Shown here piece by piece: positions 1 to 64,000 of a stretch of DNA of 64,000 bases. Numbering within the stretch: the stretch's first letter is position 1; each line of letters starts with the position of its first letter. Under the pieces are notes generated by a model. The model was not told where the DNA came from and made no database searches. It saw nothing but the letters and a program-made list of their open reading frames with translations. The stretch is from assembly GCA_016199835.1 (NCBI GenBank), contig JACQFX010000039.1, positions 1 through 64,000 of the forward strand, given 5' to 3'. Source of the DNA: Nitrosomonadales bacterium. GTDB lineage: Bacteria > Pseudomonadota > Gammaproteobacteria > Burkholderiales > Gallionellaceae. The position numbers and the translations under genes are program-made.

Positions 1-1
1 A

Positions 2-196
2 AACGAAGAAACTCTCCTTACGCTTCGCACGACCACCAATATCCGCGACGACAGTTCATCGACTGCACCGCCGGCATGCTTAACCCTAAACCGCTATCGC
101 TGCGACGGCGACCTGCTTTTTAGTCTAACCGAACAGTATTGTGACCTGACCCGGCTTTACTACAAAAGCGTAGCGGCCCTCAAGGACGGGATATAA
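2..196 (+). CDS. C-terminal end of an unrecognised protein (partial)
   Basis: One plus-strand frame is open from the window edge to a TAA at 194-196 and encodes 64 residues beginning NEETLLTL and ending SVAALKDGI. It has three cysteines and mixed polar composition that looks protein-like, and the other two plus frames are less convincing. I do not recognise the family. A small gene on the same strand follows after about 70 bases. It could be a chance open frame, because only the tail is visible. Confidence 0.4.
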   Translation, partial: NEETLLTLRTTTNIRDDSSSTAPPACLTLNRYRCDGDLLFSLTEQYCDLTRLYYKSVAALKDGI

Positions 197-267
197 GGGT
201 CTGTCATTGCCATCGGGCCGAAAACGCAGTAAAGTGATTCCACGTACAAGCCCCTTGGGAGAGCGTC

Positions 268-567
268 ATGGCCATCTCTAGCATCAGCACCAGCCCGACA
301 ACCGCAGACCTTATCAGCAGCGTTGCGCAGCCGGCAAAAGACAGCGCGCAAAAACAGATTACGCAACAAGCTTCGTCTATCGTGACTTTGTCTGCACAGG
401 GCCAGCAGTTAAGCCAATCTCAAAGCACCCAGTCGCAATCTCCCAATGCCGTCGACTCGGTTGCCGCCGAAAATGTGGAAAGCACCGGCAAGGAACGCAT
501 TGAATCTTCCGGCATCCAGTTCATGGAAGGCGAGAGCAAGAGCGGTCGCGTCAACACCTACGCATAA
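268..567 (+). CDS. Small Ser/Gln/Thr-rich protein of unknown function
   Basis: This 99-residue protein starts at an ATG preceded by a good Shine-Dalgarno (GGGAG, about 6-10 bases upstream). It is rich in Ser, Gln and Thr, especially at residues 45-65 (a run of QSQSTQSQ), has no cysteine, no membrane segment and no clear signal peptide, and ends in a charged tail. The composition suggests a soluble, largely disordered protein. It lies 15 bases upstream of ygfZ on the same strand and could be co-transcribed with it. A longer minus-strand frame across 409-1185 is a shadow of this gene and ygfZ. I do not recognise a family, so no function is assigned. Confidence 0.6.
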   Translation: MAISSISTSPTTADLISSVAQPAKDSAQKQITQQASSIVTLSAQGQQLSQSQSTQSQSPNAVDSVAAENVESTGKERIESSGIQFMEGESKSGRVNTYA

Positions 568-582
568 TCTGCAACAAATCCG

Positions 583-1614
583 ATGAAACAGGAATGGCAG
601 GACTTTCTGCAGCGGCAGGCTGCGTCGTTGCACGAGGGCATCGTGCAGCATTTCGGCAATGCGCAAGACGAACTCACCGCGACGCTGGCGGACACCGTGC
701 TGTGCGACCTCGGCCAATTCGGCCTGCTCAAGGTCTCGGGCGAAGACGCGCAAAGCTTCCTGCAAAATCTGTTCAGCAGCGATGTGCGTGAAGTCGGCGC
801 GCAGCGCGCGCAGATCAGCAGCTTCAACACCGCCAAGGGACGCATCCTGGCCACCTTCCTGATCTGGAAGCCTGGCGACGACTATTTCCTGCACTTGCCG
901 CGCAGCCTGTGTGCCGCCATCCAGAAAAAACTTTCCATGTATGTGCTGCGCAGCAAGGTGAAAATCACCGATGCCAGCGACGAAATGGTCTGCCTCGGGG
1001 TGGCGGGTAAAGCGTCCGGGGCCCTGATCGAAGAATGCTTCGCCTCCATTCCACAGGACGCCATGGCCGTAACGCAGCACAATCACGGCACCGTCATTCG
1101 TCTCGGCAGCGAGCGCTTCCAGATCGTCACTACGCCGCAACACGCGTCCGCCTTGTGGAAATGCCTGGGCGATGGCGTGCGCCATGTCGGCTCATCGTGC
1201 TGGGACTGGCTCAACATCCGCGCGGGCATCCCCATCGTGCTGCCTGCCACGCAGGAACAGTTCGTGCCGCAGATGGCGAATCTTGAATTGATAGGCGGCG
1301 TGAATTTCAAGAAGGGCTGTTATCCGGGACAGGAGATCGTGGCGCGCGTGCAATATCTCGGCAAAGCCAAGCGGCGCATGTATCTCGCACATATCGCAGG
1401 CAACGCGCAGGCGGGTGATGAACTGTTCAGCGCGGAAATGGAAGCGGGCCAGTCCTGCGGCATGGTGGTGAACGCAGCATCCGCGCCGGGCGGCGGATGC
1501 GACCTGCTGGCCGTGGTACAGATCAGCAGCCACGCTATGCAAACGGTGCATCTCGGATCATTGCAGGGAGAGGCATTGGGTTTCCTGTCATTGCCTTACG
1601 CTATCCCGGCCTGA
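583..1614 (+). CDS. ygfZ: tRNA-modifying / iron-sulfur repair folate-binding protein YgfZ
   Basis: This 343-residue protein belongs to the YgfZ/GcvT family. The diagnostic motif K-G-C-Y-x-G-Q-E is present as KGCYPGQE near residues 244-251, with the conserved cysteine at about residue 246. The N-terminal half carries the GcvT-like aminomethyltransferase fold, with the line 'FLQNLFSSDV' followed by 'KGRILATF' typical of these proteins. YgfZ is a cytoplasmic folate-dependent protein that helps maintain certain Fe-S enzymes, including the radical-SAM tRNA methylthiotransferase MiaB. The length fits the family (about 325-345). The start ATG lies 15 bases after the preceding small gene. Family assignment is firm; the physiological role is inferred from homologues. 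Confidence 0.93.
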   Translation: MKQEWQDFLQRQAASLHEGIVQHFGNAQDELTATLADTVLCDLGQFGLLKVSGEDAQSFLQNLFSSDVREVGAQRAQISSFNTAKGRILATFLIWKPGDDYFLHLPRSLCAAIQKKLSMYVLRSKVKITDASDEMVCLGVAGKASGALIEECFASIPQDAMAVTQHNHGTVIRLGSERFQIVTTPQHASALWKCLGDGVRHVGSSCWDWLNIRAGIPIVLPATQEQFVPQMANLELIGGVNFKKGCYPGQEIVARVQYLGKAKRRMYLAHIAGNAQAGDELFSAEMEAGQSCGMVVNAASAPGGGCDLLAVVQISSHAMQTVHLGSLQGEALGFLSLPYAIPA

Positions 1615-1651
1615 GATACCTAATCTCCGGTATTGCCCTGATCTCCACCCA

Positions 1652-1732
1652 ATGTCCGACGAATTAGCCTTGCCGGAAAAACTGCTTGCGTGGGCCGACG
1701 AGCGCATCCTGATGTGCGGCATGCATCCATGA
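1652..1732 (+). CDS. Possible 26-residue leader peptide overlapping the next gene
   Basis: An ATG at 1652 opens a 26-residue frame (MSDELALPEK...ILMCGMHP) whose TGA overlaps the ATG of the next gene at 1729 in an ATGA arrangement. That overlap is what a translationally coupled leader would look like. There is no strong Shine-Dalgarno before it and the peptide has no recognisable domain. Chance occurrence is about as likely. Confidence 0.2.
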   Translation: MSDELALPEKLLAWADERILMCGMHP

Positions 1733-2430
1733 ATATTTTCTCGTCACGTGAGCCGGATAATCACAAACTGCCCACGAGCTTCGGCTTCGAGCGCCCCCTG
1801 CTCCAACCCGCCCCCCTGGCACAAAGGCTGGCGGAATGCCTCGCGCTATCCATAGACTTCTTCGACAACCACACGACATCCGACGCCGTATCAAGCCTCG
1901 CGCGGCTCATGCGCCTCGCAGACGCGCACCGGGAAGCCTTGCTCGCCGCCATCGTTTCCATAGGCCACATCGGCCTCCTGCTTCCCGCCGCAACGGACGA
2001 AAAGACCCTCGCCGCGATTGCCGCAGATATGGATCTGATGATCACCGGCAGCGCGCCCAGCGAGATATTCGCACGCGAACTGGGTATGCTCGCGGGGGGG
2101 CAAACGATAGCAACGCGCATCTACAGGATGGCGGGCGTCGGCAGAATGGGCAGGCCAGCCAACATCGAAGCATTCGTCCCGGAAGCGGAGACCGCACTGG
2201 TCGACACCTGGATCCAGGATGGTGTCGGCACCCACCTCGCCTTCCGCGTGCAGTCGCGACTATCCGTCTGGAAAATTCTGGAACTGCTCGCGGACTGCGG
2301 ATATTCCGTACCGCCCTTCATGCACGGGAAAGCGATGGAGAACCACAACAAGGGTTCACTCATCATCTATTACGACCTGCCCGATGCAACGGGAAAAAGA
2401 TTCCGCGTCGAGTTCTACCATGAGCCCTGA
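1729..2430 (+). CDS. Hypothetical protein in methyltransferase / CoA-ligase cluster
   Basis: This 233-residue protein is read from the ATG at 1729. An in-frame GTG further upstream at 1690 would add 13 residues, but the ATG forms an ATGA overlap with a short upstream frame and is preferred. It is soluble, alpha-helical at the N-terminus, and has no signal peptide. The C-terminal part (SLIIYYDLPDATGKRFRVEFYHEP) looks like a small alpha-beta domain. It overlaps the following O-methyltransferase gene by 11 bases, so the two are almost certainly co-translated and functionally linked. I do not recognise a characterised family. A role as an accessory protein in the small-molecule pathway of its neighbours is inference from position only. 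Confidence 0.7.
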   Translation: MNIFSSREPDNHKLPTSFGFERPLLQPAPLAQRLAECLALSIDFFDNHTTSDAVSSLARLMRLADAHREALLAAIVSIGHIGLLLPAATDEKTLAAIAADMDLMITGSAPSEIFARELGMLAGGQTIATRIYRMAGVGRMGRPANIEAFVPEAETALVDTWIQDGVGTHLAFRVQSRLSVWKILELLADCGYSVPPFMHGKAMENHNKGSLIIYYDLPDATGKRFRVEFYHEP

Positions 2431-3436
2431 GCAGCAAGACAAGACGGAAGATGCAACCGCGCAGATGCGCAGGATCATGGATGGATTCTGGGTGAGCCAA
2501 GCCGTATTCACTGCCGCCCGGCTCGGCATCGCCGATCATCTGACAGACGAAGCGCAGGACATCGAACATCTGGCCGCACTCGCTGGCGCGCATCCGGCAT
2601 CGCTGTACCGTTTGCTGCGCGCGCTTTCCAGCATCGGCATCTGCGCCGAAATCTCGCCGCGCAGATTCGCGCTGACTCCGCTGGCAACCTGTCTGCGCAG
2701 CGACACTCCGGGATCTGTGCGCTCGTGGGCCATCTCCATGGGCGAGCTGGCATGGAAACCGTGGGGCGAATTGCAGCGCTGCATGCAGGACGGTCAGAGC
2801 GCGTTCCCACTGGTCTATGGACAAAGCCGCTACGCCTATCTGGCGCAACATCCCGCACTGGCCGCGCAGTTCGACCACGCCATGGCCGCCTTCGCCACCC
2901 AGATTGCCGAGTCCATCGCGACACACTATGCCGGGGTTGCGCTGGGCAAGATAATCGACGTCGGCGGCGGACAAGGTGCGCTGCTGGCGGCGCTGCTGCA
3001 CGCCAGACCCGGATCGTCCGGCATCCTGCTCGAACGCGCTGACGTCAGCGCAAGGGCAAGAACGCTGCTGGACAAACAGGGACTCGCCGAACGCTGCCAG
3101 TGCATCGCGGGAGACTTTCTCAAGTCGGTACCGGAAAGCGCAGACACCTGCATACTCAGCGCCATCCTGCACAACTGGGCAGACCATGATGCTGCGCTCA
3201 TTCTGCAAAATTGCCGCAACGCGCTGCACGCTTCGGGCAGGCTGCTGATCATAGATTCGGTACTCAAACCGGACAGCGGATTACACGCCAACTTTCTCGA
3301 CTTGCATATGCTGGTCATGCATGGCGGACAGGAGCGCACCCGGGATGAGTTCCTGCAACTCATAACGTCTGCCGGGCTACGACTGGTGCGAATCATCCCC
3401 ATGGCGGGATCGAACATCATCGAATGCCAGCGCTAA
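2420..3436 (+). CDS. SAM-dependent O-methyltransferase (hydroxyindole / hydroxyneurosporene type)
   Basis: This 338-residue protein has the two-part structure of class I small-molecule O-methyltransferases. An N-terminal winged-helix dimerisation domain (about 15-100, with LGIADHLTDEAQDIEHLA and SLYRLLRALSSIGI) is followed by a Rossmann methyltransferase domain. SAM motif I is IIDVGGGQGALL at about residues 178-189, and the acidic stretch SAILHNWADHDA matches the catalytic His-Asp region of plant and bacterial COMT-like enzymes. It starts inside the preceding gene (11-base overlap). The likely substrate is a phenolic or polyketide-type hydroxyl, but the sequence does not identify it. Because CoA ligases and another methyltransferase are nearby, a secondary-metabolite or quinone-like pathway is inferred. 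Confidence 0.85.
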   Translation: MSPEQQDKTEDATAQMRRIMDGFWVSQAVFTAARLGIADHLTDEAQDIEHLAALAGAHPASLYRLLRALSSIGICAEISPRRFALTPLATCLRSDTPGSVRSWAISMGELAWKPWGELQRCMQDGQSAFPLVYGQSRYAYLAQHPALAAQFDHAMAAFATQIAESIATHYAGVALGKIIDVGGGQGALLAALLHARPGSSGILLERADVSARARTLLDKQGLAERCQCIAGDFLKSVPESADTCILSAILHNWADHDAALILQNCRNALHASGRLLIIDSVLKPDSGLHANFLDLHMLVMHGGQERTRDEFLQLITSAGLRLVRIIPMAGSNIIECQR

Positions 3437-3468
3437 ACATCTGCGCCATGTTTAAAACTGCCGGGCGC

Positions 3469-3900
3469 TTATAGCTGGAAGCGCAAGCGCATCCTGCGAT
3501 GCGCCATGCCGGCATCCATGAACTCATCCCCCTCTTCCTCGAAACCGAAGCGCCGATAGAACGGCAGCGCCTGCACCTGCGCATTCAACACGACTTGCGC
3601 ATAACCCTGGCTATGCGCATATTCGAGCAATGCTTCCAGCAAAGCCGAGCCCACTCTTTTACCGCGCCACTCGCGCAGCACCGCCATGCGTCCGATGTGC
3701 CCATCCGGCGTGATGCGCCCGCAACCGATGGCATTGCCCCCGGCATCCAGCGCAAGCGCATGACGGCAATGCTCATCCAGGCCGTCCCACTCCAGCTCCG
3801 CCGGCACATTCTGCTCGCGCATGAACACCGTCTCGCGCAGCGCGCGCAATAACGGCTCGCCGTCATGCCAACCCACCATATGCACCGTGATCCTGTCCAT
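3469..3900 (-). CDS. GNAT-family N-acetyltransferase (ElaA-like)
   Basis: This 143-residue protein is read from the ATG at 3900, which has a GGAGG Shine-Dalgarno eight bases upstream; an in-frame start at 3927 lacks one. The GNAT core is clear: GRMAVLREWRGKRVGSALLE carries the acetyl-CoA pyrophosphate-binding R/Q-x-x-G-x-G/A signature (here RGKRVGSA), and LNAQVQALPFYRRFGFEEEG is the usual C-terminal beta strand with the 'FY..FGF' motif. The early FMREQNVPAELEWDGLDE is characteristic of ElaA-like single-domain acetyltransferases. The acceptor is unknown. It is encoded against its neighbours, facing away from the divergent methyltransferase gene. Confidence 0.88.
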   Translation of the reverse strand: MDRITVHMVGWHDGEPLLRALRETVFMREQNVPAELEWDGLDEHCRHALALDAGGNAIGCGRITPDGHIGRMAVLREWRGKRVGSALLEALLEYAHSQGYAQVVLNAQVQALPFYRRFGFEEEGDEFMDAGMAHRRMRLRFQL

Positions 3901-3961
3901 GCTTTTAACCTCCGGCCCGTCACCCATGATACGCGCTACAATTGGCGCACCTCAACAAGTC

Positions 3962-4771
3962 ATGACTGTTACGCTGATGCAAAAAAGTCACTGGGGCGAT
4001 CTCGCCGCCAAATGGAGCAGGATCGGTTCGCCATTGCGTCCCTGCGGCGAAGATGTGGAAATCTTCCGGCAAGCACTGGGGCCGGATAATGGAACGCATC
4101 TGCTGCTGGGCGTCACGCCGGAACTCGCCGCCTTCGCCGGGCGCACGATAGCCATAGACCACAATGCTGCGATGATAGACGCTATCTGGCCGGGCAACCA
4201 CGCACAGCGCAGCGTTGTGCGCGGCAACTGGCTGAACCTGCCCTTCGCCCCCGACCAATTCGACACCGCCCTCTGCGACGGCGGCCTGACGCAACTATCC
4301 TGCCCCACGCAATATGCCGATCTGTTCGCGCAACTGGCACGCGTGCTCAAACCCGGCGGCAGGATATTACTGCGACTGTTCCTCAGCCCCGAGCAAGGTG
4401 AGACCAGCACGGAGGTCTGCAGCGACGCGCTGGCCGGGAACATACGCGGCTTCCACGCTTTCAAGTGGCGGCTGGCCATGGCCGTCGCAGCGGAAGCGGG
4501 TAACATCAACCTCCCCGTCTCATCCGTATACGCAGCCTTCGAGCGCCTGCTGCCGGATCGTGCGCGGCTCGCCGCAGCCAGCGGCTGGGCCGCAGAAGAC
4601 ATCGCCACCATAGATCCTTACCGCGATTCGCCCATGCACTACAGCTATCCCACGCTGTCGCAGTTCCGCGCCATGCTGCCGCACAAACTCAAGGAAATCG
4701 CCGTGATCCATGGCCGCTATGAACTGGCAGAGCGCTGCCCCATCGTCGCATTGGAGTGCCGCAAGGAATGA
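3962..4771 (+). CDS. Class I SAM-dependent methyltransferase
   Basis: This 269-residue protein is taken from the ATG at 3962; the next ATG at 3977 is an alternative. Rossmann-like features include an acidic ribose-contact strand (AIDHNAAM), GNWLNLPFAPDQFD as the motif II-III region and the post-core LKPGGRILLRLFLSPEQG, which is typical of methyltransferase-11/25 domains. The usual glycine-rich motif I is weak here (LLLGVTPELAAF), so cofactor binding is probable rather than certain. It ends in an ATGA overlap with the downstream CoA-ligase gene, implying coupled expression and a shared substrate pathway. The gene diverges from the GNAT gene, so a promoter should lie in the short space at about 3901-3961. 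Confidence 0.75.
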   Translation: MTVTLMQKSHWGDLAAKWSRIGSPLRPCGEDVEIFRQALGPDNGTHLLLGVTPELAAFAGRTIAIDHNAAMIDAIWPGNHAQRSVVRGNWLNLPFAPDQFDTALCDGGLTQLSCPTQYADLFAQLARVLKPGGRILLRLFLSPEQGETSTEVCSDALAGNIRGFHAFKWRLAMAVAAEAGNINLPVSSVYAAFERLLPDRARLAAASGWAAEDIATIDPYRDSPMHYSYPTLSQFRAMLPHKLKEIAVIHGRYELAERCPIVALECRKE

Positions 4772-6144
4772 ACCCGGCAACGGATCCGCTTGGGCCAAGC
4801 CACATCGCGGGCATCGCCTGGCCGCCGCTGGTCGAGGCACAGATTCCGCAATTACCGCCGCTGATGCAGAAGCTGGAACGAACACAATGGCTGGCGCCGC
4901 ATGAGTTGCGCGCCTCGCAACACCGGCAACTTGCCGTGCTGGCGGCTCACGCGCAGAACCACTCGCCGCATTTTCGCGCACGCCTGCACGATGCGGGATT
5001 GCAGCCGCAAGACCTGTCCTCGCCAGAAGGATTGCGCAGGCTGCCGCTACTGACCCGGCGCGAACTGCAATCCGCCGGGCAGGCTTTGTTCTGCACGCAA
5101 CTGCCCGCAACCCACCAGCCGCTTGCGGAAACCCAGACCTCCGGCTCCAGCGGTGAACCCGTGGTCGTTAAGCGCACCGCCATCAGCCAGTTGTTCTGGA
5201 TGGCCGAGACCCTGCGCGAGCATCTGTGGCAACAACGCGATTTCTCCGGTACGCTCGCGGTCATTCGCGCCAATTATCCGGCTGGCGCGCCGGAGCATCA
5301 CGCAAGCTGGGGTGCGCCGACCAGCGTAATGTTCCGCACCGGCCCTTCGCATGCGATGCGCATCACCACCGATGTGGCGCAACAGGCCGAATGGCTGGCG
5401 CGCATCGACCCGCATTACCTGCTCACCTACCCGACCAACCTCGGCGCGCTGCTGTCGCAGATCGAACGGTGTGGTATCCGCTTGCCCCGATTGCGCCAGA
5501 TACGCACCATAGGCGAAACACTGGGCACACCCGTGCGCGAGGCAGCGCGCTCGGTACTCGGCGTGGAAATCGCCGACACCTACAGTTCGCAGGAAGTCGG
5601 CGTCATCGCGCTGCAATGTCCGCACAGCGGGCTATATCACATCATGGCGGAAAGCCTGATCGTCGAAGTGCTGGATGAACACGGCATGCCTTGCGCACCG
5701 GGACAGATCGGGCGCATCGTGCTCACCGATCTGCACAATCTCGCCACACCGCTGGTGCGCTACGCCATAAACGATTACGCCGAGGTCGGCGCCGCCTGCC
5801 CCTGCGGGCGCGGCCTGCCAACGCTCAAACGCATAGTCGGGCGCGAGCGCAACATGCTGCTGTTGCCCGATGGCCGCCGCCACTGGCCGCTGGTCGGTTT
5901 CGATAAATACCGCAGCATCGCGCCGATACGCCAATACCAGCTCATCCAGCGCGACCGCGAACGAATCGAAGTGCGCCTGGTCGCCGCCACCGCATTGACT
6001 GCCACACAGGAAACACAGCTAGGTGCATTGATCCACACTGCGCTGGGCCATCCCTTCCAGTTGTCATTCGTTTATTTCGACGGCGAGATACCGCGCAGCG
6101 CCGGGGGAAAGTTTGACGAGTTCGTTTGCGAGGCACGGGAATAG
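4768..6144 (+). CDS. PaaK-like adenylate-forming CoA ligase
   Basis: This 458-residue protein resembles phenylacetate-CoA ligase (PaaK) family adenylating enzymes. It shows a PaaK-like phosphate-binding loop QTSGSSGEPVVVKRT near residue 120, the YSSQEVGVIALQCP motif (adenylate-binding region) and an LVRYAINDYAEVG segment. A Cys-rich CPCGRGLPTLKRIVGRERN follows, as in PaaK relatives. These enzymes activate aryl or other carboxylic acids as acyl-AMP and then the CoA thioester. The ATG at 4768 overlaps the TGA of the preceding methyltransferase; a GTG at 4756 is an alternative start. The gene meets the minus-strand fusion gene tail to tail with one base between stops. The substrate is unknown; linkage to two methyltransferases suggests a modified aromatic acid. 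Confidence 0.85.
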   Translation: MNPATDPLGPSHIAGIAWPPLVEAQIPQLPPLMQKLERTQWLAPHELRASQHRQLAVLAAHAQNHSPHFRARLHDAGLQPQDLSSPEGLRRLPLLTRRELQSAGQALFCTQLPATHQPLAETQTSGSSGEPVVVKRTAISQLFWMAETLREHLWQQRDFSGTLAVIRANYPAGAPEHHASWGAPTSVMFRTGPSHAMRITTDVAQQAEWLARIDPHYLLTYPTNLGALLSQIERCGIRLPRLRQIRTIGETLGTPVREAARSVLGVEIADTYSSQEVGVIALQCPHSGLYHIMAESLIVEVLDEHGMPCAPGQIGRIVLTDLHNLATPLVRYAINDYAEVGAACPCGRGLPTLKRIVGRERNMLLLPDGRRHWPLVGFDKYRSIAPIRQYQLIQRDRERIEVRLVAATALTATQETQLGALIHTALGHPFQLSFVYFDGEIPRSAGGKFDEFVCEARE

Positions 6145-6145
6145 C

Positions 6146-8077
6146 TTACGCAGCGTACACGGCTTGCGGTCTGGTGTAGAACGCCCGATCCCAGCGCCCG
6201 TGTTCAGGCTCGCCTATGCCGGAAGCCTTCCAGCCGCCGAATGGCGCGGCAGGGGAAATTTGCAGCGGGCATTGATTGATGGCGACAATGCCGGACTGCG
6301 CTTCCGCCGCGACACGGCGCTGGATACTTTCATCATCCGAAAATATCATGGTGACCAGCCCGTGCTTCACGCCGTTGTTCAACTCCAGCGCATGATCCAT
6401 ATCGCGTGCTTGCATCAACACCGCGATGGGGCCAAAGCTCTCTTCCTGCGCCAGTTCGGAATCCGCTGCGACATCCGCAACCAGAGTCGGCGCGAACCAG
6501 CAACCGCGCGCATAACCATCCGGGATATTGCCGCCGCACAACACCCGCGCCCCCGCCTCTTTGGCAGCTTCTGTCAAGGCCAGCATGCGCGTCTGCTGTT
6601 CGCGCGAAATCAGCGGGCCGACCTGCGTGTGCGGATCTTCCGGCATGCCCAGCCTTAAGGCTGCGGTCGCCCGCACCAGCGCCGCCTCGAAACGCGGCAT
6701 GGCAGATGCCTGCACGATCAAACGGCGCGGTGCAGTGCAGCGCTGTCCGGAGAAACTGAACAGCGCGGGCGCAAGCTGGCGCGCAAGCGATTCGACATCC
6801 GCACAATCCATGACGATGACCGCGTTGTTGCCGCCGAGCTCCGCCTGCAAAGCCTTGCCCTGCGCCGCACACACTGCGGCCACCGAACGGCCTGCGGCGA
6901 TCGAGCCGGTAAAGGAGATTGCGTCGATGCCTTGCTGCGCGGTCAGCAAACGCCCGCTATCGGAATCGCCCGTCACCAGTGCCACCACCTCGGCGCATCC
7001 TGCGTCCACCAATGTTTCCAGCAGCAGGCGGGAAAGCTGCGAAGCCTGCAATGCCGGTTTCCACACTGCCGCGTTGCCATACAGCAATGCGGGAGCGAGT
7101 TTGCCGACGGGTATCGCCAGCGGATTATTCCATGGCGTGATCAGCCCGACCACGCCGACAGGACAATGGCACACCTGGAAATCCGCGCCGCTTTCCGGCC
7201 CTGCATTTGCGCCAGCCAGCGTGTGCTGCAACAGGGCGACGGCATAATCGAATTCCGCCCGCGCATTCAGCAACGGCTTGCCGACTTCGCGCACCAGCAG
7301 CGCGATCAATCGTTCCTTGCTGGCCTCCAGGCTACCCAGCCAACGCTGCAATCCTGCGGCACGCTGTGCGCTCTCCATGCGCCCCCACACCGCTTGCGGC
7401 GCACGCACGCCGCATACGGCCTGCGCCACTTCGCGCGCGCGCATCAATGGCACTTGCGCCAGCACCTCGCCCCAGTCGCAGGGATCATGATGCGGCCAGG
7501 TTTGCACGGCGGAGGATGCGCTGGATGAAGCCAGTCGCGCGGCAATCTCTTCCGTGTCCAGGCAATGCGCGGCGCGGCCTGCGAGATAATCCAGCGTGAG
7601 GCGTGCATGCTCGGGTTCGGTCGAAGCAACCGCATCGCGCGCCAACCAGACTTCGTAGCCGAGACGATAAGCATCGAGCACCGCAGCGCGCACACAGGCA
7701 TGGGTGTACAGCCCGGCAATGATGAGCGTGTCCACCTCGCCTGCAGCCAGTGCCGCGCCGAGTTCCGGATTATCGAAGGGATTGAAAAAAGTCTTGGCGA
7801 AAACCGGTTCATGCGGCAGGGGCGCCAGTTCTTGCGGCGGCAGCACGCCGGACGTTCCCGCCACACATGCCCGGCGCTGGTCGCGCTGCCAATGCGGCAT
7901 GCGATCCGAGCCGTCCGCGCGCACCCGGGTCACGGCATGCAGCACCGAAATGCCAGAGCGCCTGCACAGCTCCAGCAGTTTCGCTGCATCGTGTATGAAG
8001 CGCGCGGCTGGGGGTTGCAGCCCCGGACGGTTCAGGTAGTCCTGTTGCAGATCTACGAGCAACAGAGCCGCGCGCAT
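6146..8077 (-). CDS. Isochorismatase-like hydrolase fused to aldehyde dehydrogenase
   Basis: This 643-residue protein joins two enzyme families. Residues about 1-190 are an isochorismatase-like cysteine hydrolase with the expected Asp-Lys-Cys triad: D9 (LLLVDLQQDYL), K95 (PVFAKTFFNPF) and C128 (GLYTHACVRAA). Residues about 200-643 are an NAD(P)-dependent aldehyde dehydrogenase closest in feel to AstD. It has the oxyanion Asn of TPWNNP (N317), the general base E413 in AELGG and the catalytic C447 in FSGQRCTAPRR. The ATG at 8077 lies one base after the upstream gene's stop, so translation is coupled. An upstream in-frame start at 8119 would overlap that gene. Both active sites look intact. The pairing suggests hydrolysis of an amide or vinyl ether followed by aldehyde oxidation, which is inference. 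Confidence 0.88.
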   Translation of the reverse strand: MRAALLLVDLQQDYLNRPGLQPPAARFIHDAAKLLELCRRSGISVLHAVTRVRADGSDRMPHWQRDQRRACVAGTSGVLPPQELAPLPHEPVFAKTFFNPFDNPELGAALAAGEVDTLIIAGLYTHACVRAAVLDAYRLGYEVWLARDAVASTEPEHARLTLDYLAGRAAHCLDTEEIAARLASSSASSAVQTWPHHDPCDWGEVLAQVPLMRAREVAQAVCGVRAPQAVWGRMESAQRAAGLQRWLGSLEASKERLIALLVREVGKPLLNARAEFDYAVALLQHTLAGANAGPESGADFQVCHCPVGVVGLITPWNNPLAIPVGKLAPALLYGNAAVWKPALQASQLSRLLLETLVDAGCAEVVALVTGDSDSGRLLTAQQGIDAISFTGSIAAGRSVAAVCAAQGKALQAELGGNNAVIVMDCADVESLARQLAPALFSFSGQRCTAPRRLIVQASAMPRFEAALVRATAALRLGMPEDPHTQVGPLISREQQTRMLALTEAAKEAGARVLCGGNIPDGYARGCWFAPTLVADVAADSELAQEESFGPIAVLMQARDMDHALELNNGVKHGLVTMIFSDDESIQRRVAAEAQSGIVAINQCPLQISPAAPFGGWKASGIGEPEHGRWDRAFYTRPQAVYAA

Positions 8078-8078
8078 C

Positions 8079-9197
8079 TCAATCCACCGTGATGCGTAAT
8101 GCGTCGCGTATGCGCGCACCCAGCTCGCGCGTGCCGATTATCTGGCAGCCCGAGGCGGCGATGTCTGTCGTGCGATAACCTGCCGCCAGCGTGCGTGCGA
8201 TGGCATCGCGGAGCGCCACTGCGCCCTGCGTCCAGCCAAAACTCTCTTCCAGCATCATCGCCAGCGACAGCAACTGCCCGACCGGATTGGCGCAGTCCTT
8301 GCCGGCCAGATCGCGTGCCGCGCCGTGCCCGGTCTGGTACACCCCCTTGCCGTCCATGCTGAAATTCCCGGAATAGGACATGCCGCGCGAGCCGAGCAGC
8401 AACGCGCCACAATCGGCCAGCACGTCGCCAAACATATTAGGTGAGACGATGACATCGAAGCGCTGAGGATCCGCGATGAGCTGGTAAACCGCATTGTCTA
8501 TCTCGAGGACTTCCACCGCATCCAGCGCGACCTGCTGCTGTAATTCTTCCAGGCACTCCTGCCACAATTCGCTGATGGTCGGCACGCCCTCCGGTTTGAG
8601 CACCACACACAAACGGCCGCGCCGCAATGCCGCCAGGCGTCCGGCGACACCGAGGATGCGCTCGACATGATCGTGGCGGTAACAGAATTGCTGCGAGGCC
8701 ATCGCGCGCCCCTCCTCGTCCATGCTGCGCTGCCATTGCCCGAGATACAGCCCGCCCGTGTTTTCGCGCACCGCGACGATGTCCACGCCGTCCAGTTTTT
8801 CCGGGCGCAGCGCACCGGTGTCGCGCAGTGGCGCACAGGGTTGCAGCGGGGTGAACTTGCAGAACAGATCAAACTTCGCGCGCAAGTCATACACGAAACG
8901 CGCGCCGCCCGCACCGCAGAACAGCGCGCCACCGTCGGTGAAGATGGACTCGCAGAACGCAACCGCCTCATCCGGCAAACCATTGCCGTGCCGCTGCTTG
9001 GCCTCCGTGCCTATCAGGCCGCCCATGCGTATCTCGAAGCGCCTGCCGCCCGCTTGCGCCAGCGCATCGAGCACATCAAGCGCGATGGCGACCACTTCGG
9101 GGCCTATACCTTCGCCGTTGAATACGCCTACCACGTGGCATGCTGGCCCGCCAGCACGAGTATGCGCCGGCAATGCATCAGTAAATTTCCTGCTCAT
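8079..9197 (-). CDS. Isocitrate / isopropylmalate dehydrogenase family protein
   Basis: This 372-residue protein belongs to the beta-decarboxylating dehydrogenase family. Visible family features are the N-terminal GVFNGEGIGPEVV, VAVRENTGGLY (substrate-binding Arg and Tyr region) and the metal-site stretch FDVIVSPNMFGDVLADCGALLLGSRGM. These enzymes oxidise 2-hydroxy acids and decarboxylate the oxo intermediate using NAD(P) and Mg2+. The protein differs from canonical LeuB in several places (for example LKPEGVPTISELWQE where LeuB usually has a D-K-x-N-V-L motif), so the substrate may differ. It overlaps the upstream acyl-CoA synthetase by ATGA and is one base from the downstream fusion gene. 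The three genes form one transcriptional unit on the minus strand. Confidence 0.82.
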   Translation of the reverse strand: MSRKFTDALPAHTRAGGPACHVVGVFNGEGIGPEVVAIALDVLDALAQAGGRRFEIRMGGLIGTEAKQRHGNGLPDEAVAFCESIFTDGGALFCGAGGARFVYDLRAKFDLFCKFTPLQPCAPLRDTGALRPEKLDGVDIVAVRENTGGLYLGQWQRSMDEEGRAMASQQFCYRHDHVERILGVAGRLAALRRGRLCVVLKPEGVPTISELWQECLEELQQQVALDAVEVLEIDNAVYQLIADPQRFDVIVSPNMFGDVLADCGALLLGSRGMSYSGNFSMDGKGVYQTGHGAARDLAGKDCANPVGQLLSLAMMLEESFGWTQGAVALRDAIARTLAAGYRTTDIAASGCQIIGTRELGARIRDALRITVD

Positions 9198-10672
9198 GAA
9201 GCGTTCCCTTGTTGTCCGATATTCCGCACCCGCGAAACTGTGGCGGAAAGCTCTGCACGAATCAGTTTGCCATTGGGGGTGCGCGGAAAATTCTGCATGA
9301 TAAAAAACTGTTTAGGCTGGAATAGACCCAGTTGCCGCCTGGCATGCTCGGCGACATCATCCAGATTTATTTCCGGCACGCGCGGCATGAGCGCTGCCGC
9401 CAGGAAAGGCACTGCCGCATCATCGTTCATGACAAACACTGCTGCCTCTGCCACCTGCGGATGTCGCGCCAGGATTTCTTCCATGTAGACTGGATTGACC
9501 TTGTGACCGCCAAGATTGATCACCTCATCTATCCTGCCTTCTATGAACAGCAAGCCCTCTGCGGTTATCTGTCCACGATCCCCGGTATAAAACCAGCCAT
9601 CGCGAAACTTCCGCGCCGTCTCCTGCGCATCGCCATAGTATTCCGTGGGCATGCCTTCCACCTTTACCCGTATCTCACCTGACGCGCCCAGCGGCAAAAC
9701 CTGTGCCGACTCATCCAGCACATCCACCTGCACCCAAGGCAGGATTTTACCCGAGCTGCGCGGCCAGACCGCAAGGATATCCGGCGTCGCAATCGATACC
9801 GGCCCCAGCTCAGTCAATCCATAAGCTGTGAAAACATTGGGAGTGAACCTGGCCCGCAGTGCGTCCAGCAAGGCTGGCGGAGTCGCGCTCCCGACCGAGC
9901 GTAGATGTTTGAGGCTGGGAAACGCGACGCCGTCGTCTGGCAACAACGCCAGCATCTGCGTGATCACTGCCGGCGGTAAGAACACATGGGTGACCGCATG
10001 CAAATTGATCGACGCCATCTCATCCTGCGGGCTGGATGAATTCGGGAAAACGACTGTGCCGCCTATCGTCAATGCCCCGATGGCAAAGGTAAAGCCCAAG
10101 GCAAAATTAATATCGAAAGGCATCACTCTGAAATCGCTATCGCAGTCACAAAGCATCTTTTCTATCCGGTCAAGCAGATGCCCATGAGTGAGCATCTCCC
10201 CCTTGGGATCGCCCGTGGTGCCGGACGACAGGCTGATGCGGAATGGCGTGGCGGCATCCGGCACATAATCCGTGAAGCCCATGTCCATCTCATTCGTTCC
10301 TGTCGGCACTGCATCCAGTCGAATGTTCTTTATTCCGGCAATACCGTGGTCGCCATTGAACGACACCATGGTACGAACGCCGAATTTACTGACGATTTTT
10401 TCCTTGGAAGATTGCGGCAGCAAGGGGTGCACGGGAACCGACACTGCCCCCAACCGGGCCAGCGCCAGCATCGCCACACAATGCAACGGTGCGCGCACCA
10501 TGGACAAGCCGACCATATCGCCGGGGCGCACGCCCTGTTCATGCATCGTTCTGGCGACCGCGCACAACAACGAATAAAATTTTCGGTAAGACAGCACCCG
10601 ACCATCGAATATGAAGGCGGGCGCGGCAGGCTTGCTGAATGCAGCCAGCTTTATGACATCTATCAGATTCAT
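9194..10672 (-). CDS. AMP-dependent acyl-CoA synthetase / acyl-acid ligase
   Basis: This 492-residue class I adenylate-forming enzyme has the phosphate loop SLSSGTTGDPKGEM, the AYGLTELGPVS motif A5 region, the YTGDRGQI motif A7 with the hinge downstream (GRIDEVINLGGHKVNP), and a C-terminal Lys region PRTPNGKLIRAEL. The start ATG at 10672 lies 13 bases after the tyrA stop on the same strand, and the gene overlaps the next one by ATGA. It could therefore be read through from the aromatic amino acid operon. It should activate an acid as AMP ester and transfer it to CoA or a carrier protein. The acid is not identifiable here; the N-terminal domain looks like that of benzoate/fatty-acid ligases in general. 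Confidence 0.85.
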   Translation of the reverse strand: MNLIDVIKLAAFSKPAAPAFIFDGRVLSYRKFYSLLCAVARTMHEQGVRPGDMVGLSMVRAPLHCVAMLALARLGAVSVPVHPLLPQSSKEKIVSKFGVRTMVSFNGDHGIAGIKNIRLDAVPTGTNEMDMGFTDYVPDAATPFRISLSSGTTGDPKGEMLTHGHLLDRIEKMLCDCDSDFRVMPFDINFALGFTFAIGALTIGGTVVFPNSSSPQDEMASINLHAVTHVFLPPAVITQMLALLPDDGVAFPSLKHLRSVGSATPPALLDALRARFTPNVFTAYGLTELGPVSIATPDILAVWPRSSGKILPWVQVDVLDESAQVLPLGASGEIRVKVEGMPTEYYGDAQETARKFRDGWFYTGDRGQITAEGLLFIEGRIDEVINLGGHKVNPVYMEEILARHPQVAEAAVFVMNDDAAVPFLAAALMPRVPEINLDDVAEHARRQLGLFQPKQFFIMQNFPRTPNGKLIRAELSATVSRVRNIGQQGNAS

Positions 10673-10685
10673 GTGACGACGCAGC

Positions 10686-11555
10686 TCATTGCGGCGACCA
10701 GTTGGAACGCACCTTGCGCGCCTCGGTGAAGACCTCATCCAGCTTGCACGCATCGCTCTGCTCCAGGGCCTGATGCAAAACGTATAATTCATCGGCGTAC
10801 TGCCTGAGTTCGCGCAGCAGCGCATCGCGGTTGGCAAGGCAGATGTCGCGCCACATCTCCGGCGAACTCGCGGCGATGCGCGTGAAATCGCGGAAGCCGC
10901 TGGCGGCGAAGGACAGGAGCAGGTCGCGGTTGTCGCGTTGCGCCAGGTCGTGCACCAGCGCGAACGATAACAAATGGGGGAGATGGCTCACGGCGGCGAA
11001 CACTTCGTCGTGTTGCTGCGGCGTGAGTTCGCTGACTTTTGCACCGCACAGTTCCCATGCCTTGCGTATGCGCGCGACGGCTTCAGGCGAATTCTCCGGC
11101 ATGGAAGTCAGCACCACTTTCTTGCCTACATACAGATCGGGCAATGCTGCTTCCGGGCCGGTTTTCTCGGCTCCGGCGATAGGATGCGCAGGTATGAATT
11201 GCGCGAGTCTGTCGCCCATGTTTGCGCGCGCCGCAGCAACCACATCGCCCTTGGTGCTGCCGCCATCGGTGACCAGCGTATGCTGGCCCAGATGCGGCGC
11301 GATGCGCGCCATGAGTTCGCCCATCTGGCCTACCGGTGTGGCGAGCAGCACGATGTCGGCGTCGTTCAATTCGGCGTAGTCGCTGCCGATGCGGTCGATA
11401 ATGCCGAGCTGTTTGGCCTGCTCCAGCGTCTCTATCCTGCGCCCGAAACCGACCACTTCACCGACAGCATTAATTTTGCGCAACGCCAATGCGAACGAGC
11501 CGCCGATCAGACCGACGCCGAAGATGATTATTTTTTTGAATTCAGGTTCGGACAT
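10686..11555 (-). CDS. tyrA: Prephenate dehydrogenase
   Basis: This 289-residue protein is read from the ATG at 11555 (Shine-Dalgarno AGAGGGA about 6 bases upstream); an earlier in-frame start at 11609 is less likely. It has the NAD-binding Rossmann motif IIIFGVGLIGGSFALAL at the N-terminus and the prephenate dehydrogenase signatures DGGSTKGD and PAHPIAGAEKTGPEAA, with the catalytic His in the latter. It converts prephenate to 4-hydroxyphenylpyruvate in tyrosine synthesis in the cytoplasm. It is the last recognisable biosynthetic gene of the serC-pheA-hisC-aroF-tyrA run. In many betaproteobacteria aroA follows tyrA; here an acyl-CoA synthetase does. Confidence 0.95.
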   Translation of the reverse strand: MSEPEFKKIIIFGVGLIGGSFALALRKINAVGEVVGFGRRIETLEQAKQLGIIDRIGSDYAELNDADIVLLATPVGQMGELMARIAPHLGQHTLVTDGGSTKGDVVAAARANMGDRLAQFIPAHPIAGAEKTGPEAALPDLYVGKKVVLTSMPENSPEAVARIRKAWELCGAKVSELTPQQHDEVFAAVSHLPHLLSFALVHDLAQRDNRDLLLSFAASGFRDFTRIAASSPEMWRDICLANRDALLRELRQYADELYVLHQALEQSDACKLDEVFTEARKVRSNWSPQ

Positions 11556-11583
11556 CAGCAGTCCCTCTTTAGCCTCTACCCTC

Positions 11584-11650
11584 TCCCCCTGCATGGGGGA
11601 GGCAATCAAACTCCTTCCCCCTTACAGGGGGAAGGTTGGGATGGGGGTAG
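11584..11650. repeat. GC-rich intergenic inverted repeats between aroF and tyrA
   Basis: The gap between aroF and tyrA contains two adjacent short hairpins. One has arms around CTCCCCCTGCATGGGGGAG and the other CCTTCCCCC/GGGGGAAGG with a short loop. The composition (runs of C then G, 'GGTTGGGATGGGGG') is that of dispersed intergenic repeats. A similar CCCTCT.../AGAGGG element occurs at about 35215-35252. It may act as an attenuating hairpin or transcript stabiliser inside the operon. Confidence 0.45.
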
Positions 11651-11673
11651 AAACGATATATTCCGAGAATCTT

Positions 11674-12690
11674 TTAAAGCGTGCGCCCCACCGCCCCGGC
11701 TATCGCACCCAGCGTACCCATCAACTTCTTCAACTCCTGCGGCGTCAGGGCCTGGTCGGCATCGCACCAGGCTTCACAGGGGTTCGGATGCATCTCGATC
11801 AGCAGGCCATCCGCACCCGCAGCAATCGAGGCTTGCGACAGCGCCGCAACCATCCACGCCTTGCCGCCCGCGTGCGAGGGGTCGACGATCACTGGCAGAT
11901 GCGTTTCTTTTTTCAGCACCGGGATCGCGGTCACATCGAGCACGTTGCGGTAGTAAGTTTCAAAAGTGCGGATACCGCGCTCGCAGAAGATGATGTTGTG
12001 GTTGCCGCCTGCCGCGATGTATTCCGCCGACATCAGCCACTCGGAGATGGTGGCCGACATGCCGCGCTTCAATATCACCGGCTTGTTGATGCGGCCGACT
12101 TCCTTGAGCAGGTCGAAGTTCTGCATGTTGCGCGTGCCGATCTGGATCACGTCCACGTCGTATTCCATGAAGGTGTCCAGCATGCGCAGATCCATCAGTT
12201 CGGTGACGATGGGCAGCTTGTAGGGAGCGGCCGCTTTGCGGAATATATCCAGACCTTCCACGCCCTTGCCCTGGAAGGTGTAAGGGCTGGTGCGCGGCTT
12301 GAATGCGCCGCCGCGCATCAAACGGCAGCCTGCTTCATTCACAAACTTGGCCGACAAGTCCATCTGTTCCTGCGTCTCCACCGAACACGGCCCGGCGATA
12401 ATCTGGATCTGGTTGCCGCCCAATTTGATCCCGCCGATGTCGATGACGGTATCGGCCTTGTGCGATTCGCGCGAGACGATCTTGTATTGTTTGGCGATGT
12501 GCATCGCCGATTCCACGCCGGGCAGCGAGGTGAACATCTCCTCGGTCAGGGGGCGCTCGTCGCCGATTGCGCCGATCACGGTGCGCTCAACGCCGCGCGA
12601 AATATTGGCCTTCAGTCCGGCCGTTTCCAACCGCTTCACCACCGCGCCGATTTGCTCGTCGGTGACTTCTCTTCCCATTACGATAATCAT
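11674..12690 (-). CDS. aroF: 3-deoxy-7-phosphoheptulonate (DAHP) synthase, type I-beta
   Basis: This 338-residue protein catalyses condensation of phosphoenolpyruvate and erythrose 4-phosphate, the first step of the shikimate pathway. Residues about 1-75 form a small ferredoxin-like (ACT-like) regulatory domain, as in Thermotoga-type enzymes. The barrel follows with [38 protein letters not shown] and [15 protein letters not shown], all hallmark DAHP synthase motifs. The N-terminal domain implies feedback control by an aromatic amino acid; which one cannot be told from sequence. Its ATG overlaps the hisC stop by ATGA, so translation of the two is coupled. Confidence 0.95.
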
Positions 12691-13790
12691 GCCGTTTCCC
12701 CCAGTACTTGCTTCAATGCAGTTAAAAATTTCTCGTTTTCCGATTCCAGCCCGATGCTCACACGCAAATAATCCGGCATGTCGTAACTGGCGATGGGCCG
12801 TACGATCACACCCAGTTCCAGCAGGCGGCGGTAATTCTTCATGCCGTTGCCGATTTTGAAGGCGATGAAGTTGCCATAGGACGGGATGTATTCCAGCCCC
12901 AGTTGCTCCAGCCCCCGCGTGATCTGTTGCATGCCGCGCTGGTTCAGCTCGTTGGTCTGACTGACGAAAGCTTCATCCTGCAAGGCCGCCACGGCGGCAG
13001 CCTGCGCCACGCTGTTGACGTTGAACGGCTGGCGCACGCGATTCATCATGTCGGCCACCTGCACATCGGCGAAGGCATAACCCACGCGCAAACCGGCCAG
13101 GCCATAGGCCTTGGAGAAGGTGCGCGAGATGATGAGATTGGGAAATTCCTTCAGCCAGCTCACGCTGTCGTAGCGATTCGCCTGCGGCAGGTATTCGTTG
13201 TAGGCCTCATCCAGCACCACCAGAATGTTCGCGGGCAGCGCGCGCATGAACTCCAGCAAATCCGCCGCACTCAGGAAGGTGCCGGTCGGGTTGTTGGGGT
13301 TGGCGACGAATACCAGCTTGGCTTTATGTTCAACGGCAACTTTCAGCATCGCCTTCAGGTCGTGGCCGTAATTGATCGCAGGCACAGATACACCGCTCGC
13401 CCCCACTGCCTGCGTCGCCAGCGGATACACCGCGAAAGCATGATCCGAGTACACCGCCTTGTCGCCCACCGCGAGAAAAGCGCGCGCGGCCAGCTCCAGC
13501 ATGTCGTTGGAACCGTTGCCCAGCACCATGCATTCGTGTTTGACGCCATAGCGTTTGCTCAGCGCATCCTTCAACTCGAAACCGTTGCCGTCCGGATACA
13601 GCGCGATGGTCTTGAGCGCTTCCTGCATCGCGGTCATGGCACGCGGGCTGCAACCGAGAGGATTCTCGTTGGAGGCCAGCTTGACAATGTCGGTGATGCC
13701 CAGCTCGCGCTCCAGCTCGGCAATGGGTTTGCCTGGCTGGTAGGGCGCGATGGCGCGAATGTAGGGTGGTGCCAAATCGGAATAATTCAT
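12687..13790 (-). CDS. hisC: Histidinol-phosphate / aromatic aminotransferase
   Basis: This 367-residue fold-type I PLP aminotransferase shows the HisC signature [18 protein letters not shown] with the PLP-lysine in FSK. It also has [10 protein letters not shown], the conserved LDEAYNEY and the C-terminal [18 protein letters not shown] with the carboxylate-binding Arg. HisC converts imidazole acetol phosphate to histidinol phosphate. In operons with pheA, aroF and tyrA, as here, the copy usually serves phenylalanine and tyrosine transamination, so an aromatic aminotransferase role is likely. It overlaps aroF by four bases and follows pheA after an intergenic hairpin. The upstream spacing of about 80 bases is filled by that palindromic repeat. 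Confidence 0.93.
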
Positions 13791-13810
13791 TGCAACTTAA
13801 AATCCAAATT

Positions 13811-13867
13811 GTAGGGCGGGTTCTACCCGCCGGATTTATGTTGTCTGGCGGGTGGAACCCGCCCTAC
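13811..13867. repeat. Large palindromic intergenic repeat (GTAGGGCGGG type)
   Basis: A long inverted repeat lies between hisC and pheA. The left arm begins GTAGGGCGGGTTCTACCCGCC, read at its first 20 bases, and the right arm ends GGAACCCGCCCTAC. The outer arms pair over about 14 bases, and each arm also folds on itself. A shorter relative is found between cas1 and cas2 at 40091-40141, which makes this a dispersed element rather than a local terminator. No T-run follows on either strand. Confidence 0.7.
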
Positions 13868-13873
13868 GCTTTT

Positions 13874-14941
13874 CTAAACAGCCACCGGGTAAGAACCCAG
13901 CACCTTCACAAAGGCCGCAACCTGTTTCAATTCGGCCAATGCTGCAGCCACTTTTTCATCCTGCTGATGCCCTTCGATGTCCACAAAGAACACGTATTCC
14001 CACAGGCCGGAACGCGCCGGGCGCGATTCAAGTTTGGTCATGGATACCCCATGCTTTGCCAGAGGCGTCAGCAGGTCGTGCACCGCGCCGGGACGATTCG
14101 CGGCAGACATTACCAGCGAAGTTTTATCTTTGCCGGATGGCGCCACTTCCTGATTGCCGATCACCAGAAAACGCGTAGTGTTGCGCGGGTCGTCTTCTAT
14201 ATTTTCAACCAGCACAGGCACGCCGTGGTATTCCGATGCCTGCTTGCCCGCAATCGCCGCACTATCAGTAGGTTCCGTTGAAGCCAGCCGTGCCGCTTCT
14301 GAATTACTTGAAACCGGAATACGTTCCGCATGTGGCAAACGCGCGTTCAGCCAGCCCTGGCATTGTCCCAAAGATTGAGGATGTGAATACACACGGCGGA
14401 TATTTTCTAATTCGGCCTGATGCGACATCAAACACTGGTGCACCGTATAAACTATCTCGCCACAAATCTTGAGCGGAGTCTGCAACAACAAATCCAGTGT
14501 ACGATTTACAGCACCTTCAGTTGAATTTTCAACCGGCACAACACCATAAGCAGCTTCACCCCGCTCCACAGTTCTGAAAACTTCGTCAAGGGAGCGACAA
14601 GGAACTCCCAGACTCGCTTTACCAAATCGACTTTGAAGTGCAGAGCCAGTAAATGTGCCCTCCGGCCCGAGGTAGGCCACACACAGCGGCGCTTCTAGCG
14701 CACGGCACTGTGACATGATTTCAGTATAAAGCTGCGCTACCGCCGCATTAGAAAGCGGGCCGGGATTGTTATCCTGCATGCGCCGCAGAATCTGCGCTTC
14801 GCGCTCGGGACGCAGCACCGCATCGCTATTTTTGACGTGGCCGATCTGCTGCGCCAGCGCGGCGCGCTGACTGAACAGCTTCAGCAACTCGTCGTCGAGA
14901 CGGTCAATCTGCGTGCGAAATTGTTTTAACTTATCGCTCAT
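13874..14941 (-). CDS. pheA: Bifunctional chorismate mutase / prephenate dehydratase
   Basis: This 355-residue P-protein is read from the ATG at 14941, four bases after the serC stop. Residues 1 to about 85 form an AroQ chorismate mutase (FRTQIDRLDDELLKLFSQRAALA). Prephenate dehydratase follows with YLGPEGTFTGSA, VPVENSTEGAVNRTLDLL and the catalytic TRF motif (NTTRFLVIG). The C-terminal ACT domain carries ESRPARSGLWEYVFFVD, the phenylalanine-binding ESRP motif. The enzyme makes phenylpyruvate from chorismate and should be feedback inhibited by phenylalanine. The length is normal and all catalytic motifs are intact. It belongs to the operon running from serC to tyrA. Confidence 0.97.
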   Translation of the reverse strand: MSDKLKQFRTQIDRLDDELLKLFSQRAALAQQIGHVKNSDAVLRPEREAQILRRMQDNNPGPLSNAAVAQLYTEIMSQCRALEAPLCVAYLGPEGTFTGSALQSRFGKASLGVPCRSLDEVFRTVERGEAAYGVVPVENSTEGAVNRTLDLLLQTPLKICGEIVYTVHQCLMSHQAELENIRRVYSHPQSLGQCQGWLNARLPHAERIPVSSNSEAARLASTEPTDSAAIAGKQASEYHGVPVLVENIEDDPRNTTRFLVIGNQEVAPSGKDKTSLVMSAANRPGAVHDLLTPLAKHGVSMTKLESRPARSGLWEYVFFVDIEGHQQDEKVAAALAELKQVAAFVKVLGSYPVAV

Positions 14942-14945
14942 TTTG

Positions 14946-16028
14946 CTAGCCGCGCTGCCGGGCGAATTCGCCCATGAAATCCACCAGCGCCTGCACGCCG
15001 GCCAGCGGCATGGCATTGTAAATCGAAGCGCGCATGCCGCCGACCGAGCGATGGCCCTTGAGTTGCAGCAGGCCGCGCGCGTCGGCCTGTTTGAGGAAGT
15101 CAGCATCGAGAGCGCTGTCCTTGAGCGTGAACGGCACATTCATGCGCGAACGGTCGGCCTGGCTCACCGGACAATGGTAGAAACCGTTGCTGGCGTCTAT
15201 CGCGCCATACAGCAATTTCGCCTTGGCGATGTTGGTCTGCTCCATCGCGGCGATGCCGCCATTTTTCCTGAGCCACTGGAATACCAGCCCGGCTATATAG
15301 ATACCGTAGGTGGGCGGCGTGTTGTACATCGAGTCACCGTCGGCGTGGATCTTGTAATCCAGCATGGTCGGCGTGTTCGCGGCGACCTGCCCGAGCAGAT
15401 CTTCGCGCACGATGACCAGCGTTACTCCGGCTGGGCCGATATTCTTCTGCGCACCCGCATAGATCAGGCCGAACTTCGACACATCATAGGAACGCGACAG
15501 AATATTGGAGGACATGTCCGCCACCAGCGGCACATCGCCAGTGTTTGGCACCCAGCCGAACTCCACGCCGCCTATGGTCTCGTTCGGCGTGTAGTGCAGA
15601 TAGGCTGCGCTGGGGTCACATTTCCAGTCAGCGAAAGCCGGGACGTAAGTGCATTTACTGTCGTTGTTATCCGCCACCACATTCACGCCGCCAAACTTCT
15701 TCGCCTCGCCTATGGCCTTCTTCGACCATTCGCCGGTATCCACATAATCGGCAGAATCCTTGCCGCACAACAGATTCAGCGGGATCATGGAAAATTGCAG
15801 ATGCGCACCGCCTTGCAGGAACAGCACCTTGTAATTCGCGGGTATGCCCATCAACTCGCGCAAGTCGGCAATGGCCTGGGCATGAATGCCCATATATTCC
15901 TTGCCGCGATGCGACATCTCCATCACCGACATGCCGCTGCCGTGCCAGTCCGGTAATTCGGCCTGCGCCTGTTGCAACACTTCCTTCGGCAATACCGCCG
16001 GGCCTGCACTGAAGTTGTAGATCGTCAT
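14946..16028 (-). CDS. serC: Phosphoserine aminotransferase
   Basis: This 360-residue PLP enzyme converts 3-phosphohydroxypyruvate to phosphoserine (serine and pyridoxal phosphate synthesis). It begins with the typical [18 protein letters not shown] and carries [24 protein letters not shown], and [20 protein letters not shown] around the PLP-lysine. The C-terminal [17 protein letters not shown] has the conserved substrate-binding Arg residues. It lies 16 bases downstream of the ParA-like gene and four bases upstream of pheA. In many betaproteobacteria serC directly follows gyrA; here two unrelated genes intervene. Confidence 0.97.
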
Positions 16029-16044
16029 ACTTGTTCCAAATCGT

Positions 16045-17028
16045 TCAAGAAAATGAAATGCCTGCGTTCGCAGCTATTTTAGCCGCCAGTTTTTTGAAAT
16101 CCTCATAACAGCTCGCGACTGCCTCCTGATGTGATCCAATCGCGCCATCGGCAGATTTCAAAAAGAAAATTGGCTTGTTTGCTTCCATCGCCATCGGCAT
16201 CAGGCTACGGTAATGCTTCAGAAGTGCAAGCATATATGGATCATTGGCCACGGAAATATTGCTTGCAGCATCCTCAGTCAATACAGCTTCGCGATAAGTC
16301 TGAGGGATTCTATCCAGCCAACGCTGATAGGCTTTTACCGGGCGGCTGTCTCGAATTCCGTGTTGCATAACAATGTAGCCTACGGGTTGCATCGCTCCTT
16401 TTGGCATCGGTACATCAACAGGCGCTTTCTTCAGCAACTCATTCCAAACCTCACGCCACTCATTCAGTGTTGGCCCAAGGTTCTTGAGACCTTGCAAAGA
16501 AAATAAATCCGGCGCAAGCGGCAAACAGACTTGATCGGAAGCGATCAATGCGGATCGGTTAATCGCCCCCAAGTTTGGGCCAACATCAATTAAAACCAGT
16601 TCGGCTTCACGATCAACACCATGCTGCACAAGACGATGAAAAGCAGTCATAGTACGGAAAGCGGATTCATCACCCAATTGGCAATTAGGCCACGCAGCTG
16701 AAAGTTTATCTTCAAACCGAGACAATCCAAGATCCCCCGGAATCAGCCCAAGCTGATCAGTAATCTTTTCAATGTGCGGTTTAGCAATATCTCCGGTGCC
16801 TCTTAGGATCGGACGAATTGCCCCGTAAACAGTGTCTGGATGTTCACCGTCCGGCCACAATTCTTCCAGCCGCTCTTCATCCAGAAACATGGAAGTCAGG
16901 TTGGCCTGCGGATCAAGATCAACCGCCAATGTTTTGATTCCACGATCCGCAAACATCCATGCAAGGTGGTACACCAACGAGGTTTTTCCCACCCCGCCTT
17001 TGTTGTTGAAGAAGGCAATAGTTTTCAT
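16045..17028 (-). CDS. ParA/MinD-like AAA ATPase inserted between gyrA and serC
   Basis: This 327-residue P-loop ATPase begins with [21 protein letters not shown], the deviant Walker A motif (KGGVGKT) of ParA/Soj proteins. [21 protein letters not shown] follows as in that family, and [21 protein letters not shown] marks Walker B and switch II. The C-terminal half is a long family-specific extension ([22 protein letters not shown]). Its ATG overlaps the TGA of the AlbA_2-domain gene, so the two are made together. No ParB partner or parS-like site is seen, so plasmid or chromosome segregation is unlikely. ParA-like ATPases with this partner occur as an accessory two-gene module; a defence or regulatory role is inference. 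Confidence 0.85.
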
Positions 17029-18209
17029 CGTGCTCCCCGTCGAACCGTAACCGCGACAACACGGTCTTCAAAACTGAATTCCGCAGGAGGATTGCCGCTC
17101 TCCTTCAACAATTTTTGCGCATGCTGAATACCAAAGCCGAACCTGTTGACGTAACCCATCGCCTTCAATGCTTCGGCCATTACCGGATTGCGATAACTGT
17201 TCCGGCTCATGATGGTTTCCGGCGTTACCTCGCCATACAAACCGCCGGGGCTCTGTATTTCGATACGATCCGCAAACCAATAAAAACGGATGGGCGTATT
17301 GGATTGATAATCGCGGTGAATTACTGCGTTATGCAACAACTCACGCACCGACCATTCTGGATAGTCGGGCAATAATTGATCCTGAAACCCTTTGCCGGGC
17401 TTCATCCCCACTTGGTTGCATGCTCGGAATTTATCGCGCAGGCCATCCAGAACAGTGCGCATATCTCCGGAAATTTCTGCTTGATCTACTGGCATGTCGG
17501 TCATCGCCGTACCGGGAAAGCGCAGAAATTGCACATACGCTCCCGGCAGAAAAAAGCGCGGGTTATTGCCGAACAACAGAATACCTGTGGTGGTAGGACA
17601 ATTCTTGGGTAAGTCGAACAGCCGTAAGGAAGCCAATTGTTCTTCGATTGTGCGGTGATTCGCTTCTATCACTTCTGGCGCGATCACTTGAGCGCGGTAT
17701 TCACCGAACAAGCGGAGAGATAAGTCTGCAAGGTTTGCCTCCGGGAAAGGCAGCACATCAAACGTATGCGCCCTGGCAATACGCTTCTCGGTTAACACCC
17801 GCTCATCTTGCTTGTGCGCAGTGCCTTTACGTGGTCCGATACGCACCCAAGTTGTACCTTTGTAACGAACCGGCGGCATATCCGATGGCTGCACTTCCAC
17901 AACGGCAACATCGCCGCCTTGCAATTTGAATCTCGCTACAGTCATCACTGGCTGTGGCAGCACGTTACCATCAGAGCGGATAGCCCCAAGATTTTGCAAT
18001 AGCTGATCCGTCACCTGCAATCCTGACAAGCTTCCATCATTCCTGACACCAATCAACAAATAGCCGGGTTGACGATGATTGGGCAAATCATTGGCAAATG
18101 CACAAATCGCCTGGCAGAACTTGTCCGTATTATTCACGGATTCGGTACGCTCGACGCGATCCGATTCCAGATCGGACAACAACTCAGTCAATTGTGCTTC
18201 GGTCAGCAT
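17025..18209 (-). CDS. AlbA_2 / Schlafen-type ATP-binding protein
   Basis: This 394-residue protein has an N-terminal AlbA_2 (Schlafen-like) domain at about residues 12-135, recognised from DRVERTESVNNTDKFCQAIC, GYLLIGVRNDGSLSG and PVRYKGTTWVRIGPRKGTA. A HATPase_c_4-type region follows with VRELLHNAVIHRDYQ (Glu and Asn of a GHKL-like ATP site), and the C-terminus looks like a winged helix. Such proteins are often annotated as transcriptional regulators or RNA-binding ATPases, and relatives occur in phage-defence loci. The gene starts six bases after the gyrA stop and overlaps the ParA-like gene by ATGA. The pair therefore appears to have been inserted cleanly into the gyrA-serC operon without breaking it. 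Confidence 0.85.
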   Translation of the reverse strand: MLTEAQLTELLSDLESDRVERTESVNNTDKFCQAICAFANDLPNHRQPGYLLIGVRNDGSLSGLQVTDQLLQNLGAIRSDGNVLPQPVMTVARFKLQGGDVAVVEVQPSDMPPVRYKGTTWVRIGPRKGTAHKQDERVLTEKRIARAHTFDVLPFPEANLADLSLRLFGEYRAQVIAPEVIEANHRTIEEQLASLRLFDLPKNCPTTTGILLFGNNPRFFLPGAYVQFLRFPGTAMTDMPVDQAEISGDMRTVLDGLRDKFRACNQVGMKPGKGFQDQLLPDYPEWSVRELLHNAVIHRDYQSNTPIRFYWFADRIEIQSPGGLYGEVTPETIMSRNSYRNPVMAEALKAMGYVNRFGFGIQHAQKLLKESGNPPAEFSFEDRVVAVTVRRGAR

Positions 18210-18215
18210 CTGGCT

Positions 18216-20774
<2,559 letters not shown>

Positions 20775-20909
20775 GTAATGCAAGGCCCTAAGTAAGCTTA
20801 TAAAACAGCCTGCAATTTTATCACGCCGCCCCCTCCCGCGCCAAAACTAAAATATCCCCCCATCCGGGCGCGCCGCAAGGCGGCCCGGCATTTTCGGGGG
20901 AAGCAGGAA

Positions 20910-20926
20910 TCGCCCGGAACGGGCGA
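20910..20926 (-). terminator. GC hairpin downstream of the lipoprotein gene
   Basis: A perfect seven-base stem (TCGCCCG/CGGGCGA with a GAA loop) lies 15 bases past the stop of the minus-strand lipoprotein gene. The following T-rich tract is poor, so it is at best a weak intrinsic terminator. A second imperfect hairpin at about 20857-20888 lies between it and gyrA. Confidence 0.4.
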
Positions 20927-20940
20927 GGGTTGACGACCGA

Positions 20941-21576
20941 CTATTGGCCCAGCAAACCTTGCGCAACCATATTCTTCATCATGAGGCCAATGTAGGAGGC
21001 GATGAGTCCCCGGTTCGAACCCAGTATCCCGGTTTCGGCAGACGCGGCCCAGATCAGATTTTCATTATTGGCGTCATACAGATTGGTTTCCATCACCGCG
21101 TACTCGTTCTCGGTCACGTAGCCCGGCGTGTACATTGCATCATAGCCATATTCGTAATAGTCGCGCCACTTGCCGTAATGATGCGGAAGATAGTAGGGCG
21201 TTCCCGGCACATAAACCTGCACCGTTTTCTTGCTTGCCAGCCGCGTTATCAATACGGCATCGGCGCCCTGCTCCGCCATCTTCTTCGCGATCAACGCCTC
21301 ATCGTTCTTTTCCCGGTCGGGAAGCGCCATGTAACTTGCGACGGCCTCCACGCCATGCGCATTGAGCTGATGAACAAATTCATCTTCGAATATCCTCCGG
21401 TTCACCGGGCTTTTCGACATGCTGACAATCATGATCTTTACGGGGTGCGACAGATACGCGGGATCTTTCCATACCGAACTGACCTCCATCGTGGCGCAAC
21501 CCGCAATGAGTATCGCAGCAATCATCATGAATCCGGGCTTCAAGCAATCGAATCTGTTCCGTATAGAATATTTCAT
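20941..21576 (-). CDS. Predicted lipoprotein (DUF4136-like)
   Basis: This 211-residue protein is read from the ATG at 21576, which has GGAGAG five bases upstream; a GTG one codon earlier is less likely. The N-terminus is basic, then hydrophobic, and ends in a lipobox (LIAGC), so the mature protein should be lipid-anchored at about residue 27. The body has VSSVWKDPAYLSHPVKIMIV and the Tyr-rich YLPHHYGKWRDYYEYGYDAM, followed by YAVMETNLYDANNENLIWAASAE. These are features of the DUF4136 and related envelope lipoproteins that detect or bind unknown ligands. It is encoded divergently from the TonB-like gene. Confidence 0.75.
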   Translation of the reverse strand: MKYSIRNRFDCLKPGFMMIAAILIAGCATMEVSSVWKDPAYLSHPVKIMIVSMSKSPVNRRIFEDEFVHQLNAHGVEAVASYMALPDREKNDEALIAKKMAEQGADAVLITRLASKKTVQVYVPGTPYYLPHHYGKWRDYYEYGYDAMYTPGYVTENEYAVMETNLYDANNENLIWAASAETGILGSNRGLIASYIGLMMKNMVAQGLLGQ

Positions 21577-21715
21577 CACCGCTCTCCTTCATCAACATGC
21601 AAACAGAATCAACTCAAGCGGTAAGACACGCGCCCCCCTCCCGCGTTCCCCCGTCCGGCCCTGCCCGATTTCGTGTAAATTGGCGGCTGCGTTTTAATGT
21701 AACACTTCCGAATCC

Positions 21716-23080
21716 GTGCCGCCTCGCAGAAATAAAGATACCACCAAAACAGAACGCATGCTGCTCGCCATCCTGTTCTCACTGGCCCTGCACGCCCTGC
21801 TGCTTTTTATGATCAAATTTGCTCCGGCTTCGAGGCAAGACGCTTCCGACAGCAATGCGTCGTTGCATGTATTACTGGAAGACATGCCTGCCCAGACCAC
21901 GCAAACAGCAGGCATCGCACAAGCTATGCTGACCAGCAAGGGTGCGGCACAGGTCGGCGTACAGAATAGCAATCGTTTCCGCCCCCAGGCTCTGACCGCA
22001 GCGGAAGCCATCCCAGCCGCACAAACCAGAACGACCATCCCCGAAACTTTCATCGGTAAAGACATTATTGCCGTCAACAAACCCGAGCCGGAGAAACAGC
22101 TTGAAAACTCGCCCGAGCTGCTGATGAATCATCCGCCGCCGCAGCCCGAGATCGCGGAAGACAAGAGCAAGCCTTACGCACCCGCCCCCAGCATTGAAAA
22201 TAAAGTGGCCCGGACCGAGCTCCCGCCCGCCACAAAACTGGTCAGCCCGCAGCCGGTTCCCGGCGAGAAGCCGGAGAAGATCGTTTACGCCGAACCTGCG
22301 CAGGAAAAATCCGCCGTTGAAAAGCCGGGCAGCGTGGCCGAGTCCCCCAGGCCAGCCAGGGTGGAAGAACCCAAGCCCGTGAAAATGGAAGAGCGCCCTC
22401 CGGTAAAGATCGAGGAAGTCAAACCTGTTTCACCTCCCATCGTTCCAGGCAAATCTGCCCCGATAGAGCCGCCTCCCAGGATCGAGCGAGCGCCGGCAAA
22501 ACCGGAAGAAGTGAAAGCGCCTGAAACCGTGGAAACACACAAGGCAGAAACTGCATCCATAAAAAGCACGGCAACGGCAGAGCCAGCGCCACATCCACCG
22601 CAAGGCGTGGCCTCCAGCGTATTCCGCAACAAGCAGCCCGGCTATGACACTCCGGGGCCGGCCGGGCTGAACATTTCGGCGATCAGGCATGTCCCGGTAA
22701 ACAACGAGCGCAAGATCAATTTTGGCGATCGCAAAAAAGTCATCGGCATCCGCGAGCAGGATTTCCGCTACGCCATGTACGCGGAAAGCGTGCATCAGAA
22801 ACTCGAACGCGTCGGCAGATACAACTACCCGGCAGAAGCGGCCAGGAAAAATCTGACCGGAGCGCTCGCAGTGCTGATCTCCATCCGCGCCGATGGCAGC
22901 CTGGAAGATTTCAGCATCGTCCAGTCCTCGGGTTACGCAGTGCTGGACGGCGGCGCCGAACACATCGTGCGCATGTCCGCGCCCTTCTCTCCCTTGCCAG
23001 ATAATATCCGGCAGGACACCGACATCCTGAGCATCCGCATCAACTGGTCGTTCTCCAATGCCGGCCAGTCGCTGGAATAA
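21716..23080 (+). CDS. TonB-family energy-transducer-like protein
   Basis: This 454-residue protein is read from the GTG at 21716; an ATG at 21758 would leave the membrane segment at the very N-terminus. A basic start (PPRRNKD) precedes one transmembrane helix with an internal His (LAILFSLALHALLLF), typical of TonB. Residues about 90-290 form a Pro/Glu/Lys-rich spacer that spans the periplasm (repeats such as PKPVKMEERPPVKIEE). Residues about 365-450 form the TonB C-terminal domain (RYNYPAEAARKNLTGALAVLISIRADGSLEDFSIVQSSG). TonB passes proton-motive energy to outer-membrane receptors. No exbB or exbD is adjacent. Confidence 0.85.
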   Translation: MPPRRNKDTTKTERMLLAILFSLALHALLLFMIKFAPASRQDASDSNASLHVLLEDMPAQTTQTAGIAQAMLTSKGAAQVGVQNSNRFRPQALTAAEAIPAAQTRTTIPETFIGKDIIAVNKPEPEKQLENSPELLMNHPPPQPEIAEDKSKPYAPAPSIENKVARTELPPATKLVSPQPVPGEKPEKIVYAEPAQEKSAVEKPGSVAESPRPARVEEPKPVKMEERPPVKIEEVKPVSPPIVPGKSAPIEPPPRIERAPAKPEEVKAPETVETHKAETASIKSTATAEPAPHPPQGVASSVFRNKQPGYDTPGPAGLNISAIRHVPVNNERKINFGDRKKVIGIREQDFRYAMYAESVHQKLERVGRYNYPAEAARKNLTGALAVLISIRADGSLEDFSIVQSSGYAVLDGGAEHIVRMSAPFSPLPDNIRQDTDILSIRINWSFSNAGQSLE

Positions 23081-23209
23081 GCTGCCCGGCCTTTCCATTC
23101 CGATGGATTGGTGTACGCCCCGGCTTCGGGTTAGAATTCGCACCTTCGCGCCGAAAGCGCGGTTTGGAAACTGCCCTGAGGGGAATATGTCAACTAAAGG
23201 AGAATTTTA

Positions 23210-23776
23210 ATGGGGCATCACGCACATCTTGCACTTCATCTGAGAACGCCCGACAAGAACGCCGCCGTGCTGGCTCCGAAAAATGAAGCATGGCAAGTCA
23301 AACTTACCGACCCCGCCATTTCCATCATGACGGACTTCCGTGAGCGCGCATTTTTTACGCTTGACGGTGCAGAGCTCATAGACAAAGCGCTGGACAAGAT
23401 GAAGCATGCCGGACTGCGTGCCGCCTTCGTCATGGACAAGAGCACGGGAAAGCTGCTGGGCATGATCACAGCCTACGACATTCAGGGCGAGAAACCTCTG
23501 CGCTTCATGCAGAATTCTGGCTTCGCAAACCACAGCGAGATCCAGGTCGCCGACATCATGGAAACCGCACAGGACATGGCCATCCTCGATCTGCATGAGG
23601 TAGAGAAGGCCAGCATCCGGGCCCTGCTCGACATCCTGCAAAAATGCGGCCGCACCCACGTGCCCGTGGTGGAAACCGGAGAAAACAAGGAGACCCGTTT
23701 GCGCGGCCTCTATTCCACCGCCAAGGTATTGCGCCTGACCGAAGAAAGCCGCAAGGCAGTCCAGGTCAAGGCATAA
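23210..23776 (+). CDS. CBS-domain protein
   Basis: This 188-residue soluble protein has a Shine-Dalgarno AAGGAG nine bases before its ATG. It contains a pair of CBS motifs: the first at about 35-95 (IMTDFRERAFFTLDG... GLRAAFVMDKSTGKLLGMITAYDI) and the second at about 105-175 (VADIMETAQDMAILDLHEVE ... RTHVPVVETGENKETRLRGLYS). CBS pairs bind adenosine nucleotides and act as regulators. No catalytic domain is attached. The N-terminus is His-rich (GHHAHLALH), which is unusual but short. The binding ligand and target are unknown. Confidence 0.88.
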   Translation: MGHHAHLALHLRTPDKNAAVLAPKNEAWQVKLTDPAISIMTDFRERAFFTLDGAELIDKALDKMKHAGLRAAFVMDKSTGKLLGMITAYDIQGEKPLRFMQNSGFANHSEIQVADIMETAQDMAILDLHEVEKASIRALLDILQKCGRTHVPVVETGENKETRLRGLYSTAKVLRLTEESRKAVQVKA

Positions 23777-23814
23777 CACGATCGGGTGGGCGCCTCATGC
23801 CCACCCGTTGTTGT

Positions 23815-24027
23815 TCACTCCCGGAATACGAACAACGACACAGTCAGCATCACGCCGACCAGATACATCGGCCAGCCCTGCCCGACAAAATACGGATACA
23901 CCATCAACGCCACGCCGATAGCCATCGGTGTCCAGTTCATGGCTCTCTTGCCATAGACAAAAGCCGCGAAACCTATGGTGCCGAACACGATAGACGCGAT
24001 CAAACTGGATAAATCCGGCAACTCCAT
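23815..24027 (-). CDS. Small two-helix membrane protein
   Basis: This 70-residue protein is read from the ATG at 24027, with a GGAG Shine-Dalgarno eight bases upstream. It has two hydrophobic segments, SLIASIVFGTIGFAAFVYG and GWPMYLVGVMLTVSLFVF, with a Trp/Pro-rich loop between them (MNWTPMAIGVALMVYPYF, itself hydrophobic). It should sit in the inner membrane. Similar small proteins are widespread in proteobacteria without an assigned role. It is encoded just downstream of a YaiI-type gene on the same strand. Confidence 0.75.
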   Translation of the reverse strand: MELPDLSSLIASIVFGTIGFAAFVYGKRAMNWTPMAIGVALMVYPYFVGQGWPMYLVGVMLTVSLFVFRE

Positions 24028-24061
24028 CACACCACTCCGTCACATGCGTTGACGCAAAGCA

Positions 24062-24511
24062 TTAACTGCCACGCTTCGCCAGGAACTTGTCCAGTTGCTT
24101 CGCAAACGCCTGCCGGTCGCCCTGGCCAAATGCAGCCGGGCCGCCTGTCTCCACGCCGCTGCCGCGCAACCCTTCCATGAAGTTACGCATGGTCAGCCGC
24201 TCCTGGATATTGTCCCTGGTATAAAACTCACCGCGCGGATTCAGCGCATGGCCGCCGCGCGCGATCACGTCGGCGGCCAACGGAATGTCGGCGGTGATGA
24301 CCAGATCTCCCGGCTCCATCTGTTGCGTGATCCTGCTGTCTGCCACGTCAAAACCTGCAGGCACCTGCATGGCTCGGATATATTTTGATGGCGGACAATA
24401 CAGCAGCTTGTTAGCCACCAGCGTGAGCTGTATCTGCAACCTGTCCGCCGCACGGAACAGAATCTCCTTGATCACTTTTGGACACGCATCGGCGTCCACC
24501 AGAATCTGCAT
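24062..24511 (-). CDS. yaiI: YaiI/YqxD family protein (UPF0178, PIN-like)
   Basis: This 149-residue protein matches the YaiI/YqxD (UPF0178) family throughout. It starts [18 protein letters not shown], has [19 protein letters not shown] in the middle and [10 protein letters not shown] followed by [16 protein letters not shown]. The acidic residues in VDAD and TADIPLA match a PIN-like nuclease fold, but activity has not been shown for most members. AAGGAAA precedes the ATG. The family is recognised confidently; its physiological function is unknown. Confidence 0.93.
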
Positions 24512-24710
24512 TGCGTTTCCTTGAGGAATATCAGCGCCCCGGATGATAGGTCAATTTTCTGGCGGACGAACGCATTTTTACGGAATGTTAAAACATGTAC
24601 ATTGCCGCCATCTTGCGCAAGAAAAATCGGATTAACAAACTTCCTTGAGTGGTGCTACCATGCCGAAAAAATAAATACCATAATTATTAAAATTAACACT
24701 GGGGGATTAG

Positions 24711-25001
24711 ATGCAAATTCAGGAACGGCGTAGCGCCAAGCGCTACCCATCAGTTTCAAAAGGCTACGTGATACTCAATGGCGTGGACCTCGACCTTAAC
24801 ATCCGCAACATATCCACAGCAGGCATCTTGATCGCACTCTCCTCTCCATGCGTCTTCCAGAATGGGGCGAAGTTGTGCATACATCTCGATATCGGCCATG
24901 TAGGAACAGCGGTCGTTTGCCGCAGCGAAACCCTAGACAACCAGAATCTGGTCGCGCTTAAATTTGAAGTCGCCCTACCGGTGTCAATCACGCTCCAGTA
25001 A
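24711..25001 (+). CDS. PilZ-domain protein
   Basis: This 96-residue protein is essentially a single PilZ domain. The N-terminal ERRSAKRYP supplies the RxxxR motif and NISTAGILI supplies the D/N-x-S-x-x-G motif, the two elements that bind cyclic di-GMP. The second begins with Asn rather than the common Asp, which is tolerated in other PilZ proteins. An AT-rich leader of about 200 bases precedes it, and a GGGGGA stretch lies just upstream of the ATG. A GGDEF protein is encoded about 2 kb downstream. Targets such as motility or exopolysaccharide machinery are not indicated. Confidence 0.88.
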   Translation: MQIQERRSAKRYPSVSKGYVILNGVDLDLNIRNISTAGILIALSSPCVFQNGAKLCIHLDIGHVGTAVVCRSETLDNQNLVALKFEVALPVSITLQ

Positions 25002-25199
25002 GACGGAGGCGCAGGGGGGCAGCAACTGCCCGCCCTGCCGGAGTCGTTTCAACCTGCTTTCAAGGCTAAAGCAAAGGGAGACTATCCAGCGCAAACATGT
25101 CCGGAAACTGGAATACCACACCCATCCGCCACCATCGCGTAAAATTGCAACTGCACCACGACTGCCACCTTACCGAAAATCCACAGCCGCTGAACCGCC

Positions 25200-27155
25200 T
25201 TGCTCACCCCTGAACAGCTAAGTTCCCTCTTCGCTCCCGATGGCGCACTCGCGGCGCATATCGAAAGTTTTCGCGCGCGCCCGCAACAGGTGGAGATGGC
25301 GCAGGCGATAGCCGATGCGATCAACGCCAATGGCCAGCTCATCGCGGAGGCCGGAACCGGAACCGGCAAGACCTTCGCCTATCTGGTGCCCGCGCTGCTC
25401 GCAGGCGGCAAGGTGATCGTTTCCACCGGCACCAAGAATCTGCAAGACCAGTTGTTCCAGAAGGATTTACCCACGGTGCGCGATGCGCTGAAAGTCCCGG
25501 TAACCGTGGCACTGCTCAAAGGGCGCGCGAACTATGTGTGCCACCATCATCTGGAACTCGCCCAGTCCGACGGGCGCTTCGCCACGCGCGAAGACTTAAA
25601 GCATCTGGCGAAGATCGCCAAGTATGCGCAGGTTACACAATCCGGTGACAAAAGCGGGCTGGCCGATGTGCCGGAGAATTCGCCGGTGTGGATGCAGGTG
25701 ACTTCCACGCGCGACAACTGCCTGGGGCAGGAATGCCCGCAGCACAAGGAGTGCTTCGTGCTCAAGGCGCGCAAGGAGGCGATGGAGGCCGACGTGGTGG
25801 TGGTAAACCATCATCTGTTCTTCGCCGACGTGATGCTGCGCGACGAAGGCGTGGCGGAATTATTGCCCGCCTGCAACACGGTAATCTTCGACGAGGCGCA
25901 TCAGTTGCCGGAGACCGCCAGCCTGTTCTTCGGCGAAAGCATCTCGACTTCGCAACTGCTGGACCTCGCGCGCGATGCGCGGCTGGAAGCGGCAACCTCG
26001 GCCAAGGATTTCTCGGCACTCCCCACTGCCACCGATGCGCTGGACAAGGCCGCGCGCGACTTGCGCCTGGTGTTCAAGCAGGGCGAAGGGCGCATGCCCG
26101 CAAATGCCGCAGATGAGCTCGCGGGATTCGCCGGCGCATTGCGCACCGCCTGCGAAAAACTCGCGCACCTCAACGGCCTGCTGGAAAGCCAGGCGCAGCG
26201 CAGCGAAGGGCTGGAGAAATGCTGGCAGCGCGGGGGGGAACTGCTGCTTAAAATAAAACAATGGGGCGACAAGGAGCAGGACGGTTTCGTGCGCTGGCTG
26301 GAAATATTCCACTACTCCGTGCAGCTCAATACCACGCCGCTGTCCATCGCAGAGATATTCGCCAAACAGATCGGCAGCCACCCGCGCGCCTGGATCTTCA
26401 CTTCCGCCACGCTGGCGGTGAAGCAGAATTTTTCACACTACCAGGGCGAGATGGGCTTGCTCGAAGCTCGCACCGCGTGCTGGGACAGCCCGTTCAATTA
26501 TCCCGAACAGGCGCTGCTGTATGTACCCAAGGACCTGCCTGAGCCGAACAGTTCTGCCTACACCGAGGCCGTGGTGCAGGCCGCGCTGCCGCTGATCGAA
26601 GCCAGCAAAGGTCGCGCATTTTTGCTGTTCACCAGCCTGCGCGCCATGCAGCGCGCGCATGAAATCCTCAGCGCCGAGTTCGACCGCAAGGGACTCTCCT
26701 ACCCGCTGATGCTGCAAGGCGAAGGCTCGCGCAACGAATTATTGGGCCGCTTCCGCCAACACGGCAACGCAGTGCTGCTGGGCAGCCAGTCGTTCTGGGA
26801 AGGTGTGGATGTGCGCGGCGAGGCGCTGTCGCTGGTCATCATAGACAAACTGCCGTTCGCCCATCCGGATGACCCGGTGCTGGCGGCACGCATCGCGCAA
26901 CTCAACAAACAGGGGCGCAACGCTTTCATGGAATACCAGTTGCCGCGCACGGTGATCAATCTCAAGCAGGGGGCGGGACGCTTGATCCGCGACGAGAGCG
27001 ATCGCGGCGTGCTGATGATCTGCGATCCGCGTTTAATCTCGAAACATTATGGCAAGCGCATCTGGCAAAGCTTGCCGCCGTTCAAGCGCACGCGGGAATT
27101 GGACGAGGCAGTGAAATTTTTCACTGCCGGCACAAGTCATCATTCGGGCGAGTGA
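25200..27155 (+). CDS. DinG/YoaA-family ATP-dependent DNA helicase
   Basis: This 651-residue XPD-type superfamily 2 helicase has Walker A EAGTGTGKT at about residues 50-58, the DEAH box in VIFDEAHQLPE, and motifs V-VI in FWEGVDVRGEALSLVII and QGAGRLIRDESDRG. Four cysteines in NYVC and NCLGQECPQHKEC form the Fe-S cluster site of DinG, YoaA and XPD. These proteins unwind 5' to 3' DNA and are linked to replication repair. The start is a TTG at 25200; a TGA occurs in frame only two codons upstream and the next ATG is 34 codons inside, so TTG is forced. Length and motifs are complete. Confidence 0.93.
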   Translation: MLTPEQLSSLFAPDGALAAHIESFRARPQQVEMAQAIADAINANGQLIAEAGTGTGKTFAYLVPALLAGGKVIVSTGTKNLQDQLFQKDLPTVRDALKVPVTVALLKGRANYVCHHHLELAQSDGRFATREDLKHLAKIAKYAQVTQSGDKSGLADVPENSPVWMQVTSTRDNCLGQECPQHKECFVLKARKEAMEADVVVVNHHLFFADVMLRDEGVAELLPACNTVIFDEAHQLPETASLFFGESISTSQLLDLARDARLEAATSAKDFSALPTATDALDKAARDLRLVFKQGEGRMPANAADELAGFAGALRTACEKLAHLNGLLESQAQRSEGLEKCWQRGGELLLKIKQWGDKEQDGFVRWLEIFHYSVQLNTTPLSIAEIFAKQIGSHPRAWIFTSATLAVKQNFSHYQGEMGLLEARTACWDSPFNYPEQALLYVPKDLPEPNSSAYTEAVVQAALPLIEASKGRAFLLFTSLRAMQRAHEILSAEFDRKGLSYPLMLQGEGSRNELLGRFRQHGNAVLLGSQSFWEGVDVRGEALSLVIIDKLPFAHPDDPVLAARIAQLNKQGRNAFMEYQLPRTVINLKQGAGRLIRDESDRGVLMICDPRLISKHYGKRIWQSLPPFKRTRELDEAVKFFTAGTSHHSGE

Positions 27156-27180
27156 TTTTGTGGGCAATGCAATTGTCACT

Positions 27181-28647
27181 TCAAGCAGCCGCTTCACAAC
27201 GGCAATATCTGGATTTCCCCGCGCGCTTGGCTTCGTACATGGCTTGATCGGCCTGTTTCATCAAGACATCCGGATTGCTGCCATCCTGCGGAAAAATGGC
27301 CACGCCTATGCTGGCGCTGACGCTGGCGCTACCGCCCTGAATGGAAATGGGCTGTGAGATTTCATGCAACAGCCGATCCAGCAAATCCCTGTAATCATCC
27401 GGCTGTTTCAGTTCGCTCAGCAGGAGCACGAATTCATCACCGCCCAGACGCGCCACGGTGTCGTTGCCGCGCACCACGTGCAGCAGGCGTTGCGAAACTT
27501 CGCGCAATACTTCATCGCCGGCGGCATGGCCCAGGCTGTCGTTCACCGGCTTGAAGCCATCGAGATCGAGAAAGCAAACGGCAAGAAAACTCCGGGTGCG
27601 CTCCGCATGAGCCACGGCCAGTTCCAGCCGATCTGCGAGCAGCATGCGGTTGGGCAAGCCGGTTAGCGCGTCATGATTGGCGATGCGCTCCAGTTTGTGG
27701 CGCTGCTGGATCAAATGGGTGACATTGGAAAATACGCCAACATAGTTGCTGACTTCGCCCTGGTCATTCTTGATGGCGGACAAGGTCAGCCACTCGGTAT
27801 AAATCTCGCCGCTCTTCGCGCGGCTGCGAATTTCACCGCTCCAATGGCCTTTATCCGCAATCGCTCCCCATATCTCGGCTGACAACTTATCATCCGCCAA
27901 TCCGGACTTGAGCGTCTTCAGACTCTTGCCCACCACTTCATCTTGCGTGCTCTCGGTGATCTGGTAGAAAGCCGGATTGACATCTATGACGTTGGCGTCG
28001 GCGTCCATGATGCAAATGGCTTCCAGCGTGTTCTCGATCACATTGGCGGCCAGGCGCAATCTGGATTCGGCTTTCTGCCGCACGATGATCTCTTTCATCA
28101 ACTGCATGGTGCGATTGGAAAGGTTGTCGTACATGGCAAGCACGGTCTCGACCAGCACCTTCATCGCACCGGTCATTTCCTGATTGGCTTGCTCCTTGGC
28201 CTGCGCCAGTGGCATGCCGGACTGCACCGCCAGCACCACTCGCGCCATGCGCTTGTCGGTTTCCAGAATATGGAAAGCCAGCCAGTGGGTCAGGAACGAG
28301 AGAATATCCTCGATCACTTCCTGCACCGGCTTGGAGTTTTCTTCGCTCTTTAGCTTAAGCACATCGGACACAAAACTTTCGTGTACGGTTTTGTGTTCCG
28401 TTTCCCAGGCATCTTCCGGAATAAACTGATGCCAGATGCTCTCCTCGGTCTGAAAATGATAGACCGCATATTTCGCCAGCTCATCAAAAATACTGTTCAG
28501 GGTAGGCATATCGGACTGATGCGCCAAATGACTCGCCAGCATGTTCAACAGGTGAACCAGCCTTTGATGCTGTTCATCTATCTGCGGAATGCCGGTCGCA
28601 AAATTCGCGTTCCAGGGAAATACTTCTATCGTATCCATAAGCCCCAT
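27181..28647 (-). CDS. Hemerythrin-PAS-GGDEF diguanylate cyclase
   Basis: This 488-residue protein fuses three modules. Residues about 8-135 are a bacteriohemerythrin with the di-iron ligand pattern (IDEQHQRLV, YHFQTEES, HKTVHESF and HWLAFHILETD), which reversibly binds O2. A PAS domain follows at about 195-320 (ENTLEAICIMDADANVIDVNPA). The C-terminal GGDEF domain has an intact active site (ARLGGDEFVLLL) and an RxxD inhibitory site (RGND) five residues upstream of it. It should therefore make cyclic di-GMP under product feedback, with O2 or redox sensed by the hemerythrin. There is no EAL domain. GAGG sits six bases before the ATG. It is cytoplasmic, as no membrane helix is seen. Confidence 0.92.
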   Translation of the reverse strand: MGLMDTIEVFPWNANFATGIPQIDEQHQRLVHLLNMLASHLAHQSDMPTLNSIFDELAKYAVYHFQTEESIWHQFIPEDAWETEHKTVHESFVSDVLKLKSEENSKPVQEVIEDILSFLTHWLAFHILETDKRMARVVLAVQSGMPLAQAKEQANQEMTGAMKVLVETVLAMYDNLSNRTMQLMKEIIVRQKAESRLRLAANVIENTLEAICIMDADANVIDVNPAFYQITESTQDEVVGKSLKTLKSGLADDKLSAEIWGAIADKGHWSGEIRSRAKSGEIYTEWLTLSAIKNDQGEVSNYVGVFSNVTHLIQQRHKLERIANHDALTGLPNRMLLADRLELAVAHAERTRSFLAVCFLDLDGFKPVNDSLGHAAGDEVLREVSQRLLHVVRGNDTVARLGGDEFVLLLSELKQPDDYRDLLDRLLHEISQPISIQGGSASVSASIGVAIFPQDGSNPDVLMKQADQAMYEAKRAGKSRYCRCEAAA

Positions 28648-28670
28648 GCCATCCTCAAGTTAAAGCAAGC

Positions 28671-30002
28671 TTACGCTTCCGCGACCTTCTCCGCCCACAA
28701 ATCATAGGAATCCGATTCGGTCACGCATACATCCACGAAGTCACCTGCTTTCAGTTTGTGCCCGTTTTTGATGTACACCACCCCGTCTATCTCCGGCGCA
28801 TCGGCCGCGCTCCTTGCGATCACGCCTTCCTGGCCGATCTCATCCACCAGCACGCGCAGGGTCTTGCCGACCTTGCGCCGCAGTATTCCGGCGCTGATTT
28901 CCTCCTGCTTTTGCATCAACTGGAACAGACGCTCCTCCTGCACCTCGGGCGGAACATGATCCGGCAAAGCGTTGGCCGTCGCGCCTTCGATCGGCGAATA
29001 CTTGAACGCGCCGACGCGATCCAGTTGCGCCTCTTCGAGGAAGGCCAGCAACTCCTCGAACTCCGCTTCCGTCTCGCCGGGGAAACCGACGATGAACGTG
29101 CTGCGCAGCGTGATGTCCGGACAGATGCTGCGCCATTGTTTGATACGCGCCAGCACGTTCTCGCTGTCTCCCGGACGTTTCATCAGTTTGAGTATGCGCT
29201 CGTTGGCATGCTGGAACGGCACGTCGAGATACGGCAGTATTTTCCCCTCGGCCATCAGTGGAATGAGTTCGTCCACATGCGGATAGGGATAGACGTAATG
29301 CATGCGCACCCATGCGCCGAGTTCGCCCAGCGCGGATGCCAGTTCGGTCATGCGCGTCCGGATCGGCTTGCCGCCCCAAAAGCCGGTGCGGTATTTCACG
29401 TCCACGCCATAAGCGCTGGTGTCCTGCGAAATCACCAGCAGTTCTTTCACGCCAGAATTCACCAGATGCTGCGCTTCTTCCATGACCTCGCCTATCGGTC
29501 GGCTGATCAGGTCGCCGCGCAAACTGGGGATGATGCAGAAGGTGCAACGGTGGTTGCAGCCTTCGGAGATTTTCAGGTAAGCATAATGCTTGGGCGTGAG
29601 ACGTATGCCTTGCGGCGGCACGAGATCGGAATAGGGATCGTGCGGCTTGGGCAGATGTGCATGCACGGCTTCCATCACTTCATCAGTCGCGTGCGGACCG
29701 CTGACGGCGAGCACCTTGGGATGCGTCTGCCGCACTATATCGCCCTTCGCGCCGAGGCAGCCCGTGACGATGACCTTGCCGTTCTCGGCCAGCGCTTCGC
29801 CTATGGCTTCCAGCGATTCGTCCACCGCGCTGTCTATGAAGCCGCAGGTGTTGACCACCACCAGATCGGCATCGGCATAACTCGGAGAGATCAGATAACC
29901 TTCAGCGCGCAAGCGCGTGAGGATGTGTTCGGAGTCTACTGTGGCCTTGGGGCAGCCGAGGGATACGAAGCCGACTTTCGGGGGGGTTTTACGTTGTATC
30001 AT
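28671..30002 (-). CDS. rimO: Ribosomal protein S12 methylthiotransferase RimO
   Basis: This 443-residue protein is read from the ATG at 30002; a TTG one codon earlier is rejected. It has the three UPF0004 cysteines ([27 protein letters not shown]) and the radical-SAM CxxxCxxC in GCNHRCTFC. The C-terminal TRAM domain is visible at the end ([20 protein letters not shown]). RimO adds a methylthio group to Asp88 of ribosomal protein S12, and the wording of [15 protein letters not shown] separates it from MiaB. All metal ligands are present. It forms no obvious operon with its neighbours. Confidence 0.97.
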
Positions 30003-30082
30003 CAATCTCTTCTAATGCAGCAGTTTAGGGCGTGTTAACACTAATTTACCTCGGTGTATCAGCTACGGTCAGCCCTGTAAGT

Positions 30083-30862
30083 TCACACTCCGAGCCAATA
30101 ATTGTTCAAGCCTATCGTGGCTACGCCCAACGCAATCAGCGCCACCTGCTGCACGGTATCGCGCAACTGCGCGCGCCTGTGCAAGCCGGGTATCAGGTCA
30201 GCCACTGCGACGTAGAGCAGACTCGCGGCCGCAATAGCCAGCAGCGACGGTATCCATGATTGCATGGTTTGCAGCACAAAGTAACCCAGTACACCACCCA
30301 GCACCGAGGCCAGGCTGGAAGCGAGGTTCAGCACCAGCGCCCGGGTCTTGCTGTAACCGGAATGCAACAGGATGGCGAAGTCGCCCACTTCCTGTGGAAT
30401 CTCGTGCGCGATGATCGCCAGCGCGGTGACTACCCCGACATGTATATCGGTAAGGAAAGCGGCTGCGATGATGATGCCATCCACGAAGTTATGGAAACCA
30501 TCGCCCACCGTGACCATCAAGCCGCTGCGTCCGTGATCGTGGCTATGCTCCTGATCCAGCAGCTCGTGCCCTTCGCAATGCTCCTGATGGCAGTGTCGCC
30601 ATAACACGAGTTTTTCCAGAATGAAGAACAGCAGGATGCCGAACAGTACCGTGCCGCTCAGGCTGGCCGCACTGGAAGTGCGCTCGATCGCTTCGGGCAG
30701 GATGTCGAGGAATACCGCGCCCAGCATCGCGCCGATGGCGTAGCTCACCATCGCGCCCAGATAGCGTTGCGCGCGCGAATTCAGCGCAAACACCGCAGCG
30801 CACATCACGCTCAATACACCGCCTGCGATGCTGGCGATAACAATCCAGGCCAGAATGCCCAT
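30083..30862 (-). CDS. ZIP-family metal transporter
   Basis: This 259-residue inner-membrane protein is read from the ATG at 30862. It has about eight hydrophobic segments. A cytosolic loop rich in His and acidic residues (HCHQEHCEGHELLDQEHSHDHG) is typical of ZIP transporters, as are VGDGFHNFVDGIII in helix IV and IAHEIPQEVGDFAIL in helix V, which carry the metal-binding His, Asn and Asp/Glu residues. ZIP proteins import zinc, iron or other divalent metals. A predicted start further upstream at 31033 would add a non-homologous leader. Confidence 0.93.
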   Translation of the reverse strand: MGILAWIVIASIAGGVLSVMCAAVFALNSRAQRYLGAMVSYAIGAMLGAVFLDILPEAIERTSSAASLSGTVLFGILLFFILEKLVLWRHCHQEHCEGHELLDQEHSHDHGRSGLMVTVGDGFHNFVDGIIIAAAFLTDIHVGVVTALAIIAHEIPQEVGDFAILLHSGYSKTRALVLNLASSLASVLGGVLGYFVLQTMQSWIPSLLAIAAASLLYVAVADLIPGLHRRAQLRDTVQQVALIALGVATIGLNNYWLGV

Positions 30863-31010
30863 GCCGGATCCAGAGAAAGAATGGGGGCGGATTATAGCAA
30901 CAAAGGCCGGTTTGTTCCGTGTGTCGCGACCTTTCGGTTTCCAGCCACATCGCTCGATGCATAAAACGCGATATGCAACCGCACCCGGCCGCAACCATTG
31001 AGGCTGCGCC

Positions 31011-31041
31011 AAATAAAAATGGCCCGGGATCACCGGGCCAT
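31011..31041 (-). terminator. Intrinsic terminator of the Sel1-repeat gene
   Basis: On the minus strand a ten-base GC stem (GGCCCGG ... CCGGGCC) is followed at once by TTTTTATTT, about 20 bases past the stop of the Sel1 gene. This is a textbook rho-independent terminator. Confidence 0.85.
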
Positions 31042-31060
31042 CAGCATGATCCTGTCCCTG

Positions 31061-32533
31061 CTACTTCCTGTGCTGCTCCAGCCATTCCCGCGCGAGTTCT
31101 TGCGCCTTCTCGAGCTGCCGGGGCGACATGGAAGCCTCGGCCATACGCTTGGGTTCAGCCGCGTTTTTCTCGCCCGCCCCTAACGCCAGGTTGAGCCACT
31201 TATGCGCTTGCAACATATCATATGGCACGCCTTGCCCCTTGGTGTACATCAAGCCAAGATTGCTTTGCGCTGCCGCGTTGCCCTGCTCTGCCGCCTTGCG
31301 GTACCAGTCTGCCGCTTCCTTGAAATCCTGCGGCACGCCCTGCCCATTGAAATATTTCACACCCAGATTATTTTGCGCCGTCGCATCCCCGCGCTCCGCC
31401 GCCTTGCGGTACCAGGATGCCGCCGCCGTATAATCCTGCGGCACGCCCTGGCCGTTCGCGCACATCACGCCCATGGTCAACTGCGCCGTCACATCCCCGC
31501 GCTCTGCCGCCTTGCGATACCAGACAGCCGCTTGCTTGACGTCCTTCTTCACACCTTTGCCGTCCGCATACATCCGGGCCAGCGTCATCTGCCCTGCCAC
31601 ATTCCCGTTGTCAGCCAGTTTGCGGTACCAGTCTGCCGCCGCTTTCTCGTCCTGCGGCACGCCTTGACCGTCGACATACATTTGCGCAAGGGCGCGTTGT
31701 GCCGGAACATTCCCCTGATCCGCCGCTTTGCGGTACCAGGCTGCCGCTTGCTTGTAATCCTGTTCGACACCCTTGCCTTCGGCGTACATCTGCCCCATGG
31801 TGTACTGCGCAACGGCATCGCCTTTGTCCGCCACTTTGCGGTACCAGGACACGGCCATCTTGTAATCCTGCGGCACCCCTTTGCCCTGAGCATACATCTG
31901 CCCGAGTTTAAACTTCTCTGCTGCATCTCCGCGCTCTGCCGCCTTGGCATACCAGCGCGCAGCTTCCCTCGGGTCTTTCTCCACGCCCTGCCCGGTGGAA
32001 TACATCTGCCCGAGTTTGAATTGCTCCGCCGCGTCGCCCTGCTCCGCCGCCTTGGCGTACCACACGGCCGCTTCCTTGAGGTCTTTGTTCATGCCCAACC
32101 CCCTGGAGTACATCTGCGCCAGCGTACGCTGCGCCAGAGCATCGCCCTGTTCAGCCGCCTTGCGGTACAACAGCGCTGCCTCATGGATGTCCTTATGCAC
32201 CCCTTTGCCGCCCGCATACATCTCGGCCAGCTCGCTCTGTGCCGCAAGGTATCCCTGATTGGCCGCCTTGCGATACCACAATGCGGTTACCCGCAGATCC
32301 TTATGCACGCCATTTCCGTCGCGGTACATCTGTCCGAGCTTGTATTGCGCGACCGCGTCGCCATCGACCGCCAGCACCCGGAACCCGTACAGCGCTTCCA
32401 GATAGCGCCCTTTTTTGTATGCCTTGATAGCATCCTGCAAATTGACCTTGGACTGCTGTGTTTCCGCGCTGTGCGCGGGCAAGGCCACGGCAACGCAGAG
32501 CGCAAGCAACAACACGCGTATCCTGTTATTCAT
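31061..32533 (-). CDS. Exported Sel1-repeat (SEL1-like) protein
   Basis: This 490-residue protein is read from the ATG at 32533 (MNNRIRVLLLALCVAVALPAHSA), a clean Sec signal peptide. The mature part contains eleven tandem 36-residue Sel1-like repeats, each with the pattern A..LG.MY..G.GV..D...A..WYRKAA, then a C-terminal helix (MLQAHKWLNLAL) and a charged tail. Sel1 repeats are TPR-like solenoids that scaffold protein complexes in the periplasm. The DNA of neighbouring repeats is strongly alike, so the locus is prone to unequal recombination. It has its own terminator. The binding partner is unknown. Confidence 0.93.
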   Translation of the reverse strand: MNNRIRVLLLALCVAVALPAHSAETQQSKVNLQDAIKAYKKGRYLEALYGFRVLAVDGDAVAQYKLGQMYRDGNGVHKDLRVTALWYRKAANQGYLAAQSELAEMYAGGKGVHKDIHEAALLYRKAAEQGDALAQRTLAQMYSRGLGMNKDLKEAAVWYAKAAEQGDAAEQFKLGQMYSTGQGVEKDPREAARWYAKAAERGDAAEKFKLGQMYAQGKGVPQDYKMAVSWYRKVADKGDAVAQYTMGQMYAEGKGVEQDYKQAAAWYRKAADQGNVPAQRALAQMYVDGQGVPQDEKAAADWYRKLADNGNVAGQMTLARMYADGKGVKKDVKQAAVWYRKAAERGDVTAQLTMGVMCANGQGVPQDYTAAASWYRKAAERGDATAQNNLGVKYFNGQGVPQDFKEAADWYRKAAEQGNAAAQSNLGLMYTKGQGVPYDMLQAHKWLNLALGAGEKNAAEPKRMAEASMSPRQLEKAQELAREWLEQHRK

Positions 32534-32747
32534 GAATGATGGCATCCGACGCAACCGATGCTCAGACCGTGCTGCCCGACTGCACCGGGAACCACAGCAA
32601 ACGCTGCGTAAACATATTGGGAATTCTTTGGCTGGGCGACGAGCCGGACATCGAGATCACTTTCGTTTCGCCGAACTGCCTGACCGGGAAATTGTGCATC
32701 GCGTCCTCATATTGCTGCGCCTTCGCCTGATACCGCGCCGGGAAATG

Positions 32748-32786
32748 CGCGGAAGGAAACGGCTCTCTGCCAACGGCGGAGAGCCG
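32748..32786 (-). terminator. Intrinsic terminator of the HU gene
   Basis: A seven to eight-base stem (CGGCTCTC / GAGAGCCG in plus-strand terms) starts about 11 bases after the HU stop on the minus strand. It is followed by GTTTCCTTCC, a T-rich but imperfect tail. Confidence 0.65.
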
Positions 32787-32796
32787 TGGTCTTGCC

Positions 32797-33081
32797 TTAC
32801 TTCTTGGTGCCGTTGACTGCTGCCTTGAGTGCAGCGCCAGCCTTGAATGCCGGAACCTTGGATGCCTTGATCTTGAGTTCAGCGCCAGTCTTGGGGTTGC
32901 GGCCCACGCGGGCTGCACGCTTGCGCACTTCGAAAGAACCAAAGCCAACCAGGGAAACGGAATCACCCTTCTTCAGCGCGCCGGAAACGACTTCGATAAC
33001 TGCGCCGATGGTACGGTCGGCTTCTGCCTTGCTAACGTCCAACTTGCTCGCCAGGGCTTCGGCCATCTCTTTTCTGTTCAT
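32797..33081 (-). CDS. hup: HU-family DNA-binding protein
   Basis: This 94-residue protein is read from the ATG at 33081 with AAGGGG eight bases upstream. It is a complete HU/IHF-type histone-like protein: [14 protein letters not shown] at the N-terminus, [25 protein letters not shown] with the beta-arm, and a C-terminus extended to [21 protein letters not shown] as in betaproteobacterial HU-beta proteins. HU wraps and bends DNA and organises the nucleoid. The high Ala/Lys composition is normal. It is monocistronic, with an upstream space of about 210 bases and its own terminator. Confidence 0.96.
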
Positions 33082-33294
33082 GTAATCCCCTTCGTAAAGA
33101 TTGAAAAAACCGCACGTCGCGGTGACTGCAACACCAACCGGGATATCACTCCCGAACCACCCAGCCCGCCTGACACACCGGGCAAAAACTTGCTGATCCA
33201 ACCATCGAGCCGTGCCGTTTACAACCCCAACCCGATCGTCAACCGGAAAGTTACCACAAAATTCGTTCTTGCAAAATCCATATGCAATGAATTT

Positions 33295-34911
33295 TTATAT
33301 GCCTGAAACCCTAGGAAACAGTTGACTTCCCGACGTTCGCCCGGCCAGCAACTGCTCCAGCCTGCCCCGGCCCGCCGCATCTTCGCCGCCATTCAGCTCC
33401 ACCGCACATGCCGATTCCTGCGCCAACAAAGGCTGCTGCACGACTTGCAGCGCCTGCAATACATCAAGATCGGCTTCCGATGCATCATGTGCTTTATCGC
33501 GCCGTTGCACGATGCGCGCGCGCAGCATGGCCGCATCAGCGCGCATGGATGCGATGGCGAACGGCACATCCATGTCCCGCGCCAGCGCGCGAAACTGCTC
33601 GCGCTCATCCTGCCGCAGAAAGGCTGCATCCACGATCACCGGGAAACCCGCATCGAGCAGGCCTCGCGCCAGTTCGAGCAAACGTGCGTAGGTGCGGCGC
33701 GTTGCGTCCGCCGTGTAGATGCCCTCGCCTGTGGCGGAACGGCTGCTGTCGAGCGGGCGCATGCCGAACAGGCGCTTGCGTTCCACATCGGAGCGTATGC
33801 GTATCGCACCCCAGTGTTCGGCAGCAGATCGCGCGAACATGCTCTTGCCCGATCCCGGTAGCCCATGGGTGATGATCAATGCACGCCGCCGCGTGAAACA
33901 GGTATAGGCCAGCGTCAGGTAATCGCGGCAGGCCGCCAGCTCATGCTTGCGCGCACGCCCGGCCTGCGAGGCGCGGATGGCAGCGACCTTGGCGCGCACC
34001 GTGGCGCGATAAGCCAGATAAAAACGCAGCACGGCCACGCCCGCATAATCGCCGGTCGCCTCCAGCCACGCATTCAGGAAACGATATGCCAGATCGGCAC
34101 GCTGCCTGTGCAGCAGATCCATCACTAGGAACGCTGCCTCGTCCATCACGTCTATCCAGCGCAAAGCCGGGCTGAACTCGATACCGTCGAAAGGAACCAG
34201 CTCATCGCCGATCAGCACGATGTTGCCGAGATGCAAGTCACCGTGGCATTCGCGCACGAAACCTTGCGCGCGCCGCTGCGTAAAAATATTGGCGCACGCC
34301 GTGAATTCCTGCGCGGCGATCTGTTCCAGCCCTGCCACGGCATCACGTCCGGCCTGATCCGTCAGCAACATTTGCAATTGCGTGAAATTCTGCATGCTCT
34401 CGTCGCGTATCGTCGCCGCTGAGCCGAACTTCGAACCTGCTTCCGCCCTCGGCAAGTCGCTGTGGAATGCAGCCAGCAGCGCAGCCAGTTTATCTATATG
34501 CTGCGGCGTGATCTTGCCGCGCGCCAGCAATCTATCCATCTGGTTCGCGGTGGCAAAACGCCGCATGCACACGGCGTATTCAAGCACTGGCTGCGCATCA
34601 AATTCAGGCTGCTCCGGACTGCCGCCGATAGCAACGACATCGAGATAAATCTTCGGCGCGAGACGGCGGTTGAGCCTGACTTCTTCGTCGCAACAGAAGC
34701 GTCGCGCATCCAGCGTGGTGTAATCGAGAAAACCCAGATCGAGCGCCTTCTTGATCTTATAGGCATAACGCCCGGCCAGCAGCACCCACGAGATATGCGT
34801 CTCGATCACGCGCACCGTCTTCGCTGCATGGGGAAAGCAATGGCCGTCGCGCAACGCGGCGATCAACGTTTGCTGGGCGGAGTAATCGATTTGATTGGTG
34901 CGTACAGGCAT
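33295..34911 (-). CDS. Bifunctional APH-like kinase / AAA_33 ATPase
   Basis: This 538-residue protein joins an aminoglycoside-phosphotransferase-like kinase domain (about 1-330) with a P-loop kinase-like domain (about 340-510). The first carries the catalytic HGDLHLGNIVLI (H-x-D-x-x-x-x-N) and VPFDGIEF (metal-binding Asp). The second has Walker A HGLPGSGKSMFARSAAEHWG and RSDVERKRLFG, as in zeta-toxin-like and polynucleotide-kinase-like ATPases. This pairing is seen in many proteobacterial genomes, but the substrates are unknown. Antibiotic resistance should not be assumed, because the APH fold is used for many small-molecule and protein kinases. Confidence 0.85.
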   Translation of the reverse strand: MPVRTNQIDYSAQQTLIAALRDGHCFPHAAKTVRVIETHISWVLLAGRYAYKIKKALDLGFLDYTTLDARRFCCDEEVRLNRRLAPKIYLDVVAIGGSPEQPEFDAQPVLEYAVCMRRFATANQMDRLLARGKITPQHIDKLAALLAAFHSDLPRAEAGSKFGSAATIRDESMQNFTQLQMLLTDQAGRDAVAGLEQIAAQEFTACANIFTQRRAQGFVRECHGDLHLGNIVLIGDELVPFDGIEFSPALRWIDVMDEAAFLVMDLLHRQRADLAYRFLNAWLEATGDYAGVAVLRFYLAYRATVRAKVAAIRASQAGRARKHELAACRDYLTLAYTCFTRRRALIITHGLPGSGKSMFARSAAEHWGAIRIRSDVERKRLFGMRPLDSSRSATGEGIYTADATRRTYARLLELARGLLDAGFPVIVDAAFLRQDEREQFRALARDMDVPFAIASMRADAAMLRARIVQRRDKAHDASEADLDVLQALQVVQQPLLAQESACAVELNGGEDAAGRGRLEQLLAGRTSGSQLFPRVSGI

Positions 34912-35401
34912 CTGAGTATCCTGGTGCTCCTGCCCTCATCTTTATGGCAGAGGCACAGATTACACCGATGCGCATAGGTTGCCCATGAGATGACTGCATT
35001 CCGATACGGCCACCGAATTTAGATGACATACAACGAATACGATGACATACAACGAATACATAGTCAGCACGCCACGAGCGAATGCCGTCATTGACACCCA
35101 TCCAGTCCTCTAATAGAGTCGCGCCACTTGCGCAACCGCCAAACAAACCGCACCGCAATGCACGGTGCAGACTCGGCGGAAATCAGACTAGGAGGCTGGC
35201 GCAATTCCCTTTCTCATCCCCTCTTCCGCCTGCTGGAGAGGGTTAGGGAGAGGGCGATTTCCGCACACGCGGATTTAAATTGTTATTAAGGGGATAACAA
35301 TGCTGGCCTCCATACACCTCATTCGTGATGCACGGGCGACGACCTGCGACTCCGCATGCGCGATGTTTGGCTCCCGCAGTTTTAATCCCAAAGAGTTCCT
35401 G
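34912..35401. other. Intergenic region upstream of the CRISPR-Cas locus
   Basis: About 490 bases separate the APH-AAA gene from the tracrRNA gene. They contain a perfect 19-bp tandem duplication of GATGACATACAACGAATAC at 35022-35059 and a CCCTCT/AGAGGG imperfect palindrome at about 35215-35252. A small open frame begins at 35300 behind AAGGGG. Otherwise I see no gene; the left end has mixed composition with no coding bias. Confidence 0.6.
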
Positions 35402-35527
35402 AAAAGAGAAAACCCAGCGAGTTGCCTCGCTGGGTTTGGATACAGAATCTTTCGATTCTTTATTGTAGCAACGGCTCTCACCCCGGATGAACTACAACGG
35501 TTGCATTATCACGGAGAACAAGCATGA
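35300..35527 (+). CDS. Possible 75-residue leader frame ending at the cas9 start
   Basis: An ATG at 35300, preceded by a strong AAGGGG about 7-12 bases upstream, opens a 75-residue frame. It ends with TGA overlapping the cas9 ATG (ATGA). Its second half is the antisense of the tracrRNA anti-repeat and terminator, so its codons are constrained by RNA structure and it may not be a protein gene. It could be a leader peptide coupling translation to cas9, or pure chance. No domain is recognised. Confidence 0.3.
   Translation: MLASIHLIRDARATTCDSACAMFGSRSFNPKEFLKRENPASCLAGFGYRIFRFFIVATALTPDELQRLHYHGEQA
35402..35437 (-). terminator. tracrRNA terminator hairpin
   Basis: AAACCCAGCGAG and CTCGCTGGGTTT form a 12-bp stem with a GCAA tetraloop, followed on the minus strand by TTTTCTCTTTT. 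This defines the 3' end of the tracrRNA near 35402. Confidence 0.9.
35402..35498 (-). ncRNA. tracrRNA: tracrRNA of the type II-C CRISPR-Cas9 system
   Basis: The minus strand from about 35498 to 35402 has the full plan of a tracrRNA. The 5' part (35462-35498) is an anti-repeat. It is complementary to the array repeat over CATCCGGGGTGAGAG plus flanking GTAG, then has a bulge (CCGTT opposite TCCCT) and a second pairing block (GCTACAA). The bulge and lower stem, ending CCGTTGCTACAATAA, closely resemble my memory of the Neisseria meningitidis tracrRNA. A stem-loop AGAATC-GAAA-GATTCT follows at 35444-35459, then a 12-bp terminator hairpin with a T-rich tail. The gene runs away from cas9. Confidence 0.88.
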
Positions 35528-35534
35528 CTAGCAA
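35505..35534 (-). promoter_or_regulatory. Predicted tracrRNA promoter overlapping the cas9 start
   Basis: On the minus strand a -10 GATAAT (plus coordinates 35505-35510) and a -35-like TTGCTA (35529-35534) are 18 bases apart. This places the transcription start near 35498, exactly at the anti-repeat. The -35 lies inside cas9 codons 2-4 and the -10 just upstream of its Shine-Dalgarno. It matches consensus at 5/6 and 4/6 positions. Competition between tracrRNA transcription and cas9 expression would follow. Confidence 0.55.
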
Positions 35535-38500
35535 GCAGAAAAATCTTGGCCCGCTCACCTTCGGATTGGACATCGGTATTGCGTCGGTTGGATGGGCGGT
35601 ATTGGGAGAGAACCGTATCGTTGATCTTGGAGTGCGGTGCTTCGACAAAGCGGAAACCGCCAAAGAGGGCGAATCGCTCAACCTAGCGCGGCGCACTGCA
35701 CGCCTCATGCGCCGCCGTTTACGCCGTCGCGCGTGGCGACTCACCAAGCTGGCACGACTGCTCAAGCGCGAAAGCCTGATCTCTGATGCAAACCTCCTCA
35801 AGCAACAACCTGCAAAAGGTTTTAAGACGCCCAACCTGTGGAAGCTGCGCGTGGAAGCGCTCGACCGCAAACTCGAGGCCGAGGAATGGGCGCGCGTGAT
35901 TTACCATTTGTGCAAGCATCGCGGCTTCCACTGGATCAGCCGCGCAGAAGCCAAGGCTGCGGACAGCGATAACGAAGGCGGCAAGGTCAAGAAAGGGTTG
36001 GCTGGCACCAAGAAGCTGATGCAGGAGAAGAACTACCGCACTGCGGCGGAGATGGTATGGAAAGAATTTTTCAAGCTGCGTGAAGATCAAGACGGAAAGC
36101 CTGCATTAACCGAGAAAACACAAGAACCAATCTTTGATGGCGTAGCGCGCAACAAACAAGGCGATTACAGCAAGGCGCTCTCGCGCGAGTTGCTTGCTGA
36201 TGAATTGAGAACCCTGTTCCAGCATCAGCGCGAATCCGGCAACCCTCACGCAAGCGAAAAACTGGAAGCCGCCATCCTCGGCAACGGCGACAAGAAGAGC
36301 GGATTGTTCTGGGCGCAAAAGCCAGCGCTGGCAGGAAAAGACTTGTTGAAGATGCTCGGACACTGCACTTTCGAGAAAGCGGAATTCCGTGCGCCCAAAG
36401 CCAGCTTCAGCGCCGAGCGCCATGTCTGGCTGACGCGCCTCAACAATCTGCGCATCGTGGTGGATGGAAAAATACGTTCGCTCACCGAAGCGGAACGGCA
36501 AATCGTTCTGCCTCTGCCCTACGATCAAGCCGGCGACTTCAGCTACAAACAACTACGCAAGGCACTGACAAAAGCTGGACTGTCTGACGAATTCCGCTTC
36601 GCGGGCCTTTCCTATCCGAGCGACAAGCAGAAAACCGAAGAGAAAGCCAAAGACCCGGAAGACGAAAAACTCATCAAACTGCCCGCATGGCAAGAATTGA
36701 AGAAGGCGCTAAAGGACAAGGAATTAGAAACCGAGTGGCTAAAAATCTCGGTAGCTGCACGCGATGGCAAGCCACAATTACTCGATAAAATCTCCGAAGT
36801 GCTTTCCGTGTACAAAGAAGATGCGGAAGTCGAAGCCGAGTTACGCAAGCTGGATTTGCCCGGCAAAGACAAGATGGTGGATGCCCTGCTCGACATCCGC
36901 TTCGACAAGTTCAGCAACCTCTCGCTCAAGGCGCTATACAACATCCTGCCGCACATGGAAGCGGGGCTGCGTTATGACGAAGCCTGCATAAAGGCGGGCT
37001 ACCACCACAGCCAGTTGCACAAAGTCGGAGACGGCGAGCATACCTACCTGCCGCCGTTCTACTCCGGGCGCGATAAAGATGGGCGCCTGAAATTCAACGA
37101 GGACATGGACATCCCGCGCAACCCGGTGGTGCTGCGCGCGCTCAACCAAGCGCGCAAGGTGGTTAATGCGCTTATCCGCAAATACGGCTCGCCCCATGAG
37201 GTGCATATCGAAATGGCCAGAGACTTAACAAGGCCATTAAAAGGGCATTGGTCGGAAAGCGGAAAATATATTGAAGGTCGCCTAGACGTCATGAAAATGC
37301 AGGGCGAATTCCGTGAGCGAAATGAAAAAGACAAGGCGGCCTTCGCCAGCGAATTCAACATCACCGGCGCAGTCAAAGGCAAGGACTTCGAGAAATACCA
37401 ACTCTACCGCGAGCAACAAGGCAAATGCGCCTACTCGCTGGGGGCCATGGACATCAACCGTCTCTGGGAGCAGGGCTATGTCGAGATAGACCATGCCCTG
37501 CCCTATTCGCGCAGTTTTGATGACAGCAAGAACAATCGGGTGCTGGTGCTGGCACGGGAAAATCGCAACAAGGGAAACATGACGCCTTACGAATATCTTG
37601 GAGGCGTAGAGAACAGTCCGCGCTGGCAAAACTTCGTCGGCTTCGTCAACACCACCAAGACATACCGGCAAGCCAAACGCAACCGCCTGCTCAAGAAAGA
37701 TTTCGGCGACAAGGAAGCCAAGGACTTCCGCGACCGCAACCTCAACGACACCCGCTACATCTGCCGCTTCTTCAAGAACTACGTCGAGCGCTATTTGAAG
37801 CTGCACGATGAAAGCGATGCGAAACGCTGCGTGGTTCTCAGCGGCCAGATGACCTCCTTCCTGCGCGCCCGCTGGGGGTTAGTCAAGGTGCGCGGCGACT
37901 CCGACCGCCACCATGCGCTGGATGCCGCCGTGGTCGCCGCATCCAGCCACGGCATGGTCAAGCGCCTGTCCGATTACTCGCGCCGCAAGGAACTGGAAAA
38001 AGTGCGCGAAGGCTTCGTGGATATGGAAACCGGCGAGATCGTGAACCCCGCAATGTTCGAAAAACTCGAACAGCACTTCCCTTCTCCATGGTCGCATTTC
38101 CGCGATGAATTACTGGCACGGCTTTCGATTGACGATCCCGCAAAGCTGCGCGCCGAAATGGAAAGGCTGGGCAATTATCCGGCGGATACACTGGAAGCAT
38201 TGCGCCCGCTGTTCGTCTCACGCGCTCCACAACGGCGCAATGGTGGCGCAGCACACATGGATACGATCTACACAAAACCACGAGATGGCCATGTACTCAT
38301 GATCGAAGACAAAGAGGCAAAGAAAATTGCAAAAGATAAGGCCGAAAAAGTATTGCGCCCTGCTTCTACCGATGAAAAGGACAGCATGGCTATTGCTCGT
38401 ATCGGCGTAACGGACAAAGATAGCAAAGGTAACTACAAGCTCACCTTGGAAAAACTGGATGACATTGTTGATCCACGCCGCAACGAACGAATGATTGAAG

Positions 38501-39177
38501 CTTTACGCCAATGGATAGTTGGCCGCGACGAACGCGAAAAAGCGGCAAAAGTAATTGAGGCAAATTGGGGGCGTGGTAAAGAAAAACGAAAACCAACTGA
38601 TGCCGAGAATGCAGAACTCGAACGCTTGCGTGCATTGCCACGCAAGCCTCTACAAAGCGATCCTGATAGCGGCCCATTCACCGGCCCAATCATTCGCGCT
38701 GTCAAAATCAATGCGGGGAAGATGAGCGGTATTCAAATCCGCAATGGGCTGGCTGCACAAGAATCACTTATCCGTGTGGATGTCTTCACCAAGGATGGGA
38801 AATTCTATCTTGCCCCTCTATATGTGGCAGGCATTGTAAAGGGAATGCTGCCAGATCAAACAGCCGATGGAGAAACAAAGATTGATAACAGCTTCGATTT
38901 TCGCTTCGCACTCCATCCAAATGACCTGGCGAAAGTAACACTCAAAGGGAAAGGTTCAATTCTTGGTTATTTCAGAGGCTACGGTGGCCCACCCAACCCT
39001 TACAACATTACTCTATCGATACATGATCGCAACAAGAACGGCCACGAAAGGGCGAATGACAAGGGAGAAATTCCGAGTATCGGCATCAAGACAGCTTTGA
39101 ACGTCGAAAAGTTTAACGTGGATGTTCTCGGCAACGTCTACCCCGCCCCAGCGGAGACCCGCCGTGACTTGGCGTAG
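35524..39177 (+). CDS. cas9: CRISPR-associated endonuclease Cas9, type II-C
   Basis: This 1217-residue Cas9 has a complete set of nuclease residues. RuvC-I is FGLDIGIASVGWAVLGE with D16; an Arg-rich bridge helix follows at about 59-80 (LMRRRLRRRAWRLTKLAR). RuvC-II is VHIEMARDL with E563. The HNH domain is GYVEIDHALPYSRSFDDS with D656 and H657, plus N680 in RENRNKGN. RuvC-III is DRHHALDAAVVA with H797 and D800. The HNH and RuvC-II sequences closely resemble Neisseria-type II-C Cas9 (about 1082 residues). The extra length lies in the recognition lobe and especially in the C-terminal PAM-interacting part. GGAG is seven bases before the ATG. The tracrRNA is divergent at the 5' end, and cas1 overlaps the 3' end by 14 bases. 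Confidence 0.97.
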   Translation: MTSKQKNLGPLTFGLDIGIASVGWAVLGENRIVDLGVRCFDKAETAKEGESLNLARRTARLMRRRLRRRAWRLTKLARLLKRESLISDANLLKQQPAKGFKTPNLWKLRVEALDRKLEAEEWARVIYHLCKHRGFHWISRAEAKAADSDNEGGKVKKGLAGTKKLMQEKNYRTAAEMVWKEFFKLREDQDGKPALTEKTQEPIFDGVARNKQGDYSKALSRELLADELRTLFQHQRESGNPHASEKLEAAILGNGDKKSGLFWAQKPALAGKDLLKMLGHCTFEKAEFRAPKASFSAERHVWLTRLNNLRIVVDGKIRSLTEAERQIVLPLPYDQAGDFSYKQLRKALTKAGLSDEFRFAGLSYPSDKQKTEEKAKDPEDEKLIKLPAWQELKKALKDKELETEWLKISVAARDGKPQLLDKISEVLSVYKEDAEVEAELRKLDLPGKDKMVDALLDIRFDKFSNLSLKALYNILPHMEAGLRYDEACIKAGYHHSQLHKVGDGEHTYLPPFYSGRDKDGRLKFNEDMDIPRNPVVLRALNQARKVVNALIRKYGSPHEVHIEMARDLTRPLKGHWSESGKYIEGRLDVMKMQGEFRERNEKDKAAFASEFNITGAVKGKDFEKYQLYREQQGKCAYSLGAMDINRLWEQGYVEIDHALPYSRSFDDSKNNRVLVLARENRNKGNMTPYEYLGGVENSPRWQNFVGFVNTTKTYRQAKRNRLLKKDFGDKEAKDFRDRNLNDTRYICRFFKNYVERYLKLHDESDAKRCVVLSGQMTSFLRARWGLVKVRGDSDRHHALDAAVVAASSHGMVKRLSDYSRRKELEKVREGFVDMETGEIVNPAMFEKLEQHFPSPWSHFRDELLARLSIDDPAKLRAEMERLGNYPADTLEALRPLFVSRAPQRRNGGAAHMDTIYTKPRDGHVLMIEDKEAKKIAKDKAEKVLRPASTDEKDSMAIARIGVTDKDSKGNYKLTLEKLDDIVDPRRNERMIEALRQWIVGRDEREKAAKVIEANWGRGKEKRKPTDAENAELERLRALPRKPLQSDPDSGPFTGPIIRAVKINAGKMSGIQIRNGLAAQESLIRVDVFTKDGKFYLAPLYVAGIVKGMLPDQTADGETKIDNSFDFRFALHPNDLAKVTLKGKGSILGYFRGYGGPPNPYNITLSIHDRNKNGHERANDKGEIPSIGIKTALNVEKFNVDVLGNVYPAPAETRRDLA

Positions 39178-40069
39178 CATCGTCATCTCCCGTCCCGCCA
39201 AGCTCAAGCGGGATCATTATTCGCTTGCCATCGAGCAAGGGCAAACCGCCTGCGTGCCGTTCGAGGACATCGCGGTGATCGTGCTCAACCACCGCGAGAT
39301 CACGCTCACTCATCCGGTGCTTTCGGCCTGCGGCGAATATGGCATCAGCCTGTTTGCCACGGGCGACACGCATCATCCCAGCGGCGTGTTCATCCCCTTC
39401 CTGCCGCATTCGCGCGCCACACGTTGGCTGCGCTTGCAACTCGACTTGCCGCGTCCCGTCGCCAAGCAAACCTGGGCCGCCATCGTGCGTAAGAAAATCT
39501 CCAACCAAGCCGCCTGCCTGCGCATGGCGGGACGTGACAGCGCCGACAGGCTGGACTCCTATGCGCGGCGGGTACGCTCCGGCGACTCGGATAATCTTGA
39601 AGGCCAAGCCGCCTTCTTCCATTTCACGCAATTATTTGGCAAGGATTTTCGCCGCGACCATGAACGCTACACCAACGCCGCGCTGGATTATGGCTACGCG
39701 GTACTACGCGGCACGATTGCGCGCGGCCTAGTGGCGCACGGGCTGATGCCATCCATCGGACTGTTCCATGCCAGCGAGCAGAATGCCTTCAACCTCGCGG
39801 ATGATGTGATCGAGCCGTTTCGCCCGCTGGTGGATTTGTTCGTGTACAGGATGATGCCGCAACCCGACGATGAGCTGCATCCCGAAGACAAGGTGGCGCT
39901 GGTGGGCCTGCTCAACGTGGACGTGGGTATGCCGCGCGGCAAGATGTCCGTGCTTTCCGCCATCGAACACATGATAGAAAGTCTCGCCCGCATCTACGAT
40001 GGCGGCAATGAATCGTTGCTCGAAATGCCGAGCATCATTGGGCTGGAGCAACATCGGCTGGAGTGTTAA
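39164..40069 (+). CDS. cas1: CRISPR integrase Cas1
   Basis: This 301-residue protein starts at a GTG (39164) with GGAG seven bases upstream and overlaps the end of cas9 by 14 bases. The N-terminus TWRSIVISRPAKLKRDHYSL is typical of type II Cas1. The metal-binding active site is complete: E146 (DNLEGQAA), H202 (GLFHASEQNAFNLADD) and E217 (DVIEPFRPLVD). Cas1 forms the integrase complex with Cas2 and inserts new spacers into the array. The overlap indicates coupled translation with cas9. No csn2 or cas4 is present, consistent with subtype II-C. Confidence 0.97.
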   Translation: MTWRSIVISRPAKLKRDHYSLAIEQGQTACVPFEDIAVIVLNHREITLTHPVLSACGEYGISLFATGDTHHPSGVFIPFLPHSRATRWLRLQLDLPRPVAKQTWAAIVRKKISNQAACLRMAGRDSADRLDSYARRVRSGDSDNLEGQAAFFHFTQLFGKDFRRDHERYTNAALDYGYAVLRGTIARGLVAHGLMPSIGLFHASEQNAFNLADDVIEPFRPLVDLFVYRMMPQPDDELHPEDKVALVGLLNVDVGMPRGKMSVLSAIEHMIESLARIYDGGNESLLEMPSIIGLEQHRLEC

Positions 40070-40090
40070 TTCCAGATTGAACAGAGGTTT

Positions 40091-40141
40091 GTAGGGGGGT
40101 TCCACCCGCCGAATTTAGTTGTCGGGCAAAGCCCGACCTAC
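40091..40141. repeat. Palindromic repeat between cas1 and cas2
   Basis: The 108-base gap between cas1 and cas2 contains a GTAGG...CCTAC element. It begins GTAGGGGGGTTCCACCCGCC, and its right arm GTCGGGCAAAGCCCGAC is a perfect hairpin of its own. The order of blocks (GTAGGG, GGGTTC, ACCCGCCG, ATTTA, GTTGTC) matches the element at 13811-13867 with a different right arm. This marks it as a dispersed repeat that has landed inside the cas operon. Confidence 0.7.
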
Positions 40142-40177
40142 TGGATTACGGGTCAAGCCTGGAATGACGGAGTAACC

Positions 40178-40510
40178 ATGAGTACGGAGACCAGACGATT
40201 CATGCGCATGCTCGTATTTTTTGATCTCCCTGTCGTCACCAAAGCGGAACGCCGCGCCTACACGGTATTTCGCCGTTTTCTCGTCAACGACGGCTACGAC
40301 ATGATCCAGTTCTCGGTGTATGGCCGCATCCTGAACGGCAACGACGCGCTGGAGAAGCACTACAAGCGTTTGGTGGACAACCTTCCGCCCGAAGGCTCGG
40401 TGCGTTGCCTCAGCGTGACGGAAAAGCAATTTGCCAGCATGAAACTGCTCGTCGGCCTGCCGCTTTTTCAGGAAAAAGCTATCAAGGCCAATCAAATGCT
40501 GCTGTTCTGA
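40178..40510 (+). CDS. cas2: CRISPR-associated endoribonuclease-like Cas2
   Basis: This 110-residue protein starts at an ATG with GGAG about eight bases upstream. It has the Cas2 ferredoxin-like start RMLVFFDLPVVTKAERRAY with the conserved Asp (D16) and the FRRFLVNDGYDMIQFSVYGRIL segment. SVRCLSVTEKQFASMKLLVG follows, typical of type II Cas2. Cas2 is the structural partner of Cas1 in spacer acquisition. The array begins 62 bases downstream. The length is normal. Confidence 0.97.
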   Translation: MSTETRRFMRMLVFFDLPVVTKAERRAYTVFRRFLVNDGYDMIQFSVYGRILNGNDALEKHYKRLVDNLPPEGSVRCLSVTEKQFASMKLLVGLPLFQEKAIKANQMLLF

Positions 40511-40520
40511 GCCTATTTTT

Positions 40521-40557
40521 AAAAGCAGAACGCCCGCCCAGCCTAAGCTGGGCGGGC
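40521..40557 (-). terminator. Hairpin between cas2 and the CRISPR array
   Basis: GCCCGCCCAGC and GCTGGGCGGGC form an 11-bp stem with a CTAA loop. On the minus strand a loose TTTT tract follows at about 40521-40524. It would stop crRNA transcription before cas2, and could end the cas mRNA on the other strand. Confidence 0.55.
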
Positions 40558-40572
40558 ATCCGCGTGAGGCCT

Positions 40573-41427
40573 ATGGTAGCTCATCCGGGGTGAGAGAGGG
40601 AGCTACAACCCACGGAAACGCCGGTTGATCGAGAGCAGAATGGTAGCTCATCCGGGGTGAGAGAGGGAGCTACAACTCGCGTTCGATTGCTGATTAGCGG
40701 TAGTTGATGGTAGCTCATCCGGGGTGAGAGAGGGAGCTACAACAGCATTTGCCGCCGTAGATGTTGCAGCACTATGGTAGCTCATCCGGGGTGAGAGAGG
40801 GAGCTACAACTTGGCGAGATGTAATCCCGCTCAAATATATATGGTAGCTCATCCGGGGTGAGAGAGGGAGCTACAACCTCTCGCGGATTGAAGCGCAAAT
40901 GAAAGAAATGGTAGCTCATCCGGGGTGAGAGAGGGAGCTACAACCCACGGAAACGCCGGTTGATCGAGAGCAGAATGGTAGCTCATCCGGGGTGAGAGAG
41001 GGAGCTACGAGAGGGAGCTACAACCTAAATCTATGCGTGACAAGCTTGGTATTCGATGGTAGCTCATCCGGGGTGAGAGAGGGAGCTACAACCTACATCA
41101 TCAATATGCTGGCAAAGTTCCAATGGTAGCTCATCCGGGGTGAGAGAGGGAGCTACAACCCGGCAGCAGCCGTCGCCCTGATTACCGGGATGGTAGCTCA
41201 TCCGGGGTGAGAGAGGGAGCTACAACCGAATGAACTGAAAACCACTGGCGGGTCGGATGGTAGCTCATCCGGGGTGAGAGAGGGAGCTACAACAATTCAA
41301 ACAGTTGCTATCCAAAGCGCTGAATGGTAGCTCATCCGGGGTGAGAGAGGGAGCTACAACGAAATGGCGGGTGGCGTGATCAACAGCGCGATGGTAGCTC
41401 ATCCGGGGTGAGAGAGGGAGCTACAAC
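40573..41427 (-). CRISPR. Type II-C CRISPR array, 13 repeats and 12 spacers
   Basis: The repeat is 37 nt; in crRNA orientation (minus strand) it begins GTTGTAGCTC and ends GATGAGCTACCAT. Starts on the plus strand are 40573, 40640, 40707, 40774, 40841, 40908, 40975, 41056, 41123, 41190, 41257, 41324 and 41391, a 67-nt period with 30-nt spacers. Repeat 7 (40975-41024) is 50 nt because 13 nt are duplicated, and spacer 7 is 31 nt. Spacer 1 (40610-40639) and spacer 6 (40945-40974) are identical. All other repeats are identical, including both terminal ones. The orientation is set by tracrRNA complementarity. The repeat ends in TACCAT, which could be a -10 element as in Neisseria arrays. Confidence 0.98.
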
Positions 41428-41468
41428 GCCGGGACAGACGACCCCTTGCAGGGGCCCTCTGCCCGGCG
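41427..41468. repeat. Hairpin abutting the last CRISPR repeat
   Basis: An interrupted inverted repeat with outer arms CGCCGGG / CCCGGCG and inner arms CCCC / GGGG begins at the last base of repeat 13. In the crRNA direction it sits immediately upstream of the array, where a leader would lie. The space between it and mltB (41469-41514) holds two more small hairpins, one of them TCAGGC/GCCTGA at 41496-41513 just past the mltB stop. It is not AT-rich like many leaders. Confidence 0.5.
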
Positions 41469-41514
41469 TTCTCGCTCCGCGAGGTCTATAGGGCATCAGG
41501 CCTGAGCGCCTGAC

Positions 41515-42489
41515 TTATGGATGCATACCTGACATCACCTGTCGCGCGTCGCGCAACGCTTCCCCCAACTGGTACACCGACATGGCGTAGAAGTCGCTGT
41601 TGTTGTAGCGCGTGATGACGTCGAAGTTGTTGAAGGCGAGCCAGAATTCCTTGCCGTCCGCCACGGTGAAATCCACCAGGCGCGCAGTCTGGTCTGCTGC
41701 GACCTCCTTGCCCGGCTTCACGCCTGCCTCCTTCCATTCCGCCACGCTATGCGCTTGCGCCAGGCTGCCCACGCAATTGTCCTCGCTCACGCCGGCGCGC
41801 ACCGACACGGGTTCCCCGTTCAGCCAGCCATATTGCTTGAGGTAGTTCGCCACGCTGCCGATGGCGTCCACCGGGTCGTGCAGCAGGTCGATCTTGCCGT
41901 CGCCATCGAAGTCCACTGCGTATTTGCGATAGCTGCCAGGCATGAATTGCGGAATGCCCAGCGCGCCCGCATAAGAGCTTTGCACGCTCAGCAGGTCGAA
42001 TTTTTGTTCTCGTGCCAGCAGCAGATATTGTTCGAGTTCGCTGCGGAAGAAATCTGCGCGGCGCGGATAATCGAAGGCCAGCGTGGTCAGCGCATCGAGC
42101 GTGATGTATCTGCCCGCGTTGAGTCCGTAACGTGTCTCCACGCCGATCAGCGCGACGATAATTTCCTGCGGCACGCCATATTGCTGTTCCGCGCGCTGCA
42201 AAGGCTCCGCGTATAGTTGCCAGAATTGCAGTCCGACGGTGATGCGTTGCGGATTGACGAAAGCATCGCGATATTCCGTCCAGGGCTTGAGAGTGGCAGA
42301 TTTTGAAATGGCGTCTATGACTGCCTGGTGGCGCTGCGCGTGCTGAAACACCTGCACCAGCTCCTCGCGCTTGAACTGGTGTTTGCTCACCATCTCGTCT
42401 ATAAACTGCGGGATGCCGGGCAGCTCCACTGCCAGTGCATGCAGTGGAATGAATAACAGTGGCAGGAAGAAAAACCGGCGGATGATCAT
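41515..42489 (-). CDS. mltB: Membrane-bound lytic murein transglycosylase B
   Basis: This 324-residue protein has an N-terminal signal sequence (MIIRRFFFLPLLFIPLHALA) with no lipobox cysteine, so it is likely soluble in the periplasm rather than a lipoprotein. The catalytic Glu lies in IVALIGVETRYGLNAG, and SSYAGALGIPQFMPGSYRKYAVDFDGDGKIDLLHDPVDAIGSVANYL is the conserved MltB core. It cleaves peptidoglycan glycan strands to 1,6-anhydro-muropeptides. It runs toward the array from the other side and ends 87 bases from the last repeat. Confidence 0.95.
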   Translation of the reverse strand: MIIRRFFFLPLLFIPLHALAVELPGIPQFIDEMVSKHQFKREELVQVFQHAQRHQAVIDAISKSATLKPWTEYRDAFVNPQRITVGLQFWQLYAEPLQRAEQQYGVPQEIIVALIGVETRYGLNAGRYITLDALTTLAFDYPRRADFFRSELEQYLLLAREQKFDLLSVQSSYAGALGIPQFMPGSYRKYAVDFDGDGKIDLLHDPVDAIGSVANYLKQYGWLNGEPVSVRAGVSEDNCVGSLAQAHSVAEWKEAGVKPGKEVAADQTARLVDFTVADGKEFWLAFNNFDVITRYNNSDFYAMSVYQLGEALRDARQVMSGMHP

Positions 42490-42526
42490 GGCGCACGCAT
42501 TTTACACTGCCTGCGCTCCGCAACCA

Positions 42527-43711
42527 TCACACTCTCGCACCACGCAACAGGATCGCCGCCAGCGCCACGACACTGAAGGCGGCACCTGCAACAAAGGTGT
42601 ATGCGGCACCCAACTGATCCCATAACAAGCCTGCCATGGCGCTCGCGATGAGCATGGCGAACCCGCTCACCAGATTGAAGAAGCCATAAGCCGTGCCGCG
42701 CAAATCGGCCGGTGCCGTATCGGCCACCATGGTCGCCAACAAGCCCTGCGTCATGCCCATGTGCAAGCCCCACAACGAGATGCCCGCCCACACCCAGTTC
42801 CACTGGTTGCTGTAAGCCAGCACCGCATCGGCGGCAATCAATACGGCCAGCCCCCATGCCAGCAATTTGGCATGGCTCATAGTGTCCGACAATTTGCCGA
42901 ACGGATAAGCGCAGGCGGCATAGATCACGTTCATGGCGATCAGCACGAGCGGCGTAAAGGCGATGGGCAAACCGCCTTGCTGCGCGCGCAGCACGAGGAA
43001 GGCTTCGGAGAAACGCGCCAGCGTGAATGTTGCGCCTATCCATACCACCCACCAATAAGCGCCGCCCAGCCGCCGCAGGTTTTCCATGCGTATCGGGTTG
43101 CTGCGTTTGCCGTCGCTCTTGCGCTCGGGCTCCTGCACGCCGAAAAACAACAATCCGACGGCAAGGAAAGCAGGAATGATCGCCACCCAGAACACCGCGT
43201 GAAAATCGTTCGCCCATAGCAGCATCAACCCCATGCCGAGCAAGGGGCCGAGGAAGGCGCCGACGGTATCAAGCGACTGGCGCAAACCGAAAGACGCGCC
43301 GCGCAATTCAGGTGGCGCGATGTCGGCCACCAGCGCATCGCGCGGTGCGCCGCGTATGCCTTTACCGGTGCGATCTATGAGGCGCGCAGCCAGCACGAAA
43401 CCCGAACTCGTGGCCAGCGCGAACAGCGGCTTGGATACCGCGCCCAGCCCGTAGCCCAGCACCGCCAAGGGTTTGCGCTTGCCCCAGTAATCGCTGAGCG
43501 CGCCCGAGAATATTTTCACGATGAGCGCCGTCGCTTCCGCCGCGCCCTCGATCAGACCGATGGTGAATGCGCTCGCGCCCAGCGCCGTGAACATGAACAC
43601 CGGCAGCAGACTGTGGATCAGCTCGGACGAAACATCCATCAACAGGCTGACGAAACCCAGCGCCCAGATGGCGGGCGGGATCTTGCGGGCGATGTCAGGC
43701 GTTAGGGACAT
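42527..43711 (-). CDS. MFS transporter
   Basis: This 394-residue inner-membrane protein is read from the ATG at 43711 (GGAG six bases upstream); a TTG one codon earlier is rejected. It has about twelve hydrophobic helices and the MFS loop 2-3 motif, here SGALSDYWGKRKPLAVLGYG. A long family-specific stretch, LIDRTGKGIRGAPRDALVAD, resembles the transporters often annotated as related to multidrug or siderophore exporters. The two halves are joined by a short charged loop (EPERKSDGKRSNPIRM). No substrate can be deduced. It lies alone between mltB and the divergent zinc-related locus. Confidence 0.9.
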   Translation of the reverse strand: MSLTPDIARKIPPAIWALGFVSLLMDVSSELIHSLLPVFMFTALGASAFTIGLIEGAAEATALIVKIFSGALSDYWGKRKPLAVLGYGLGAVSKPLFALATSSGFVLAARLIDRTGKGIRGAPRDALVADIAPPELRGASFGLRQSLDTVGAFLGPLLGMGLMLLWANDFHAVFWVAIIPAFLAVGLLFFGVQEPERKSDGKRSNPIRMENLRRLGGAYWWVVWIGATFTLARFSEAFLVLRAQQGGLPIAFTPLVLIAMNVIYAACAYPFGKLSDTMSHAKLLAWGLAVLIAADAVLAYSNQWNWVWAGISLWGLHMGMTQGLLATMVADTAPADLRGTAYGFFNLVSGFAMLIASAMAGLLWDQLGAAYTFVAGAAFSVVALAAILLRGARV

Positions 43712-43846
43712 CAAGGCTCCGATGGTTAAGCAGGCTGCACAGTGTAGCGCAAGCTTGCACGCTTCCGGATGCAGTTATTGCGCAGGCGATCTGTGTCAGG
43801 CGATCTGTTGCTCGCCCCGCCAATCTTTGTTAAGGTTGCGCCCGCC

Positions 43847-44170
43847 ATGAAACTTTCCCGCGCGGTATTCTTTCCCTTGCTGCTCGCCTGCGCCCTGCTG
43901 TTCGCACAGCAAGCCGGGGCCGCGCATACGCTGCGCCATGCGCTGGAAGACCTGACGCAACATGACGCGCAGACATCACACTCCGATACCTGCCAGCAAT
44001 GCGCAGACTACGCGCAACTGGGCAATGCGCTAGTCGCAGCCGCACAGGATTTTTCGCCGCTGCTGGTATCCGCTAAAACACTGCCACATATCACCATCGC
44101 ATTCCGCACTACCCTCCTCCTTGCCGCCGTTGCGCGCGGCCCGCCTGCTCCGCCCGATACGCTCGTTTAG
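43847..44170 (+). CDS. Small exported protein (DUF2946-like)
   Basis: This 107-residue protein is read from the ATG at 43847, giving a signal peptide (MKLSRAVFFPLLLACALLFAQQAGA). An earlier in-frame start at 43769 would add an unlikely leader. It has a DTCQQCADY motif (CxxC) with His residues nearby and a C-terminal hydrophobic segment ending in RGPPAPPDTLV, which resembles DUF2946 proteins with their RAPP-like tail. Such proteins accompany metal-related loci. It is first in a run ending at 47332. Metal binding is inferred from the Cys and His residues. Confidence 0.7.
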   Translation: MKLSRAVFFPLLLACALLFAQQAGAAHTLRHALEDLTQHDAQTSHSDTCQQCADYAQLGNALVAAAQDFSPLLVSAKTLPHITIAFRTTLLLAAVARGPPAPPDTLV

Positions 44171-44235
44171 CACACCAGACAATCCACTGGCAGCTTGCTG
44201 CATGTATGGAATTCAAAATTGAAAGGCGGCACACC

Positions 44236-44763
44236 ATGCGCTCCAGTTTGCGCTTTCTCATTCCGCTGGCATTGGCCAGCCTATCCATTAAATCCGTTGC
44301 CGCCCACGAGCTCGGCCCCCACGTGCATGGCGTGGCGAGCTTGCAGGTCGCCGTGGATGGCAACATCCTGACGCTGGATTTTTCCGGTCCGCTGGATAAC
44401 CTGCTGGGCTTTGAACATGCGCCGCGCGACGACAAGCAGAAGGCGGCGGTGAAAAATATGGTCGAGACCTTGCATCATACAGACGGGGTGTTTGCGCCCT
44501 CGCCCGCAGCCAACTGTACTTCCGTTTCCGTGAAACTCGAATCATCCGTGCTGGAGGCAAAGTTGACTTCCAGCAATGACGGTCACGCGGATATCGACGG
44601 CGAATACGTGTTCCGCTGTGGACATCCGGAAAATTTGCATGGTCTGGAACTAAAGCTGTTCGACAGTTTCCATAACCTGCATCAAGTTGAGGCGCAGGTG
44701 GCCGGTCCGCATACACAAACGGCAGCCAGACTGTCGCCCGCGCAACGCAATCTAAGCTGGTAA
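44236..44763 (+). CDS. Periplasmic zinc-related protein (DUF2796, ZrgA-like)
   Basis: This 175-residue protein is read from the ATG at 44236, which gives a signal peptide (MRSSLRFLIPLALASLSIKSVAA). An earlier start at 44206 puts a charged stretch in front. The mature start HELGPHVHGVASLQVAVDGN and EYVFRCGHPENLHGLELKLFDSF are the DUF2796 signatures, His-rich at the N-terminus. In Vibrio the corresponding protein, ZrgA, is the periplasmic part of a zinc-responsive uptake system. Here ABC transporter genes follow immediately. The metal is inferred to be zinc. Confidence 0.88.
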   Translation: MRSSLRFLIPLALASLSIKSVAAHELGPHVHGVASLQVAVDGNILTLDFSGPLDNLLGFEHAPRDDKQKAAVKNMVETLHHTDGVFAPSPAANCTSVSVKLESSVLEAKLTSSNDGHADIDGEYVFRCGHPENLHGLELKLFDSFHNLHQVEAQVAGPHTQTAARLSPAQRNLSW

Positions 44764-44767
44764 ATCC

Positions 44768-45475
44768 ATGAGCGTCGTCAAGATTGAAAACCTGTTGTTT
44801 CGCTGGTCGGCGCAGAGCCGGGCCTGTCTCGACATTCCGGCTTTAGAGGTGCGGGCAGGCGAACACATTTTTCTTTACGGCCCCAGTGGCAGCGGCAAGA
44901 GCACCTTGCTCGGGCTGCTCGGCGGCGTGCTGGTGCCGGAGCAAGGCACACTCGCATTGCTGGATCACCAACTGACCGCGATGTCTTCCGCCGCGCGCGA
45001 CAGGCTGCGCGCCGACCATATCGGCTTCCTGTTCCAGCAGTTCAATCTCATCCCTTATCTTTCAGTGCTGGACAACGTGCTGTTGTCTTGCCGCTTCTCG
45101 TCGCGGCGGCGCGAACGTGCGATCGCTTCCGGCAACACACTGCACGAAGAAGCGCAGCGCCTGCTCGACCATCTCGATATCGCTGCCGAATTGCAGCATC
45201 GTCCCGTGACGCAGTTGAGCGTAGGTCAGCAGCAACGAGTTGCAGCGGCGCGCGCGCTGATCGGACGCCCCGAAATCGTGATTGCGGATGAGCCGACTTC
45301 CGCGCTGGATGCCGAACGGCAAACGGCCTTTCTCGATTTGTTGTCGCGGGAATGCATAACGGCCGGAGCGACCTTATTGTTCGTCAGCCATGACCGCAGG
45401 CTGTCCGCAGGCTTCGACCGCGAAATCGCCCTGCCCGCCATCAACCGCGCGCTGACCGAAAAGGAAGCCGCATGA
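44768..45475 (+). CDS. ABC transporter ATP-binding protein
   Basis: This 235-residue ATPase of the LolD/MacB type has Walker A YGPSGSGKSTLLGLLGG, the Q-loop in FLFQQFNLIPYLSVLDNVLL, the signature LSVGQQQRVAAARALIGRPE, Walker B IVIADEPTSALDAERQ and the H-loop in VSHDRRL. It starts four bases after the ZrgA-like gene and overlaps the permease gene by four bases. It should power the permease, forming a unit with the ZrgA-like protein. The LSVGQ signature replaces the common LSGGQ, a tolerated change. Confidence 0.94.
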   Translation: MSVVKIENLLFRWSAQSRACLDIPALEVRAGEHIFLYGPSGSGKSTLLGLLGGVLVPEQGTLALLDHQLTAMSSAARDRLRADHIGFLFQQFNLIPYLSVLDNVLLSCRFSSRRRERAIASGNTLHEEAQRLLDHLDIAAELQHRPVTQLSVGQQQRVAAARALIGRPEIVIADEPTSALDAERQTAFLDLLSRECITAGATLLFVSHDRRLSAGFDREIALPAINRALTEKEAA

Positions 45476-46734
45476 AATACCTGCTGGCCTTGGCCGCGCG
45501 CAGCGCCTGGAACCGCAAACTGACGCTGGGACTCACGCTGATGTCCATCGCGTTGAGCGTGGCGCTGCTGCTCGGCGTCGAACGCGTGCGCCAGGATGCG
45601 CAGGAAAGCTTCGCGCAATCGGTATCGGGCACCGACCTCGTGGTGGGCGCGCGCACCAGCCCCGTGCAACTGATGCTGTATGCCGTGTTCCATATCGGTG
45701 AAGCCACCAACAATATCCACTGGAAGACTTATCAGGACCTCGCCGCGCAACCGGCCGTGGCATGGTCCATCCCCATTTCGCTGGGCGACTCGCATCACGG
45801 CTTCCCGGTGCTGGGCACCACGCCGGATTATTTCGAACATTTCCATTACGGCGAAGCGCAGCCGCTTGCGTTCACGCAAGGCCAACCGTTCGCTGGATTG
45901 TTCGATGCGGTGCTCGGGGCGGAAGCCGCAGAACATCTGGGCTACAAGCTGGGCGACAGGATCACGCTGTCCCACGGCATGGGCGACATCGGCCTGGCCG
46001 AACATGCCGACAAACCGTTCACCGTAGTCGGCATACTCGCGCGCACGGGCACGCCGGTGGATCGCACCGTGCATGTCAGCCTGGAAGCCATTGAGGCCAT
46101 CCATCTCGATTGGCAGGGCGGCGCAAAAATTCCCGGCATCACTATCCCCGCAGAATATGCCGGCAAGTTCAATCTCACGCCCAGAGAAGTCACCGCCGTT
46201 TTAGTCGGTCTGAAAAGCCGCGCCGCCGTATTCAGGATGCAGCGCTACGTCAACGATTACAGCATGGAGCCATTGCTCGCGGTGTTGCCGGGGGTGGCGC
46301 TCGACCAACTATGGCAGGTCGTCGGCGTGGCCGAACGCGCCTTGCTCGCCGTGTCCGGCATGGTCGTGGCGGTGGGATTGTGCGGATTGATCGCCGTCAT
46401 CCTCGCCAGCCTCAACGAACGGCGGCGCGAGCTGGCGATCCTGCGCTCGGTCGGCGCGCGCCCCCGCGATGTGTTCCTGTTGCTGAGCGCGGAAGGCTTG
46501 TTCATCACCCTGTGCGGCACACTGCTCGGCATGATCCTGCTTACTGCATCAAGCGCCATGCTTGCCCCTTTCATCCAGTCGCATTACGGTCTGCTGATAG
46601 AACCAAAATTCATATCCGCCGATGAACTCGGCCTGCTCGGCATCGTGATGGGCGTGAGCCTGCTGGCGAGCCTGGCACCCGGCTACGGTGCTTACCGGCT
46701 TTCTTTGGCGGATGGTTTGACCCCACGTATTTAA
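45472..46734 (+). CDS. ABC transporter permease, FtsX-like
   Basis: This 420-residue permease has four predicted transmembrane helices: one at the N-terminus (LTLGLTLMSIALSVALLLG) and three in the C-terminal FtsX domain (VAVGLCGLIAVILASL, LFITLCGTLLGMILL and LLGIVMGVSLLASLAPGY). A large extracytoplasmic domain lies between. The characteristic RRRELAILRSVGARPRDVFLLLSAEG contacts the ATPase. Such permeases are usually mechanotransmitters or lipoprotein extractors rather than classical solute channels. Translation is coupled to the ATPase by the four-base overlap. Confidence 0.93.
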   Translation: MKYLLALAARSAWNRKLTLGLTLMSIALSVALLLGVERVRQDAQESFAQSVSGTDLVVGARTSPVQLMLYAVFHIGEATNNIHWKTYQDLAAQPAVAWSIPISLGDSHHGFPVLGTTPDYFEHFHYGEAQPLAFTQGQPFAGLFDAVLGAEAAEHLGYKLGDRITLSHGMGDIGLAEHADKPFTVVGILARTGTPVDRTVHVSLEAIEAIHLDWQGGAKIPGITIPAEYAGKFNLTPREVTAVLVGLKSRAAVFRMQRYVNDYSMEPLLAVLPGVALDQLWQVVGVAERALLAVSGMVVAVGLCGLIAVILASLNERRRELAILRSVGARPRDVFLLLSAEGLFITLCGTLLGMILLTASSAMLAPFIQSHYGLLIEPKFISADELGLLGIVMGVSLLASLAPGYGAYRLSLADGLTPRI

Positions 46735-46744
46735 GGAGACACCC

Positions 46745-47332
46745 ATGCAACTCGACCGCATTTTCCTGCCCGCAATCCTGACGCTGTTCCTGGCGACAAA
46801 CTCGTTCGCTCTCGACAGCAGGAAAACCGATTACAAAGTCGGCGACCGCTTGCCGCAACATGCCGCCGCAAGCAAATCCGCCTACAAGCAAATCACCTGG
46901 GATGATCTCATGCCCAAGGACTGGGATCCCATGGCCGCCTTCAAGAAGCTCGACCTGAGCAAGCTCAAAGACTCCGATCCGCGCGCGCAGGAAGCCTTGC
47001 TCAACATGCGCCAGAGCTGGAGCAATGCGCCCATCGAGCCGTCCATGGACGGCGCGCGCGTGCGCATTCCCGGCTTCATCGTCCCGCTCGAAAGCGCGCA
47101 CAACAAGATCAGCGAATTCCTGCTGGTGCCATTTTTTGGCGGCTGCATTCACGTGCCGCCCCCGCCTCCCAACCAGATCATCCACGTGTTCCCGCCGCAG
47201 CCGTTGAAAGGCATGCAAAGCATGGACTCGGTATGGATCAGCGGCGTGCTGGAAACGGTGCCCTCATCTACCGGCATGGGGGACGCCAGTTACAGGATGA
47301 AAGCAGACAAGGTGGAGCTTTATCAGCAGTGA
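46745..47332 (+). CDS. Exported DUF3299 protein
   Basis: This 195-residue protein has an N-terminal signal peptide (FLPAILTLFLATNSFA) and a DUF3299 body: ARVRIPGFIVPLE, FLLVPFFGGCIHVPPPPPNQIIHV and DSVWISGVLET. The conserved single Cys and His in GCIHVPPPPPNQ may bind metal. GGAG lies eight bases before the ATG, ten bases after the permease stop. DUF3299 genes are regular members of the zrg-type cluster, so it probably helps with periplasmic zinc handling. Confidence 0.9.
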   Translation: MQLDRIFLPAILTLFLATNSFALDSRKTDYKVGDRLPQHAAASKSAYKQITWDDLMPKDWDPMAAFKKLDLSKLKDSDPRAQEALLNMRQSWSNAPIEPSMDGARVRIPGFIVPLESAHNKISEFLLVPFFGGCIHVPPPPPNQIIHVFPPQPLKGMQSMDSVWISGVLETVPSSTGMGDASYRMKADKVELYQQ

Positions 47333-47371
47333 GGTCAGTTGCCGAAGAGCTATCGCTCACCGGCCCAGGAA

Positions 47372-47818
47372 TCAATGCCCGGCTTGTTTGGCGGCATCGC
47401 AAACCATCTTGAGCATTTTCTCCGCGAGTGAATCTGGCGGGGCATGATTAAAATAAATTTTTTGCATCAGGCTGGTTTGTATGGCTTTGTCTCCCAGGAA
47501 GTATTCCCTTTCAGTCAACCCGAAAGACTTCTCCGCACAGTCGAACATCAGCTTGTCCTGACGCCTGTCGTGCGCCTCAATCGGAGGTACCGCTTTTTGC
47601 ATCTCATCGTATGCATAGAGCAGCGTAGCCTGCGTGAGCTTTTCCTTGAAAACCAGGCTGGACTTATCCAGCTTGAGCTGGCCTAATTTGGTCTTCTCGA
47701 TCAGCTCCCAATCTGCAGCGTCCGCAAGGACGGGGAAACAGGCCAGCAACATGGCGGCGACCATCCATCGTCCAGCCCGAACCAGCGCTTGCAGCGACCG
47801 CCGTGGCGCATTCCGCAT
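47372..47818 (-). CDS. Exported protein, surface-adhesin-E / CNP1-like
   Basis: This 148-residue protein is read from the ATG at 47818; a TTG at 47836 behind AGGGA is a rival start. A signal peptide (AMLLACFPVLADA) precedes a body beginning ADWELIEKTKLGQLKLDKSSLVFKE, with CAEKSFGLTEREYF in the middle. This layout resembles the surface-adhesin protein E-like family of beta-rich exported proteins. It lies tail to tail with the DUF3299 gene. The function is unknown. Confidence 0.65.
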   Translation of the reverse strand: MRNAPRRSLQALVRAGRWMVAAMLLACFPVLADAADWELIEKTKLGQLKLDKSSLVFKEKLTQATLLYAYDEMQKAVPPIEAHDRRQDKLMFDCAEKSFGLTEREYFLGDKAIQTSLMQKIYFNHAPPDSLAEKMLKMVCDAAKQAGH

Positions 47819-47989
47819 TGCAATTTTATTTTCCAATTTATCCCTGATCTCTCATGTGTTTTTGCACAAGGCGCGGAATCCTAGCAAAAAGCAGATTTTT
47901 AAACAAACGGATTCCCCTTGCCCATTACACCATCGACTGGCCACTGCGACACGCGCATTGCACTCGACAGGCGGGCGCGTCACTGATAA

Positions 47990-48988
<999 letters not shown>

Positions 48989-49019
48989 ACACACGCGTGA
49001 CACGGAACGAGCCGGTGCC

Positions 49020-49547
49020 GTGAAAAAGCCGCCTGCATCGCAAGATACCGAGTTGTTCCGCCAGGCATTGGATGGTGTCGTACCACTGGCGCCATCCAAC
49101 CGCCGCGCCCCATCCCCGCCGCCACGCCGCACCCCGCACCACACCGCTGCTTCGTCTCCCGTAATCGACACCTTGTCCGACCACGGTGCGGGGGATACGC
49201 CGCCTACCGAATTTCTGCGCAACGGTATCTCGCGCATGACGCTGCGCAAACTGCGGCGCGGAACATGGCCGGTGCAGGACAGTCTGGATCTGCACGGCCT
49301 CAGCAGCGACGCAGCACGCAAGCTGCTGCTGGAATTCCTGCGCAATGCGTCACAACGCGATCTGCGCTGCGTGTGCGTGATCCACGGCAAGGGGCGACAT
49401 ACCGGCGGAGAAGGCTTGTTGAAGATACGCACACGGCACTGGCTGGCGCAATGCGCGGAGGTGCTGGCGTACTGCGAGGCGCCACTGAATGCAGGCGGTG
49501 GCGGCGCGGTGTGGATGCTCCTGAAAACAGGCACCCATCCGGGCTGA
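49020..49547 (+). CDS. Smr-domain protein
   Basis: This 175-residue protein is read from the GTG at 49020. The N-terminal half is basic and Pro-rich (PSPPPRRTPHH), and the C-terminal half is an Smr domain with SLDLHGLSSDAARKLLLEFL and VIHGKGRHTGGEGLLKIRTRHWL. The LDLHG and HGKG motifs are the endonuclease/RNA-binding signatures of MutS2 C-termini and of SmrA/SmrB. Single Smr proteins are thought to act on nucleic acids, and SmrB cleaves mRNA at stalled ribosomes. The length is typical of stand-alone Smr proteins. Confidence 0.88.
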   Translation: MKKPPASQDTELFRQALDGVVPLAPSNRRAPSPPPRRTPHHTAASSPVIDTLSDHGAGDTPPTEFLRNGISRMTLRKLRRGTWPVQDSLDLHGLSSDAARKLLLEFLRNASQRDLRCVCVIHGKGRHTGGEGLLKIRTRHWLAQCAEVLAYCEAPLNAGGGGAVWMLLKTGTHPG

Positions 49548-49584
49548 AACAGGCCGCCCCGGTTCATGGCATGCAAATACATCA

Positions 49585-50805
49585 ATGCCCGTCATCATGA
49601 ATTACCGCGATCAAGCATCCTATCTGGGGGCCGCATCGCTGATGCGCGAAGTGATATCCGGCGTTGAACTATCGCGCTTGATAAACGTCGCGGCAAATAA
49701 TCCGGACGAGGCAAACCGGCTCATGAGCATGTCGATAATATTCCAGGCGGCAGGGAATCTTGAAATGGGTTTGGAGCTGCAGGCCAGAGCCCTGGAAAAA
49801 CGCCAGCTCTATCATCAGCCGACCGCCGATGGTCAGCCTGAAATCAGGCTGCTGGTTATCGTCAGGCCCGGCGACATGATGTACAACACGCCCGTGGATT
49901 TTCTGCTGGAGGGCTTCGATGTCGCGATCGACATGCTCTTTGTGTCACTGCACATGCCGTTCCCGGAAGTGCTGCCGGATCACGATGTGCTGTTCGTCGC
50001 CATCGGCCAAACCGATGAGAACCAGCCGCTGCTGGAGCAGCTGGATGCCCTGGTAAAACTCTCGCCCCATGCCGTGCTCAACCAGCCGGGTCGCATCGCG
50101 CGCCTGTCGCGCAATGAAGTCAGCTCCCGGTTAAGGTCTGCACCTGGAGTGGAAATACCCTTGACGATACGGGTAGACAGGCAGAGCCTGCAACGCATCC
50201 AGCACGGGGAACAATCGATCGGCGAGCTGCTGGAGAACGGAGATTTCCCTGTCATCGTGCGGCCGGTCGGCTCGCATGGCGGCGAAAAACTCGCCAGGAT
50301 AGACAAGCCGGAGTCCATGGCAAATTATTTAGGCTCACTACCGGATAAGGAATTTTACGTTGCGCGCTTCGTTGATTATCGTGGGCCGGATGGCTTGTAC
50401 CGCAAGTGCCGCATTGCTCTGATTGCCGGCCAGCCATTCGCCTGCCATCTGGCCTTATCGGAAAACTGGATGATCCATTACAAGACTGCCGGAATGGCAG
50501 AGAGTGCCGAAAAACGAACCGTAGAAGCCAGCTTCATGGCCAGTTTCGACCACGACTTCGCCCGCAGGCACCAGCCGGCCTTTCGTGCCATCGGCGAACG
50601 CATGGGACTGGATTATCTCGTTATCGATTGCGCGGAAGCGCCAAGTGGCGACCTGCTGGTGTTCGAGGCCGACAACCTCGGTTTCGTTCATGCCCTCGAC
50701 CCGGTGGATGTTTTCCCCTACAAGCCAGCGCAAATGCGCAAAGTGTTTGCCGCGTTCCATGGCATGCTGCTAAAAGCCATGCAGCGCAAGCACAACCTTC
50801 GGTAG
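49585..50805 (+). CDS. ATP-grasp-like protein of unknown function
   Basis: This 406-residue soluble protein begins at 49585 or at the ATG at 49597. The N-terminal region (about 15-80) is helical with a TPR-like look (ANRLMSMSIIFQAAGNLEMGLELQARALEKRQ). A middle alpha-beta domain follows, and then a segment VIVRPVGSHGGEKLARIDKPE at about residue 222 that resembles an ATP-grasp lysine/glycine-rich loop. MGLDYLVIDCAEAPSGDLLVFEADN near the C-terminus looks like the metal-binding acidic pair (ID...FEADN) of ATP-grasp enzymes. It may ligate an amino or carboxyl group. No precise substrate is suggested. Confidence 0.7.
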   Translation: MPVIMNYRDQASYLGAASLMREVISGVELSRLINVAANNPDEANRLMSMSIIFQAAGNLEMGLELQARALEKRQLYHQPTADGQPEIRLLVIVRPGDMMYNTPVDFLLEGFDVAIDMLFVSLHMPFPEVLPDHDVLFVAIGQTDENQPLLEQLDALVKLSPHAVLNQPGRIARLSRNEVSSRLRSAPGVEIPLTIRVDRQSLQRIQHGEQSIGELLENGDFPVIVRPVGSHGGEKLARIDKPESMANYLGSLPDKEFYVARFVDYRGPDGLYRKCRIALIAGQPFACHLALSENWMIHYKTAGMAESAEKRTVEASFMASFDHDFARRHQPAFRAIGERMGLDYLVIDCAEAPSGDLLVFEADNLGFVHALDPVDVFPYKPAQMRKVFAAFHGMLLKAMQRKHNLR

Positions 50806-50825
50806 CTGGCGGGAGGCGGCCGGGG

Positions 50826-51191
<366 letters not shown>

Positions 51192-51202
51192 TTATAACTT
51201 AT

Positions 51203-52807
51203 CTAAAAACCGTCCTCATACCTCACGCTAATCGGATAGCGCCAGTCTTTGCCGAAGCCGCGACTCGTGATACGCACGCCGACCGGCGACTGGCGGCGCT
51301 TGTATTCGGCGATGCGTATCAGCTTCACCACGCGCCGCACATCCGCCTCGGCATAGCCGCGCGCCACGATCTCGGCGACAGGCAGGTTCTTTTCCACATA
51401 ACAGGCCATGATGCCATCCAGCACGTCATAGGGCGGCAGGCTGTCCTGGTCGGTCTGATCCGGCCTCAACTCGGCACTGGGCGGACGCGTGATGATGCGC
51501 TCCGGTATCACCCGTCCCAGGCTGTTGCGGTAATTGGACAGACGATATACCCAGGTCTTGCTGACATCCTTGAGCACGGCGAAACCACCCGCCATGTCGC
51601 CATACAGGGTACAGTAACCGACAGTCATTTCTGATTTGTTACCCGTGGTCAACACCAGCGCGCCGGTCTTGTTGGATAAAGCCATCAGCAGGTTGCCGCG
51701 TATGCGCGCCTGAATGTTTTCCTCTGTGGTGTCCGGCGGCAATCCTTCGAACTGCGCGCGCAGCGTGTCCAGATAAGCGTCGAATGCCGGTTTGATGTCC
51801 AGCACGTCATAGCGCACGCCGAGCAGGGTTGCCATCTCCTGCGCATCGTCCAGGCTGATCTGCGCAGTATACGGCGACGGCATCATCACCGCATGCACCC
51901 TGGATGCGCCCAGCGCATCCACTGCCACCGCCAGCGTCAGCGCGGAGTCGATGCCGCCGGACAGCCCCAGCAGCACACCGGGGAAATTATTTTTTTCGAT
52001 GTAGTCGCGTACGCCCAGGCACAGTGAACGGTAGATACTTTCCTCCCGTGTCCGTTCAGCCACAACCTCTCCCGGCACCAGTCTGCCATCGCGGATCTCC
52101 AGCAATCCCAGACGCTCTTCAAACGTAGCGAACTGGTGGGTCAACCTGCCTTGTGCATCCATGGCGAACGAGGCGCCGTCGAATACCAGCTCGTCCTGCC
52201 CGCCCACCATGTTGACATACACCACGGACAGCCTGTTCTCGGCAATACGATCGCGGACCGTCTGATAACGCAGCACCTGCTTGTCCAGATGATAGGGCGA
52301 AGCATTGGGCACCAGCAGCACTTGCGCACCCGCCATGGCGGCAAGCCGTGCTGCATTCTCCTCCCACACATCGCCACAGATGTTGACGCCGAAGCGGACA
52401 CCTTCCATCTCGAACACACAGGGTTCCGTCCCATGATCGAAATAGCGCTCTTCGTCAAACACGCTATGATTGGGCAGCTCATGCTTGAGATAGGTAGCGG
52501 CGATCTTTCCGTCACGCAGAAGCGAAGCCGCGTTGCAGTGCCTGCCGCCAACCGCATGCGGGTGCCCCACTATCACGCCGATGTCCTGCACCTGTTTGGC
52601 GAGATCATGCAAGGCCCGTTTGCACGCATGGTAAAACCCGTCGCGCAGCAGCAGGTCTTCCGGCGAGTAGCCGCACAGGCTAAGTTCAGGCGTAAGCAGC
52701 AGCGCCGCGCCCTGGAGTTTCGCGCGTTCTGCATAAGCGAGTATCTTGGCGGAATTACCCGCCAGATCACCGACCGTACAATTTATTTGTGCAACTGCGA
52801 GTTTCAT
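51203..52807 (-). CDS. nadE: Glutamine-dependent NAD+ synthetase
   Basis: This 534-residue protein has an N-terminal nitrilase-type glutaminase domain (LLLTPELSLCGYSPEDLLLRDGF with the Glu; FGVNICGDVWEENAARL with the catalytic Cys). The C-terminal synthetase domain carries the ATP-pyrophosphatase P-loop LLGLSGGIDSALTLAVAVDALG and NKSEMTVGYCTLYGDMAGG. It converts deamido-NAD to NAD with ammonia from glutamine. The ATG at 52807 begins MKLAVAQINCTVGDLAGN, as in the family. Both domains are complete. It precedes glnB. Confidence 0.96.
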   Translation of the reverse strand: MKLAVAQINCTVGDLAGNSAKILAYAERAKLQGAALLLTPELSLCGYSPEDLLLRDGFYHACKRALHDLAKQVQDIGVIVGHPHAVGGRHCNAASLLRDGKIAATYLKHELPNHSVFDEERYFDHGTEPCVFEMEGVRFGVNICGDVWEENAARLAAMAGAQVLLVPNASPYHLDKQVLRYQTVRDRIAENRLSVVYVNMVGGQDELVFDGASFAMDAQGRLTHQFATFEERLGLLEIRDGRLVPGEVVAERTREESIYRSLCLGVRDYIEKNNFPGVLLGLSGGIDSALTLAVAVDALGASRVHAVMMPSPYTAQISLDDAQEMATLLGVRYDVLDIKPAFDAYLDTLRAQFEGLPPDTTEENIQARIRGNLLMALSNKTGALVLTTGNKSEMTVGYCTLYGDMAGGFAVLKDVSKTWVYRLSNYRNSLGRVIPERIITRPPSAELRPDQTDQDSLPPYDVLDGIMACYVEKNLPVAEIVARGYAEADVRRVVKLIRIAEYKRRQSPVGVRITSRGFGKDWRYPISVRYEDGF

Positions 52808-52956
52808 TTAAATCCAAATGAATTGATTCAGGCAGGCATCATACCAACGTTCATGACAGGCAACAAAAAAGCGGGCAGCGCCCAAGCCGCTCTTAAAGTG
52901 TGTTGATAATTATTGAGGACATGCTACCATAACCCAGTGCTTATTGGGTTGGGTGT

Positions 52957-54795
52957 ATGTCCTCTTCAGAAACAAATTCTTCTGTGAATTCGGGTGAGGC
53001 GGCAGGCATTCAGCCGCCCGCTCCTTCTTCTTTTGCTCCCCGCGTTCCTCCTGCCGTATCCGGCATCCAGTACAACTTCTGCAAGAACACTCAGTGCTCG
53101 CAATTCGGGCTGATTCCACCGGATGTTCCGAATAAGCGCGGAATAATGGGTGCCTATAGCTTTGTATCTGGCGGGAAGCGGTACCCGTTACTGAAGTGCA
53201 ATGCCTGCGCTGAATCTCCTCCGCTCAAGAGCAATCTGGGAATCACCCAGGAGCTGGAACGAATCTCGGCATACCTGAAGCCAAAGGAGATTGTTTCCTG
53301 CCCCAACGAAGCCTGCGATAACCATACCGTACCGCTCGGAACAAAGAAGGCGTACAGGTCATTTGGTACAACGAAGGGCGGTGCTCCGCGCTACCAGTGC
53401 GCGAAATGCCATAAAACGTTCTCAATCCCCAAGCCGACCCAATACCAGCATGACACCCACCACAACCAGATGATCTTCAAGATGCTGGTGAACAAGGTTC
53501 CACTGAACCGGATAGTGGCAATGCTCGGCATCTCTTGGGAGGTGCTATACAACCGGATCGATTTTATTCACCGGCAGTGCATTGCTTTTGCTGCCGACCG
53601 GGAAGCGAAGCTGAAAGACATGCCGATGAAACGCCTGTATTTGTCGCTGGACCGACAGGAGCACGTGGTCAACTGGACTGAGCGGCATGACAAGCGGAAT
53701 GTGATTCTGTCCTGCATTGCCAGTGCTGACAATACCTCCGGCTATGTATTCGGCATCCACCCGAACTTCGATGCGACGGTAGACCGGGACGCGGTGGAAG
53801 CTGATGCCCTGGCGAATGGCGATATCGCACTACCGTCTCCGCACAGGAAGTACGCCCATTTGTGGCTTACTGACGATTACGCGGTTACCGCGAGTAAAAG
53901 CGCCAGGAAGAAGCCGTTTGCCGGAACGCTGACCCGGCAGATTGAAGAAGCTTACGCAGATTCTGCAAACCGCGATGATGTTGAGATGTTTGACATCAAG
54001 ACCAAGGATCAGAAGCTTCCTGACTATGGCATGCAGGTACACGCCGAGTACACGCTGATCGCCCATTTCCATTTCCTCAAGCATTTGCTGGGCAAAGTCG
54101 AGAAATGGCGAATCTTCATGGATCAGGACAGCGGGATCCGGTCGGCATTTCTGAGCGCCTTTATCAACGAGGTTAAAGCGCACGCTGCCGAGGGGTTCTA
54201 TGTTCATGTCGCCAAGAATCTGAACGTGGACGAGAAGCGGGTTCTCTTGAATCAATCTCATCGGGAATTCAAGCAATTCATGGATCAGCATCCCGGCTTC
54301 ACTGAGAACGAAGCGAAGCTGCATATCCTGAAACAGCGTATTGCCAACATGCGCGAGATTGGCCAATGGAAAGACCGCTGGGTTCAGCATCCCCTGCCCA
54401 ATATGGGCGAGGCCGAGAAATCCATGTGCTGGTTAACCCAGCATGCGGAATTCGATGAAGACCATATAGCCATGCTGTACAACAAGGCCAGCCTGCATGC
54501 CGTTGATGCGTTCTTTGAGAAGGTGCGCAGGCGCATCTCCATGCTGGAGCGCCCGATGCACTCTGCCTCAAACGAATGGCGCACCTGGAGTGGCTACTCG
54601 GCTTATAAGCCTGGCCAGGTAGTCAAAATGCTGGAGATATTCAGGGTGGTACACAACTACATTGATACGCGCAAAACCAGCGGAATATCAACTACGCCGG
54701 CTATGCGCTTAGGGCTGGCGCAGGCGCCGATGGATTATGGCGATGTGATATATTTCAGGCAGCTTTCAACCGTATGTAAACATTTTAATGGCTAA
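52957..54795 (+). CDS. DDE transposase-like protein with zinc ribbon
   Basis: This 612-residue protein has zinc-binding Cys clusters in its first third (KCNACAES, CPNEACDNH and YQCAKCHKTFSIPK). An HTH-like segment follows (VPLNRIVAMLGISWEVLYNRI), and then a long region with an RNase-H-like look. A first acidic candidate is D232 in LYLSLDRQEHVVNW, a second D389/D391 in FMDQDSGIRSAF, and a late E560 in VVKMLEIFRVVHNYI. The C-terminal 'HNYID..KT...TPAMRLGLAQAP' echoes many transposases. I see no terminal inverted repeats or target duplications, and the family name is uncertain. It lies in an AT-richer patch. Confidence 0.6.
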   Translation: MSSSETNSSVNSGEAAGIQPPAPSSFAPRVPPAVSGIQYNFCKNTQCSQFGLIPPDVPNKRGIMGAYSFVSGGKRYPLLKCNACAESPPLKSNLGITQELERISAYLKPKEIVSCPNEACDNHTVPLGTKKAYRSFGTTKGGAPRYQCAKCHKTFSIPKPTQYQHDTHHNQMIFKMLVNKVPLNRIVAMLGISWEVLYNRIDFIHRQCIAFAADREAKLKDMPMKRLYLSLDRQEHVVNWTERHDKRNVILSCIASADNTSGYVFGIHPNFDATVDRDAVEADALANGDIALPSPHRKYAHLWLTDDYAVTASKSARKKPFAGTLTRQIEEAYADSANRDDVEMFDIKTKDQKLPDYGMQVHAEYTLIAHFHFLKHLLGKVEKWRIFMDQDSGIRSAFLSAFINEVKAHAAEGFYVHVAKNLNVDEKRVLLNQSHREFKQFMDQHPGFTENEAKLHILKQRIANMREIGQWKDRWVQHPLPNMGEAEKSMCWLTQHAEFDEDHIAMLYNKASLHAVDAFFEKVRRRISMLERPMHSASNEWRTWSGYSAYKPGQVVKMLEIFRVVHNYIDTRKTSGISTTPAMRLGLAQAPMDYGDVIYFRQLSTVCKHFNG

Positions 54796-54809
54796 CAAGG
54801 TCTTGTGAA

Positions 54810-55193
54810 ATGAGAACTTTATTATTAATCGCTGGTTTCTTTTTCATCGTGTATTTGGCATTTGTTTCTTGAATTATCCAAAACACAGGACTGGATTACG
54901 ACATCAGTTCTGAAGTCGCCAAGGAGATCATGATTTATGGGGTGGTTATGATAATTCCCATGTACTCGGTAAAAGCCGGTAATTTACGATTCTTATCCAT
55001 TTTGCCGGGCAGTATTGTGGGCTTTTTAATTTGTTGGCTACCAGCATTTGATTATTGGATTGGCAAACAAATTGGTGACAACAACAACTCTCTTTGGTAT
55101 GCAACCAGACGGGGGCAATTTTTAATCGCAATATCTATTCTTGTAATTGGACATTGGCTGATACATCGTTGGGATACGCGGAGAAGAGGTTAA
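54810..55193 (+). pseudogene. Small membrane protein gene interrupted by an in-frame TGA
   Basis: From the ATG at 54810 a 20-residue hydrophobic stretch (MRTLLLIAGFFFIVYLAFVS) runs into TGA at 54870-54872. The same frame then continues, without any further stop, through IIQNTGLDYDISSEVAKEIM and several membrane helices to TAA at 55191-55193. Read through, it would be a 127-residue membrane protein. The downstream part alone (from 54930, 87 residues) keeps its membrane character. This looks like a single TGG-to-TGA (Trp) nonsense mutation. AAGG lies about nine bases before the ATG. It could alternatively be two short peptides. Confidence 0.55.
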
Positions 55194-55684
55194 CTTTGAC
55201 TATCCATGATGGGTGCCAGTATTACTAAGCTGGCAATGATTGTTAAAACCACTCCCAGCAAGTAGCATGAAAATGTTCCGCATATGATGGATAAATCAGG
55301 ATCGATATACATCGGGTTCCCTATTAAGCTGAAAATAATGCTGGTTACTCCAGTTCGATATAGAAACGGCTTAATACGATTAATATAATCCGGTGCGCGT
55401 CTGAATTCTTGGTTTTTGACAATTCTAAAGCTAATCAACACTTCCATCTCTTTTGCTGTAAGCGCATCAATCCAGCAAAACCACCTTCTGATCAACGCAT
55501 ACCGCAACACATAAGGGACTGAAAGAATTATTGCCGTGAGAGAGAATACGAATAACGTAACGCCATGTTGTAATTTCGGTTCAAAATCCCCCCAATTCAA
55601 AATCGCCAAAACAGGCACGTGGCCAATAAAGAAGAATATTGCTATCCGCGCATGAATATCCAAGCGGAGTCTGCCGCTTAACAT
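55190..55684 (-). CDS. Hypothetical membrane protein
   Basis: This 164-residue protein has four hydrophobic segments (IAIFFFIGHVPVLAIL, GVTLFVFSLTAIILSVPYVL, TGVTSIIFSLIGNPMYI and CGTFSCYLLGVVLTIIASLVILAPI) and a charged central loop. It lies tail to tail with the broken membrane gene, overlapping it by four bases. It is AT-rich compared with the surrounding housekeeping genes. No family is recognised. Confidence 0.6.
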   Translation of the reverse strand: MLSGRLRLDIHARIAIFFFIGHVPVLAILNWGDFEPKLQHGVTLFVFSLTAIILSVPYVLRYALIRRWFCWIDALTAKEMEVLISFRIVKNQEFRRAPDYINRIKPFLYRTGVTSIIFSLIGNPMYIDPDLSIICGTFSCYLLGVVLTIIASLVILAPIMDSQS

Positions 55685-55721
55685 GTTGTCGGTTCCCCAG
55701 TACGAGGAACAACAAAAAATT

Positions 55722-55772
55722 CAGCCAGCCTCCTCTCCGTCGCAAATACAAGCGATTGGAGGAAGCTGGCTG
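55722..55772. repeat. Inverted repeat (CAGCCAGC...GCTGGCTG)
   Basis: CAGCCAGCCTCCTCTCC at 55722-55738 pairs imperfectly with GGAGGAAGCTGGCTG at 55758-55772 across a 19-base loop. About 100 bases to the right a plus-strand GGGC-AGC-GCCC hairpin followed by six T's (55843-55861) may be a terminator. The stretch to the ompA stop holds no convincing gene. Confidence 0.5.
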
Positions 55773-55876
55773 TGGAAAATCCTGCTGCTTTTGAGGTACT
55801 GCCTGCTAAACTTTGTTTACAACACGCTTTCGGAGTGGCTTGGGCAGCGCCCGCTTTTTTGTTGAACTGCTTCCGC

Positions 55877-56977
55877 TTACTCTGTCACGCGGACTTTCGT
55901 CTCTTCACGAATGACATAGCGCACTTCAACACGACGGTTCGCAGCGCGACCTTCCTTGGTCTTGTTATCCGCTACAGGTTGCTCATCGGCATAACCTGCG
56001 GTGACGATACGATCTGCCGCCACGCCATGCTTGACCAGCCATGCTTTCACGGCAGCCGCGCGATTTTCAGACAAGGTCTGGTTATGCGCCTTCTTGCCGA
56101 CGTTGTCGGTATGGCCGCTCACGGCCAGCTTCACTTCCGTGTACTTGGCAGCGGCTTCCACCACTTCGTTCAGTCTCGCATCAGCCGTCTTCAGCAACTT
56201 GGCGGAATCGGTAGCAAAGTTAGCTCCATCCAGACGCACAGGCTTCTCGGTCAGGATAGTCTTCCAGCTTTCCTTGGGTTGTGGCTTCGGTTCTGGTGCA
56301 GGTTCGACTACTACCGGAGCCGGGGCTGGTGCGGGTTCGACTACTACTGGAGCCGGCGCCGGTGCAACCACAACCTTGGGTTCTTCCTTAACCACAACGG
56401 GTTCTGGCTTGGGAGCAGGAGCAACAGGTGCGGCCTTCGGAGCGCCAAAATAATAATTCAGGCCAAGTGTAAGATTATTATTTTTCAGCTTGGATCCATT
56501 TTCGCTCGGCGCGACTGCCGTCCATTCGCCAACCACGCTCCAGCTTGGCGCAAATTTATATTCCAGGCCCAGCCCGCCATGCACGCCGCTGCTACCGAAA
56601 GAGGATGCCGTGCCAGTGCCGCTTACGCGGGCATATCCGAGCTTGGCGTAAGGCATGAGCTTTTCCATGGGCAAACCAAGTTTCAGTCCCAAGCCATAAA
56701 CCTTGCTGCCATAATCGGCAGGAGCGGTATGCGCCACCTGGCGATTGGTATCGTAGAAACCATCCACGCCCAGCAGGAAATTACCCTTATCCCAGCCGTG
56801 ACCGCCTTCGAGCCCATAGGTGGTCGTACTCTTGTCAGATGTTGCACCCGTGCCGGAAATTTCAGAATTATTGGTGCCGATCTTGGCACCCAGATAACTA
56901 CCTGCAAATTCGCTTGCCCCTGCATTGGCTGTTGCCAGCAATGCCCCCAACAGCGCCATCTTCGTTATTCTCTTCAT
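55877..56977 (-). CDS. OmpA-family outer membrane protein
   Basis: This 366-residue protein is read from the ATG at 56977 (AAAGGG about five bases upstream), giving a signal peptide [21 protein letters not shown]. The first half is an OmpA-like eight-strand beta-barrel ([19 protein letters not shown] ... [12 protein letters not shown]). A Pro/Ala/Val-rich linker of repeated [10 protein letters not shown] units follows. The C-terminal OmpA domain has [34 protein letters not shown] and [34 protein letters not shown], which bind peptidoglycan. An upstream start at 57082 would add a leader without homology. Confidence 0.93.
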   Translation of the reverse strand: [366 protein letters not shown]

Positions 56978-57189
56978 ACGATACCCTTTCCGAACATTGA
57001 CAACCGCTAACGATACAAAGCCAATCAGACAGACAGTCTGGAAAACCCGACTGCGCACTTGGCACCAATAATTCATGCGCACGATCTAATTTTAAAGCCC
57101 CCTCTCCAAATCCATATGAACAGAAGGGAAATCGCACGCCAAATAAAAATGGGCAACTTGAAAAAAGTGCCCAGATTTATAGCCAAATA

Positions 57190-57266
57190 TGGCGCGCCCG
57201 AAGAGATTCGAACTCCTGACCCCTTGGTTCGTAGCCAAGTACTCTATCCAGCTGAGCTACGGGCGC
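57190..57266 (-). tRNA. tRNA-Arg (ACG)
   Basis: On the minus strand a 77-nt cloverleaf begins GCGCCCGTAGCTCAGC and ends with genome-encoded CCA. The acceptor arms GCGCCCG / CGGGCGC pair fully. The anticodon loop CTACGAA gives ACG and the T arm GGAGTTCGAATCTC is normal. The ACG anticodon is normally edited to ICG by TadA. Confidence 0.95.
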
Positions 57267-57290
57267 GTATAACTTTTTACTACTGTTCCT

Positions 57291-57383
57291 TGGCGGAGAG
57301 AGAGGGATTCGAACCCTCGATCCAGGTTTTGCCCGGATGCACCCTTAGCAGGGGTGTGCCTTCGACCTCTCGGCCATCTCTCC
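57291..57383 (-). tRNA. tRNA-Ser (GCU)
   Basis: On the minus strand a 93-nt class II tRNA begins GGAGAGATGGCCGAGAGG and ends with encoded CCA. The anticodon loop CTGCTAA gives GCT, and the long variable arm (GGGTGCATCC region) marks serine. It lies 24 bases from tRNA-Arg and about 45 bases from the lysC stop, all on the minus strand. Confidence 0.95.
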
Positions 57384-57427
57384 AAAAGGCCGCGCAGATT
57401 ACAGCAAACCAGGACTAAGGTCAAACG

Positions 57428-58663
57428 TTATGCGGCCTCCTGATCCAGATCGAATGCCTTATGCAGCACACGCACTGCCAGCTCCAGATATTTTTCGTCT
57501 ATCACTACGGAGATTTTTATTTCCGAGGTGGAGATCATCTGGATGTTGATGCCCTCTTCCGCGAGCGTGCGGAACATCTTGCTGGCGATGCCCGCGTGCG
57601 AACGCATGCCGACGCCGACCGCCGACACCTTGGCGATGCGGTTATCGCCTATCACTTCGCGCGCGCCGATGTGCGGCTGCACCTGGTTCTTCAGGATGTC
57701 CATCGCCCGATCAAAGTCGTTGCGATGCACGGTGAAGGAAAAATCGGTGGAAGCGTCCACGCCGACGTTCTGGATAATCATGTCCACTTCAATGTTGGCC
57801 TCACCCACCGGGCCGAGTATCTGATAGGCGATGCCGGGCTTGTCCGGCACGCCGCGCACGGTGATCTTGGCTTCGTCGCGATTAAAAGCGATGCCTGAAA
57901 TGATTGCCTGTTCCATTTTGTTATCTTCCTCAAAAGTAATCAGCGTGCCCTCGCCCGGATCATCCATGAAGGATGAGAGCACCCGCAGCTTGACCTTGTA
58001 TTTTCCGGCGAACTCGACCGAACGTATCTGCAACACCTTGGAACCGAGGCTCGCCATTTCCAGCATTTCCTCGAAAGTGATGCTCTTCAAACGACGCGCT
58101 TCCGGCACCATGCGCGGGTCGGTGGTGTATACGCCATCCACATCGGTGTAGATCTGGCATTCATCGGCACGCAATGCGGCAGCAATCGCCACACCCGTAG
58201 TGTCGGAGCCGCCGCGCCCCAGCGTGGTGATATTGCCCGCTTCGTCCTCGCCCTGAAAACCCGCCACCACCACCACACAGCCGTTGGCCAGGTCGGCGCG
58301 AATGTTCTGTTCATCTATGCTGACGATACGCGCCTTGGTGAACGCGCTGTCGGTAAGTATTTTCACTTGCGCGCCAGTGTAGCTTTTCGCCTGCAGGCCT
58401 TCCTGCATCAATGCCATCGCGAGCAAACCTATGGTCACCTGTTCTCCGGTGGAGATCACCACATCCAGCTCGCGCGGGTCGGGTTGCGCCTGGATTTCCC
58501 TAGCCAGCGCAATCAGGCGATTGGTCTCGCCGCTCATCGCGGAAACCACCACCACTACCTGATGCCCTTGTGCCTTGTATTTGGCCACGCGGCGCGCCAC
58601 ATTCCTGATGCGCTCCGGATTGCCGACCGAAGTGCCGCCGTATTTCTGTACGATCAATGCCAC
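57428..58663 (-). CDS. lysC: Aspartate kinase
   Basis: This 411-residue protein starts at a GTG (58663) giving MALIVQKYGGTSVGNPERI, the family N-terminus. It carries the catalytic KYGGTS motif, TTLGRGGSDTTGVAIAAALRADECQIYTDVDGVYTTDPR and two C-terminal ACT domains (about 265-400; ITVRGVPDKPGIAYQILGPV and VSAVGVGMRSHAGIASKMFRTL). It phosphorylates aspartate for lysine, threonine and methionine synthesis and should be feedback regulated through the ACT domains. Length and motifs are complete. Confidence 0.97.
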   Translation of the reverse strand: MALIVQKYGGTSVGNPERIRNVARRVAKYKAQGHQVVVVVSAMSGETNRLIALAREIQAQPDPRELDVVISTGEQVTIGLLAMALMQEGLQAKSYTGAQVKILTDSAFTKARIVSIDEQNIRADLANGCVVVVAGFQGEDEAGNITTLGRGGSDTTGVAIAAALRADECQIYTDVDGVYTTDPRMVPEARRLKSITFEEMLEMASLGSKVLQIRSVEFAGKYKVKLRVLSSFMDDPGEGTLITFEEDNKMEQAIISGIAFNRDEAKITVRGVPDKPGIAYQILGPVGEANIEVDMIIQNVGVDASTDFSFTVHRNDFDRAMDILKNQVQPHIGAREVIGDNRIAKVSAVGVGMRSHAGIASKMFRTLAEEGINIQMISTSEIKISVVIDEKYLELAVRVLHKAFDLDQEAA

Positions 58664-58779
58664 GATATTCCTGTACTTGTCTTACGAGAGGGGCTGAATT
58701 CTACCTTAAGCCGCCATAAAAAACGAGGATGGGCAGCGTCTGTTAAACTGACGCATCTACGCAATATAGTCTTTGCCGC

Positions 58780-60528
58780 ATGCCCAACATCATTCCGCGC
58801 AACTATTCCGCAGACGCCGCACGGCGCCTCGCCCAAACCGGCATCACCCCGTTGCTCGCGCGCATTTATGCGGCGCGCGGCATAAGCGGTGCCGAGCAAC
58901 TGGAAACCGGCCTGGCTCGCCTGCTGCCTTTTACGTTGCTTAAAAATGCGCAGCAGATGGCCACGTTGCTGGCCGATGCCATCGCGCAAAACAAGAAGCT
59001 GCTGATCGTCGCCGACTACGACTGCGACGGCGCAACGGCTTGCGCAGTGGCGCTGCGCGGCTTGCGCGCATTCGGCGCGCGCGTGGATTTCATCGTACCC
59101 AACCGTTTCGAATACGGTTACGGATTGACACCGGAGATCGTGCGCTTGGCTGCGGAAGGGTCGCCGCAAAGCGGCGGGGTACCCACCGGCGTACTCCCTG
59201 CGGGTGCGGCCCGGTCGCAGCCGGACATCATCATCACTGTGGACAACGGCATCGCCAGCGTGGAAGGCGTGGCCGAAGCCAACCGCCTCGGCATGCAAGT
59301 GCTGGTCACCGACCACCATCTACCCGGCGATGCGCTGCCGGATGCGCTGTGCATCGTCAATCCCAACCAGCCGGGCTGCGAATTTCCCAGCAAGAATCTG
59401 GCGGGCGTGGGCGTGATGTTCTATGTGCTGATGGCATTGCGCGCCGAGTTGCGCGCACGCGGCGCATACACGGACAAGCCCGAGCCCAATCTCGGCAACC
59501 TGCTCGACATCGTGGCACTGGGCACCGTGGCCGATGTGGTGAAGCTGGACGACAACAACCGCATCATGGTGCAGCAGGGTTTGCAGCGCATCCGCGCCGG
59601 GCGCGCTTGCGCGGGCATCAATGCACTGCTGCAAGTGGCCAAAAAAACTCATGCAAAAGTTTCCAGTTATGAACTGGGGTTCGTCGTGGGGCCGCGCCTG
59701 AATGCTGCCGGACGCCTCGAAGACATGGGCTTGGGCATCGCCTGCCTGCTCAGCGATGATGCCGCCGAGGCAGCACAGATAGCGGAAAAGCTGGACACGC
59801 TCAACCGTGAACGGCGCAGCATAGAAGCCGACATGCAGGAAGCCGCGATGGCTGCGCTGGAGCACATCGATCCGGCCGACAGTTGCAGCCTCGCCATGTT
59901 CGACGAGAACTGGCACCAGGGCGTGATCGGCATCCTCGCCTCGCGCCTCAAGGATAAATTCCATCGCCCCGTGATCGCTTTCGCGCGCGCGCAAGGCGGC
60001 GAACTCAAGGGCTCGGGCCGCAGCATCCCCGGCCTGCACCTGCGCGATGCGCTCGACCTGTTATCCAAACGCCATCCGCATTTGCTGCAAAAATTCGGCG
60101 GTCACGCCATGGCGGCGGGCGTCAGCATCCGCGAAGAACACCTGGCCGAATTCCAGCGCGCTTTCGAGAGCGTTGCGCAAAGCCTGCTCTCCCCTGCCGA
60201 CCTCACGCAAACCATCGAAACCGATGGCGCGCTCGCGCCGGAAGAATGCTCGCTCGACATCGCGCGCAGTCTGGAACAACAAGTATGGGGCCAGGGTTTC
60301 CCGCAGCCGCTGTTCGAGGGCAAGTTCGATGTACAGGCCCAGCGCGTGGTCGGTGAGAAGCATCTTAAATTGCGCCTGGCAGGCCCGGGCAGCAGCCTCG
60401 ATGCAATCCATTTTTTCTCCACCGATCCCCTGCCCAAACGCATCCACGCCGTATACAGTCTGGGCCTCAACGAATACAATGGAAATGTGAGTTTGCAACT
60501 CGTCGTACGCCACTGGCGGGAGGAGTAA
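58780..60528 (+). CDS. recJ: Single-stranded-DNA-specific exonuclease RecJ
   Basis: This 582-residue DHH-family exonuclease has motif I VADYDCDGATACAVALRGL, the DHH motif in VLVTDHHLPGDALPD, and the DHHA1 domain GSGRSIPGLHLRDALDLL with KFGGHAMAAGVS. It digests single-stranded DNA 5' to 3' in recombination and mismatch repair. Between LAAEG and PDIIITVDNG it has about 20 residues (SPQSGGVPTGVLPAGAARSQ) not in the usual family alignment, whose DNA is a GC-rich palindrome-like element. All catalytic Asp and His residues remain. Confidence 0.96.
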   Translation: MPNIIPRNYSADAARRLAQTGITPLLARIYAARGISGAEQLETGLARLLPFTLLKNAQQMATLLADAIAQNKKLLIVADYDCDGATACAVALRGLRAFGARVDFIVPNRFEYGYGLTPEIVRLAAEGSPQSGGVPTGVLPAGAARSQPDIIITVDNGIASVEGVAEANRLGMQVLVTDHHLPGDALPDALCIVNPNQPGCEFPSKNLAGVGVMFYVLMALRAELRARGAYTDKPEPNLGNLLDIVALGTVADVVKLDDNNRIMVQQGLQRIRAGRACAGINALLQVAKKTHAKVSSYELGFVVGPRLNAAGRLEDMGLGIACLLSDDAAEAAQIAEKLDTLNRERRSIEADMQEAAMAALEHIDPADSCSLAMFDENWHQGVIGILASRLKDKFHRPVIAFARAQGGELKGSGRSIPGLHLRDALDLLSKRHPHLLQKFGGHAMAAGVSIREEHLAEFQRAFESVAQSLLSPADLTQTIETDGALAPEECSLDIARSLEQQVWGQGFPQPLFEGKFDVQAQRVVGEKHLKLRLAGPGSSLDAIHFFSTDPLPKRIHAVYSLGLNEYNGNVSLQLVVRHWREE

Positions 60529-60531
60529 GTC

Positions 60532-61785
60532 ATGGAAGCATCCTTGCCCCTCGGCAACGGAATCGAAGCCTTGCCGCAATTCCTCACCAGCCTTGCCATC
60601 GGCCTGCTGATCGGTCTGGAACGTGAACGCAATCCCTCTGCCAAAGCCGGTCTGCGCACTTTCGCACTGGTCTCCCTGTTCGGCACACTGAGCGCCATGC
60701 TGGCAGCCAAGAGCGGTTCGCCCTGGCTGCTGGTCGCAGGCCTGCTCGCGATCGGTGCGATGATCATTTCCGTGTATCGCGACACGCCCACCGAAAACAA
60801 CGATCCCGGCACCACCACGGTCGCGGCATTGCTGGTGTGTTACGGACTGGGTGCGCTGGTCTGGTACGAGCAGAGCAAACTGGCCGTGATGCTGGCCATC
60901 GGCGTCACCATCCTGCTCTATTTCAAGACCGAACTGCGCGGCATGACGCTGCGCCTGACCCGCCGCGACCTGGTCTCCATCCTGCAATTTTCGGTGCTGA
61001 CCTTCGTCATCCTGCCCAACCAGAGCTACGGCCCATACGACGCTTTCAACCCGCACCACGCCTGGATGATGGTGGTGCTGATCTCAGGCCTGAGCCTGAC
61101 CGGTTACGTCGCGCTGCATTGGGCGGGGCACAAATACGGCGCGCCCCTGCTCGGCTTCCTCGGCGGGCTGGCCTCCAGCACGGCCACCACGCTGGTGTAT
61201 GCCAAACACTGCAAGACCAACGCAGACCTGACGCGCCTGTCCGCCGTGGTGATCTTGATCGCCAGCCAGGTGGTGATGATACGGTTGTCCCTGGTCAGCG
61301 CGGCGGTATCAGCCGGCGTACTGCCCAAGCTGCTGCCCGTGTTCGGCTTCGGCCTGATGTTCGGCTTGATCGCCACGCTGATGGATTGGCGCAGGCTGGG
61401 CGCATCGTCCGATCTGCCCATGCCCAGTTCCGCCAACCCGACCGAGCTCCACGCCGCACTCGGCTTCGGCCTGCTGTACGTGATCGTGCTGCTGTGCTCC
61501 GCCTGGCTGTCCGATCTCGCGGGCAGCAAAGGCCTGTACATCGTCGCGCTGGTGTCCGGCCTCACCGATGTGGACGCCATCACCCTCTCCAGCCTGCGTC
61601 TGTTCACCCTGCAAAAACTCAGCAGCGATCAGGCCGTCACCTCCATCGCCCTCGCCTACCTCGCCAACATGATGTTCAAGTTCGGCCTGGTCATTTCCAT
61701 AGGCGGCAAGGAACTCGCCAAACATGTCGCCACCGGATTCGGCGCCATGGCTGCGGGCGTTACGCTCGGCCTTGTATTACTCTGA
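60532..61785 (+). CDS. MgtC/SapB and DUF4010 membrane protein
   Basis: This 417-residue inner-membrane protein starts four bases after the recJ stop. The N-terminal MgtC/SapB region (about 10-140) carries LAIGLLIGLERERNPSAKAGLRTFALVSLFGTLSAML. The rest is a DUF4010 domain of about nine helices, with GLASSTATTLVYAKHCKT and VALVSGLTDVDAITLSSLRL. Proteins of this build are widespread and of unknown function, possibly ion or Mg2+ homeostasis. Co-transcription with recJ is likely. Confidence 0.88.
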   Translation: MEASLPLGNGIEALPQFLTSLAIGLLIGLERERNPSAKAGLRTFALVSLFGTLSAMLAAKSGSPWLLVAGLLAIGAMIISVYRDTPTENNDPGTTTVAALLVCYGLGALVWYEQSKLAVMLAIGVTILLYFKTELRGMTLRLTRRDLVSILQFSVLTFVILPNQSYGPYDAFNPHHAWMMVVLISGLSLTGYVALHWAGHKYGAPLLGFLGGLASSTATTLVYAKHCKTNADLTRLSAVVILIASQVVMIRLSLVSAAVSAGVLPKLLPVFGFGLMFGLIATLMDWRRLGASSDLPMPSSANPTELHAALGFGLLYVIVLLCSAWLSDLAGSKGLYIVALVSGLTDVDAITLSSLRLFTLQKLSSDQAVTSIALAYLANMMFKFGLVISIGGKELAKHVATGFGAMAAGVTLGLVLL

Positions 61786-61829
61786 CTTGCCCCCCGCCTG
61801 ACAGGCCCTTCGACAGGCTCAGGACACTG

Positions 61830-61835
61830 TATAAT
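61830..61835 (+). promoter_or_regulatory. Candidate -10 box upstream of prfB
   Basis: A perfect TATAAT lies 32 bases before the prfB start. The upstream CCCTTCGACAGGCTCAGGA stretch resembles a dispersed REP-like motif and gives only a poor -35 at short spacing. Confidence 0.4.
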
Positions 61836-61867
61836 GCGCGCCTTTCAAAGAACCGGAAGCACATAGC

Positions 61868-62972
61868 ATGGAAGCCGAACAACTCAACGCCCTGACCAAC
61901 AAGATCCAGTATCTGCGCACCCGCAACACCGAACTGCGGAGGTATCTTTGACTTCGACGGCAAGCAGGATCGCCTCGCCGAAGTCGTCGTATTAGCCGAA
62001 GACCCTGCCGTCTGGCAGGACAGCAAACGCTCGCAGGAACTAGGGCGCGAACGCAAGATGCTCGAAGGCGTCGTGCTCAGCCTGCAACAAGTCGAACAAT
62101 CGCTCAGCGACAACGCCGAGCTGATGGAAATGGCGCTGGCGGAGAATGACGACGCCAGCCTGCTCAGCATCGCCGACGACATCGGGCACACCGAAAAAAT
62201 CGTGGCGGACATGGAGTTCCGCCGCATGTTCTCCGGCGAACTCGACGCCAACAACTGCTTTCTCGACATCCAGGCCGGCAGCGGCGGCACCGAAGCGCAG
62301 GACTGGGGTTCCATGCTATTGCGCATGTACCTGCGCTACTGCGAAAAGAAAGGCTTCGGCGTGGAAGTGCTGGAGCAATCCGACGGCGAAGTCGCGGGCA
62401 TCAAGGGTGCCTCGCTCAAAATCACCGGCGAATACGCCTACGGCCACCTGCGCACCGAATCCGGCGTACACCGCCTCGTGCGCAAATCGCCGTTCGACTC
62501 CGGCAACCGCCGCCACACCTCGTTCTCCAGCGTATTCGTCTATCCCGAAGTGGACGACTCCATCGAAGTGGACATCAATCCGGCGGACCTGCGCGTGGAC
62601 ACCTACCGCGCCTCGGGCGCGGGCGGACAGCACATCAACAAAACCGACTCGGCCGTGCGCATCACTCACATCCCGACCAACATCGTGGTGCAATGCCAGA
62701 GCGACCGCTCGCAACACCGCAACCGCGCCGAAGCGATGGCCATGCTGAAGTCACGTTTATACGAAGCCGAGCTGCGCAAGCGCCAATCCGAGCAACAAGC
62801 GCTGGAAGATTCCAAGACCGACATCGGCTGGGGTCACCAGATACGCTCTTATGTGCTGGATCAGTCGCGCATCAAGGACCTGCGCACCAATCACGAAGTC
62901 GGCAATACGCAGGCGGTGCTGGACGGCGATCTGGATGATTTTATTTCGGCGAGTTTGAAGCAGGGCGTGTAA
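61868..62972 (+). CDS. prfB: Peptide chain release factor 2 (programmed frameshift)
   Basis: The gene is read in two frames. The first 27 codons from the ATG at 61868 end at an in-frame TGA (61949-61951), then a +1 shift continues from GAC at 61950 to the stop at 62970-62972, giving about 367 residues. The shift site CTT-TGA-C preceded by GGAGG is the classic RF2 autoregulatory signal. The rest has the GGQ motif ([15 protein letters not shown]) and the SPF tripeptide ([13 protein letters not shown]) that reads UGA and UAA. RF2 releases nascent chains at UAA and UGA, and low RF2 raises frameshifting and so RF2 synthesis. Confidence 0.97.
61938..61952 (+). promoter_or_regulatory. RF2 programmed +1 frameshift site
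   Basis: GGAGG-TAT-CTT-TGA-C combines an internal Shine-Dalgarno, the slippery CTT and the UGA stop in C context, as in nearly all bacterial prfB genes. Confidence 0.95.
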
Positions 62973-62975
62973 GCA

Positions 62976-64000
62976 ATGTCCGAACACAACGAGGATTCGT
63001 TAGCCGAATTTTTCGTCGACGGCGTCGTCCCGCAGGATGTTCCGCTGTTCTTCCCGCTGTTCGCAGCCAGGCCGCTGATAGGCGCGATGATCGCGCTGTT
63101 TCGGGGCGGCGATGAAGAGGTAATGGTGCGTCTCGCGGTGCTGCGCGAGATCGGGCTGCGCGCCGATGCGCCGGAATGGACGCCGCGCGATCTGGAAACG
63201 CATTTCGCCTTCTTCTCCCCCGCCAAGCTGGACACGGTATTGAAGCGCCTGCGCGAGCACGAGTTGCTGCTGTGGGATGCCGAGCGCCGCGTGTATCAAC
63301 TCTCCACCACCGGGCGCATGGTGCTGGCCGCACTGTCCAATCTGTTGTCGTTCAGCACCGAGCAGGATGGTGAACTCGGCTTCCTCGCGGCGCAGATCGC
63401 GGCGGGTTCCGCCGTGGGCAAACTCTCACCCGAGTCGCTGGCGCATCTGCTGGCGCGACTGACCGAACTGGAAGAAGAATTCGCGCAGGCGGTCGCTTCC
63501 GGTTCCGAGTTCCGTTTGCGCGCGGCGCAAGGCAAGCTGGAGTCGGTGTGGAAGTGGATGGAGAAAGCCAACGAGGTGTTGCGTAACCTGTCCGACACGG
63601 GCTTTGCCGACGATGCCAGTTGGCGGCTGGCGCAGGAGATCGGTTCGCGCCAATCGCGCATCATGCGCATGTCTTCGGTGTTCCAGCGCGAACTGGCGGC
63701 GATCGCGCGGCAGCAGGTGCATCTGTCGCAAGGCGGCCTCACTTCTTCCGAACTCGCCGCATGGCTGAAGGAACGCTCGCTGGATGAGCTGGCTGCGCTG
63801 GCCGGAGACCAGCTCGCGGTCACGCCGGAAGCGACCTTCATCCTGCCCGATGTGATGCTGGACAACACCGAAGAATTCATCGAGCGCGAACAACCCAAGC
63901 GGCACGTCTCCACCCTGCCCCCGCCCGCCGCCATCGAACACACCCACGACGTCCCGCTCGAACTGCCGCCGCAGCTGGCCGCACTCACCCGCTTGCTGCA
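62976..64000 (+). CDS. Winged-helix and helical protein, possible condensin kleisin (partial)
   Basis: An ATG three bases after the prfB stop opens a frame that runs off the window's end, giving at least 341 residues. After a short acidic start (MSEHNEDSLAEFFVDG) there is a winged-helix-like region at about 40-115 (MVRLAVLREIGLRADAPEWT ... LDTVLKRLREHELLLWD, then RRVYQLSTTGRMVLAALS). A long alpha-helical region follows, and then a Pro-rich stretch. This arrangement recalls the MukF/MksF or Wadjet JetA kleisin-like subunits, but the match is by shape only. No partner genes are visible, as the window ends. Confidence 0.6.
   Translation, partial: MSEHNEDSLAEFFVDGVVPQDVPLFFPLFAARPLIGAMIALFRGGDEEVMVRLAVLREIGLRADAPEWTPRDLETHFAFFSPAKLDTVLKRLREHELLLWDAERRVYQLSTTGRMVLAALSNLLSFSTEQDGELGFLAAQIAAGSAVGKLSPESLAHLLARLTELEEEFAQAVASGSEFRLRAAQGKLESVWKWMEKANEVLRNLSDTGFADDASWRLAQEIGSRQSRIMRMSSVFQRELAAIARQQVHLSQGGLTSSELAAWLKERSLDELAALAGDQLAVTPEATFILPDVMLDNTEEFIEREQPKRHVSTLPPPAAIEHTHDVPLELPPQLAALTRLL

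Follow-up and report, generated by a model that had tools for sequence, protein, structure and literature searches.

How a type II-C CRISPR-Cas system balances the supply of Cas9 against that of its guide RNA is, to our knowledge, a largely open question. Antisense tracrRNA genes upstream of cas9 are already known in type II systems, and the locus described here raises the question in a particular form: the putative tracrRNA promoter lies on the start of cas9 itself. In the window (the whole stretch of 64,000 nucleotides analysed here), cas9, cas1 and cas2 are adjacent and the CRISPR array follows 62 nt past cas2 (Table 1), which places the locus in type II-C. By gene order, neither csn2 nor cas4 stands beside the cas9-cas1-cas2-array block, and the short distance between cas2 and the array leaves no space for an extra gene between them. 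Since the minus strand is the crRNA strand that fits the tracrRNA, the array would be read toward the cas genes. One array spacer occurs twice (40610-40639 and 40945-40974) and a duplicated piece of truncated repeat directly follows the second copy; these duplications point to an internal rearrangement of the array.

Table 1. Features of the CRISPR locus and of the cas9 leader in the window.
Feature	Positions	Strand	Basis or detail
Candidate cas9 promoter, TTGACA-17-TAGAGT	35091..35119	+	10/12 consensus; recurs before cas9 in relatives
Leader RNA element (model R1)	35114..35204	+	99.9 bits, E 3.9e-23 (window sequence is part of the model)
Inverted repeat with Shine-Dalgarno, TTGTTAT-TAAGGGG-ATAACAA	35280..35300	+	Precedes leader ORF
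Leader ORF, 75 codons	35300..35527	+	Antisense to the whole tracrRNA; stop overlaps cas9 start (ATGA)
tracrRNA (anti-repeat, nexus hairpin, rho-independent terminator)	35402..35498	-	Predicted ends; repeat complementarity, fold, relatives
tracrRNA promoter	35505..35534	-	-10 GATAAT 35510-35505; -35 TTGCTA 35534-35529; 18-nt spacer
cas9, 1217 aa	35524..39177	+	NCBIfam TIGR01865, E 3.2e-215; ORF
cas1	39122..40069	+	NCBIfam TIGR03639, E 1.8e-80
cas2	40178..40510	+	NCBIfam TIGR01573, E 1.9e-22
CRISPR array, 37-nt repeats, mostly 30-nt spacers	40573..41427	-	crRNA strand inferred from tracrRNA pairing

The tracrRNA gene has the parts by which such genes are defined, namely an anti-repeat complementary to the repeat, downstream hairpins and a terminator. 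Over 33 positions the anti-repeat can be aligned to the array repeat's complement with five mismatches, four of them clustered mid-alignment, and the terminator consists of a 12-pair stem at 35437-35410 with TCTCTTTT after it. The predicted 97-nt RNA folds well below its shuffles (z = -4.9). Its promoter has 9 of 12 consensus letters and is one of two promoter-like sites in 34900-35800 (shuffle mean 0.6). The -35 box falls on cas9 codons 2-4 (+6 to +11). The promoter spacer contains the cas9 start codon and its Shine-Dalgarno sequence GGAG (35513-35516), and 13 bases separate the -10 box from the start codon. The original prediction of a minus-strand tracrRNA with its -10 at 35505-35510 and its -35 within the first cas9 codons thus had the coordinates right, as judged from the sequence and the promoter scan. 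Its further claim, that the gene is antisense to the cas9 leader and its promoter straddles the cas9 start, is borne out by the sequence and by a geometry conserved among relatives.

For this comparison, Cas9 relatives were taken from six loci of the genome contig search and from three genome samples at the level of class (369), order (399) and phylum (398), with Cas9 matches in 28, 45 and 39 genomes, respectively (some genomes, including that of the window, were shared between samples). After removal of L037 (identical to L001), 36 loci were kept whose N-terminal-most tblastn segment had at least 37% identity; loci with lower identity or a missing N-terminus were dropped. A tracrRNA nexus was found on the minus strand within 420 nt in 35 of the 36. 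L008 and L071, which duplicate the contigs of L003 and L004, and L063 (tracrRNA not found) were then left out, giving 33 distinct loci. By hand count, the -35 box falls within the first cas9 codons in 24 of them: 22 with ATG starts plus L040 and L047, which start with GTG (the -35 of L047 is a poor match). It lies just upstream of the cas9 start in three loci (L045, L046, L051) and well upstream in six (L054-L057, L059 and L060; no cas9 start was detected automatically in L055 and L060, which were read from the sequence). Its position is exactly +6 to +11 in 15 of the 22 ATG loci. Against random places in the same genes, given the same spacing choice as the real loci but no choice of -10, the -35 boxes of the 22 ATG loci matched TTGACA better (mean 3.82/6 versus 2.32, sd 0.20; 0 of 10,000 draws as high), where -10 and spacing of the real loci were each the best of a few positions and the loci are related, hence non-independent. 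TTG begins the box in 20 of the 22 (null mean 1.4), and in four loci with the promoter elsewhere codons 2-4 spell no -35 (best 3/6). This strong null comparison argues that the overlap of the tracrRNA -35 with the 5' end of cas9 exceeds chance among these related loci.

The loci L054-L057 and L060 resemble what we take to be Neisseria type II-C loci, judged by the meningococcal tracrRNA. Like the window, loci of this type carry a minus-strand tracrRNA of the same nexus type upstream of cas9; unlike the window, the tracrRNA -35 in L054, L056 and L057 lies about 71-78 nt upstream of cas9, with no overlap. For N. meningitidis cas9, one report places -35 and -10 boxes in the gene's own upstream region (PMC13431127).

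Where does cas9 transcription begin in the window? No plus-strand promoter candidate was found at the promoter-scan threshold in 35120-35523, and the candidate upstream of this stretch (Table 1) recurs, together with the bases that follow it, before cas9 in two relatives (L002 and L006), while the genes upstream of it differ among the window, L002 and L006 (L006 by eye). Similar sites also precede other immune operons. The start of cas9 transcription upstream of 35402 that the note had envisaged is therefore likely: the candidate is conserved in relatives and has no competitor in the interval. Judged by this conservation, the cas9 mRNA probably arises from the promoter at 35091-35119 and has a leader of some 400 nt. 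If so, this leader would carry the full complement of the tracrRNA and the 75-codon ORF that ends on the cas9 start. The predicted promoter competition was sustained in part. Competition between two adjacent promoters was dropped because the cas9 promoter candidate lies about 400 nt away; what stands is possible polymerase collision, pairing of tracrRNA with the leader, and RNA polymerase and ribosome crowding each other on the same 30 bp.

From the -10 of the candidate promoter onward lies a putative structured RNA. Searched as DNA, 35080-35215 gave matches in 11 of the 60 family genomes, nine after removal of two 27-nt chance matches (L114, L115), which were also excluded from the leader alignment. 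Twelve leader copies were alignable, and the model R1 was built from seven (alignment A3; L109, L110, L112, L113 and L118 left out). It comprises three helices plus a small hairpin that displays AGGAGG in its loop, and its opening letters are the promoter -10. Two of the helices show compensatory changes in the seven-sequence alignment. With the structure drawn by eye on the same seven sequences that were used for testing, 93.8% of cells were paired (0 of 500 shuffles) and nine cells were changed on both sides versus 3.7 (0 of 500). Two of five structure measures were not unusual: five pairs with changes on both sides were reached in 35 of 500 shuffles and the pair types in 154 of 500. Single leader sequences fold near their shuffles, with one exception (z -0.6 to -2.8). 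No Rfam family reached its gathering score on 35114-35204; with E relaxed to 5, the sole matches were three microRNA models far under their cut-offs. In four of ten leaders, all of them cas9 leaders, the match between the AGGAGG loop and a GCCTC early in the leader ORF was unusual against shuffles, and in one of the four another leader stretch pairs over a greater length; such pairing in cas9 leaders is only a possibility. Further downstream, a short stretch of the window (35219-35256) has two other occurrences in the genome (89-93% over 29-38 nt), in the manner of a dispersed intergenic repeat.

R1 matched at 46 places (E up to 0.01) in 23 of the 60 family genomes, and 12 of these places score at least 55 bits. 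In an order sample of 300 genomes, searched with stricter filters and few candidates scored per genome, five genomes matched at E up to 0.001, all in the family of the window, which is probably Gallionellaceae. Together with the copy in L006 (Sideroxydans, 66.1 bits; within Gallionellaceae according to NCBI taxonomy), the 12 matches at 55 bits or more make 13 strong copies. Immune operons stand behind nine of these 13, a count to be read with the search having been seeded from the cas9 leader and with SIR2 and Lamassu leaders among the seven R1 sequences. Six precede cas9 (the window, G1142, G1126, also present as L002, G1148, G1131 and L006). The others precede LmuA, LmuC and LmuB of a Lamassu system, type I-C genes (Cas3 and Cas5, together with a WYL regulator), and a SIR2-HerA operon. 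This last copy is the second strong copy in the window's own genome (L152 6562-6657; C7:145561-145656, minus strand), followed by genes for SIR2, HerA and a 1030-aa TPR protein. For three strong copies (two in G1144, one in G1136), the five downstream ORFs gave no PADLOC match, and one copy (G1121) lies near a contig end.

Among the 34 weaker copies, a subset was inspected. One precedes a Kiwa pair (KwaA 5.8e-75, KwaB 1.4e-126; L157 4207-5865) and another has a GmrSD-like protein as second gene; further ones stand before HDOD, chemotaxis, ORF6N and methyltransferase genes. With such mixed genes behind them, the weaker copies as a class lack specificity for immunity. Gabija GajA (2.2e-187) lies behind a copy in L118 that was found by the DNA search only. 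In L148 (4050-7264) and L149 (3873-14887), several weaker copies occur within a few kb, in front of HDOD, chemotaxis and other genes, as in a wider regulon.

Among the close cas9 loci, those of the window, G1126, G1131, G1148 and L006 carry R1. It is absent upstream of four others (L166, L169 and L174 in G1118, G1124 and G1122, and L007 from Gallionella), which keep the tracrRNA arrangement without the leader element; in L170 (G1132) the upstream DNA is too short for a call. R1 was not found at the divergent Cas9 loci L172 and L175. The cas9 contig of G1121 has no element, yet carries a leader ORF like that of the window. Carriage of the leader by phages was also considered and rejected: a 21-letter pattern matched five viral contigs, where R1 scored 23.9 bits on two and 11.9 on one (other two unreported), and because none shows the leader promoter by eye, the matches are taken as chance. 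The match on one of these contigs (L181) resembles, by eye, the reverse complement of a tRNA anticodon arm; this likeness prompted the idea that the AGGAGG loop might sense tRNA.

One distant locus has the same order of parts. In G1142 (L151), Cas9 is only 33% identical to that of the window and is accompanied by its own cas1 and cas2 and by an unrelated repeat. As in the window, a leader promoter (10/12), R1 (98.3 bits), a minus-strand tracrRNA and cas9 follow one another. The minus strand carries a promoter TTGACG-17-TAAGAT (3574-3546), an anti-repeat (3536-3509) and a terminator (3481-3457); cas9 begins at 3592, so that the tracrRNA promoter ends 17 nt before the gene and there is no overlap. 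L151 is an independent case of the order leader, antisense tracrRNA, cas9.

The leaders also share a putative small ORF. A clear TTGTTAT-like / AGGGG / ATAAC block with a start codon was seen by eye in eight of the 13 strong leaders, including those of SIR2, Lamassu and type I-C; variants occur in G1148, G1131 and G1136, and none in L006, where the element stands before cas9, yet no recognisable leader ORF was found; the G1121 sequence does not reach this block. The predicted peptide mostly begins M-x-A-S. In G1131 the arrangement equals that of the window (antisense, ATGA stop) with a different first half. The ORF ends in ATATGA on LmuA and in TAAATG at type I-C, and the ORF before SIR2 runs 8 nt into the gene before its stop begins. 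In five of nine tested leaders the stop lies between -9 and +8 relative to the gene start (against an expected 1.5, P 0.001), for a range set after seeing the data, a gene list of our own choosing and an assumed CTG start in G1121; the ATGA of cas9 by itself favours this count. In three cas9 loci the ORF stops 38-57 nt before cas9, and in G1142 14 nt inside. Differences among four sequences at codon positions 1/2/3 (38/41/55) give a weak coding signal, and no plasmid-borne relative of the ORF was found. Coding of the ORF and its coupling to the downstream gene are thus suggestive only.

The reading that we favour, and hold to be somewhat better than evenly supported, is that a type II-C tracrRNA gene is nested antisense in the cas9 leader, that cas9 is transcribed from 35091-35119 through a leader element shared with other immune operons, and that the two transcripts dampen each other. 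Less weight, somewhat short of even odds, belongs to a rival view, in which a streamlined locus lets cas9 and tracrRNA share DNA and the antisense overlap is without consequence for regulation. The anti-repeat starts right after the -10 box, leaving the minimal spacing that space-saving predicts, and the arrangement is kept with and without the leader element. The fixing of the -35 at codons 2-4 in many loci speaks against it, since separate starts work in others (L054, L056, L057, L059), but the fixed geometry is equally explicable by descent.

It is rather unlikely that cas9 is instead transcribed from a promoter within the tracrRNA-complementary stretch or near its own start, with a short leader and an upstream element that serves otherwise. 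The scan found no plus-strand site in 35120-35524 at its threshold, and the conserved upstream promoter precedes cas9 in relatives with differing upstream genes; on the other hand, in 23 of the 28 loci scanned (among which L004 and L071 are one contig) the 800 nt upstream contained no strong consensus promoter, so that these may have a weak internal one. For Streptococcus pyogenes type II-A, one report describes tracr-L, a long tracrRNA isoform that acts as a single guide and feeds back on cas expression (PMC11417352). Like the tracr-L/tracr-S pair as described there, the tracrRNA locus of the window is tied to cas expression, here as a proposal; unlike it, the window belongs to another subtype than II-A and lacks the long-isoform signature. 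With this precedent and with tracrRNA and cas9 so close together, an extended tracrRNA could be thought of as a natural single guide by which Cas9 silences its own promoter. We regard this as highly improbable and disfavour it: no repeat-like segment was found upstream of the anti-repeat on the minus strand of 35505-36000 (score 7 against a shuffle mean of 8.2; 285 of 300 shuffles scored the same or higher).

Mutual dampening would work as follows. By sequence and conserved geometry, the putative tracrRNA promoter covers the ribosome-binding site and first codons of cas9. The tracrRNA and the leader share 97 nt of complementarity, so collision and pairing are both possible: tracrRNA transcription could run into convergent cas9 transcription, and free tracrRNA could pair with these 97 nt and expose the leader to RNase III. 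Such pairing would be hindered wherever ribosomes occupy the leader ORF. Since the predicted tracrRNA start lies about 15 nt from the cas9 Shine-Dalgarno sequence, pairing alone need not block initiation. The shared leader element probably sets translation of the downstream gene, in several cases by means of the small ORF that ends at the gene start. Mutual dampening of guide and nuclease supply is the likely outcome, rather than a sharp switch; a switch between the two supplies, as originally suggested, is plausible.

Riboswitch-like and leader-peptide leaders consist of a promoter, a structured RNA, a small leader ORF and the gene. The window leader, with its putative structured RNA and putative ORF, would have its parts in the same order; unlike such leaders, it has no Rfam match and recurs before unrelated immune operons. 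Among the titles and abstracts listed from open-licence literature, neither the overlap of a tracrRNA promoter with cas9 nor the shared leader is described. More tentatively, and with the balance of probability against it, one family-wide leader RNA might control type II and type I-C CRISPR, SIR2-HerA, Lamassu and, from among its weaker copies, Kiwa and Gabija through a common signal, while at cas9 ribosomes on the leader ORF and tracrRNA compete for one RNA and so tie nuclease to guide supply.

A tracrRNA promoter on the cas9 start, together with a long cas9 mRNA that would contain the complement of the tracrRNA, makes control in cis directly testable. The shared leader, if true, would provide the family with a common switch, at the level of RNA, for several immune systems at once.
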